The position numbers and the translations under genes were made by a program. The notes beneath the pieces are model-generated. The model was not told the origin of the DNA. It worked only from the letters and a program-made list of their open reading frames with translations, and ran no database searches. From contig CAMWLW010000022.1 in NCBI GenBank assembly GCA_947175245.1, forward strand, positions 1-33,804: a stretch of DNA of 33,804 nt. The letters run 5' to 3'. Below are positions 1 to 33,804 of the stretch, piece after piece (position 1 is the first letter of the stretch; the number at the start of each line of letters is the position of its first letter). This DNA comes from an uncultured Bacteroidales bacterium. Lineage in GTDB: Bacteria > Bacteroidota > Bacteroidia > Bacteroidales > Muribaculaceae.

Positions 1-63
1 CGCCCCCGCCGCTCAGGCACCCCCTGGCGAGGAGAGTGAGGTCGGTTTGGCTAACCTCGTTCT

Positions 64-183
64 CTAAAACTGTGCGTTTCTATTGGGATTCTTCATGCGT
101 AGGTGTGTGCGGTCGAGGTGGAGGTAGATTTCGGTGGCGGCGATTGATTCGTGGCCCAACATCTGCTGGATGGCGCGCAGTGG
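64..183 (-). pseudogene. Tyrosine recombinase (XerC/D-like), C-terminal fragment
   Basis: The minus strand reads LRAIQQMLGHESIAATEIYL followed by HLDRTHLR and a stop at 64-66. This is the C-terminal end of the catalytic domain of tyrosine recombinases: the LGH box and the nucleophilic tyrosine (in EIYLHL) are both present. The usual upstream catalytic domain, with the first Arg and the Lys, is missing. In the same frame the residues before LRAIQ (QSICIP) no longer resemble a recombinase, so homology breaks at about base 181, where very AT-rich sequence begins. About 40 of the usual ~300 residues remain, so the fragment should be inactive. It could be a chromosomal xerC/xerD-like gene or a mobile-element integrase; the nearby tRNA gene slightly favours the latter. 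What is seen is the fragment; the insertion/deletion history is inference. Confidence 0.85.
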
Positions 184-206
184 AATACAAATAGATTGTT
201 TTTATG

Positions 207-1187
207 TTAAATATTAAAAGGATTTTTATTTCTAATGTCATTGAATCTAATACTTAATTCATCAAATGGCAGAGGTGTACCTTTTACTATTAGTTCAATT
301 CCCTGATATATTAATTTATTGTGCTGTATTTTACGTATGATATCTAACATTTGATTATCATTTATAATATAACTATCATTACTTATATGTGATGCGTTTA
401 TTTTAACATCATATTGCTCAGATATGTATTGGAATAATCTTTCGTATAAACATTCTGTCAAAAGATTATTGTCACATTCAATTATAATTTGAGGTAACTT
501 TTTGGTAACTTTAAATCTTTTTGAAACAAAATCTTTATCTTCAGGAAATTCTTTGTATACATTTATATTTACATAGTCAGGTATTCTATTTATCTCATCT
601 ATATTACCATTATATAATACTGTTTCATGAACGGAATCTAAACTATAATAATAAAACTTTTTTTTATTGAGATAATTTATCCAAAATTTAAATCCATCGA
701 GATTATTTATATATTGAATTTCTGGAATCATGACATGGAAGGTTGCACCATCTATATTTACTAGATACCCTGAACTATATGCCGTATTATGGTATCGTCT
801 ATCGATGTCTTTTGATAGTATCTCAGTAATTTTAGAGAAGATACGTTCATATACAGTTGTATTCCTATATTGATTCCCAATATATAAGAATTTCTCTTCG
901 CTTATTTTAATTGCCTCTACATCATTTGTTAAAAATTGATTTATTGATGGTAAAGGATAGCAATAAGTAAGATATTCAGCTGTAATACTTATACTGTGAG
1001 TATTTAAATAGTTTGTAAAATAATCATTAATGAAATCAACGTAATTATCAATTATTTGATCAATTGATATATAATTATCAAATTCATATTCACTTAGTTT
1101 ATATTCAGACTCTGAGTAGTCTTCATATATCATTACTTGCTTGGCTATATAGTTAATATAGTCCTCTATTTGATTTATATATGTCAT
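207..1187 (-). CDS. Orphan hypothetical protein, very AT-rich gene
   Basis: This is an intact reading frame of 326 residues from the ATG at 1187. A longer version starting at 1235 is possible, but its extra N-terminus (VCRSKPNKL...) runs through GC-richer DNA and looks unlike the rest. The protein is dominated by Ile, Asn, Tyr, Asp and Lys, as expected from its extreme AT bias. I recognise no family. There is no signal peptide or membrane segment, and it looks soluble and mixed alpha/beta. Base composition is sharply different from every neighbour except the DUF1016 gene, which suggests recent transfer. It lies between a truncated recombinase and a tRNA gene, a usual setting for insertion cargo. 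A toxin, defence component or phage-derived protein are possible roles, none supported by a motif. Confidence 0.7.
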   Translation of the reverse strand: MTYINQIEDYINYIAKQVMIYEDYSESEYKLSEYEFDNYISIDQIIDNYVDFINDYFTNYLNTHSISITAEYLTYCYPLPSINQFLTNDVEAIKISEEKFLYIGNQYRNTTVYERIFSKITEILSKDIDRRYHNTAYSSGYLVNIDGATFHVMIPEIQYINNLDGFKFWINYLNKKKFYYYSLDSVHETVLYNGNIDEINRIPDYVNINVYKEFPEDKDFVSKRFKVTKKLPQIIIECDNNLLTECLYERLFQYISEQYDVKINASHISNDSYIINDNQMLDIIRKIQHNKLIYQGIELIVKGTPLPFDELSIRFNDIRNKNPFNI

Positions 1188-1240
1188 ACAATTAAGTTTA
1201 GGCCTAAGTTTATTGGGTTTTGAACGGCATACCAATGGGT

Positions 1241-1274
1241 AAAAAAATCAGCAAGTCGGGGTGACTTGCTGATT
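1241..1274 (-). terminator. Intrinsic terminator of tRNA-Ala
   Basis: A perfect 12-bp inverted repeat (1246-1257 with 1263-1274, 5-base loop) lies 6 bases past the tRNA 3' end on the minus strand. A run of seven T follows it on that strand (bases 1247-1241). This is the classic form of a Rho-independent terminator. Confidence 0.9.
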
Positions 1275-1280
1275 GTGGGG

Positions 1281-1357
1281 TGGTGGAGTATAGCGGACTC
1301 GAACCGCTCACCTCGACACTGCCAGTGTCGCGCTCTAGCCAGATGAGCTAATACCCC
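1281..1357 (-). tRNA. tRNA-Ala (anticodon GGC)
   Basis: The minus strand folds into a complete 77-nt cloverleaf. The acceptor stem GGGGTAT pairs with ATACTCC and includes the G3-U70 wobble pair that is the identity element of tRNA-Ala. The anticodon stem CGACA/TGTCG closes the loop CTGGCAG, giving anticodon GGC, which reads GCC/GCU alanine codons. The T-loop is GGTTCGAGTCC. CCA is encoded in the DNA at 1283-1281. The gene has its own promoter upstream and terminator downstream, so it appears to be a single transcription unit. Confidence 0.97.
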
Positions 1358-1378
1358 ATTAGGTTGTTTTTGCGGTTA

Positions 1379-1410
1379 CAAAGGTAGTGCTTGTTTTTCT
1401 ATTTTCCAAA
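1379..1410 (-). promoter_or_regulatory. Promoter of tRNA-Ala
   Basis: On the minus strand TTTG (1410-1407) is followed, after 20 bases, by TACCTTTG (1386-1379). This matches the Bacteroidetes primary-sigma consensus (TTTG ... TAnnTTTG) at both boxes. Transcription would start at about 1372, some 15 bases before the mature tRNA 5' end. Confidence 0.85.
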
Positions 1411-1411
1411 T

Positions 1412-1447
1412 GTTGACTGCTAAAATTTTTCAGCAATTTTTTTCAAC
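1412..1447 (-). terminator. Hairpin downstream of folA
   Basis: GTTGA (1412-1416) pairs with TCAAC (1443-1447), and inside it lie CTGCT and the near-complement AGCAA around an AT core. It begins 6 bases past the folA stop and lies between folA and the tRNA promoter. On the minus strand no clean T-run follows, while the plus strand carries a T7 run within the structure. It may therefore be a weak or bidirectional terminator. Confidence 0.4.
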
Positions 1448-1453
1448 TGCGTG

Positions 1454-1942
1454 TCAGCGACGGCGGTAGGTGGCGAAGGTGTAGTCGGTGCCGGTCTTTG
1501 GGTCGGTCGACGGGCTGGCGCGGTGGATACATTCCCACTCGTGGGGGTCGATGGGTGGGAAGTAGGTGTCGGTGCCGTCGGGCGATGGGGCGTTGATGTG
1601 GGTGATCTCGAGGCGGTCGGCGAGGGGCATGGCTTGGCGGTAGACGCGTCCGCCGCCTATGATGTAGCTGTCGGTGCCGTGGGTGGCGGCGATGGCTTGG
1701 CTGAGGGTGGGGTAGACTTCGATGCCGGGGGCGGTGTAGTCGGGGCGTGTGGTGATGACGATGTTGCGCCGGCCGGGGAGGGCGCCGTTGGGGAAGGATT
1801 CGTAGGTGTTGCGTCCCATGATGATGGGGTGGCCTGTGGTGAGGGTTTTGAAGCGGCGCAGGTCGGCTGAGATGTGGTAGAGGAGCTGGCCGCGGCGTCC
1901 GAGGCCGTGGTCGGCGGTGATGGCTGCGATGATGGTTATCAT
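1454..1942 (-). CDS. folA: Dihydrofolate reductase
   Basis: The 162-residue protein, normal length for bacterial DHFR, reduces dihydrofolate to tetrahydrofolate with NADPH in the cytoplasm. It shows the family pattern: an N-terminal strand [14 protein letters not shown], the acidic active-site equivalent in SADLRRFK (Asp27), the [14 protein letters not shown] motif (39-52), RRNIVITTR, and the cofactor-binding [12 protein letters not shown] (94-105). The start is the ATG at 1942, which overlaps the thyA stop codon as ATGA, so translation is probably coupled. A longer frame running upstream is only antisense/shadow sequence in thyA. Pairing with thyA makes biochemical sense, because thymidylate synthase produces the dihydrofolate that this enzyme recycles. 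Confidence 0.97.
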
Positions 1943-2733
1943 ACTGAGACTTGGGCTTTGATGTGGGGCATTGGGTCGTAGTCTTCGAGTTTGAAGTCGT
2001 CGTAGGTGAAGTCGAAGATGTCGGTGATGTCGGGGTTGATGACCATGCGTGGCAGGGGGCGTGGTGTGCGGGTGAGTTGCTCGCGTACCTGGTCGAGGTG
2101 GTTGTTGTAGATGTGGGCGTCGCCGAGGGTGTGGACGAAGGTGCCGGGTTGGAGGCCGGTGACCTGAGCTACCATCATGAGCAGGAGGGCGTAGGAGGCG
2201 ATGTTGAAGGGGACGCCGAGGAAGGTGTCGGCGCTGCGTTGGTAGAGTTGTAGTGAGAGACGGCCGTCGGCGACGTAGAATTGGAAGAAGGCGTGGCAGG
2301 GTGGGAGGTTCATGTTCTTGAGGTCGGCGACGTTCCAGGCGCTGACGATGATGCGGCGTGAGTCGGGGTTGTGGCGTATGGTGTCGATGGCTTCGGATAT
2401 CTGGTCGATGAAGCCGCCGTCGTAGTCGGGCCATGAGCGCCATTGGTAGCCGTAGATGTGGCCGAGGTCGCCGTTGGGGTCGGCCCATTCGTTCCAGATG
2501 CGTACGCCGTTGTCCTGTAGGTACTTGACGTTGGTGTCGCCTTTGAGGAACCACAGGAGCTCGTGTATGATGGAGCGGAGGTGGAGTTTCTTGGTGGTGA
2601 GCAGGGGGAAGCCGTCGGAGAGGTCGAAGCGCATCTGGTAGCCGAAGACGCTGCGTGTGCCGGTGCCGGTGCGGTCTGATTTGTCGGTACCGTTGTCGAG
2701 TATGTGCCGGAGTAGGTCGAGGTATTGTTTCAT
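1939..2733 (-). CDS. thyA: Thymidylate synthase (ThyA type)
   Basis: This 264-residue protein has the exact length of E. coli ThyA and makes dTMP from dUMP using methylene-tetrahydrofolate. Visible landmarks are [11 protein letters not shown] (21-31), [17 protein letters not shown] (52-68), [19 protein letters not shown] (81-99), the nucleophile Cys146 in [31 protein letters not shown] (165-184) and [13 protein letters not shown] (203-215). The start at 2733 is the conserved MKQYLDLL and overlaps the stop of the upstream polyferredoxin gene by four bases; its own stop overlaps folA in the same way. The three genes are evidently one operon. Confidence 0.98.
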
Positions 2734-3644
2734 GACGGGGTGTTGGTGTTGTGGTTGGTTGTTGTTGAGATTTCTATCTCCTGGGACATGGCGGGGCGTG
2801 GTGGCCTGATGCTCTGGAGCATGGGGATGGATAGGTGGTGGCGCCGGGTGGTGTAGTGTATGGCATCGTCGCGGCAGACGTCGATGCAGTCGAAGCATGT
2901 GACGCAGCGTGAGGGGTCGATGGTGCCGGTGTCGCTGTCGAGGCATCGGGCGCGGCAGACGTCTTCGCATCGGCGGCAGTGGGTGCAGCGGTCGGTGTCG
3001 ATGTCGATGTGGAACATGGCGAGGTGGTTGAGGGTGCCGAGGGCGGCGCCGACGGGGCACAGGGTGTTGCACACTTCGCGGCCGCGTGTTATGGCCATGA
3101 TTGTGAGGAAGATGAGGTTGACGGCTGCGGCTATGACGAGGCGTGTGGCGGGGGCCATGGGGGTGTGGCCGGTGATGGTGTCGAGGGCGGGGGTGCCGAG
3201 TTGTGTGACGATGTTGGCGTAGCTGTCGTAGGGTGACATCTGGAGGAATGGCAGTATGGCCCATGAGGCGGTGAGTGAGCCGAGGGTGATGCCGAGTATT
3301 AGCAGGGTGAGCATGGCGGCGCGCAGGTACCAGGGCTGGGGCCGGGTGTGGCGGTAGGGGGCGCGGATGCCTATGAGCGGTCTGAGGTGTGAGGCGGCGT
3401 CCTGGAGTGTGCCGAGGGGGCAGGCGGTGGAGCAGTATATGCGGCCGAGGACGAGGGTGACCATGAGCCAGAAGCCTACGACGGCGAGTGAGCCGGCCAT
3501 CGATGCGGGTATGAGCTGCCAGCGGGTTATGCCTCCGCGCAGGGCGACGATAGCGGCGGTGGGTGCTGTCATGAGCATCCATGTGATGGTTAAGGCGCTT
3601 GCTGCCTGCAATATAACGCGTGCTATCTTGAGTGGGTGTCGCAT
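2730..3644 (-). CDS. Membrane-bound 4Fe-4S polyferredoxin (NapH/RdxA-like)
   Basis: The 304-residue protein combines about four to five membrane segments with iron-sulfur motifs. After an N-terminal segment (about 12-34) and a second (48-67) comes the cytoplasmic motif [12 protein letters not shown] (Cys71, Cys75). More hydrophobic stretches lie at about 108-133 and 168-187, followed by VCNTLCPVG (Cys192, Cys196). The C-terminal part is a two-cluster ferredoxin: Cys220/223/226/230 and Cys247/250/253/257. Proteins of this layout (NapH, CcoG/RdxA, NosR relatives) pass electrons between the quinone pool and periplasmic or cytoplasmic reductases, or help metal-centre assembly. The exact partner is not visible. 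It is the first gene of an operon with thyA and folA, and has an ATGA overlap with thyA. The last ~25 residues are low in complexity and probably disordered. Confidence 0.88.
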
Positions 3645-3663
3645 CGGCGGTGGTTTTATTTTG

Positions 3664-3671
3664 TAAAATTA
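3664..3671 (-). promoter_or_regulatory. Weak -7 element for polyferredoxin-thyA-folA operon
   Basis: TAATTTTA on the minus strand resembles the Bacteroidetes -7 box TAnnTTTG (one mismatch at the last base), 20 bases upstream of the ATG at 3644. No good -33 TTTG lies at the right distance; a TTG at 3689-3687 is 15 bases away. Transcription could also begin further upstream and read through the repeat at 3703-3779. Confidence 0.35.
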
Positions 3672-3702
3672 GCGATTTTTTTTGAACAATCACTGCCGAT
3701 GG

Positions 3703-3779
3703 GGTGTTTTATTATCAGAAAGCAACAAAGAGAGAGAATTTTTTCATTGCTTAGTTATAATGTGATAATGATTGGTTTA
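3703..3779 (-). repeat. 77-bp dispersed element, copy A
   Basis: These 77 bases match 21462-21538 in inverted orientation, without gaps and with only about five mismatches by eye. Read on the minus strand, the order is TAAACCAATCATTATCAC, an AT-rich stretch, a 10-codon micro-ORF and a stop. Two bases before it on that strand is a 15-bp perfect hairpin (3782-3816). Copy B has the same hairpin-then-element arrangement, but with a different stem sequence. Copy A lies upstream of the polyferredoxin operon and between it and the divergent dcw operon. What the element does is unknown; see findings. Confidence 0.85.
3715..3747 (-). CDS. Candidate micro-ORF MKKFSLFVAF (copy A)
   Basis: ATG at 3747 opens 10 codons (MKKFSLFVAF) ending in TGA. 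The sequence resembles the positively charged and hydrophobic start of a signal peptide, then stops. Copy B encodes the same peptide with only the last residue changed (Leu) and its stop in the same place. It could be a leader peptide for the polyferredoxin-thyA-folA transcript, 70 bases downstream, or simply the duplicated start of a secreted-protein gene. Translation is not shown by the sequence alone. Confidence 0.25.
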   Translation of the reverse strand: MKKFSLFVAF

Positions 3780-3781
3780 AG

Positions 3782-3816
3782 CCATGAGAGCCCGTCGCGA
3801 TGACGGGCTCTCATGG
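3782..3816. other. Perfect 15-bp hairpin adjoining copy A
   Basis: CCATGAGAGCCCGTC (3782-3796) and its exact complement (3802-3816) enclose a 5-base loop. Neither strand has a T-run right after it, so it is not a standard terminator. Its counterpart beside copy B (21425-21460) has a different stem but a similar GTCG...GAC core. Confidence 0.8.
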
Positions 3817-3859
3817 TATATGGTTGTTTGCATTTGTAAACGGGGCTATCGGGGCTACA

Positions 3860-3889
3860 ATCGGCTTCCACAGCCGAATGTGGGCCGAT
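3860..3889. other. Hairpin in the dcw upstream region
   Basis: ATCGGC pairs with GCCGAT, and after a two-base bulge CCACA pairs with TGTGG around a six-base loop. TTAATAACTTTT and a later T6 run follow on the plus strand. It lies upstream of the proposed dcw promoter, so it may terminate any plus-strand transcript entering from the left. The TTCCACA/TGTGG parts resemble DnaA boxes but are explained by the hairpin. Confidence 0.55.
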
Positions 3890-3948
3890 GTTAATAACTT
3901 TTCGGATTTTTTGCTGTTTACATATCCAAATTTTTCGATTCTTTTTTA

Positions 3949-3956
3949 TACCTTTA
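3949..3956 (+). promoter_or_regulatory. Candidate promoter of the dcw operon
   Basis: TACCTTTA fits the TAnnTTTG -7 box of Bacteroidetes except at the last base, and is preceded by a T-rich stretch (3931-3948). It lies about 70 bases before the rsmH start codon and is the best promoter match in the 380-bp divergent intergenic region on the plus strand. No clear -33 TTTG is seen. Confidence 0.5.
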
Positions 3957-4024
3957 CGGTGGATATTTGGTCTTTATGTGTTCGCGCGCGAGGATGCAGG
4001 TGTCATGGTCAGTATTAATTAGCA

Positions 4025-4948
4025 ATGGAACAACAAGTTATGGATGAACAGGTGTATCACATACCGGCGCTTTTGCCGCAGGTGCTCGAGGGACTTGATA
4101 TCAAGCCTGACGGGACGTATGTCGACGTGACGCTCGGCGGTGGCGGTCATACGCGTGCCATACTTGAGCGTCTGGGTGCTGACGGTCATCTGTACTCGAT
4201 GGATCAGGACATGGACGCGATAGTGCGTGCGGGGAGTGACCCGCGGCTGACGGTGGTGCATGGCAATTTCAAGTATCTCAAGAATTTCATGCGTTACTAT
4301 GGTGTCGAGGGTGTCGACGGGCTGCTGGCCGACCTGGGTGTGTCGTTCCATCACTTCGATGACCCTGAGCGGGGGTTCTCGTTCAGATGGGAGGGGCGTC
4401 TTGACATGCGCATGAACCGCGGCGGGCGTCTTGATGCGGCGACGTTGCTTGAGACTTACAGCGAGCAGCAGCTGGCCGACATGCTGTACCTGTACGGTGA
4501 GCTAAAGAGTGCGCGGCGCATGGCGTCGGCCATTGTCAAGGCGCGTGCGGCCGAGCCTATCGTGACTGTCGAGCAGCTGCGCCGTGTGATAGCGCCGCTG
4601 ATTAATCCGCGTCAGGAGAAGAAGGAGCTGGCCCAGGTGTTCCAGGCGCTGCGCATCGAGGTGAACAACGAGATCGAGGCGCTCAAGGCGATGCTGTCTC
4701 AGGCGCTCGAGGTGCTCAGGCCGGGCGGACGTCTGGTGGTGATCACGTATCACTCGCTCGAGGATCGCCTGGTGAAGAATTTTATGAAAACGGGCAATCT
4801 CGAGGGTAAGCTCGAGAAGGATTTCTATGGCCGTGTGCTCTCGCCGCTGAGTGTGGTCAACAACAAGCCTATTGTGGCCGATGATGATGAGGTGGAGCGT
4901 AATCCGCGTTCGCGCAGTGCAAAACTGCGCATAGCGACCAAACTGTGA
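4025..4948 (+). CDS. rsmH: 16S rRNA m4C1402 methyltransferase (RsmH/MraW)
   Basis: The 307-residue protein has the full RsmH layout. The N-terminal HIPALLPQVLEGL is followed by the AdoMet-binding glycine motif VDVTLGGGGHTRAIL (33-47), DQDMDAI, the LLADLGVSFHHFDDPERGFSF segment around 98-118 and the LDMRMN motif. An inserted helical domain then precedes NEIEAL and GGRLVVITYHSLEDRLVKNF. It methylates N4 of C1402 in the 16S rRNA P-site region. The ATG at 4025 is chosen; an internal ATG six codons on is possible. It is the first gene of the dcw operon here. mraZ, which usually precedes it in bacteria, is absent. Its TGA stop overlaps the possible GTG start of the next gene. Confidence 0.97.
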   Translation: MEQQVMDEQVYHIPALLPQVLEGLDIKPDGTYVDVTLGGGGHTRAILERLGADGHLYSMDQDMDAIVRAGSDPRLTVVHGNFKYLKNFMRYYGVEGVDGLLADLGVSFHHFDDPERGFSFRWEGRLDMRMNRGGRLDAATLLETYSEQQLADMLYLYGELKSARRMASAIVKARAAEPIVTVEQLRRVIAPLINPRQEKKELAQVFQALRIEVNNEIEALKAMLSQALEVLRPGGRLVVITYHSLEDRLVKNFMKTGNLEGKLEKDFYGRVLSPLSVVNNKPIVADDDEVERNPRSRSAKLRIATKL

Positions 4949-5346
4949 GTAAAAACCTGTCAAAAACTATAGCAATGAAATTCACGAAGTCAAAGACCGG
5001 AAACGGTAAGGTGAAGGGTGTGAAGCCGGCGGCGATAATCAAGAGTGCCGTGCACGGGCGTTTCATATCGACCGATTTTTTTTCGCGCCACTGGGTGACG
5101 GTGTCGCTGTTTGTGCTGATGTGCGTGTGGTCGATGTCGAACGGTTATGAGTGCAAGACGAGCCGCGAGACCATCCTGAAACTGGAGAATGAGTGTGAGC
5201 GTGCCAAGACCGAGCGTGTCAGGGCCCAGAGCCAGTACATGAGCCGCATACGCGAGAGCTCGATGTCTAAGCTCGTGTCGCGTCACAAGCTTGACCTGAC
5301 CATACAGGACACGCCCCCCTATAAAGTGGATTATAACTGTGATTAA
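4945..5346 (+). CDS. ftsL: FtsL-like divisome protein
   Basis: This small bitopic membrane protein stands where ftsL normally does, between rsmH and the division PBP. From the GTG at 4945 it has 133 residues; from the ATG at 4975 it has 123. The ATG form (MKFTKSKTG) is equally credible, while the GTG gives a 4-base overlap with rsmH. A basic N-terminal tail (~50 residues) leads to one membrane segment (about 75-95 from the GTG, HWVTVSLFVLMCVW). A short heptad-like helix follows (ILKLENECERAKTERV), then a stretch with SKLVSRHKLDL that resembles the end of Bacteroidetes FtsL-type proteins. FtsL works with FtsB/DivIC and FtsQ to activate septal synthesis by FtsW-FtsI. The assignment rests on topology and position more than on sequence. 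Confidence 0.82.
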   Translation: MSKNLSKTIAMKFTKSKTGNGKVKGVKPAAIIKSAVHGRFISTDFFSRHWVTVSLFVLMCVWSMSNGYECKTSRETILKLENECERAKTERVRAQSQYMSRIRESSMSKLVSRHKLDLTIQDTPPYKVDYNCD

Positions 5347-5364
5347 TACCCCCGCCCGATAGCT

Positions 5365-7500
5365 ATGAACAACCGTCTGCTTATCATATTACGTTATGCG
5401 TTCATCTCGCTGGTGATTCTTGTCGTGTCGGCCCGTGTTATATACAAGATGGTCGATACCACTGTGATACATGCCGATGACTGGAACGCGCGTGCCATGG
5501 AGGAGTTGTCGAAGATTACCGAGATAGACCCCGAGCGTGGTGACATACTCGATGCCAAGGGGCGCATACTGGCCACGAACCTGAGGTATTACACCCTGCG
5601 CATGGATCTGACCGGCAGTCAGTTCCGCGACGTCGAGTTCAGGGACTCGCTGGGCATGATTGTCGACTCGCTCGCGCTGCACTACAAGCACCGCACGCGC
5701 GAGGGTTGGGCCGAGCATCTGAACAAGGCGCTCGAACTGAGAAAGCAGTGGAAGGCTAATGTGGAGAAGCTCAAAACCGACCCTGACAACAAGGAACTGC
5801 GCGATGCTACGCACCGTCTCAGAAGCCGTCTGCGTTCGTGGCCCATATTGGTCAAGGTGACGTTCAGCGAGATTAACCGTGCCAAGGGTTTCAACTTCTT
5901 CCGTATAAATCACTCGGCCAAGACGGGCCTTATCGTGGAGCCAACGGTGGTGCGCACCAAGCCCTACGGCGACCTAGCGCGCCAGTCGATAGGCCTTGTA
6001 GGAGATGACTCGCTGGGTAAGAAACGAGGCAAATCGGGTCTCGAGGGTGCTCTCGACTCGCTGCTGTATGGCATCCCCGGCAGTGCCAAGAAGGTGGCCA
6101 CGACGCGCAACTTCTCAAACTGGACCGACACGGCCGCCATACCCGGCTACAACGTCCTCACCACCATCGATATTGACATTCAGGATATTGTCGAGACCGA
6201 GCTGATGCGCATACTCGACACATGCTCGGCCGAGTGGGGCACCGCCGTGCTCATGGAGGTGAAGACCGGCGACATCAAGGCTATCTCTAACCTCAAGCAG
6301 TCGAACGGCCGGTATGTCGAGGGCATAAACCACGCCGTGCGTCCCTACGAGCCGGGCTCGGTCATCAAGCCTATCTCGATGATGATAGCGCTGGAGGACG
6401 GCCTCGTGCGCAATCTCGACGAGGCGATACCCACCGGCGGCTCGTGGGCCTATCTGGGCAAGAATCCCATCAAGGACTCTCACGCCCACGGCTCGGTGCC
6501 CGTGCGCGACGTGATATGCTACTCGTCGAACATAGCCACGGCCAAGATCATACTGCGCGGCTATGAGCACAACCCCGAGGGGTTCCCGCAGCGCCTGGCC
6601 GACATGGGCTTCATGGAGCCGCTCGGCATAGGCATACGTGGCGAGTCGGCCCCGCGCATCAATCCTCACCCCAAGAAAATCGACCTGTCGCGCATGGCCT
6701 ACGGCTACACTACCGAGCTGCCCCCGCTGCACACCCTGTCGATGTACAACGCCATAGCCAACGGCGGCAAGTATGTGCGTCCGCGCCTGTACAGCAAGCT
6801 GATAGGCACCGACACCATCATCGACCTGCCTGTCACATACATACGCGACAGCGTGTGCTCGGCTCGCAACGCGGCCATACTGCGCGAGATGATTCACGAC
6901 GTGGTGTGGAAGGATGGCGGCACGGGCCGTCTGGTGCGCTCCAAAGTGGTCGACATCGCCGGCAAGACAGGCACGTGCTACATGGTCGAGGGCCGCGGTT
7001 ACAACACGTCGAAGAAGCGTCTGGCCTTTTGTGGCTTCTTCCCGTATGATAATCCCAAATACTCGTGCATAGTGCTGACGTGCAACCCCCGGCGCAACAT
7101 GCGCGGCGCGGCGAGCACCAGCGGACAGGTAATGAAGAACATAGCCCTGAAGCTGCATGCGCGCGGTCTGCTCGACAACTCGGGCGACTACAAGGCCGAC
7201 ACTCACCCCGACACTCACGCCACGCTGTATGCCACCACCGGGTCAGAGCCCTATATGGATCTGAGCGGCTGGTACCGCCTGTCGGGGCCGCGCCGCGGTA
7301 AGACGCCGGCGGTGTCGGGTGACGGACAGGTGCCGCGCGTTCTGGGTCTGAGCCTGCGCGAGGCTGTCAACGTGCTCGAGGATGCGGGCTATCAGGTGAT
7401 GGTCGAGGGTGACGGCTATGTGAGCCGCCAGCTGCCCGCCGCCGGCGACAGCATACCCCCGGGAGCTACCGTCAGGCTGCATCTGACTCAGGATACATGA
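5365..7500 (+). CDS. ftsI: Division penicillin-binding protein with PASTA domain (FtsI/PBP3/SpoVD type)
   Basis: The 711-residue class B PBP is the septal peptidoglycan transpeptidase. It has an N-terminal membrane anchor (5-24), a pedestal/dimer domain starting with PERGDILDAKGRILATN (56-72) and the transpeptidase domain with all three active-site motifs: SVIK (Ser332 nucleophile), SSN (387-389) and KTG (534-536). A single PASTA domain follows at about 655-709. A charged helical stretch at about 105-160 lies within the pedestal; I believe this is common in Bacteroidetes homologues. The gene starts 18 bases after ftsL. Its partner is FtsW, four genes on. Low-complexity His/Asp/Thr sequence at 607-625 links the catalytic and PASTA parts. 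Confidence 0.96.
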   Translation: MNNRLLIILRYAFISLVILVVSARVIYKMVDTTVIHADDWNARAMEELSKITEIDPERGDILDAKGRILATNLRYYTLRMDLTGSQFRDVEFRDSLGMIVDSLALHYKHRTREGWAEHLNKALELRKQWKANVEKLKTDPDNKELRDATHRLRSRLRSWPILVKVTFSEINRAKGFNFFRINHSAKTGLIVEPTVVRTKPYGDLARQSIGLVGDDSLGKKRGKSGLEGALDSLLYGIPGSAKKVATTRNFSNWTDTAAIPGYNVLTTIDIDIQDIVETELMRILDTCSAEWGTAVLMEVKTGDIKAISNLKQSNGRYVEGINHAVRPYEPGSVIKPISMMIALEDGLVRNLDEAIPTGGSWAYLGKNPIKDSHAHGSVPVRDVICYSSNIATAKIILRGYEHNPEGFPQRLADMGFMEPLGIGIRGESAPRINPHPKKIDLSRMAYGYTTELPPLHTLSMYNAIANGGKYVRPRLYSKLIGTDTIIDLPVTYIRDSVCSARNAAILREMIHDVVWKDGGTGRLVRSKVVDIAGKTGTCYMVEGRGYNTSKKRLAFCGFFPYDNPKYSCIVLTCNPRRNMRGAASTSGQVMKNIALKLHARGLLDNSGDYKADTHPDTHATLYATTGSEPYMDLSGWYRLSGPRRGKTPAVSGDGQVPRVLGLSLREAVNVLEDAGYQVMVEGDGYVSRQLPAAGDSIPPGATVRLHLTQDT

Positions 7501-7566
7501 TCACGCGCTCCTCTCCACTCCCCCCGGAAACTGCATATTCATACACATTATTATATATAGCAAGTA

Positions 7567-9027
7567 ATGAAACAACTTTCACACCTCATACAGTGCCTTG
7601 ACCGCCCGTTGGTGGCAGGCCCCATCAACCGCCCGGTTGAACATGTCACGATGGACTCGCGCGAGTGTACGGCCAACTCGATGTTCGTGGCCGTGCGCGG
7701 TACCAATGTCGACGGTCACTCGTTCATACCCTCGCTGTCGGGCCGCGGCGTGGCCGCGGTGGTGTGTGAGGATCTTCCGGCCGATCCCGACCCCGAGATA
7801 ACCTTCATCCAGGTCGAGAATACATCGCACGCGCTCGGCCGGCTGGCCTCGGAGTGGTATGACAACCCGTCGCGCCGCCTCAAGCTGGTGGGCGTCACCG
7901 GCACCAACGGCAAGACCACCACGGCTACCCTCATATATGAGATGGCGCGGCTGCTCGGTCATAAGGCCGGCCTGCTGTCGACCGTCGTGAACTACATCGA
8001 CGACCGTGCCATGCAGGCCAACTGTACCACCCCCGACGCACTGACTATCAACCGTCTGCTTCACGAGATGGTCGAGGCCGGGTGTGAGTATGCGTCGATG
8101 GAGGTGAGCTCTCACGCCGCTCACCAGCAACGCATCGCCGGCCTGACGTTCACCGGCGGCATCTTCTCCAATCTCACCCGCGACCACCTGGACTATCACC
8201 GCACGTTTGCCGACTATCTGGCAGCCAAGAAATCGTTCTTTGACTCGCTGCCCGAGACAGCGTGGGCGCTGACCAATGCCGACGAGTCGCACGGCGAGGT
8301 GATGCTGCAGAACACGCGCGCCCGCCGCTACAACTACTCGCTGCGCTCGATGGCCAACTTCATGGGCCGTGTCATCGAGGATCGTCTCGACGGCATGCTC
8401 ATGACGCTGAACGGCACCGAGCTTGAGACCCGCTTCACAGGCCGTTTCAACGCCTACAACCTCACGGCCGTCTATGGCGCGGCGTCGCTGCTGGGCTGGG
8501 ACAACATGGAGATACTGGTGGCCATGAGCCGCCTGGTGCCTGTGGCCGGACGTTTCCAGACGTTCAAGTCGGTCAAACGCGGCTACACCGCCATCGTGGA
8601 CTATGCCCACACGCCCGATGCCGTGGTCAACGTGCTGCAGGCCATACGTGAGGTCACGGGCGACAAGGGCGAGATAATCACCGTGGTAGGTGCCGGCGGC
8701 AACCGCGACAAGGGCAAACGCCCCATCATGGCCGCCGAGGCTGCCCGCCTCAGTGACCGCGTGATACTGACGAGCGACAACCCGCGCTTCGAGAACCCCG
8801 TCGACATACTGCATGACATGGAGGCCGGACTCGACGACGACGGCCGCCGCATCACCCTGAGCATCGTCGACCGCCGCGAGGCCATACGCACGGCCGCCGC
8901 GCTCGCCCGCCCCGGCGACGTGATACTCATCGCCGGCAAGGGTCACGAGGACTATCAGGAAATCGAGGGCGTCAAGCATCACTTTGACGACCGCGAGGTG
9001 ATAAGTGAGATAATAGCCGCCGAGTAA
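7567..9027 (+). CDS. murE: UDP-MurNAc-tripeptide synthetase (MurE)
   Basis: The 486-residue Mur ligase adds the third amino acid to UDP-MurNAc-L-Ala-D-Glu with ATP. Visible are the P-loop TGTNGKTTT (111-119), the second-domain TTPDALT (154-160), EVSSHA (179-184), the Lys that is carbamylated in the family (in AAKKSFF, 219-225) and the substrate motif DNPR (404-407). In characterised enzymes the Arg of DNPR goes with meso-diaminopimelate rather than lysine, so DAP-type peptidoglycan is likely. It follows the PBP after a 66-base gap that is AT-rich near the start codon and could hold an internal promoter. murF, often next, is not in this cluster. Confidence 0.97.
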   Translation: MKQLSHLIQCLDRPLVAGPINRPVEHVTMDSRECTANSMFVAVRGTNVDGHSFIPSLSGRGVAAVVCEDLPADPDPEITFIQVENTSHALGRLASEWYDNPSRRLKLVGVTGTNGKTTTATLIYEMARLLGHKAGLLSTVVNYIDDRAMQANCTTPDALTINRLLHEMVEAGCEYASMEVSSHAAHQQRIAGLTFTGGIFSNLTRDHLDYHRTFADYLAAKKSFFDSLPETAWALTNADESHGEVMLQNTRARRYNYSLRSMANFMGRVIEDRLDGMLMTLNGTELETRFTGRFNAYNLTAVYGAASLLGWDNMEILVAMSRLVPVAGRFQTFKSVKRGYTAIVDYAHTPDAVVNVLQAIREVTGDKGEIITVVGAGGNRDKGKRPIMAAEAARLSDRVILTSDNPRFENPVDILHDMEAGLDDDGRRITLSIVDRREAIRTAAALARPGDVILIAGKGHEDYQEIEGVKHHFDDREVISEIIAAE

Positions 9028-9069
9028 CCACACATTCAAACGACCATAAAATTTCAAGTATTCAGAACA

Positions 9070-10338
9070 ATGTTATATCATCTATTCGACTACTTTCAGC
9101 AACAGGATATACCGGGCGCCAGGCTCATGGACTATATCACCTTCCGCTCGGGCATGGCGTTCATTCTGGCCCTGCTCATCTCGACCATCATAGGCAGCCG
9201 CATCATACGCCGTCTGCAGAAGATGCAGATAGGCGAGGTGATACGCAATCTCGACATCGAGGGGCAGATGGCCAAGAAGGGCACCCCGACAATGGGCGGC
9301 ATCATCATCATTATCTCGATACTGATACCGTGTCTGCTCGTGGGCAACCTCACGAGCGTCTACATGCTGCTGATGCTCGTGGCTACAGTGTGGCTCGGCA
9401 CGCTCGGCTTTCTCGACGACTATCTCAAGTTCAAGAAGCATGACAAGGACGGCCTCAAGGGCAAGTTCAAAATCGTGGGTCAGGTGGGTCTCGGTCTCAT
9501 CGTGGGTTTAACGATGTATATGAGTCCCGACATCGTGATGCGTGAAAATCACGAGGTCGTGACGGCCGGTGCCGACGGCACGGTGACCGAGATTATCTAT
9601 GAATCAAACGAGATAAAGTCGCCCCAGACCACCATACCGTTTGTTAAGGACAACAACTTTGACTATGAGTGGCTCACGGGCTGGATGGGCGACCATGCCG
9701 CCACGGCGGGCTGGGTGGTGTTCATTCTCGTCACCATCTTTGTGGTGACGGCCACCTCAAACGGCGCAAATCTCACCGACGGCCTCGACGGTCTGGCGAC
9801 AGGCACGTCGGCCATCATAGGCGTGGCGCTCGCCGTCATGGCCTATCTCGGCGGCAATATAATCTACAGCTCCTACCTTAATATAATGTACATACCGGGC
9901 AGCGCCGAGCTGGTGGTCTATATGGGAGCGTTCATCGGCGCCCTGGTGGGCTTCCTGTGGTATAACGCCTACCCCGCCCAGGTATTCATGGGCGACACCG
10001 GCAGTCTAACGCTCGGCGGTATCATAGCCGTGTGTGCCATATTGATACACAAGGAGTTGCTGCTGCCCCTGCTGTGTGCAATATTCTTTGCCGAAGACCT
10101 GTCGGTGCTCATCCAGGTGCCCTACTTCAAGATAACCAGGAAACTCACCGGCGAGGGCCGGCGCATCTTCAAGATGACCCCCCTGCATCACCATTTCCAG
10201 AAACCGGGTAACGCGGGCTTTGACGCACTCATACAGCGGCCCATAAAGCCCGTGCCCGAGAACAAGATTGTGATACGGTTCTGGATTATAGGCATCATAC
10301 TTGCCGCACTGACGTTTGTAACACTTAAAATCAGATAA
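9070..10338 (+). CDS. mraY: Phospho-MurNAc-pentapeptide transferase (MraY)
   Basis: The 422-residue polytopic membrane enzyme transfers phospho-MurNAc-pentapeptide to undecaprenyl phosphate, giving lipid I. Key residues visible are Lys70 and GTPTMGG (71-77), the Asp pair FLDDYLK (114-120), NLTDGLDGLATG (234-245), the FMGDTGSL loop (306-313) and MTPLHHHF (369-376). About ten membrane segments can be drawn. It is longer than the usual ~360 residues, mainly because of a polar insert at about 152-208 between membrane segments. The start MLYHLFDYF is preceded by an AT-rich 42-base gap after murE. Confidence 0.97.
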   Translation: MLYHLFDYFQQQDIPGARLMDYITFRSGMAFILALLISTIIGSRIIRRLQKMQIGEVIRNLDIEGQMAKKGTPTMGGIIIIISILIPCLLVGNLTSVYMLLMLVATVWLGTLGFLDDYLKFKKHDKDGLKGKFKIVGQVGLGLIVGLTMYMSPDIVMRENHEVVTAGADGTVTEIIYESNEIKSPQTTIPFVKDNNFDYEWLTGWMGDHAATAGWVVFILVTIFVVTATSNGANLTDGLDGLATGTSAIIGVALAVMAYLGGNIIYSSYLNIMYIPGSAELVVYMGAFIGALVGFLWYNAYPAQVFMGDTGSLTLGGIIAVCAILIHKELLLPLLCAIFFAEDLSVLIQVPYFKITRKLTGEGRRIFKMTPLHHHFQKPGNAGFDALIQRPIKPVPENKIVIRFWIIGIILAALTFVTLKIR

Positions 10339-10358
10339 TTATATAAGACATCAGAGAT

Positions 10359-11705
10359 ATGACACGTTTAGTAGTTCTCGGAGGCGGTGAGAGCGGTGTG
10401 GGTGCCGCTATTCTCGCCAAGGTCAAGGGAATGGATGTATTCCTGAGCGATAACGGCACGATACCTCAGCACTATATCGATATGCTCGACAGCGAGGGTA
10501 TAGCGTGGGAGCAGGGCGGACACACCCAGGCGCTCATACTCAATGCCGACGAGGTGGTCAAGAGTCCCGGCATACCCCCCACGGCACCGCTCGTGAGGCA
10601 GCTCGTGGCCCAGGGTACCCCCGTTATCTCGGAGATAGAGTTTGCCGGGCGGTACACCGACGCCAAGATGGTGTGTATCACCGGCTCGAACGGCAAGACT
10701 ACCACCACGCTGCTCACCTATCACATTCTGCGACAGGCGGGTATCAACGTGGGCCTGGCCGGCAATGTGGGCCGCAGCCTGGCCCTGCAGGTGGCCCGTG
10801 AGGAGCACGATGTGTATGTGATTGAGCTGTCGAGTTTCCAGCTCGAGAATATGTACCGCTTCAAGGCCAACATCGCGGTGATACTCAATATCACCCCAGA
10901 CCATCTCGACCGCTATGACCACGAGATGCAGAACTATATAAACGCCAAGTTCAGGATATTGCAGAACCTCACTCAGCGCGATGCCTTCATCTACTGGCAG
11001 GACGACCCCGTGATACGCCGTCAGCTGCAGCAGGTGACCACCGAGGCCCGCTGTTTCCCGTTCGCTCAGGAGCGCGAGGAGAACACGGCGGCATACGTCG
11101 ACGCTGAGGACAGGCTGTTCATCAACACCCCCGGCACATCGCTCACGATGCCGCGCGCCGACCTGGCGCTGAGCGGCCTGCACAACCTGTTCAACTCAAT
11201 GGCCGCCGGCCTGTCGGCCTGTCTGCTCGACATCAGGAAAGAGGATATAAGGCAGGCGCTGAGCGACTTTGAGGGCGTGGAGCACCGTCTGGAGCCCGTG
11301 ACCGAGATTGACGGCGTCAAGTATATCAATGACTCCAAGGCCACCAATGTCAATTCGTGCTGGTATGCCCTCGAGTCGATGCCGGCCACCTCGGGCGTCA
11401 TACTGATTCTGGGCGGCAAGGACAAGGGCAACGACTACAGCGAGATACTGCCGCTGGTGCGCTCCAAGGTCAAGGCCATCGTGGCGATGGGCAAGGATAA
11501 CGCCAAAATCGTGGCATACTTTGGCGGCGAGCTGCCGGTCTATGACACACACTCGCTGCAGGAGGCTGTCGACAAGTGTCACAGCATCGCCGTGGAGGGT
11601 GACACCGTGCTGCTGTCGCCGTGCTGCGCGAGCTTCGACCTGTTCAAATCTTACGAGGATCGCGGCCGTCAGTTCAAGGACGCCGTGCTGAAACTCAAAC
11701 ATTAA
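10359..11705 (+). CDS. murD: UDP-MurNAc-L-alanine:D-glutamate ligase (MurD)
   Basis: The 448-residue cytoplasmic ligase adds D-glutamate, the second residue of the stem peptide. The N-terminal Rossmann-type motif VVLGGGESGVGAAIL (5-19) binds the uridine nucleotide. The P-loop is GSNGKTTTT (109-117), followed by LAGNVGRSL, VIELSSFQLE, NITPDHLDRY, the family hinge INDSKATN and the C-terminal GGKDKGNDY. It starts 20 bases after mraY and ends 14 bases before ftsW. Confidence 0.97.
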   Translation: MTRLVVLGGGESGVGAAILAKVKGMDVFLSDNGTIPQHYIDMLDSEGIAWEQGGHTQALILNADEVVKSPGIPPTAPLVRQLVAQGTPVISEIEFAGRYTDAKMVCITGSNGKTTTTLLTYHILRQAGINVGLAGNVGRSLALQVAREEHDVYVIELSSFQLENMYRFKANIAVILNITPDHLDRYDHEMQNYINAKFRILQNLTQRDAFIYWQDDPVIRRQLQQVTTEARCFPFAQEREENTAAYVDAEDRLFINTPGTSLTMPRADLALSGLHNLFNSMAAGLSACLLDIRKEDIRQALSDFEGVEHRLEPVTEIDGVKYINDSKATNVNSCWYALESMPATSGVILILGGKDKGNDYSEILPLVRSKVKAIVAMGKDNAKIVAYFGGELPVYDTHSLQEAVDKCHSIAVEGDTVLLSPCCASFDLFKSYEDRGRQFKDAVLKLKH

Positions 11706-11719
11706 AAAAACGCTTAGCA

Positions 11720-13105
11720 ATGATAGAGGAAGATATACATACACAGCCGGCGGCACAGGCTTTCGAGCCCGGTGAGGCCGACGATAACACCGGTGGCACA
11801 CGCCGCCGCCCGGGGAGCAAGATTGACCGGGTGACCGAGGCGATCGCCACACCGCGCAAGAGCGACAAGTACATCTGGGCCGTATTCATCACCCTGTGTG
11901 TCATCTCGATAATCGAGCAGTACAGTGCCTCGTCGCGCGAGATCATAGCCAACAACGTGATGGCTCCCATCATCAAGCACTGTGCCATGCTGGGCATGGG
12001 CGCGGTGGCCGCCATCCTGGTGTCGAGGGTGCCCTACAAGTGGTTCATACCGCTCACGCCGGTGTTCATATTCGTGAGTATCGCGCTGATGCTACTGGTG
12101 TTGTGGAAAGGTCAGATTATCAACGGCGCCAAGCGCTCGATCGACATTGCCGGCATCGCCGTGCAGCCGGCCGAGTTCATCAAGATGTCGTCGGTGCTTG
12201 TGGTCGCGTTCGTGATGTCACGCGGCAAGGAGATTACCAACATGAAGGTGGGCGTGTGTGTGTTCTTCATACTCGTCTTTGGCGGCCTGCTGTTCTCTCA
12301 GGGTCTCACCAACACGTTGCTGATGATGGCCATCAGCTCGTCGATGATGCTGATAGGCGGCATACCGTGGAAGAAATTCCTGGTGGTGCTGCTCATATAT
12401 GGCGCTGCCGGCGGTATAGCGGTCGTCTACAAGATATCGACCGACACCAACGACGCGCGCACGGAGCGTAACATCATGGAGACCGGCCGCGATGCCGAGG
12501 GCAACGAGGCGACGATCAACCGCATGTCCCTGTGGAAGGCGCGTCTCGACCGATTCTTTGATGCCGACACCGTGCCCAAATACAGGCGCGTCATCACCGA
12601 CAACAACCGCCAGGAGATGCACGCCTACATGGCTCAGGCCAACGGCCACATCGTGGGCGTGATGCCGGGCAACTCACGCGAGTCGGCCCGCCTGGCGCTG
12701 GCTAACATTGACTTCGTGTACTCGATTGTCATCGAGGAGCTTGGCCTCGTGGGCGGCATATTCCTGCTGCTCGTTTACCTGTCGCTGCTGGGGCGTGCGG
12801 GTGTCATAGCTATGGGCTGTCACCGTGTGTTCCCGGCGTTGCTGGTGCTGGGTATGGCCGTGTATGTGGTGTTACAGGCGCTGTGTCACATGGCTATCGT
12901 GACGGGCGCGGCCCCGGTGTCGGGACAGCCGCTGCCGCTTATCTCGAAGGGCGGCACGTCAATTCTGACGACGTCGCTCGCATTTGGCATCATGCTGTCA
13001 GTGAGCCGGTTTGCCGTGCGCAAGGGTAAGAAGCAGGAGATTGCCGACGAGGCTGCCACGCTGCCCGACGACATGCAGACCCCCAATCCCACATTCCTTA
13101 AATAG
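11720..13105 (+). CDS. ftsW: Septal SEDS glycosyltransferase (FtsW)
   Basis: The 461-residue SEDS protein polymerises lipid II at the septum with the division PBP. A longer frame opens at 11621 inside murD, but the sensible start is the ATG at 11720 (MIEEDIHTQP), just after the murD stop. A ~50-residue polar N-terminal tail precedes about ten membrane helices. Family landmarks are GAKRSIDIAG and VQPAEFIK (136-155), a large periplasmic loop at about 240-325, and the putative catalytic Asp331 in NIDFVYSIVIEELGLVGG. LPLISKGGTS (405-414) lies near the end. The long polar loop and N-terminal tail make it larger than the E. coli enzyme. It overlaps neither neighbour. Confidence 0.95.
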   Translation: MIEEDIHTQPAAQAFEPGEADDNTGGTRRRPGSKIDRVTEAIATPRKSDKYIWAVFITLCVISIIEQYSASSREIIANNVMAPIIKHCAMLGMGAVAAILVSRVPYKWFIPLTPVFIFVSIALMLLVLWKGQIINGAKRSIDIAGIAVQPAEFIKMSSVLVVAFVMSRGKEITNMKVGVCVFFILVFGGLLFSQGLTNTLLMMAISSSMMLIGGIPWKKFLVVLLIYGAAGGIAVVYKISTDTNDARTERNIMETGRDAEGNEATINRMSLWKARLDRFFDADTVPKYRRVITDNNRQEMHAYMAQANGHIVGVMPGNSRESARLALANIDFVYSIVIEELGLVGGIFLLLVYLSLLGRAGVIAMGCHRVFPALLVLGMAVYVVLQALCHMAIVTGAAPVSGQPLPLISKGGTSILTTSLAFGIMLSVSRFAVRKGKKQEIADEAATLPDDMQTPNPTFLK

Positions 13106-13115
13106 AGTATTGACA

Positions 13116-14201
13116 ATGAACGTGATAATAAGCGGAGGTGGTACCGGCGGCCACATTTTCCCCGCGCTGTCAATCGCCGATGCCATCAAGAAACGTTTCC
13201 CCGACGCCAACATTAAGTTTGTGGGCGCCCTGGGGCGTATGGAGATGCAACGTGTCCCCGCGGCCGGATATGAGATTGTAGGGCTGCCGGTGGCCGGCTT
13301 TGACCGCCGCCGGCCGTGGCGCAATGTCAAGGTGCTGTGGCAGTTGTGGAAGAGCATGCGCATAGCGCGCCGGCTTGTCAGGACGTTCAGGCCCGACGTG
13401 GCTATCGGCGTGGGCGGATATGCCAGCGGCCCGACTCTGAAGGCTGCACAGCGCGCCGGCGTGCCGACGGTGATACAGGAGCAGAACTCGTATGCCGGTG
13501 TGACCAATAAGCTGCTCGCCGCCAAGGCGCGTGCCATCTGTGTGGCATACGACAATATGGAACGCTTTTTTCCGGCCGAGGCGATTGTCAAGACCGGCAA
13601 TCCTGTAAGGGCCAACATAATAGACTCGTCGATAAGCCGCGAGGAGGCCAAGCGTCAGCTGGGATTTGACCCCGAGAGACCGCTGGTGGCTATAGTAGGT
13701 GGCAGCCTGGGAGCGCGCACCATAAACCGCGCTATGGCCGGGGCACTGAAGCCGCTGCTTGAGCATGGCGCGTCGGTGCTGTGGCAGTGCGGCAAGTATT
13801 ATGCCGAGCAGTATCTGCCTATGGGCGAGGGTCTTGAGAATGTACAGGTGACCGACTTCATCAATCGTATGGACTTGGTGTACAGGGCGGCCGATGTGAT
13901 AGTGTCGCGTGCCGGCGCCGGTACAATATCCGAGCTCCAGATTGCGGGCGTGCCGGCCGTGCTCATTCCGTCGCCCAACGTGGCCGAGGATCATCAGCGT
14001 CACAACGCTGAGGCGCTCTCGACCCGCGACGCCGCGGTGATGATACTCGACAAGGACGCCGACAGCCACCTGGCCGACACGGTCATAGAGCTGCTCGGTG
14101 ACGAGGCCCGACGCTCAAAATTAGCTGAGAATATAAAGAAAATGGCTCTGCCCGACGCGTCGTCGATGATAGTCGACATCGTGGAGCGGCAAATCAAATA
14201 A
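13116..14201 (+). CDS. murG: Lipid II synthase, UDP-GlcNAc transferase (MurG)
   Basis: The 361-residue GT28 enzyme adds GlcNAc to lipid I on the inner face of the membrane. It starts with the diagnostic glycine-rich motif ISGGGTGGHIFPAL (5-18), with the conserved His13. Further motifs are GVGGYASGP, IQEQNSYAG, GGSLGAR and the UDP-binding SRAGAGTISEL near 267-277. The chosen ATG at 13116 (MNVIISGG) agrees with the family start; a longer frame opening at 13011 is only ftsW sequence read out of frame. It follows ftsW by 10 bases. Confidence 0.97.
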   Translation: MNVIISGGGTGGHIFPALSIADAIKKRFPDANIKFVGALGRMEMQRVPAAGYEIVGLPVAGFDRRRPWRNVKVLWQLWKSMRIARRLVRTFRPDVAIGVGGYASGPTLKAAQRAGVPTVIQEQNSYAGVTNKLLAAKARAICVAYDNMERFFPAEAIVKTGNPVRANIIDSSISREEAKRQLGFDPERPLVAIVGGSLGARTINRAMAGALKPLLEHGASVLWQCGKYYAEQYLPMGEGLENVQVTDFINRMDLVYRAADVIVSRAGAGTISELQIAGVPAVLIPSPNVAEDHQRHNAEALSTRDAAVMILDKDADSHLADTVIELLGDEARRSKLAENIKKMALPDASSMIVDIVERQIK

Positions 14202-14207
14202 GATGCT

Positions 14208-15581
14208 ATGAAACAGGTATATTTTGTAGGTATAGGCGGCATAGGTATGGCCGCGCTGGCACGGTATTATCTCTCGCAGGGACTGCCCGTGGCGGGATAT
14301 GACCGCACGGAGAGCGACCTGACCCGCGCGCTCGTACAGGAGGGCGCTGTGGTGAGTTATGACGACTCGGTCGACGCGATACCGCCCCGGTTCCGCGACA
14401 AGGCCGCGACGCTGGTGGTGTACACCCCGGCTATCCCGGACGACAACAAGGTGATGGGCTACTTCACCGCCAACGGCTTTGACATTCACAAGCGTGCCGA
14501 GGTGCTCGGCCTCATAACGCGTGACACCAAGGGTATATGCTTTGCCGGCACTCATGGCAAGACCACCACGTCGTCGATGGCGGCCCACATACTGCATTCA
14601 AGTCATGTGGGTTGCAACGCCTTTCTGGGTGGCGTGCTGCGCAACTACAACAGCAACCTGCTGCTGAGCGAGACGTCACCTTTCTCGGTAATCGAGGCCG
14701 ATGAGTATGACCGCTCGTTCCACCACCTCAGACCCTACATAGCCGTCATCACGGCCACCGACCCCGACCACCTGGACATCTACGGCACCGAGGAGGCCTA
14801 TCTTGAGAGTTTCGCGCATTTCACCGAGCTTATAAAACCGGGCGGAAGCCTCGTGGTGCGCGAGGGGCTGAAGCTGAAGCCGCGTCCCGGCAAGAATGTG
14901 GCCACATACACCTACGGCCTCGATGCTGGCGATTTCCATGCCGCCAACATACGCCGCCACGACGGCCGGCTGACGTTTGACTTCGTTACCCCGACCGGGA
15001 CACTGACCGATGTTGAGCTCGGCGTGCCTGTCGACATCAATATCGAGAACGGCGTTGCCGCTCTCGCCGCCTGTTGGCTTACAGGCTGTTTCGAGCCCGA
15101 TGCTGCCCGTGAGGCGATGAGGACGTTCATGGGGCCCAAGCGCCGCTTTGAGTTCTGGCTCAAGGAGGAAGGGGCCGCCGGCAAGGTCATCATCGACGAC
15201 TATGCCCACCACCCCGACGAGCTGGCGGCGTCGATACGGTCGGTCAAGGCACTCTATCCGGGGCGCCGCCTGACGGTGGCGTTCCAGCCTCACCTGTACA
15301 GCCGCACGCGCGACTTCGCGCCCGAGTTTGCCGAGGCCCTGTCGATGGCCGATGAGGTAATTCTGCTCGATATTTACCCGGCGCGCGAGCTACCCATACC
15401 CGGGGTGACGTCAAAAATCATATTCGACGGAATTAAATCGCCCGTCAAGACGATGATTTTCAAAGAAAACTTGGTTGAAACGCTGAAAAATCTTAATTTT
15501 GAAGTCTTATTGACAGCCGGTGCCGGCGACATAAACTTGTCGCTGCCGGCGATTGTCGAAAACACTATAAAAAAGCCCTGA
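14208..15581 (+). CDS. murC: UDP-MurNAc:L-alanine ligase (MurC)
   Basis: The 457-residue Mur ligase attaches L-alanine, the first residue of the stem peptide, to UDP-MurNAc. The N-terminus carries VGIGGIGMAALA (7-18), the ATP site is GTHGKTTTSS (114-123), and EADEYDRSF, DYAHHPDEL and FQPHLYSRT follow in family order. The start lies 6 bases after the murG stop. The end of the gene (after about 15410) becomes visibly richer in A and T than the body. Confidence 0.97.
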   Translation: MKQVYFVGIGGIGMAALARYYLSQGLPVAGYDRTESDLTRALVQEGAVVSYDDSVDAIPPRFRDKAATLVVYTPAIPDDNKVMGYFTANGFDIHKRAEVLGLITRDTKGICFAGTHGKTTTSSMAAHILHSSHVGCNAFLGGVLRNYNSNLLLSETSPFSVIEADEYDRSFHHLRPYIAVITATDPDHLDIYGTEEAYLESFAHFTELIKPGGSLVVREGLKLKPRPGKNVATYTYGLDAGDFHAANIRRHDGRLTFDFVTPTGTLTDVELGVPVDINIENGVAALAACWLTGCFEPDAAREAMRTFMGPKRRFEFWLKEEGAAGKVIIDDYAHHPDELAASIRSVKALYPGRRLTVAFQPHLYSRTRDFAPEFAEALSMADEVILLDIYPARELPIPGVTSKIIFDGIKSPVKTMIFKENLVETLKNLNFEVLLTAGAGDINLSLPAIVENTIKKP

Positions 15582-15583
15582 AG

Positions 15584-16426
15584 ATGCTGACCCGTGCCAA
15601 CATAATATGCTGTATCCTGACGATTTTATTGGCAGGATACCTGGTGTTCGCCCTCATCACGTCGAACGGTATGGCGGCTGCCGCCACGGCGCCGTCGTCG
15701 GCTCCCGTGCTGATAAGCGTCGAGGGCGATGACTCGACGGGATTTGTCACCCGCCGCGAGATAGCCATGTTGGTAAAGGATTATTTCAAGGGCGGCCCGG
15801 TCACCCCGTCACAGGTGCCGGTACTCGATATCGAGAACAAGCTCAACGCTATCGACAACATCGAGATGGCCCGCTGCACGCGTCGGTCGAACGACCGCCT
15901 GTGGATCGAGGTCGTGCCGATGAAGCCTGTGGCGCGTGTGTTTGACGGCGACAGCTCATACTATGTCAACCGCGACGGCAAGCGCCTGACGGCGTCGCTC
16001 AGATACCGCTGTGACGTGCCTGTCATCACGGGACACCTGGGGGGCAAGCACTGGACCCGGCGCCTGATGCCGCTGATTGACTATGTGAACGCCGACGCGG
16101 CGCGCAGCCAGCTTGTAACGGCCATCAAGCTGTGTGACAACGGCGATGTGATACTGATACCGCCGTTCAGAGGCCATGTCATCAACTTCGGCGCGCCCGA
16201 TGCCGACATCGCTAACAAGTTTGACCGCCTGACGACCATGTACCGTGACATCCTGCCGGTGAAGGGGTGGGACTATTACGACACCCTGTCGGTGAAGTTC
16301 CGCGGTCAGGTCGTGGCTACCCAGCGACGGCCACGGCAGCGCGACCCGCTGCTGGTGCTCGACCCCGACGGTGACGCGAGCGATAACGAGGATATATCGA
16401 CCATGACCGTCGACCCGGCGCCGTGA
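15584..16426 (+). CDS. ftsQ: FtsQ/DivIB-like cell division protein
   Basis: The 280-residue protein lies between murC and ftsA, the usual place of ftsQ, and starts 2 bases after the murC stop. It has one N-terminal membrane segment (about 7-27, CCILTILLAGYLVFALIT) and a periplasmic remainder. The segment at about 45-112 fits a POTRA-like fold by pattern (a short strand, helix, then KLNAIDNIEMARC and VEVVPMKPVARVFD), followed by a beta-rich part (SSYYVNRDGKRL). The last ~25 residues are acidic and disordered. FtsQ links the cytoplasmic FtsA/FtsZ part to the FtsL-B-W-I synthase. Sequence identity across phyla is low, so context carries much of the call. Confidence 0.88.
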   Translation: MLTRANIICCILTILLAGYLVFALITSNGMAAAATAPSSAPVLISVEGDDSTGFVTRREIAMLVKDYFKGGPVTPSQVPVLDIENKLNAIDNIEMARCTRRSNDRLWIEVVPMKPVARVFDGDSSYYVNRDGKRLTASLRYRCDVPVITGHLGGKHWTRRLMPLIDYVNADAARSQLVTAIKLCDNGDVILIPPFRGHVINFGAPDADIANKFDRLTTMYRDILPVKGWDYYDTLSVKFRGQVVATQRRPRQRDPLLVLDPDGDASDNEDISTMTVDPAP

Positions 16427-16458
16427 ATGTGTAAGAATAAAAAAAATAAACAAGATAT

Positions 16459-17952
16459 ATGGAACAAAAATATATAGTAGCATTCGAGATAGGCAGCGCT
16501 TACATCAAGGGCGCTATAGCCACCACCGTGTCGGGAGTACCCGGCCGTGTGAACATACTGGCAGTTGAAACCGAGCACCTGGTCGACAAGGTGAGGTACG
16601 GCTGTGTCGAGAACCCCGGCGATGTAGCCGCCTGTGTCACGTCGATATGTCACAAGTTGCAGGCTGCACCGGGCGTGTCGCCCCGCAGCATCAAGGAGGT
16701 GTATGTGGGTCTGAGCGGCCGCTCGCTCGCTTCTTACCCCCACGAGGTGACACGTGACTTCCACGCCGAGATTGAAATCACACGACGCACGATCGACGAC
16801 CTGATGCAGCAGGCTGCCGCACGTGCCATCGCCGAGCGCGAGGTCGTGGCTATCGAGCCGGGCTCGTTCAGTGTCGACTCGCAGACTACTCACGACCCGG
16901 TGGGCATGTTCGGCCACATACTGTCGGCCCAGGTGTCGCTGGTGGCGTGCAAGCCCCGCATGCGCAACAACATCAAGCGTGTGTTCAATGAGCGCTGTGC
17001 GCTCAACATCGCCGGCTACGTGGTGACTCCGCTCGCTATGGGCACACAGCTGCTCACGGTCGAGGAGCGTCGCCTGGGCGTGATGCTGGTTGACTTTGGC
17101 GCCGAGACGACGACGGTGGCCATCTACCGCGCCGGCGCGCTGGTGTACCTGGCTACTATCCCGATGGGCTCGCGCAACATCACGCGCGACATCACGTCGC
17201 TCAACTGTCTTGAGGAGCGTGCCGAGGAAATCAAGAAGGCTGTGGGCAATGCCATGCCGCCCGAGCCGGGTGTGGCTCCGTTGGTAACCGACGGCCTGGA
17301 TAACTCGGAGATTAACAACATCATAGCGGCCCGTGCCGACGAGATTATATCAAACATATATGAGCAGATAGCATACGCCGGCCTGAAGCCTCAGCAGCTG
17401 CCCGAGGGCGTGGTTGTGACGGGTGGCGGTGCCGCCCTGCGCGGTTTTACCGAGCTGCTCGCCAAGCAGACTCAGCTCAAGACGCGTGCCGCGTCGCTGG
17501 GCCCCGGCGTCACTGTCGTAGGTCACGGCATCAATGCCAATAATGCTCTTGACGTCATATCGATTATCACCGAGGCGGCTATGACCGACCCCGTGGAGTG
17601 TACGATGATGCCCCCGAGTTCGGTCATGGAGCACCATGCCGAGGTGAGCGTGAATGAAACCATCACGCCGTCGGGCAATCAGGACGACGAGGACGAGCAC
17701 CGCATAGGCCGCATGGAGGACGAGGATGACAGCATACTGAGCGACCAGGGCGACGATGACGAGGTAGAAACTGTAACCGTCAAGAAAACTAAGACCAGGG
17801 ACGACAGGAAAGACAACAAAAAGACTGACAGGAAGGTCGACACAAAGAGCGAGCCGGGCGATGCGTCCGACGCCAGGTCGAAGAATTTCTGGGCCCGTCT
17901 GAGCCAGAGTATCAACAACATGATGAAAGAGGACTCAGACTTTGAAAACTGA
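16459..17952 (+). CDS. ftsA: Cell division actin-like protein FtsA
   Basis: The 497-residue FtsA polymerises on the inner membrane and anchors FtsZ. The actin-type ATPase core covers about 1-375, with the phosphate-1 motif FEIGSAYIKG (9-18), the 1C subdomain, the phosphate-2 motif VDFGAETTTVAIY and the adenosine motif VVVTGGGAALRG. The first motif has Glu where many FtsA proteins have Asp; I believe other Bacteroidetes share this. A long charged linker (about 395-470), first acidic (DDEDEHR) then Lys/Asp-rich, leads to an amphipathic C-terminal helix (SKNFWARLSQSINNMMK) suited to membrane binding. The gap to ftsZ is 40 bases and AT-rich. Confidence 0.95.
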   Translation: MEQKYIVAFEIGSAYIKGAIATTVSGVPGRVNILAVETEHLVDKVRYGCVENPGDVAACVTSICHKLQAAPGVSPRSIKEVYVGLSGRSLASYPHEVTRDFHAEIEITRRTIDDLMQQAAARAIAEREVVAIEPGSFSVDSQTTHDPVGMFGHILSAQVSLVACKPRMRNNIKRVFNERCALNIAGYVVTPLAMGTQLLTVEERRLGVMLVDFGAETTTVAIYRAGALVYLATIPMGSRNITRDITSLNCLEERAEEIKKAVGNAMPPEPGVAPLVTDGLDNSEINNIIAARADEIISNIYEQIAYAGLKPQQLPEGVVVTGGGAALRGFTELLAKQTQLKTRAASLGPGVTVVGHGINANNALDVISIITEAAMTDPVECTMMPPSSVMEHHAEVSVNETITPSGNQDDEDEHRIGRMEDEDDSILSDQGDDDEVETVTVKKTKTRDDRKDNKKTDRKVDTKSEPGDASDARSKNFWARLSQSINNMMKEDSDFEN

Positions 17953-17992
17953 TATAAACATTCACCGATAAATCAATAATACGAGATATAAA

Positions 17993-19414
17993 ATGACCGA
18001 CTCAGAATTCAACGATATAGCTAACAACGATGCCTTCGGTGTCCCTGTCAGGAATGACAACAATATCATCATGGCTATCGGCGTGGGCGGCGGCGGCAGC
18101 AACGCCGTGCGTCACATGTATGAGCAGAAAATCGACGGCGTGACATTTGCCATCACCAATACCGACCGTCAGGCGCTGATGAACTCGCCTGTGCCCAACC
18201 GCGTGTTGCTCGGTTCGGGACTGGGTGCAGGCGGTGAGGTGCAGGTGGCCCGCGCTGCGGCCGAGGAGAGTGCCGATGCTATCAAGAAGTTGTTTAACAA
18301 GGATATACGCATGGTGTTCATCACCGCCGGTATGGGTGGTGGTACGGGCACCGGCGCCGGCCCTGTGGTGGCCCGTCTGGCCCGCGAGGAGGGTCTGCTC
18401 ACGATCGGTATCGTGACAATCCCGTTCCTGTTTGAGGGCGACACGAAGATTTTGAAGGCGCTCGACGGAGCCGAGGAGATGGGCAAGTATGTCGACGCGC
18501 TGCTGATGATCAACAATCAGCGCCTGAGTGAGATATACCCCGACCTTAACTTCCTCAATGCGTTCGACAAGGCCGACGACACACTGTCGATTGCGGCCCG
18601 CTCCATCTCTGATATCATCACCATCGAGGGTAAGATAAACCGAGACTTCAACGACGTGAACACAACGCTGCGCAACGGTGGCACGGCTATAATCTCGACC
18701 GGATATGGCGAGGGTGAGGATCGCGTGTCAAAGGCTATCGAAGACGCGCTGCACTCGCCGCTACTCAAGAACAGCGACATATACGGGTCCAAGCGTCTGC
18801 TGTTCGTCATCTACTTTTCGCCCGATGCCGAGCAGGAGTTCAAGATGTCTGAGGCCGACCAGCTCACGGCGTTCACCTCGAGCATCGACCCGGGTGTTGA
18901 GATCATCTGGGGTGTATATCCCGACAAGTCGCTTGGTGAGAAGGTCAAGATAACGATACTTGCGTCGGGCTTCAAGGCGACGATAAAACATAACTTTCAC
19001 CCCAAGACAGACACTACCCCCGACAACAACACCGCCGTCGTCGCCGGTGACAAGACGGTGCTGGAACCTGTTGTGACCGACACAGCCAAGGCCGAGACCA
19101 AGTCAGATAGCGCCAAGGACGGCGAGCAGGCTGCCCGCCGCCGCCTCATGGAGCAGTATGGCGCCGATGTGATTTACGGCCAGCAGCGCGAGAAAGCGCG
19201 TAAGCGTCAGGTTATTCTGAGTCCCGACCAGTTTGACAACGATGCCATCATCGACGCTCTCGAGAAATCGGTCGCCTACAAACGCGAGCGCCGCGCCGTC
19301 GAGGATATTCAGGCTATAAAGTCTACTCCCCGTCAGCCCGCCGCACAGCAGGATGACCGCAGCCAGGCTGCCGGTGACTTAAATGAGAATAAAGGTAATG
19401 TTATAACGTTCTAA
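17993..19414 (+). CDS. ftsZ: Tubulin-like division GTPase FtsZ
   Basis: The 473-residue GTPase forms the Z ring. Visible are the nucleotide motifs VGGGGSNAV (31-39), NTDRQAL and the tubulin signature MGGGTGTGAGP (114-124), plus the synergy (T7) loop INRDFND (215-221), whose Asp residues complete the GTPase site of the neighbouring subunit. After the core (to about 335) a polar linker leads to FDNDAIIDALEKSVAYKRERR (about 413-433), the likely equivalent of the FtsA-binding peptide. Unlike E. coli, another 40 residues follow it, ending in GNVITF. The following gene starts 21 bases after the stop and is probably read with it. Confidence 0.97.
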   Translation: MTDSEFNDIANNDAFGVPVRNDNNIIMAIGVGGGGSNAVRHMYEQKIDGVTFAITNTDRQALMNSPVPNRVLLGSGLGAGGEVQVARAAAEESADAIKKLFNKDIRMVFITAGMGGGTGTGAGPVVARLAREEGLLTIGIVTIPFLFEGDTKILKALDGAEEMGKYVDALLMINNQRLSEIYPDLNFLNAFDKADDTLSIAARSISDIITIEGKINRDFNDVNTTLRNGGTAIISTGYGEGEDRVSKAIEDALHSPLLKNSDIYGSKRLLFVIYFSPDAEQEFKMSEADQLTAFTSSIDPGVEIIWGVYPDKSLGEKVKITILASGFKATIKHNFHPKTDTTPDNNTAVVAGDKTVLEPVVTDTAKAETKSDSAKDGEQAARRRLMEQYGADVIYGQQREKARKRQVILSPDQFDNDAIIDALEKSVAYKRERRAVEDIQAIKSTPRQPAAQQDDRSQAAGDLNENKGNVITF

Positions 19415-19435
19415 CCCACCCAGTAATAGTACAAT

Positions 19436-20524
19436 ATGAAACGAATATTCCTGTGTCTGACGGTACTCGCGGCAGTATTCACCGCTTTCACTGCTACCGC
19501 TAAAGAGAAAAAGAACAATAACGGTTCGCGCCAGATGGCAGTCTATGGTGTGGCTTTCTACAACCTTGAGAACCTGTTTGATACGATCAACAACAACGGC
19601 AAGTATGACCTCGAGTTCTCACCCAACGGTCAGCGTCAGTGGAACGGTGTCAAGTACCGCTCAAAAATCAGCAACCTGGCACGCGCCATCACCAACATGA
19701 CCACCCCGACAACGCCTAACGGCCCCGCCGTGCTCGGTGTGTCGGAGATAGAGAACATCACCGTGCTTCAGGATCTTGTCAAGGAGGTTGACCGTCAGCT
19801 CGTAGAACAGGGCAAGTCGACCTGGAACCTGCAGATTGTCCACCACGACTCGCCCGACCGTCGTGGCGTCGATGTGGCATGCCTCTACAACCCCCGCATG
19901 TTCCGTTTCCTCGACGTGACCAACACCACCCTGCGTATTCCCAACTATGAGACCTTCCGCACGCGTGACCAGATGTGTGTCACCGGCCTCCTCGGCGGCG
20001 ACACACTCAGCGTCATCGTCAATCACTGGCCGTCGCGACTCGGTGGTCAGGAGCAGTCGTCCTACCTGCGCGAGGCAGCTGCGGCCCTGTCAAAGCAGAT
20101 TGCCGACTCACTGTGGTTGCTGCGTCCCCATCAGGGCGTGATCGTGATGGGTGACTTGAACGACGACCCCCAGGACAAGTCGTGTGCCCAGGTGCTTGGC
20201 GGTAAGAAGAAAGCCGACGGCGTTCAGACTCACGGCTTCTACAACCCATTCTGGCAGATGCTCGACAAAGGTATCGGCACGCTTGCCTACAAAGGCGCGT
20301 GGAACCTGTTTGACCAGATTATCGTGTCAGGCACGCTGCTTGAGGACAACAATCCCGACGGACTGCACTTCCGCCGTGCCGTAGTCAACAACTTCGACTT
20401 CCTGCGCTCGACCGAGGGCACCAGCAAGGGCGGCCCCCTGCGCACATTCTCAGGCGGCGCCTTCCTCAACGGCTACAGCGACCACTTCCCCACCGAGGTA
20501 TTCCTCGTCAAGCCCCGCCGCTGA
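19436..20524 (+). CDS. Secreted endonuclease/exonuclease/phosphatase-family protein
   Basis: The 362-residue protein begins with a cleavable-looking signal peptide (1-22, MKRIFLCLTVLAAVFTAFT...ATA). The rest is the DNase I-like metal-dependent phosphodiesterase fold: FYNLENLFDT (41-50, including the metal-side Asn), the catalytic Glu in SEIEN (103-107), RRGVDVACLYN, the catalytic His in VNHWPSRLGG (195-204), GDLNDDP (239-245) and the terminal YSDHFP (347-352). All catalytic residues expected of the family are present. The substrate cannot be told; extracellular nucleic acid, phospholipid headgroups or sugar phosphates are all within the family. It follows ftsZ by only 21 bases, so it is likely in the tail of the dcw operon. 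A hairpin lies 30 bases past its stop. Confidence 0.9.
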   Translation: MKRIFLCLTVLAAVFTAFTATAKEKKNNNGSRQMAVYGVAFYNLENLFDTINNNGKYDLEFSPNGQRQWNGVKYRSKISNLARAITNMTTPTTPNGPAVLGVSEIENITVLQDLVKEVDRQLVEQGKSTWNLQIVHHDSPDRRGVDVACLYNPRMFRFLDVTNTTLRIPNYETFRTRDQMCVTGLLGGDTLSVIVNHWPSRLGGQEQSSYLREAAAALSKQIADSLWLLRPHQGVIVMGDLNDDPQDKSCAQVLGGKKKADGVQTHGFYNPFWQMLDKGIGTLAYKGAWNLFDQIIVSGTLLEDNNPDGLHFRRAVVNNFDFLRSTEGTSKGGPLRTFSGGAFLNGYSDHFPTEVFLVKPRR

Positions 20525-20554
20525 TACCCCCTCCCTCAGAGTAGCCCCATACAA

Positions 20555-20583
20555 CGATAGCCGAGCCGCCCGCCCGGCTATCG
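20555..20583 (+). terminator. Hairpin at the end of the dcw transcription unit
   Basis: CGATAGCCG (20555-20563) pairs with CGGCTATCG (20575-20583) around an 11-base loop, 30 bases past the last stop codon. The following bases (CCGTATCTTAGG) lack a T-run, so it may act as a weak or Rho-assisted terminator, or as an mRNA 3' end stabiliser. Confidence 0.55.
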
Positions 20584-20617
20584 CCGTATCTTAGGGTGTA
20601 TTCAAAAAGGAACTTGA

Positions 20618-20698
20618 CTCGACAAAGCAATTAATCTATGGATGAACGAGTGCCGAAAAGCCGAGGTCACCAAGCTGATAAAGCAACACAACCAATAG
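20618..20698 (+). other. Possible 26-codon gene remnant
   Basis: In this frame the DNA reads LDKAINLWMNECRK followed by AEVTKLIKQHNQ and a stop, preceded in frame by a TGA. The amino-acid make-up looks like genuine coding sequence (a helical protein tail), but there is no start codon before the internal ATG and no recognised family. It may be the end of a gene lost by deletion. Confidence 0.15.
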
Positions 20699-20728
20699 AT
20701 TTTATATAACTTATTGACACACAGTAGT

Positions 20729-20755
20729 GACGTCGATTTATCGCGTCCGCCGCGG
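20729..20755 (-). repeat. GGACGCGAT unit, inverted copy
   Basis: On the minus strand this reads CCGCGGCGGACGCGATAAAT and continues CGACGTC. It matches the two plus-strand copies at 20901 and 21141 over GCGG(C/T)GGACGCGAT(A/G)AATCG. Confidence 0.7.
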
Positions 20756-20900
20756 CAAGGATAACATCGTCGCTCCGCGACTCAGTGGGGTGGGGCATGG
20801 CCTGTCCCTACACTCGGTCGCTGCGCTCCCGTCGTGCAGGGTTAACCATGACCGCGTGCCTCCGGCACTTAGCGCAATGCTCGATAATAATACCATGCTA

Positions 20901-20936
20901 GCGGCGGACGCGATGAATCGCGTGCCCTACAGTGGG
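20901..20936 (+). repeat. GGACGCGAT unit, copy 1
   Basis: GCGGCGGACGCGATGAATCG continues with CGTGCCCTACAGTGGG. It contains the palindrome CGCGATGAATCGCG (with a two-base centre) and agrees with 21141-21178, including the CCCTAC-AxTGGG tail. Confidence 0.7.
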
Positions 20937-21005
20937 TTAAGGGACGGCGGTGGTGTCAGAGGTGGTTGCCGTGGGTAAGTGTCGGAGACACGAGGTAATG
21001 ATTAA

Positions 21006-21085
21006 CCTCGGGTGGAGCGACCCGCAGGGGAGCGGAACCCGGGGAGAGTCACCCCACACGGTTGTGAGTCTCGGAGAGACGATGT
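21006..21085 (+). repeat. Two-hairpin element, copy 1
   Basis: About 80 bases. First helix: CCTCGGGT with ACCCGGGG (allowing G-T pairs), closing the conserved GGAGCGACCCGCAGG...GCGGA segment. Then a CACCCC(A) link and second helix GTCTC/GAGAC with a GGA loop, ending GATGT. It aligns with 21301-21382 over its whole length. Confidence 0.75.
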
Positions 21086-21140
21086 CGTGATACACGGTAA
21101 TGGTACGATTCTGACGTACCTGCTTGTAGATTAGCAGGTT

Positions 21141-21178
21141 GGCGGTGGACGCGATAAATCGGCGTCCCTACCATTGGG
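21141..21178 (+). repeat. GGACGCGAT unit, copy 2
   Basis: GGCGGTGGACGCGATAAATC is followed by GGCGTCCCTACCATTGGG. The internal palindrome is less perfect than in copy 1 because of an extra G. Confidence 0.7.
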
Positions 21179-21300
21179 CGCGGTTAATTGGTTGATACAC
21201 AGTGGTAACTCTAATTTTTGCGTCTGCGGCGATGATGCCCATCCGCGGCAAATAGAATTGCACCGCATGGTCGTGCCGTAGGTACGCCGATTATCTGAAA

Positions 21301-21382
21301 CCCCAGGTGGAGAGGCCCGCAGGAGCTCGGAACCTGGGGATAGCGACCCCCACCAACATCGTGAGTCTCGGTGAGACGATGT
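21301..21382 (+). repeat. Two-hairpin element, copy 2
   Basis: First helix CCCCAGGT/ACCTGGGG (perfect), enclosing GGAGAGGCCCGCAGGAGCTCGG. Second helix GTCTC/GAGAC with a GGT loop, extended by AACATC/GATGTT. Compared with copy 1, the first stem has changed on both sides and still pairs, which points to selection or copying of a folded RNA or DNA form. Confidence 0.75.
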
Positions 21383-21424
21383 TATATAATCGGCAGTCAT
21401 AATCATTAAGGAACGTATAGACAC

Positions 21425-21460
21425 CAAGCGAGGCGCTGTCGTCACGACGCGCCTCGCTTG
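21425..21460. other. Hairpin adjoining copy B
   Basis: CAAGCGAGGCGC (21425-21436) pairs with GCGCCTCGCTTG (21449-21460). The middle TGTCGTCACGAC adds a small GTCGT/ACGAC stem. One base separates it from the 77-bp element, the same arrangement as at copy A but with a different stem sequence. Confidence 0.8.
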
Positions 21461-21461
21461 A

Positions 21462-21538
21462 TAAACCAATCATTATCACATTATATCTTAGCAATGAAAA
21501 AATTCTCTCTCTTTGTTGCTTTGTGATATTATAACACC
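21462..21538 (+). repeat. 77-bp dispersed element, copy B
   Basis: This is the inverted partner of 3703-3779, gap-free with about five differences. Read on the plus strand: hairpin (21425-21460), TAAACCAATCATTATCAC, an AT-rich TATATCTTA that resembles a -7 box, a 10-codon micro-ORF, and at its end the first arm of a strong intrinsic terminator. This copy therefore looks like a complete tiny transcription unit. Confidence 0.85.
21494..21526 (+). CDS. Candidate micro-ORF MKKFSLFVAL (copy B)
   Basis: ATG at 21494, ten codons, TGA at 21524-21526. Differs from copy A only in the last residue (Leu for Phe). A terminator hairpin begins 9 bases after the stop. It resembles the start of a signal peptide without the rest. 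Nothing downstream on this strand could be regulated by it, so if used it is a stand-alone micro-gene or small RNA. Confidence 0.3.
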   Translation: MKKFSLFVAL

Positions 21539-21576
21539 TCGCGCGACCGGTTGGTTCACGCGAGGTGGATTTTTTT
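21535..21576 (+). terminator. Intrinsic terminator after copy B
   Basis: CACCTCGCG (21535-21543) pairs with CGCGAGGTG (21559-21567) around a 15-base loop. GATTTTTTT follows on the plus strand. Read on the minus strand the same hairpin lies 29 bases past the stop of the GH105-DUF2264 gene and could also mark its transcript end, though without a T-run on that side. Confidence 0.8.
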
Positions 21577-21595
21577 GTCGTATCTAAGGCGGGGA

Positions 21596-23905
21596 TTAGA
21601 AGAGGTCGCGGGTGGTGATGTGGTCGGTCCAGCGGTGGTCTTTGGGGAAGGGGTCGCCGTTCCAGGCGCGCGCTTGTGTGCCGGGCAGGGGTGCGTCGGT
21701 CCAGAAGGGATGGGATGCGGGTAGGCCGAGGGGGAGCAGGGCGAGCGATGTCATGTAGAGCGAACCGTTGTTGGTGTACCAGTCGGCGATGTTGGGCTGG
21801 CGGCCGGCAAATCCGATGGTGAGGTAACCGCCATCGTTGAAATTCTCTTTGTTGTCGAACATGCGGTGCATCACGTTGGTGAGCGCTCCCCTGACTTGTC
21901 CGGGTGTCAGTCCGGCAGGCAGTTTCTGCTGCCATGCCATCATGGCGAGGGGTTGCATGGCTGCCATGCGGTAGGGCATGGAGCGGCCAAAGACGGGGAA
22001 GGTGCCCTCGGGCGAGATGAGGCGCTCGAGGATGATGCTGTATCGGCGGGCGCGGTCGAGGGCGCGGTCACGGTACCGGCCGTAGTCGATGCGTGTGTGG
22101 TGGCCCGACCGTAGCATGTTGTCGAGTGTCTCGAGGTACATGGGGTGGAATACGTAGCTCGAGTAGTAGTCGAAGGCGAAGTCGGGGCCGTCGGCATACC
22201 AGCCGTCGCCGGTGTACCATTCCTCGACTTTACGTATGGCCGAGTTGACGCGGTAGTCGTCGCCATCGGCTCCGACCGATGACAGGAAGCTCTCGATCAT
22301 GGACGAGAAGAGCACCCAGTTGGTGTAGGGCGGGTCGATGGCGCGTATGCCCTTGAAGGCGTCGATGTAGCGTTGCTTGGTAACGCTGTCGAGGGGTTCC
22401 CAGAGGGCCTGACGGGCGCGGGTGAATGACTCGGCGATGTAGGCGGCGTCGACCATGACCTGGCCCTCGCCGTTCCACAGCAGCATGTCGGGGCTGTCGG
22501 GGTCGACGGCGTTGGCGTAGGCCTGAAGTGCCCACTGACGCAACTGACGGCGCTGCTGCCCCTCGGCGGTGTCATCGTCGGGCAATGCGAGCCAGGGGGC
22601 GATGCCGGCCATGAGTCGGCCGAAGGCTTCCATGTAGGTGACGCGGCGGTCGCGGCCGTCCCAGTTGGGGCTCACCTCGACCTGCATGTTGCGCTGGAGC
22701 TCGCCGGCGGCCATCTTGCTGAGCACGGGGGCGGCCATGCGGTAGGCGAGGTCAGCCCAATACGCGCGGTCGGGGTTGGCGTTCTTCTCGAGGTAGCGCA
22801 CGTATTCACACGCGGCGAGGAGCCACGCGCCGGTGCCGAAGTTGGAGGTCGACGTGCGGTCGACGACCTGGCCGGGAATCGCTTTTTCGCCGATAGGCTG
22901 GACGTAGCCTATCGAGCCGTCTTTCTGCAACGCTGTGTTGTACAGGTAGTTCCAACCCTTGATGGCGGCGTCGAGATATTTGGGGTCGTTGAGGTAGCCG
23001 TTGTTGATGCCCCACAGGAGGCCGTAGGTGAAGAATGCCGTGCCGCTCGTCTCGCAGCCGGGGGCGTGGTCGGGGTCGAGCATCGAGCGCGTCCAGTAGC
23101 CGCCGGGCTGCTGGCAGTCAACGACGGCATCGGCCAGGCGGGTGTATTTGTCGACGAAGAACTGACGGTGACGGTAGTCGGCCGGGAGGTCTTTGAGCAC
23201 TTTTGCAAGTGCGGCCAGTACCCATCCGTCGCCGCGTGCCCAGAAGTCCTTCTTGCCGTTGACGCTTTTATGAGCCGGGTAGACATACTTGCCGTCACGG
23301 TAGTAAAGGCCGATCTCGGGGTCGAGCATGATGCTGTCGCTGTAGAGTATGTAGTCGTGGAGCTTGTCGAGGTAGCGGTCATTGCCGGTGATGCGGTAGA
23401 GTTTGGTCATGACGGGCATTACCATGTACAGGCCGTCGGCCCACCACCAGTAATCGTTGCGGGGCGTCGACATCTCATATTCCATGACTTCGCGTGCGCG
23501 TGCAATGCGTCGGTCGTCGGGCAGAATGTTATACAGGTCGGCATAGGTCTGGAAGCACACCTGCCAGTCGCCGAACATCACGTAGTCGTCCGACTCGCCG
23601 TAGCTGGCATATTTCCACTCCGAACGATTATTGCTGCGGGCGCCTTTCCACTCGTTGTGATTGGCCCAGTCCTCGCTGTATTGGCGCCACTTCTCGTTGC
23701 CAGTGAGGAAGTAGGCCTCCATGTTGCCTGTGTGATAGGCCGCGTTGTCCCAAAAGGCGTTTGTAGTGGGAGCATGATTAGCCTGCCAATGGTTGTTGAC
23801 GCGCTCAATAGCCCGGCGCACCTGTGCCGACTTTTTAGACACATCGGCACCAAAAGCCGACAGCGCTACAATCAGTGAAACTGTGATAATGAATAAGTTT
23901 TTCAT
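21596..23905 (-). CDS. GH105-type unsaturated glycuronyl hydrolase fused to DUF2264 domain
   Basis: The 769-residue secreted protein has a signal peptide (1-20, ends SAFGA). Residues about 25-375 form an (alpha/alpha)6 barrel of the GH88/GH105 kind: YHTGNMEAYFLTG (57-69), DWQVCFQTYADLY, the likely catalytic Asp157 in WWWADGLYMVMP (153-164), DFWARGDGWVLAAL (220-233) and SGTAFFTYGLLWGINNG (287-303). GH105 enzymes remove the unsaturated uronic acid left by pectin or rhamnogalacturonan lyases. Residues about 420-769 match the DUF2264 pattern (YMEAFGRLMAGIAPWLALP, 424-442; NWVLFSSMIESFL; GDGWYADGPDFAFDYYSSYV; SLYMTSLALLPLGLP), another helical-barrel family linked to uronic-acid sugars. The gene starts 20 bases after the DUF1016 nuclease gene and may share its promoter. 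Confidence 0.88.
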   Translation of the reverse strand: MKNLFIITVSLIVALSAFGADVSKKSAQVRRAIERVNNHWQANHAPTTNAFWDNAAYHTGNMEAYFLTGNEKWRQYSEDWANHNEWKGARSNNRSEWKYASYGESDDYVMFGDWQVCFQTYADLYNILPDDRRIARAREVMEYEMSTPRNDYWWWADGLYMVMPVMTKLYRITGNDRYLDKLHDYILYSDSIMLDPEIGLYYRDGKYVYPAHKSVNGKKDFWARGDGWVLAALAKVLKDLPADYRHRQFFVDKYTRLADAVVDCQQPGGYWTRSMLDPDHAPGCETSGTAFFTYGLLWGINNGYLNDPKYLDAAIKGWNYLYNTALQKDGSIGYVQPIGEKAIPGQVVDRTSTSNFGTGAWLLAACEYVRYLEKNANPDRAYWADLAYRMAAPVLSKMAAGELQRNMQVEVSPNWDGRDRRVTYMEAFGRLMAGIAPWLALPDDDTAEGQQRRQLRQWALQAYANAVDPDSPDMLLWNGEGQVMVDAAYIAESFTRARQALWEPLDSVTKQRYIDAFKGIRAIDPPYTNWVLFSSMIESFLSSVGADGDDYRVNSAIRKVEEWYTGDGWYADGPDFAFDYYSSYVFHPMYLETLDNMLRSGHHTRIDYGRYRDRALDRARRYSIILERLISPEGTFPVFGRSMPYRMAAMQPLAMMAWQQKLPAGLTPGQVRGALTNVMHRMFDNKENFNDGGYLTIGFAGRQPNIADWYTNNGSLYMTSLALLPLGLPASHPFWTDAPLPGTQARAWNGDPFPKDHRWTDHITTRDLF

Positions 23906-23925
23906 GGATACTATAATGATGGCAC

Positions 23926-24975
23926 TTAGTCCAAATGCTGATTATTTAAACGATTATGGGCACGTTGTATTGCCTGCTGTAATTTTTGTTCGATCAGTTT
24001 GCTTTCAGGTAGTTTGGTTATGTAGTCGGCAATACGTATATTACTATCGCACAGATGCATCAGTTCGACATGTTCTTCGTTTTTGCCGGCACATAGAATA
24101 AGGCCGATTGGCTTATTTTCGCCCTCTACCATGTCATATTTCTCCAGCCATCTCAGATAAAGTTCCATTTGTCCCTTATAGGCTGCTTGAAATTTGCCAA
24201 GTTTAAGATCGATAGCAACTAAACAACGTAATCGTCGGTGATAAAAAAGCAGGTCGATATAGTAGTCTTCGTTATCAACTGTGATGCGTTTTTGGCGTGC
24301 CATGAAGGCAAAATCATTACCAAATTCAGTAAGAAAATGTTCAAGATCGGCAACGATGGCACTTTCAAGGTCTTTCTCTGTGTAATTACCCTGTAAACCA
24401 AGGAAATCTAAGACGTAAGGGTCTTGAAATACCAGATCGGGGGATAATTTGTGTTCGTTTCGCAGTTCTTCAAGGTCATGGAGTACCACCGATTCCGGCT
24501 GTTTTGCTATGGCAGTGCGCTCGTATAGCATGCTGTCGATTTTAGCTTTGAGAGTGCGTTTTGACCATCTTTGGTCGGCTGCCATAGTCAGATAGAAATT
24601 ACGTGCCAATTCATCTTCAATAGGTATAACTTGCAGAAAATGAGACCACGATAATTTGGACACCACTGGTGTCCAAATTGACATCTCGTTGAATCGTGAC
24701 GCAAAGAGTCTCATGCGGTTAAGATTTTTTTCAGAGAACTCGTGTCCGCCATATTGTTCGGTAAGTTGTTGTGAAAGATTAGATATTACTTGTTTACCGT
24801 ATTTTGCACGTTCTCCACCAAGCAATTTGCGGTTAATACGTTCTCCAATATGCCAATACAGCATTGTCATAGCTGAATTTACTGTAACTGCAACTTGTGC
24901 CTTGGTGGACTCAATCAGTTGACATACCTCAGACAATAGGTTATCTTCAAAAAGCGTATTTTCGGCTATTTCCAT
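23926..24975 (-). CDS. DUF1016/YhcG-family PD-(D/E)XK nuclease
   Basis: The 349-residue protein has the two-part YhcG layout. An N-terminal helical domain (about 10-150) shows YWHIGERINRKLLGGERAKYGK, LTEQYGGHEFSEKNLNRMRLF and LSWSHF. The C-terminal nuclease domain (about 180-340) shows FLGL, LESAIVADLEHFLTEFG (Glu204), YYIDLLFYHR (Asp241), IDLKLGKF (Asp256 and Lys258) and KGQMELYL, the spaced PD-(D/E)XK catalytic set. The family is often found beside restriction or other defence genes, but no such partner is here. The gene is clearly lower in GC than its neighbours and lies inside a glycan-use locus, so transfer is likely. It has its own strong -7 promoter box 19 bases upstream. Whether it is active in defence is not shown. 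Confidence 0.92.
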   Translation of the reverse strand: MEIAENTLFEDNLLSEVCQLIESTKAQVAVTVNSAMTMLYWHIGERINRKLLGGERAKYGKQVISNLSQQLTEQYGGHEFSEKNLNRMRLFASRFNEMSIWTPVVSKLSWSHFLQVIPIEDELARNFYLTMAADQRWSKRTLKAKIDSMLYERTAIAKQPESVVLHDLEELRNEHKLSPDLVFQDPYVLDFLGLQGNYTEKDLESAIVADLEHFLTEFGNDFAFMARQKRITVDNEDYYIDLLFYHRRLRCLVAIDLKLGKFQAAYKGQMELYLRWLEKYDMVEGENKPIGLILCAGKNEEHVELMHLCDSNIRIADYITKLPESKLIEQKLQQAIQRAHNRLNNQHLD

Positions 24976-24993
24976 ATCATTAATTATATATCA

Positions 24994-25001
24994 CAAAGAT
25001 A
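24994..25001 (-). promoter_or_regulatory. Promoter of the DUF1016 gene
   Basis: TATCTTTG on the minus strand is a perfect TAnnTTTG -7 box, placed so that transcription starts about 12 bases before the ATG at 24975. A clear TTTG box at -33 is not seen. The GH105-DUF2264 gene downstream probably depends on this promoter. Confidence 0.7.
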
Positions 25002-25075
25002 GTGAAATAACTTGAGTCATTAAGTATTGGATGGTATTATTCACTCACGACGAACCCTATATATCCTGCCAAAAT

Positions 25076-25123
25076 CTTGGAAAAGCGGCAAAAACAGGCG
25101 AAAATGGCTTGGAAAAGCGGCAA
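25076..25123 (-). repeat. Two direct 16-bp repeats, possible operator
   Basis: CTTGGAAAAGCGGCAA occurs at 25076-25091 and again at 25108-25123 (32-base spacing, about three helical turns). On the minus strand this is TTGCCGCTTTTCCAAG, about 75 bases upstream of the DUF1016 promoter and downstream of the GH43 stop. The core TTGCCGCTTTT recurs just upstream of the GH28 promoter at the right edge of the window. The remainder of the 203-bp gap is AT-rich without other structure I can name. Confidence 0.5.
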
Positions 25124-25178
25124 GGCTATTCTTAAATATTTGATATTGCGACACTTAATATTTTGCTCTGAATCGGGG

Positions 25179-26249
25179 TCAGTCGGTGGCGATGCCCCAG
25201 CGGTCGATGAGGCGGGTGGCCTCGGCGGCGGTGAGGGGGATGACGGCGCCGTGTTTGGGTGAGGTGAAGCCGACGGTCTTCATGACGCCTTCGTTGAAGC
25301 GTCCCAAGGGGGTGAAGGTCTTGAAGTCGGTGGTCTCGACAAAGCCGAAGTTGTGGGGCTCGATGCCGTAGATGTCGTACATGAGCACGTAACGGTCGGT
25401 GCCGATGCGACGCCACACGTTGGGTGCCTCGCAGGCTTTGTCTTCGGTATCAATCCACTCGTCGAAATACTGCCAGGGACCTGTGAGGCTGTCGGCTACG
25501 GCCTGTTTGATGCCGGGGGTGCCGTCGTGGGCCACGTACATCATGTGATACTTGCCGTCGACCAGGGTGATGTCGGCGTCGATGGCGCTCTTGGTGGTGT
25601 CGGGGTAGTTGTAGAGCAGCTGAGGACGGTCGAGCAGGCGGTCGTAGTCATCGCTCACATGTACGCTATAGAGTCGGTTGGGGCCGTTGCCAAACCGGCT
25701 TGTGTAATATATCATCAGCTGTCCGGCCTCGTTGTCGTAGATTGTCTCGGGGGCCCATACGCAGCCAATGTTGGCATACTCGGGGGCGATGCTGTCGAAC
25801 ATGAGGTTGGTGCGCGTCCAGTTGATGAGGTCGGGTGACTTCATGAGCACGAGGCCGCGGTTGTTGCCCCAGCCGTATTGCTCGCCCGGCCGTTCCCACT
25901 CGGTGTCACGGTAGCCGTGGTCGCGGGCGAAGATGTGCAGGTCGGTCATCGAGAGGTAGAAGTTGCCGTCGGCTCCACGATAAATGTGGGGGTCACGGAT
26001 GCCTCGCTGCAGGGCGATGGTGTCGCCGCTGAATATGGGGTTGCCGCCGTTGAGGGTGGCGAATGTGTAGCCGTCATGGCTGATGGCCATGTGCAGCCCG
26101 TGGGTCGGGTCGAGGTGGTAGACCATGAGGTATGCGCTGAGTGTGTCGGCGCCGTCGGTGCTGTCGGTTGAGTTTGAATTGGCGCGGCCGCCGCACGAGG
26201 CGAGAAGTGCCGTGGCGATTATCGCCATGATGTGAAATCGTAGGTTCAT
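25179..26249 (-). CDS. GH43-like five-bladed propeller lipoprotein
   Basis: The 356-residue protein has a lipoprotein signal peptide with lipobox LLASC (acylated Cys19) and a Ser/Asn/Asp-rich tether (21-38). The rest shows the repeating pattern of GH43/GH117-type beta propellers: LMVYHLDPTHGLHMAISHDG (41-60), GIRDPHIYRGADGNFYL (83-99), KSPDLINWTR, GCVWAPETIYDNEAGQLMIYY (162-182), SAIDADITLVDGKYHMMYV and CEAPNVW (273-279). The Asp86, Glu168 and Glu274 positions are candidate acids; I cannot assign them with certainty. The likely substrate is an arabinose-, xylose- or galactose-containing side chain. It is the last gene of the GH28-GH92 operon, 20 bases after rnhB. Confidence 0.83.
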   Translation of the reverse strand: MNLRFHIMAIIATALLASCGGRANSNSTDSTDGADTLSAYLMVYHLDPTHGLHMAISHDGYTFATLNGGNPIFSGDTIALQRGIRDPHIYRGADGNFYLSMTDLHIFARDHGYRDTEWERPGEQYGWGNNRGLVLMKSPDLINWTRTNLMFDSIAPEYANIGCVWAPETIYDNEAGQLMIYYTSRFGNGPNRLYSVHVSDDYDRLLDRPQLLYNYPDTTKSAIDADITLVDGKYHMMYVAHDGTPGIKQAVADSLTGPWQYFDEWIDTEDKACEAPNVWRRIGTDRYVLMYDIYGIEPHNFGFVETTDFKTFTPLGRFNEGVMKTVGFTSPKHGAVIPLTAAEATRLIDRWGIATD

Positions 26250-26269
26250 GATGTGTATGAGTGATTGGT

Positions 26270-26884
26270 TTACAGGTCGAGTGTGAGCTGGGTGTCGAGC
26301 AGTCGGAATGACATGCGGTGATGGGGCGAGGCGCCGTAGCGGCTGATGGCGTCACGGTGGGCCCGTGTGGGATAGCCTTTGTTGACGTCCCAGGCATACA
26401 TGGGATAGTCGGCGTGCAGGCGGCGCATCTCGTCGTCACGGTAGGTCTTGGCCAGGATGGATGCGGCGGCTATGTTGGCCAGCTTGCCGTCGCCTTTTAC
26501 TACTGTCTGCCAGGCTATGTCGCGCCAGGGCTTGAAGCGGTTGCCGTCGACAACGATGTGACCGGGGATGACGGTGAGGGCGTCGAGGGCTCGGTGCATG
26601 GCCAGTATCGAGGCGTTGAGTATGTTGATTTGGTCAATCTCGTCGGCGGTGACGACACCCACGGCCCACGCCAGGGCGTGCGCCTCAATGTCGGCGCGCA
26701 GCTGGTAGCGATGTTTCTCGCTGAGCTGCTTGGAGTCGTTGAGCAACGGGTTTGAGTAGTCGGGCGGCAGGATGACGGCGGCGGCATAGACTGGGCCGGC
26801 GAGGCATCCGCGGCCGGCTTCGTCACATCCGGCCTCGTTCAAGCCGGCCTTGAGACATGGGGGCAGGGGGTTATGTTGTTTCAT
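26270..26884 (-). CDS. rnhB: Ribonuclease HII
   Basis: The 204-residue enzyme cleaves RNA in RNA-DNA hybrids, including single ribonucleotides in DNA. The start is the ATG at 26884 (MKQHNPLPP), overlapping the rsmF-like stop as ATGA; a longer frame upstream is not supported. Active-site motifs are all present: [13 protein letters not shown] (20-32, Asp21 and Glu22), NDSKQLS (49-55), HIVVDGN (Asp113) and [13 protein letters not shown] (Asp150). It is a housekeeping gene embedded among glycosidases. Confidence 0.96.
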
Positions 26885-28266
26885 CTTATATTCTGTAATA
26901 TGCGCCACTGGGGCGGATAGAGGTTGTTGGAGCGGTTGCCGATGTTCTTGACCCATCCCAGAGGGTAACCGCCGTGGGTGAGCAATACGAAGCCTCGGGG
27001 CGTGCCGTCGGGCAGTACTATGGTGTCACGGTGCAGGTAGGCGAGCGCCGTGTCGGTGTCGACCTCGACCTCGGGGAGTGAGCCGCGGCGGTAGAGTGGT
27101 GACAGGGCGAGTGCCTGAGCCGGGATGTAGTCGCGGCCCTTGACGGTGGCGAGGTGGGTGCCGGGCATGATGACGTCGAGGGCATCGAGCAGCTTGGCGA
27201 GGTGTTGCTTCCACGCGGGTGAGATGCCATACAGCTCGCCGTCGGGCGTGGTGGTAAGGTGCAGTGATGCCGGAAGCCAGTCGGGCAGTTTGGCGGCAGC
27301 GGTTTTTTCGGGTCGGCGGCGCTGATTATCATTGGCCTTGGTCGGGGAGGCCGTCCCGGGTTTGCGCAACACGGCCATGAACAGTCCCTCGCCTTCAACG
27401 CGGTGGGGCATGAAGCGGTAGCATGGGTAGGGTGTACCGATGCCGGGAAGTATGCCCGGGAAAGCGGCGGTGTCGATGTCGACGGGCTCGGCGCCGTATG
27501 TGTCGGCGATGTAGGCCACCATCTCCTCGTTCTCGGCGCGGTTGAATGTGCAGGTGCTGTATATGAACAGTCCGCCGGGCTTGAGGGCGGGCCACAGGTT
27601 GTCGATGATCTCGCGCTGGCGCTCGGCACACTGTGCCACCAGGGCCGGCGACCACTGACTCACAGCTTCGGGATCCTTGCGCATCATCCCCTCGCCTGAG
27701 CATGGCACGTCGGCGGCAATGATGTCGAACATGGCGCGCAGCTTGGCTATGCGGCGTGTGTCACCACGCGACACGACGGTGTCGGGGTGGCCCCACTTGC
27801 TGAGGTTCTCCCGGAGTATTGAAGCGCGTTTGAAGTCCCACTCGTTGGCTACGACAAGTGAGCCTGCCGGCAAGCGGTCGATGGCGGCGGTGGTTTTTCC
27901 GCCGGGCGCGGCACATGCGTCGAGGTAGACGAGCGGCGTGTCGCGTTCATCGCGGGTCAGGGTGTCGATAACGTGGCTCAGGAACATCGACGAGGCGTCC
28001 TGAACGTAGTAGCGCCCCTGGTGAATGGCCGGGTCGAGGGTAAAGCGCGGGCGCTCGGCAAGGTAGTAACCGTTGTCACACCACGGCACGGGGTTGCCGA
28101 GCGGCCGGCCGGCGATGTCGGTTACCGGCTTGTGGCTGCCGCGCATGTTGAGGCGCACCGAGACTGACGCCGGGGTCGACTCGAGGGCCTCGATGAGTCC
28201 GCCGACGCGTGGTTCGAGTGCGGTCAGGGCTGTTATCTGTTCTATAAACTGTTTGGGTAGTGGCAT
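26881..28266 (-). CDS. rRNA m5C methyltransferase, NOL1/NOP2/Sun family (RsmF-like)
   Basis: The 461-residue protein has an N-terminal part (PKQF...PASVSVRLN), the AdoMet-dependent methyltransferase core (about 85-300) and a C-terminal RsmF-type domain ending with GYPLGWVKN. Core motifs are [24 protein letters not shown] (116-126), [22 protein letters not shown] (186-199, Cys189) and [11 protein letters not shown] (237-247, Cys239); the two cysteines are those used in m5C formation and product release. The target is probably a 16S rRNA cytosine as for RsmF, but the exact position is not deducible. Its start lies 8 bases after the phosphatase stop. Confidence 0.93.
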
Positions 28267-28274
28267 ACGGTAAA

Positions 28275-30050
28275 CTATTTGTAGGCGTTGGCGCTATCTA
28301 TGGCTTGTTGCCACAGGCGGCTGACATCGCTCCAGCGGTAGTAGCCGCCGTGGAGCGACTCGAGGGGCAGACGCGCCGGCCGCTCGTTAAGGCGTATTAA
28401 TACCAGAGGCTCGTCGCCGTCGGCAGATGTGAGGAGTATGACCTGCAGATTGGCTGCCATCGGGGTGAGGTTGAAGTCCTGCCAGTCGTCGGCATACTGC
28501 CCGGGGTTGGCTATAGAGGCATCGGCACCCTCGATCTGCATCAGGGCGAGCAGGCGCAGCAGCGCCGTGTCGTGGCCGAAACGCAGGGTTACCGTGCGGT
28601 CAGGGCGCAGTCCGGCAGCCATGCTGTCGATGTCGTTGACGAAGTGTGTGAGCAGATTGGCCGCGCTACGCGGGCCGGGCGCCCCGGTGACTGGATTGTT
28701 GCCGTGCAGATAATACATCTTGTAATTGAGTGCCGACCACAGGTCATACAGCTCGTCGGTGGTGAAAATATCCATCAGGTCGACTCCCGGCTCGACATCC
28801 TGGCCGTCGATGGCGATGTCGTGCAGAATCCATGCAAGACGGATGGGGTCGGGCACACCCGTGGGGTCGGTGAACAGCGATGCCATCAACCGGCCGGGTT
28901 GCACGACTGAGTCGCGCCATGCCGTGAGGTCGTTCCACCAGTCGGCGGTGGAAGCGTTGACGGCTTTCATGTCGGCGTTGGAGTAGCTGATGAAGTTCAT
29001 GTCGCCGGGCGCGGCGTGGCGGTTGACCGTGAGGCGCGGGTTGAGCTCCTTGAGCTGCTCGCTGAAGGCGCTCATGCTCATTATGCAGCGCGGCTCGATC
29101 GAGCTATGGGCCACCACGCGGGCGTGGCTGCCGTCAAATAGCCGGGGGAAACGGTCGTGCAGTCGTCGGGCTATGCCACGATGCTGACGTTCACCCAGGG
29201 GGGAGAGCGCCCCGGCGTTGCCACGGGCCTGTTGCTCAAAAACGTGCAGACGCCCGAGCACGTCATGGCCGAGAGGCGTCAGTCCGTCAAGGCGGGCGGC
29301 GCTGTCGAGTGCGGCGATAGCCTCGTCATACTCCCATGTCTTGATTATCCAGCGCGAGCCGTGGCGGCCATAGTGGCTGATGAATGTCACCTCGTAGCCG
29401 TCGGGCATAGCCGGCATCACGTCGCTGTCATGCGGGTAGGCATAATATATGCCGCCCGAGCGCCCGGGACACTCGGCAATGAGTTCGCGCGCTGTCTTGG
29501 CGCGGCGGTGCTGTATCGGCGTGGCCGTCCAGTTGATTTCGTGAGGGTTGCCCTGCATCGAGGTTATCAGTGGCAGGACGGGGTTGTTGCTGACCGACAT
29601 ACGTGTCGTGCCACCTGCCGCGGTAGCCTCGATGACGGGTGCATCGGGAGCCGAGACAAGCGTCCAGCCGATACCGCCTATCGTGGCATGCCCGGCTGTG
29701 ACGAGCGAGTCGAGCGACTGCCGTGACAGCATGGCGAAGGTCTCGTTGGCCGGGAGGGTGACGTGGTTGCCGTCCTCGGGCATGAGGTAGGAGAGAGCGT
29801 CGCCGCTCTTCACGGCCTCGGGCAGCATGGTGTAGCTGCCGTGCCACATCCTGAGGTTGCGCTCTATTTCCCAGTCGAGTGTGACCGAGCCGTCGGGCTG
29901 TCGGCAGAATGTGGTGCTGAAGCGCCGCGTCTGGCCGTGGAGTTTGTAGACGAGCCTTACCGAGTCACACGCGGTGTCCATAGCGGCCGAGAGCTGGCCG
30001 ACGCATGTGAGGGCTGACAGTATAAGTAGGTAGCGGATTGATTTGAGCAT
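28275..30050 (-). CDS. Secreted histidine acid phosphatase (phytase-like) with N-terminal extension
   Basis: The 591-residue protein has a signal peptide (1-22, ends QLSAA). Residues about 25-170 form a beta-rich region I do not recognise, with TLDWEIERN and SYTMLPEAV. The histidine phosphatase domain covers about 195-590: the nucleophile motif SHYGRHGSRW (225-234, His230), TPLGHDVLGRLH, LSPLGERQHRGIARRLHDRF (282-301), RVVAHSSIEPRCIMSMSAF and the proton-donor motif RFGHDTALLRLLA (490-502, Asp494). The HD ending is that of acid phosphatases/phytases; MINPP-type enzymes have HAE instead. The substrate may be phytate or sugar phosphates. Location between GH92 and rsmF-like genes with 8-9 base gaps shows co-transcription. 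Confidence 0.88.
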   Translation of the reverse strand: MLKSIRYLLILSALTCVGQLSAAMDTACDSVRLVYKLHGQTRRFSTTFCRQPDGSVTLDWEIERNLRMWHGSYTMLPEAVKSGDALSYLMPEDGNHVTLPANETFAMLSRQSLDSLVTAGHATIGGIGWTLVSAPDAPVIEATAAGGTTRMSVSNNPVLPLITSMQGNPHEINWTATPIQHRRAKTARELIAECPGRSGGIYYAYPHDSDVMPAMPDGYEVTFISHYGRHGSRWIIKTWEYDEAIAALDSAARLDGLTPLGHDVLGRLHVFEQQARGNAGALSPLGERQHRGIARRLHDRFPRLFDGSHARVVAHSSIEPRCIMSMSAFSEQLKELNPRLTVNRHAAPGDMNFISYSNADMKAVNASTADWWNDLTAWRDSVVQPGRLMASLFTDPTGVPDPIRLAWILHDIAIDGQDVEPGVDLMDIFTTDELYDLWSALNYKMYYLHGNNPVTGAPGPRSAANLLTHFVNDIDSMAAGLRPDRTVTLRFGHDTALLRLLALMQIEGADASIANPGQYADDWQDFNLTPMAANLQVILLTSADGDEPLVLIRLNERPARLPLESLHGGYYRWSDVSRLWQQAIDSANAYK

Positions 30051-30059
30051 GACAGCAAC

Positions 30060-32330
30060 TTATTTGTTAAACATTTCGCGGCCCCAGCCTGTCGGTTTGG
30101 CGCCCATCGTGAGCTCGAGGGTGCCGCCGTTGACGATGTCGCGGTGGGAGATGGTCGACAGTGGGTAGTCAACACCGTTCAGGCGCGCGCCTACGATGTA
30201 AGGACGCTTCGTGGAGTCGAAGTTTATTGCCTTGATAGTGAATTTGTTGTCGTTCGGGAGACTGAGGGTGCTCCACTCTACAAGCGGTGAGTGGATGAGG
30301 TAGTAGTCGTGGCCGGCGTTGGGGTAGAGGCCGAGCATGTGGAATGCGAGCCACGATGACATGGCGCCCGAGTCGTCGTTGCCGGGCAGTCCGGCCGGGC
30401 CGGCGTTATAGTTTCGGGCGATGATGTCGTGAACGCGCTGTGACGACCTGTCGGGCTTGCCAAGCCAGTGGTAGATGCACGGTGTCATGAACGACGGCTC
30501 GTTGTTGACGTTGAAGTGACCGTGGTCGAAGAATGTGTCGAGACGGTGCTCCATCGCTTCGGGGCCGCCACATGCCTCGATGAGGCCGGGAACGTCGTGG
30601 GGGATGCTGAGCGAGTATTCCCACGACGATGCCTCGTAGAAGAACATGTCCCACCACGGTGTGTACCACGGCCCCTCGAACGTGACGGGGGTGTAGACGT
30701 AGTGCGGCCTTGGCTCGGGGCCGTGACCGAACGGCAGCGAGTCGAGCCATTCGCCCCGGCGGTCGCGCGGCATGATGAAGCCCCTGACGCCGTCGTGCTC
30801 ATAGTCGGCGCGCCACAGGTTGCGCCAGTTGCCCGAGCGACGGGTGTACAGGTCGCGCAGGTCGGTGTAGCCGAGCGAGTCGGCCACGGTGGCGATGGCA
30901 TGGTCACACAGGCTGTACTCGACCGTGCGGTTGCCGGCGCGCGCGATGCCGTGGGGTATGTAGCCGAGCTCGTTGTACTCGCGCAGTCCGCCGCGGCCCT
31001 CGGCTTCCTCGTTGCCGCCGGGAGGCACCTCGGCATCCTTGAGCATAGCCTTGAGTGCGAGCTCATAGTCAATGCCGTCGAGCCCCTTGACGAGCGCGTC
31101 GGCTATGACCACATCGGCGTTAGAGCCGCCCTGGGTGCGCCCGTTGGCATTGCCGCTGCGTGCGTCGGGTATGTAGCCGTCGCGGCGGTAGATGGTGAGC
31201 ATTGAGTTGACGATGTCGCGCTGGCGGTCGGGGTCGAGGATGGTGATGAGCGGCATCGACGAGCGGTAGGTGTCCCAGATGGCGTAATAGTCGTCATAGT
31301 AGGGCGTCGGGTCGTTCCACAGGGGGCACTCACCGGTGCGGTCAGACGGCATTATCATCGTGTGGTAGAGGGCAGTGTAGAACATGCGCCTGAGGCTGTC
31401 GGGGGTCGACGGCGCCAGGTTCACGCGGCCTAAAAGCGAGTCCCACTCGTCGAGCAGTTCGCTGTGAACGCGGTCAAACGACTTGGCGGCAACCTGTTGC
31501 ATGTAGTTGTGGCGTGCGCGCAGCTCGCTTATGAACGAGATGCCTATCCTGACGGTGACGGTGTCGACACCGGGGGCGAAGCGCAGCAGGGCGCCGGTCT
31601 TGTCGCCCATGTCGGCACGGGCGCGGTCGCTGCCGATAACGTCGCCGCGCCAGGTGGCACAGTCAACGAACGGTGCCGAGGTGGTGGCGTAGAAGTAGAC
31701 CGTGTAGGCGCGGCCGTTGTTCCATCCGCCTCTGATGCGCGAGTAGCCCTGCACGGCGTTGTCGCCCACAATCTCGACCTGTGAGCCCACGAGCTGCTGG
31801 GCCTCGCGTGCGTCGGGCACGGGCGTCTCGCCCAGGAAGAATCCGGCGTCGACAGCCAGGCCGTTGACCTCGCTGCCGGCAGGGTAGGTGATGCGGTAGA
31901 CCGAGGCGCGCGGGGCGGTTGTTACTTCGACCGAGATGCCCGACTCGTTCAGCCGCGTGGCATAGTAGCCGAGTTTCACGGTCTCGCCGGCGCGGGTGTC
32001 GTAGTGGGTGGTCGACGACATGCCGTCGGGGCCGGTGAACGGCATGATGAGGATGTTGCCGTATTTGGGGCCGCCGCCGGTGCCGCTCACATGGGTCTGG
32101 GCGAAGCCGTCGATGCGCTCGGGCATAGGCAGCCAGCCGCTGTTGGGCGACGGGGTGCAGTCGGGCGACGGCTTTACCATGCCGAACGGGTGGCTCGGGC
32201 CTATGAACACGCGGCCGAGCCCCTCTGACCCGATCGTGGGGTCGACATACTGTGACGGGCGTCGGTTATCGCCTGCCGCGGCAGTGATGCCGACGAGCGT
32301 TAGAGCGGTGGCAATGAGGAGTGTGCGCAT
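30060..32330 (-). CDS. GH92 alpha-mannosidase
   Basis: The 756-residue secreted protein has a signal peptide (1-19) and the full GH92 layout. The N-terminal beta-sandwich starts VDPTIGSEGLGRVFIGPSHP with FGMVKPSPDC, then GFAQTHVSGTGGGPKYGN. The catalytic (alpha/alpha)6 domain shows FYTALYHTMIMPSDRT, YAIWDTYRSSMPLITIL, NNEPSFMTPCIYHW (609-622) and the highly conserved GNDDSGAMSSW (650-660). GH92 enzymes are calcium-dependent inverting exo-alpha-mannosidases acting on N-glycan or yeast-mannan branches. The ATG directly abuts the TAA of the GH28-like gene, so translation is probably coupled. The precise linkage cleaved cannot be read from sequence. Confidence 0.95.
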   Translation of the reverse strand: MRTLLIATALTLVGITAAAGDNRRPSQYVDPTIGSEGLGRVFIGPSHPFGMVKPSPDCTPSPNSGWLPMPERIDGFAQTHVSGTGGGPKYGNILIMPFTGPDGMSSTTHYDTRAGETVKLGYYATRLNESGISVEVTTAPRASVYRITYPAGSEVNGLAVDAGFFLGETPVPDAREAQQLVGSQVEIVGDNAVQGYSRIRGGWNNGRAYTVYFYATTSAPFVDCATWRGDVIGSDRARADMGDKTGALLRFAPGVDTVTVRIGISFISELRARHNYMQQVAAKSFDRVHSELLDEWDSLLGRVNLAPSTPDSLRRMFYTALYHTMIMPSDRTGECPLWNDPTPYYDDYYAIWDTYRSSMPLITILDPDRQRDIVNSMLTIYRRDGYIPDARSGNANGRTQGGSNADVVIADALVKGLDGIDYELALKAMLKDAEVPPGGNEEAEGRGGLREYNELGYIPHGIARAGNRTVEYSLCDHAIATVADSLGYTDLRDLYTRRSGNWRNLWRADYEHDGVRGFIMPRDRRGEWLDSLPFGHGPEPRPHYVYTPVTFEGPWYTPWWDMFFYEASSWEYSLSIPHDVPGLIEACGGPEAMEHRLDTFFDHGHFNVNNEPSFMTPCIYHWLGKPDRSSQRVHDIIARNYNAGPAGLPGNDDSGAMSSWLAFHMLGLYPNAGHDYYLIHSPLVEWSTLSLPNDNKFTIKAINFDSTKRPYIVGARLNGVDYPLSTISHRDIVNGGTLELTMGAKPTGWGREMFNK

Positions 32331-33737
32331 TTACCTGGTGATGCCGGTGGCGTTGATGAATTTGTATTCGCCGCCATAGGCCGAGGGGCCCATGTCGCCG
32401 ACGGTGACGCGGCAGTCGCGGAATGTGAGGTCGGACGCGCCGTCGACATAGAAGCCATAGACGGGGGCGTTGACAAAGCCCTCGCCGTCACAGGGGCGCT
32501 TGTCGTAGACTCCGCCGGGCCACGCGGTGGTCTTGGCGAGGCGCAGGTCGACGCGGTCAAAGGTGATGTCGTGTATCTTGCCGGGCTCGCCGCCGATGAA
32601 GCAGCCGTTCTCGCTGTCACACGTGATGTTGATGAATTTGATGCGGCTCACGTCGCCACAGCTGCCTGTCAGCGCGCCTTTGGGAAATCGCCAGCCGGCA
32701 TCCTTGTGGTTATCGGGGGCGCGGCGGTAGGACGTGACGTAGATAGGTTCGGCCTTGCCCCACCACACGTCGCTGTGGTAGAGGCACTCGACGCTCATGT
32801 TGGCGAAGGTGACGTCGGTGACGGTGCCCTCGTCGCGGTTCTGGATGCCGATGCCGCGGTTGCTGTTGCGTATGATGCAGTTGTCAAACAGCACGTGGTC
32901 GATGCTGTCCATGTTCTCGCTGCCTATCTTGACGGCACACGAGCGCGAGGTCATGATGCAGTTGGTGACGACGATGTCGCGGCACGGGCCATACTGCTCA
33001 TACTCGCGGCGGTTCTTGAGGCAGATGCAGTCGTCGCCGCTCTCGATGAAGCAGCCGGTGATGCGCACCTTGCGCGAGTGGTCGAGGTCGATGCCGTCGC
33101 CGTTGCGTATCTTGAGGTTGTTGAGCAGCGAGATGTCGCTGATGGCGGCGTCATAGCAGCCCACGAGGTGGATGGTCCAGTAGGCGCTGCCGGTGACGGT
33201 GATGCTGTTGATGTTGATTTTCTTGCAGTCGATGAGCGTGAGCACGTGGGGACGGGGGTCGAAAGTGGTGACGGGCTTGAGCTCGTAGGAGTCGTCGAGC
33301 TCGGCGCCCATGAAGGCCACGCCGTTGCCGTCGAGTGTGCCGGTGCCTGTGATAGAGACGTTCTGGAGGCCGGTGCCGCTTATCCACATCATGCCCTCAC
33401 CGCGGTTCTCGCCGAACGCGCTCTCGGTGTAGATGGCCTCGTCGGGGTTGGCAAGGAGTCGCGAGCCGGGGGCAAGGCGCAGTTCGACGTTTGAGCGAAG
33501 GTGAAGCGGGCCGGTCATGAAAGTCTTGCCGGCGGGAACGAGCACGGTGCCGCCGCCCGCGTCGGCACACGCGTCGATGGCCTGCTGTATGGCCGTGGCG
33601 TTATCGGTACCGTCGACCGCACGTGCGCCGTAGTCGGTGATATCGTAATAAAGACCTGAATTGCCGCTGCCGCCGCACGAGGTGAGTAACAGCACGAGTG
33701 ACAGGCAGAATGTGAGAATGGTTGATTGGATTTTCAT
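32331..33737 (-). CDS. GH28-like parallel beta-helix lipoprotein
   Basis: The 468-residue protein has a lipobox LLLTSC (Cys21) and then a right-handed beta-helix fold, opening with YDITDYGARAVDGTDNATAI (31-50) and GGGTVLVPAGKTFMTGPLHL (61-80). The polygalacturonase-type motifs are NGDGIDLD (212-219) and SGDDCICLK (233-241), giving the catalytic aspartates; SRSCAVKIGSE (264-274) stands where GH28 usually has G-H-G, and GIGIQNR (295-301) where it has RIK. The divergence fits the broader GH28-like group acting on modified galacturonans or rhamnogalacturonan. It is the first gene of the operon and has a good promoter. Confidence 0.87.
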   Translation of the reverse strand: MKIQSTILTFCLSLVLLLTSCGGSGNSGLYYDITDYGARAVDGTDNATAIQQAIDACADAGGGTVLVPAGKTFMTGPLHLRSNVELRLAPGSRLLANPDEAIYTESAFGENRGEGMMWISGTGLQNVSITGTGTLDGNGVAFMGAELDDSYELKPVTTFDPRPHVLTLIDCKKININSITVTGSAYWTIHLVGCYDAAISDISLLNNLKIRNGDGIDLDHSRKVRITGCFIESGDDCICLKNRREYEQYGPCRDIVVTNCIMTSRSCAVKIGSENMDSIDHVLFDNCIIRNSNRGIGIQNRDEGTVTDVTFANMSVECLYHSDVWWGKAEPIYVTSYRRAPDNHKDAGWRFPKGALTGSCGDVSRIKFINITCDSENGCFIGGEPGKIHDITFDRVDLRLAKTTAWPGGVYDKRPCDGEGFVNAPVYGFYVDGASDLTFRDCRVTVGDMGPSAYGGEYKFINATGITR

Positions 33738-33766
33738 GGTTTCGAGGGTTTGTTATTTTTGTGTCA

Positions 33767-33774
33767 CAAAGGTA
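33767..33774 (-). promoter_or_regulatory. Promoter of the GH28-GH92 operon
   Basis: TACCTTTG on the minus strand is a perfect -7 box, with transcription starting at about 33760 and a ~23-base leader before the ATG at 33737. Upstream is TTGCCGCTTTTTGTG (33789-33775), which shares TTGCCGCTTTT with the repeats at 25076-25123. The ATTG at its start is closer (15-16 bases) than an ideal -33 box. Confidence 0.75.
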
Positions 33775-33804
33775 CACAAAAAGCGGCAATATTCTATTAC
33801 AGTG

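What the first reader, a model, noticed from the sequence alone, without database searches (positions are those of the whole stretch)
21425..21576. Copy B looks like a complete micro-gene: hairpin, micro-ORF, terminator
On the plus strand a 36-nt hairpin is followed by AT-rich sequence with a -7-like TATCTTAG, an ATG, ten codons (MKKFSLFVAL), a stop, and 9 bases later a strong intrinsic terminator with T7. The same micro-ORF is kept in copy A with one conservative change and the stop in the same place. The peptide looks like a truncated signal sequence. It could be a secreted or membrane-active micropeptide, a leader peptide, or a small RNA that happens to carry an ORF.
Basis: partly seen in the sequence, partly recalled or inferred. 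Interest (0 to 1): 0.6.

Follow-up and report, generated by a model that had tools for sequence, protein, structure and literature searches.

The report
Multicopy small-RNA gene on opposite strand
The supposed micro-gene is one of about seven copies, in this gut bacterium, of a previously undescribed small regulatory RNA gene that reads in the opposite direction; the ten-codon 'peptide' is an accident of its antisense strand, and the RNA probably switches off messages for cell-envelope proteins.

Summary
Among 155 analysed homologues, 21 lack an ATG, all three frames occur, and two of the seven own-genome copies are broken (frameshift; ATG lost). On the minus strand the repeat makes sense as a small-RNA gene. 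It has an A-tract, a GAAC box, an unconserved 16/17-nt spacer, a TGTTwTA box (ECF/'PM2'-like promoter) and a variable leader. Then come an invariant 20-nt core (AATGTGATAATGATTGGTTTA), a strongly covarying terminator hairpin capped by GNGA (GNRA-type) in nearly all of 71 aligned copies, and a U-rich tail. There are 41 clear copies in 8 congeneric genomes. The family is widespread in Muribaculaceae, was not found elsewhere in Bacteroidales, and is absent from Rfam. About 45 copies lie divergent to recA; one lies in a tailed phage. The core's complement is enriched in sense translation-initiation regions (>=16/21 matches: 4 versus 0.46 expected, 0/400 shuffles), and the hits favour exported proteins, including SusC-type receptors. 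Best reading: a paralogous, stress-promoter-driven sRNA family repressing envelope-protein mRNAs by antisense pairing, analogous to Bacteroides FopS/GibS. Expression and targets are untested.

The parts
21414..21525 (-). Copy B: predicted small-RNA transcript, about 110 nt (start site uncertain by a few nt)
   Evidence: Inferred from promoter, core and terminator; folds at -40.4 kcal/mol, z -4.8 against dinucleotide shuffles; covariance-model hit 21414-21484 minus, E 1.5e-11
21570..21576 (-).
   Evidence: Positional T/A peak 19-24 nt from the GGTTC box across copies
21553..21557 (-). -35/-30 box GAACC
   Evidence: AAC invariant, G 1.2-1.3 bits across 155 copies
21536..21552 (-). 17-nt promoter spacer, unconserved in sequence but fixed in length (16 or 17 nt)
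   Evidence: 155 of 167 extracted copies have 16 or 17 nt; most positions below 0.4 bit
21528..21536 (-). -10 box TGTTATAAT (GTT invariant)
   Evidence: Logo; resembles the TGTT of the non-canonical -30/-10 promoter of B. thetaiotaomicron (PMC12596196, PMC7366714)
21490..21520 (-). Leader hairpin of the RNA (GCAAC..GUUGC type), variable and absent in short copies; the antisense strand carries the micro-ORF
   Evidence: fold; short copies such as L036/L053 lack it
21462..21482 (-). Conserved core AATGTGATAATGATTGGTTTA, predicted single-stranded, candidate antisense seed
   Evidence: Exact in all seven own-genome copies; family-wide
21425..21460 (-). Intrinsic terminator hairpin with GNGA apex (here GTGA)
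   Evidence: 8 of 8 consensus pairs show two-sided compensatory changes in 71 sequences
21414..21424 (-). U-rich tail of the terminator (weak in this genus: GTGTCTATACG)
   Evidence: T fraction 0.61-0.67 at positions 4-5 after the stem versus about 0.3 further out, over 67 copies
21494..21526 (+).
   Evidence: Frame and ATG not conserved
21536..21576 (+).
3684..3708 (+). Copy A: promoter, GAAC (3684-3687) - 17 nt - TGTT (3705-3708)
   Evidence: Sequence
3716..3829 (+). Copy A: predicted small RNA; core 3759-3779; terminator hairpin about 3781-3817 with GCGA loop and a different stem sequence
   Evidence: z -6.5; orthologous copy beside the same gene in G003 (L030)

Best explanation
Window positions 21576-21414 (minus strand) and about 3684-3829 (plus strand) are two paralogues of a multicopy small-RNA gene family of Muribaculaceae. 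Each gene has its own alternative-sigma-type promoter (A-tract, GAAC, 16/17 nt, TGTTwTA) and makes an RNA of roughly 70-115 nt. The RNA has a variable 5' leader, a fixed single-stranded 20-nt core, and a GNGA (GNRA-type) capped intrinsic terminator. Shown from sequence: gene anatomy, strand, copy number, covariation, family restriction. Inferred: a stress-activated sigma factor transcribes the copies, and the shared core base-pairs with translation-initiation regions of envelope-protein mRNAs (including SusC-type receptors) and blocks translation, the copies acting additively. The micro-ORF is antisense to the leader and is not translated.
For: Copies and range. Strand: the apex is GNGA only on the minus strand (columns G40 and G42 invariant, A43 nearly so, N variable), and a strict test finds GNRA-capped hairpins in 97/152 copies on the minus strand versus 17/152 on the plus. 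The U-rich tail follows the hairpin on the minus strand. All 8 consensus pairs covary. The spacer is rigid in length and free in sequence between invariant GAAC and GTT, and the -10 resembles the TGTT of the B. thetaiotaomicron non-canonical promoter tied to ECF sigma factors. In short copies almost nothing lies between promoter and core. Targets: sense-TIR enrichment against dinucleotide shuffles, none in antisense TIR or mid-CDS; 9-mers of AAACCAATCAT 5-7 times sense versus 1-2 antisense; hits biased to exported proteins, 11/20 versus 172/648, p 0.0075; four SusC-type starts with 18/21 complementarity.
Against: No RNA data. The U-tract is weak in this genus. Wobble-pair counts in the hairpin do not favour either strand (34 versus 24). 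The own-genome 16-mer scan gave 61 near-matches against 11 for the reversed control, but the TIR share (22/54) was no higher than in the control (5/11), so that test does not support TIR-specific targeting. The best own-genome candidate (a subtilase) is not conserved in the genus. The sigma factor is inferred from motif resemblance to text descriptions, not from a logo or binding data. The TIR sample comes from loci around the sRNA genes, not from whole genomes.
Confidence: 0.78

Rival explanations
1. A non-autonomous mobile repeat (MITE- or REP-like) whose hairpin is a transposase recognition structure; any RNA is incidental.
For: Dispersed copies with mostly unrelated neighbours; contig ends fall in copies; a strong hairpin at one end.
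Against: No terminal inverted repeats or target duplications seen. Stem sequence changes freely while pairing, the GNGA loop and the core are kept. A rigid 16/17-nt spacer between fixed boxes has no role in transposition. Long-term orthologous positions exist: recA in about 45 loci, copy A in two species.
Confidence: 0.12
2. The small RNA exists, but its core binds a protein (sequestration or mimicry) instead of pairing with mRNAs.
For: An invariant 20-nt core is longer than an antisense seed needs; all copies share one core; own-genome near-matches are not TIR-specific.
Against: Sense-TIR enrichment with exported-protein bias. Bacteroides FopS RNAs also share a conserved seed.
Confidence: 0.2
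3. Plus-strand micropeptide, leader peptide or plus-strand RNA with ORF.
For: MKKFSLFVA(L/F) is kept in copies A, B and C7; the C55 copy has MEKFSLFVAL; there is a terminator-like dyad with T7 in copy B.
Against: Frame and ATG not conserved; the terminator stem is present in about 6% of copies; the central segment is deleted in short copies.
Confidence: 0.03
4. A cis-acting leader element of the neighbouring gene (for example recA).
For: About 45 copies lie 70-400 nt from a recA start, recA reading away from the core.
Against: Most other copies have unrelated neighbours in all orientations. The terminator and promoter point away from recA.
Confidence: 0.06

Closest known systems
FopS family of paralogous sRNAs, Bacteroides thetaiotaomicron (PMC11697453)
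   Same: Multicopy (12-15 per genome) intergenic sRNAs with one shared single-stranded 5' seed and an intrinsic terminator; SusC-type mRNA target; a phage-borne copy; one 3'UTR-derived member
   Different: FopS uses canonical sigma-ABfr promoters and the RRM protein RbpB. This family has a GAAC/TGTT promoter, no RRM_1 protein in 51/51 good genomes of its family, no Rfam match, and its core was not found outside Muribaculaceae
GibS sRNA, B. thetaiotaomicron (PMC7366714)
   Same: Intergenic sRNA driven by the non-canonical -30/-10 promoter (PM2)
   Different: Single-copy; its seeds were not compared letter by letter here (sequence not available in the text held)
E. coli MicA/RybB, sigma-E dependent sRNAs (own knowledge)
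   Same: Envelope-stress ECF promoter, conserved seed close to the 5' end, repression of outer-membrane protein mRNAs
   Different: Two to three unrelated single-copy RNAs, Hfq-dependent; no homology

Membership tests
Bacterial intrinsic-terminated sRNA gene | Stable GC-rich hairpin followed by a U-tract on the transcribed strand | tested here: met
   the U-tract is weak in the window's own genus
Bacterial intrinsic-terminated sRNA gene | Own promoter just upstream of the RNA | tested here: met
   GAAC-N16/17-GTT in 155/167 extracted copies; resemblance to an ECF/PM2 promoter is a motif match only
Bacterial intrinsic-terminated sRNA gene | Detected transcript | not testable with these tools
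   No RNA data; none found in the paper library
FopS | Match to the deposited Rfam model | tested here: not met
   No gathering hit in the window and no relevant hit at E<=1 in six copies; whether release 15 contains FopS was not verified
FopS | Partner RNA-binding protein RbpB (RRM_1) | tested here: not met
   0/51 good-quality Muribaculaceae genomes; control genome Bacteroides ihuae positive
FopS | Canonical sigma-ABfr promoter | tested here: not met
   Conserved boxes are GAAC and TGTT, not TTTG/TAnnTTTG
FopS | Shared R1 seed sequence | tested here: inconclusive
   R1 letters not available; no genome outside the family has more than 3 core matches at <=3 mismatches, whereas a shared 21-nt core would give 12-15
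Micropeptide gene | Conserved start codon and reading frame | tested here: not met
IS200/IS605-derived or MITE repeat | Terminal inverted repeats or defined empty sites | tested here: inconclusive
   No terminal repeats seen in 155 copies; empty sites not analysed

The most novel reading that the evidence does not exclude
A family-wide, multicopy sRNA regulon in Muribaculaceae that works without an RRM or Hfq-type chaperone. One invariant 20-nt core with a GNRA-capped terminator represses many envelope-protein mRNAs at their start codons under an ECF sigma factor, and phages carry the same core to rewire host envelope expression.
Probability: 0.25. Interest if true: 0.75.

Novelty: new member of a known kind. 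Interest (0 to 1): 0.58.

Why it matters
Muribaculaceae are dominant in the rodent gut, and in the searches made here nothing was found on their regulatory RNA. A large, conserved, easily recognised sRNA family with a predicted promoter, ends and seed gives directly testable predictions, and cultured hosts exist (copies lie in the type strains Duncaniella muris DSM 103720 and Paramuribaculum intestinale DSM 100749). It would show that FopS-like paralogous sRNA control of SusC-type receptors exists, perhaps convergently, in a family that lacks FopS's RNA-binding partner. It also shows how a short ORF on the antisense of a structured RNA gene can mimic a micropeptide gene.

Tried and rejected
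Plus-strand micropeptide (frame not conserved). A longer conserved peptide running through the hypervariable segment (open in one clade by fixed phase, but frameshifted or stopped in others). Guide-RNA or bridge-RNA reading of the 17-nt variable segment (dropped once it was seen to be a promoter spacer). attC or IS91-like ends (only short letter resemblances). Known Rfam family (none). Plasmid and phage record collections (no match). Wobble-pair asymmetry as a strand test (uninformative). Own-genome near-match scan as proof of TIR targeting (excess over reversed control, but not TIR-specific). Subtilase in the own genome as a conserved target (not conserved). A tight promoter pattern (GAACYWTTY..GTTWTA) in the own genome found nothing because the spacer differs in this genus.

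Full report
OBSERVATION. The described features are in the sequence: hairpin 21425-21460, ATG 21494, ten codons, TGA 21524-21526, a dyad and T7 ending at 21576. Copy A carries MKKFSLFVAF. The 152-bp segment recurs in the own genome and in all eight genomes of the genus. A covariance model of core plus hairpin finds 41 strong copies in these eight genomes, seven in the own genome, then a gap in E-value from 2e-7 to 1e-3.

THE MICRO-ORF IS NOT CONSERVED. Two own-genome copies are already broken: the C40 copy has a 2-nt deletion, and the C110 copy has AAATAG in place of the ATG. In 155 copies from many genera, 21 have no ATG before the AAC box. The distance from ATG to GTT falls in all three phases, and the reading runs from 1 to more than 25 codons. 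Short copies lack the segment entirely.

THE MINUS STRAND EXPLAINS THE ANATOMY. Read 5'->3' on the minus strand, each copy has an A-rich tract, GAAC(C/T), 16 or 17 nt with almost no sequence conservation, (T)GTTwTA, a variable leader, the core AATGTGATAATGATTGGTTTA, a hairpin, and a U-rich tail. 155 of 167 extracted copies have the 16/17-nt spacing. A spacer of fixed length and free sequence between fixed boxes is the hallmark of a promoter. The -10 TGTT resembles the non-canonical -30/-10 promoter of B. thetaiotaomicron that has been tied to ECF sigma factors and that drives the GibS sRNA (PMC7366714, PMC12596196, PMC11697453). The hairpin covaries at all 8 consensus pairs. Its apex is GNGA with a variable N (columns G40 and G42 invariant, A43 nearly so), a GNRA-type tetraloop that exists only on this strand; a strict test gives 97/152 copies versus 17/152 on the plus strand. 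The tail is U-rich on this strand. The predicted RNAs of copies B and A fold far better than shuffles (z -4.8 and -6.5), the core being mostly unpaired. The wobble-pair test did not decide between strands, and the U-tract is weak in this genus, so the strand call rests on the tetraloop, the promoter geometry and the tail profile.

DISTRIBUTION. An exact core was found in over a hundred contigs labelled Muribaculaceae, Duncaniella, Paramuribaculum, Muribaculum or uncultured Bacteroidales. The invariance of the core in the alignment is partly by construction, since copies were extracted by an exact 19-nt match. 194 of 297 genomes of the family have a match with up to 3 mismatches, a count that includes some non-copies. 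In an order-wide sample exact matches occur only in this family; elsewhere matches stay near the control level, with one 1-mismatch hit. No Rfam family matches, nor plasmid or phage records. One IMG/VR contig with terminase, dUTPase and helicase genes has the core right after a stop codon, followed by a GCGA-capped hairpin and T6.

GENOMIC CONTEXT. Copies are intergenic in all orientations, and neighbours are mostly unrelated. The exception is a 45-member cluster beside recA, where the sRNA gene reads away from recA. Copy A has an ortholog beside the same gene in G003. This is a mix of long-held positions and lineage-specific dispersal; how copies spread was not determined.

TARGETS (INFERENCE). 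The complement of the core is enriched in sense translation-initiation regions of 668 Muribaculaceae genes relative to dinucleotide-preserving shuffles: at least 16/21 matches in 4 versus 0.46 expected (0 of 400 shuffles), and no excess in the antisense or in mid-CDS. The 9-mers around AAACCAATCAT occur 5-7 times sense versus 1-2 antisense. Hits favour exported proteins (11/20 versus 172/648, p 0.0075). Imperfect family-wide matches include four SusC-type starts with 18/21 complementarity immediately before the ATG (CarbopepD_reg_2 domain), a lipoprotein start shared by two species, a porin-like start, and many further starts. A weaker point: in the own genome, near-matches exceed the reversed control (61 versus 11) but are not more often in TIRs than control hits. 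Targeting is plausible, not shown.

COMPARISON. It works like FopS/GibS of Bacteroides and, more loosely, MicA/RybB. It is not filed as FopS. Its promoter differs, it has no Rfam match, and the RRM_1 partner family is absent from 51/51 good genomes of the family while present in a control Bacteroides genome. The FopS R1 seed could not be compared letter by letter.

VERDICT. Confidence is about 0.78 in a minus-strand sRNA gene family, and about 0.5 that antisense repression at start sites is its main mode of action.

Noticed in passing
L072-L209, e.g. L119 (Duncaniella muris DSM 103720): About 45 copies of the family lie divergent to recA across genera, often after a DUF1573-like gene; in D. 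muris two copies stand in tandem there.
   Followed up: partly
L212:5795-5860 (IMGVR_UViG_3300035520_000548): A tailed-phage contig carries the exact core directly after a stop codon, followed by a GCGA-capped terminator with T6: a possible 3'UTR-derived phage version.
   Followed up: partly
window 33711-33726: The near-complement of the core (13/16) lies in the first codons of the GH28-like lipoprotein gene (start 33737, minus strand): a candidate target in the window itself.
   Followed up: no
window 20714-21171: Inverted and direct repeats of the type TAGGGACGCGATTTATCGCGTCCGCC, also beside other sRNA copies (L002, L004, L030, L044): a second, unrelated dispersed repeat.
   Followed up: no
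L001, L036, L047, L086, L091, L099, L127, L189: In a few copies the promoter region contains a perfect 8-10 bp dyad flanking the GAAC box and abutting the -10, more often than chance; a local terminator or operator overlapping the promoter.
   Followed up: partly
L282-L287 (G150): A variant subfamily whose core is TAAGTGATAATGATTGGTTAA/TTTA, with at least six copies in one genome.
   Followed up: no
family-wide: RRM_1 (RbpB-type) proteins are absent from all 51 good-quality Muribaculaceae genomes tested, unlike Bacteroides.
   Followed up: partly
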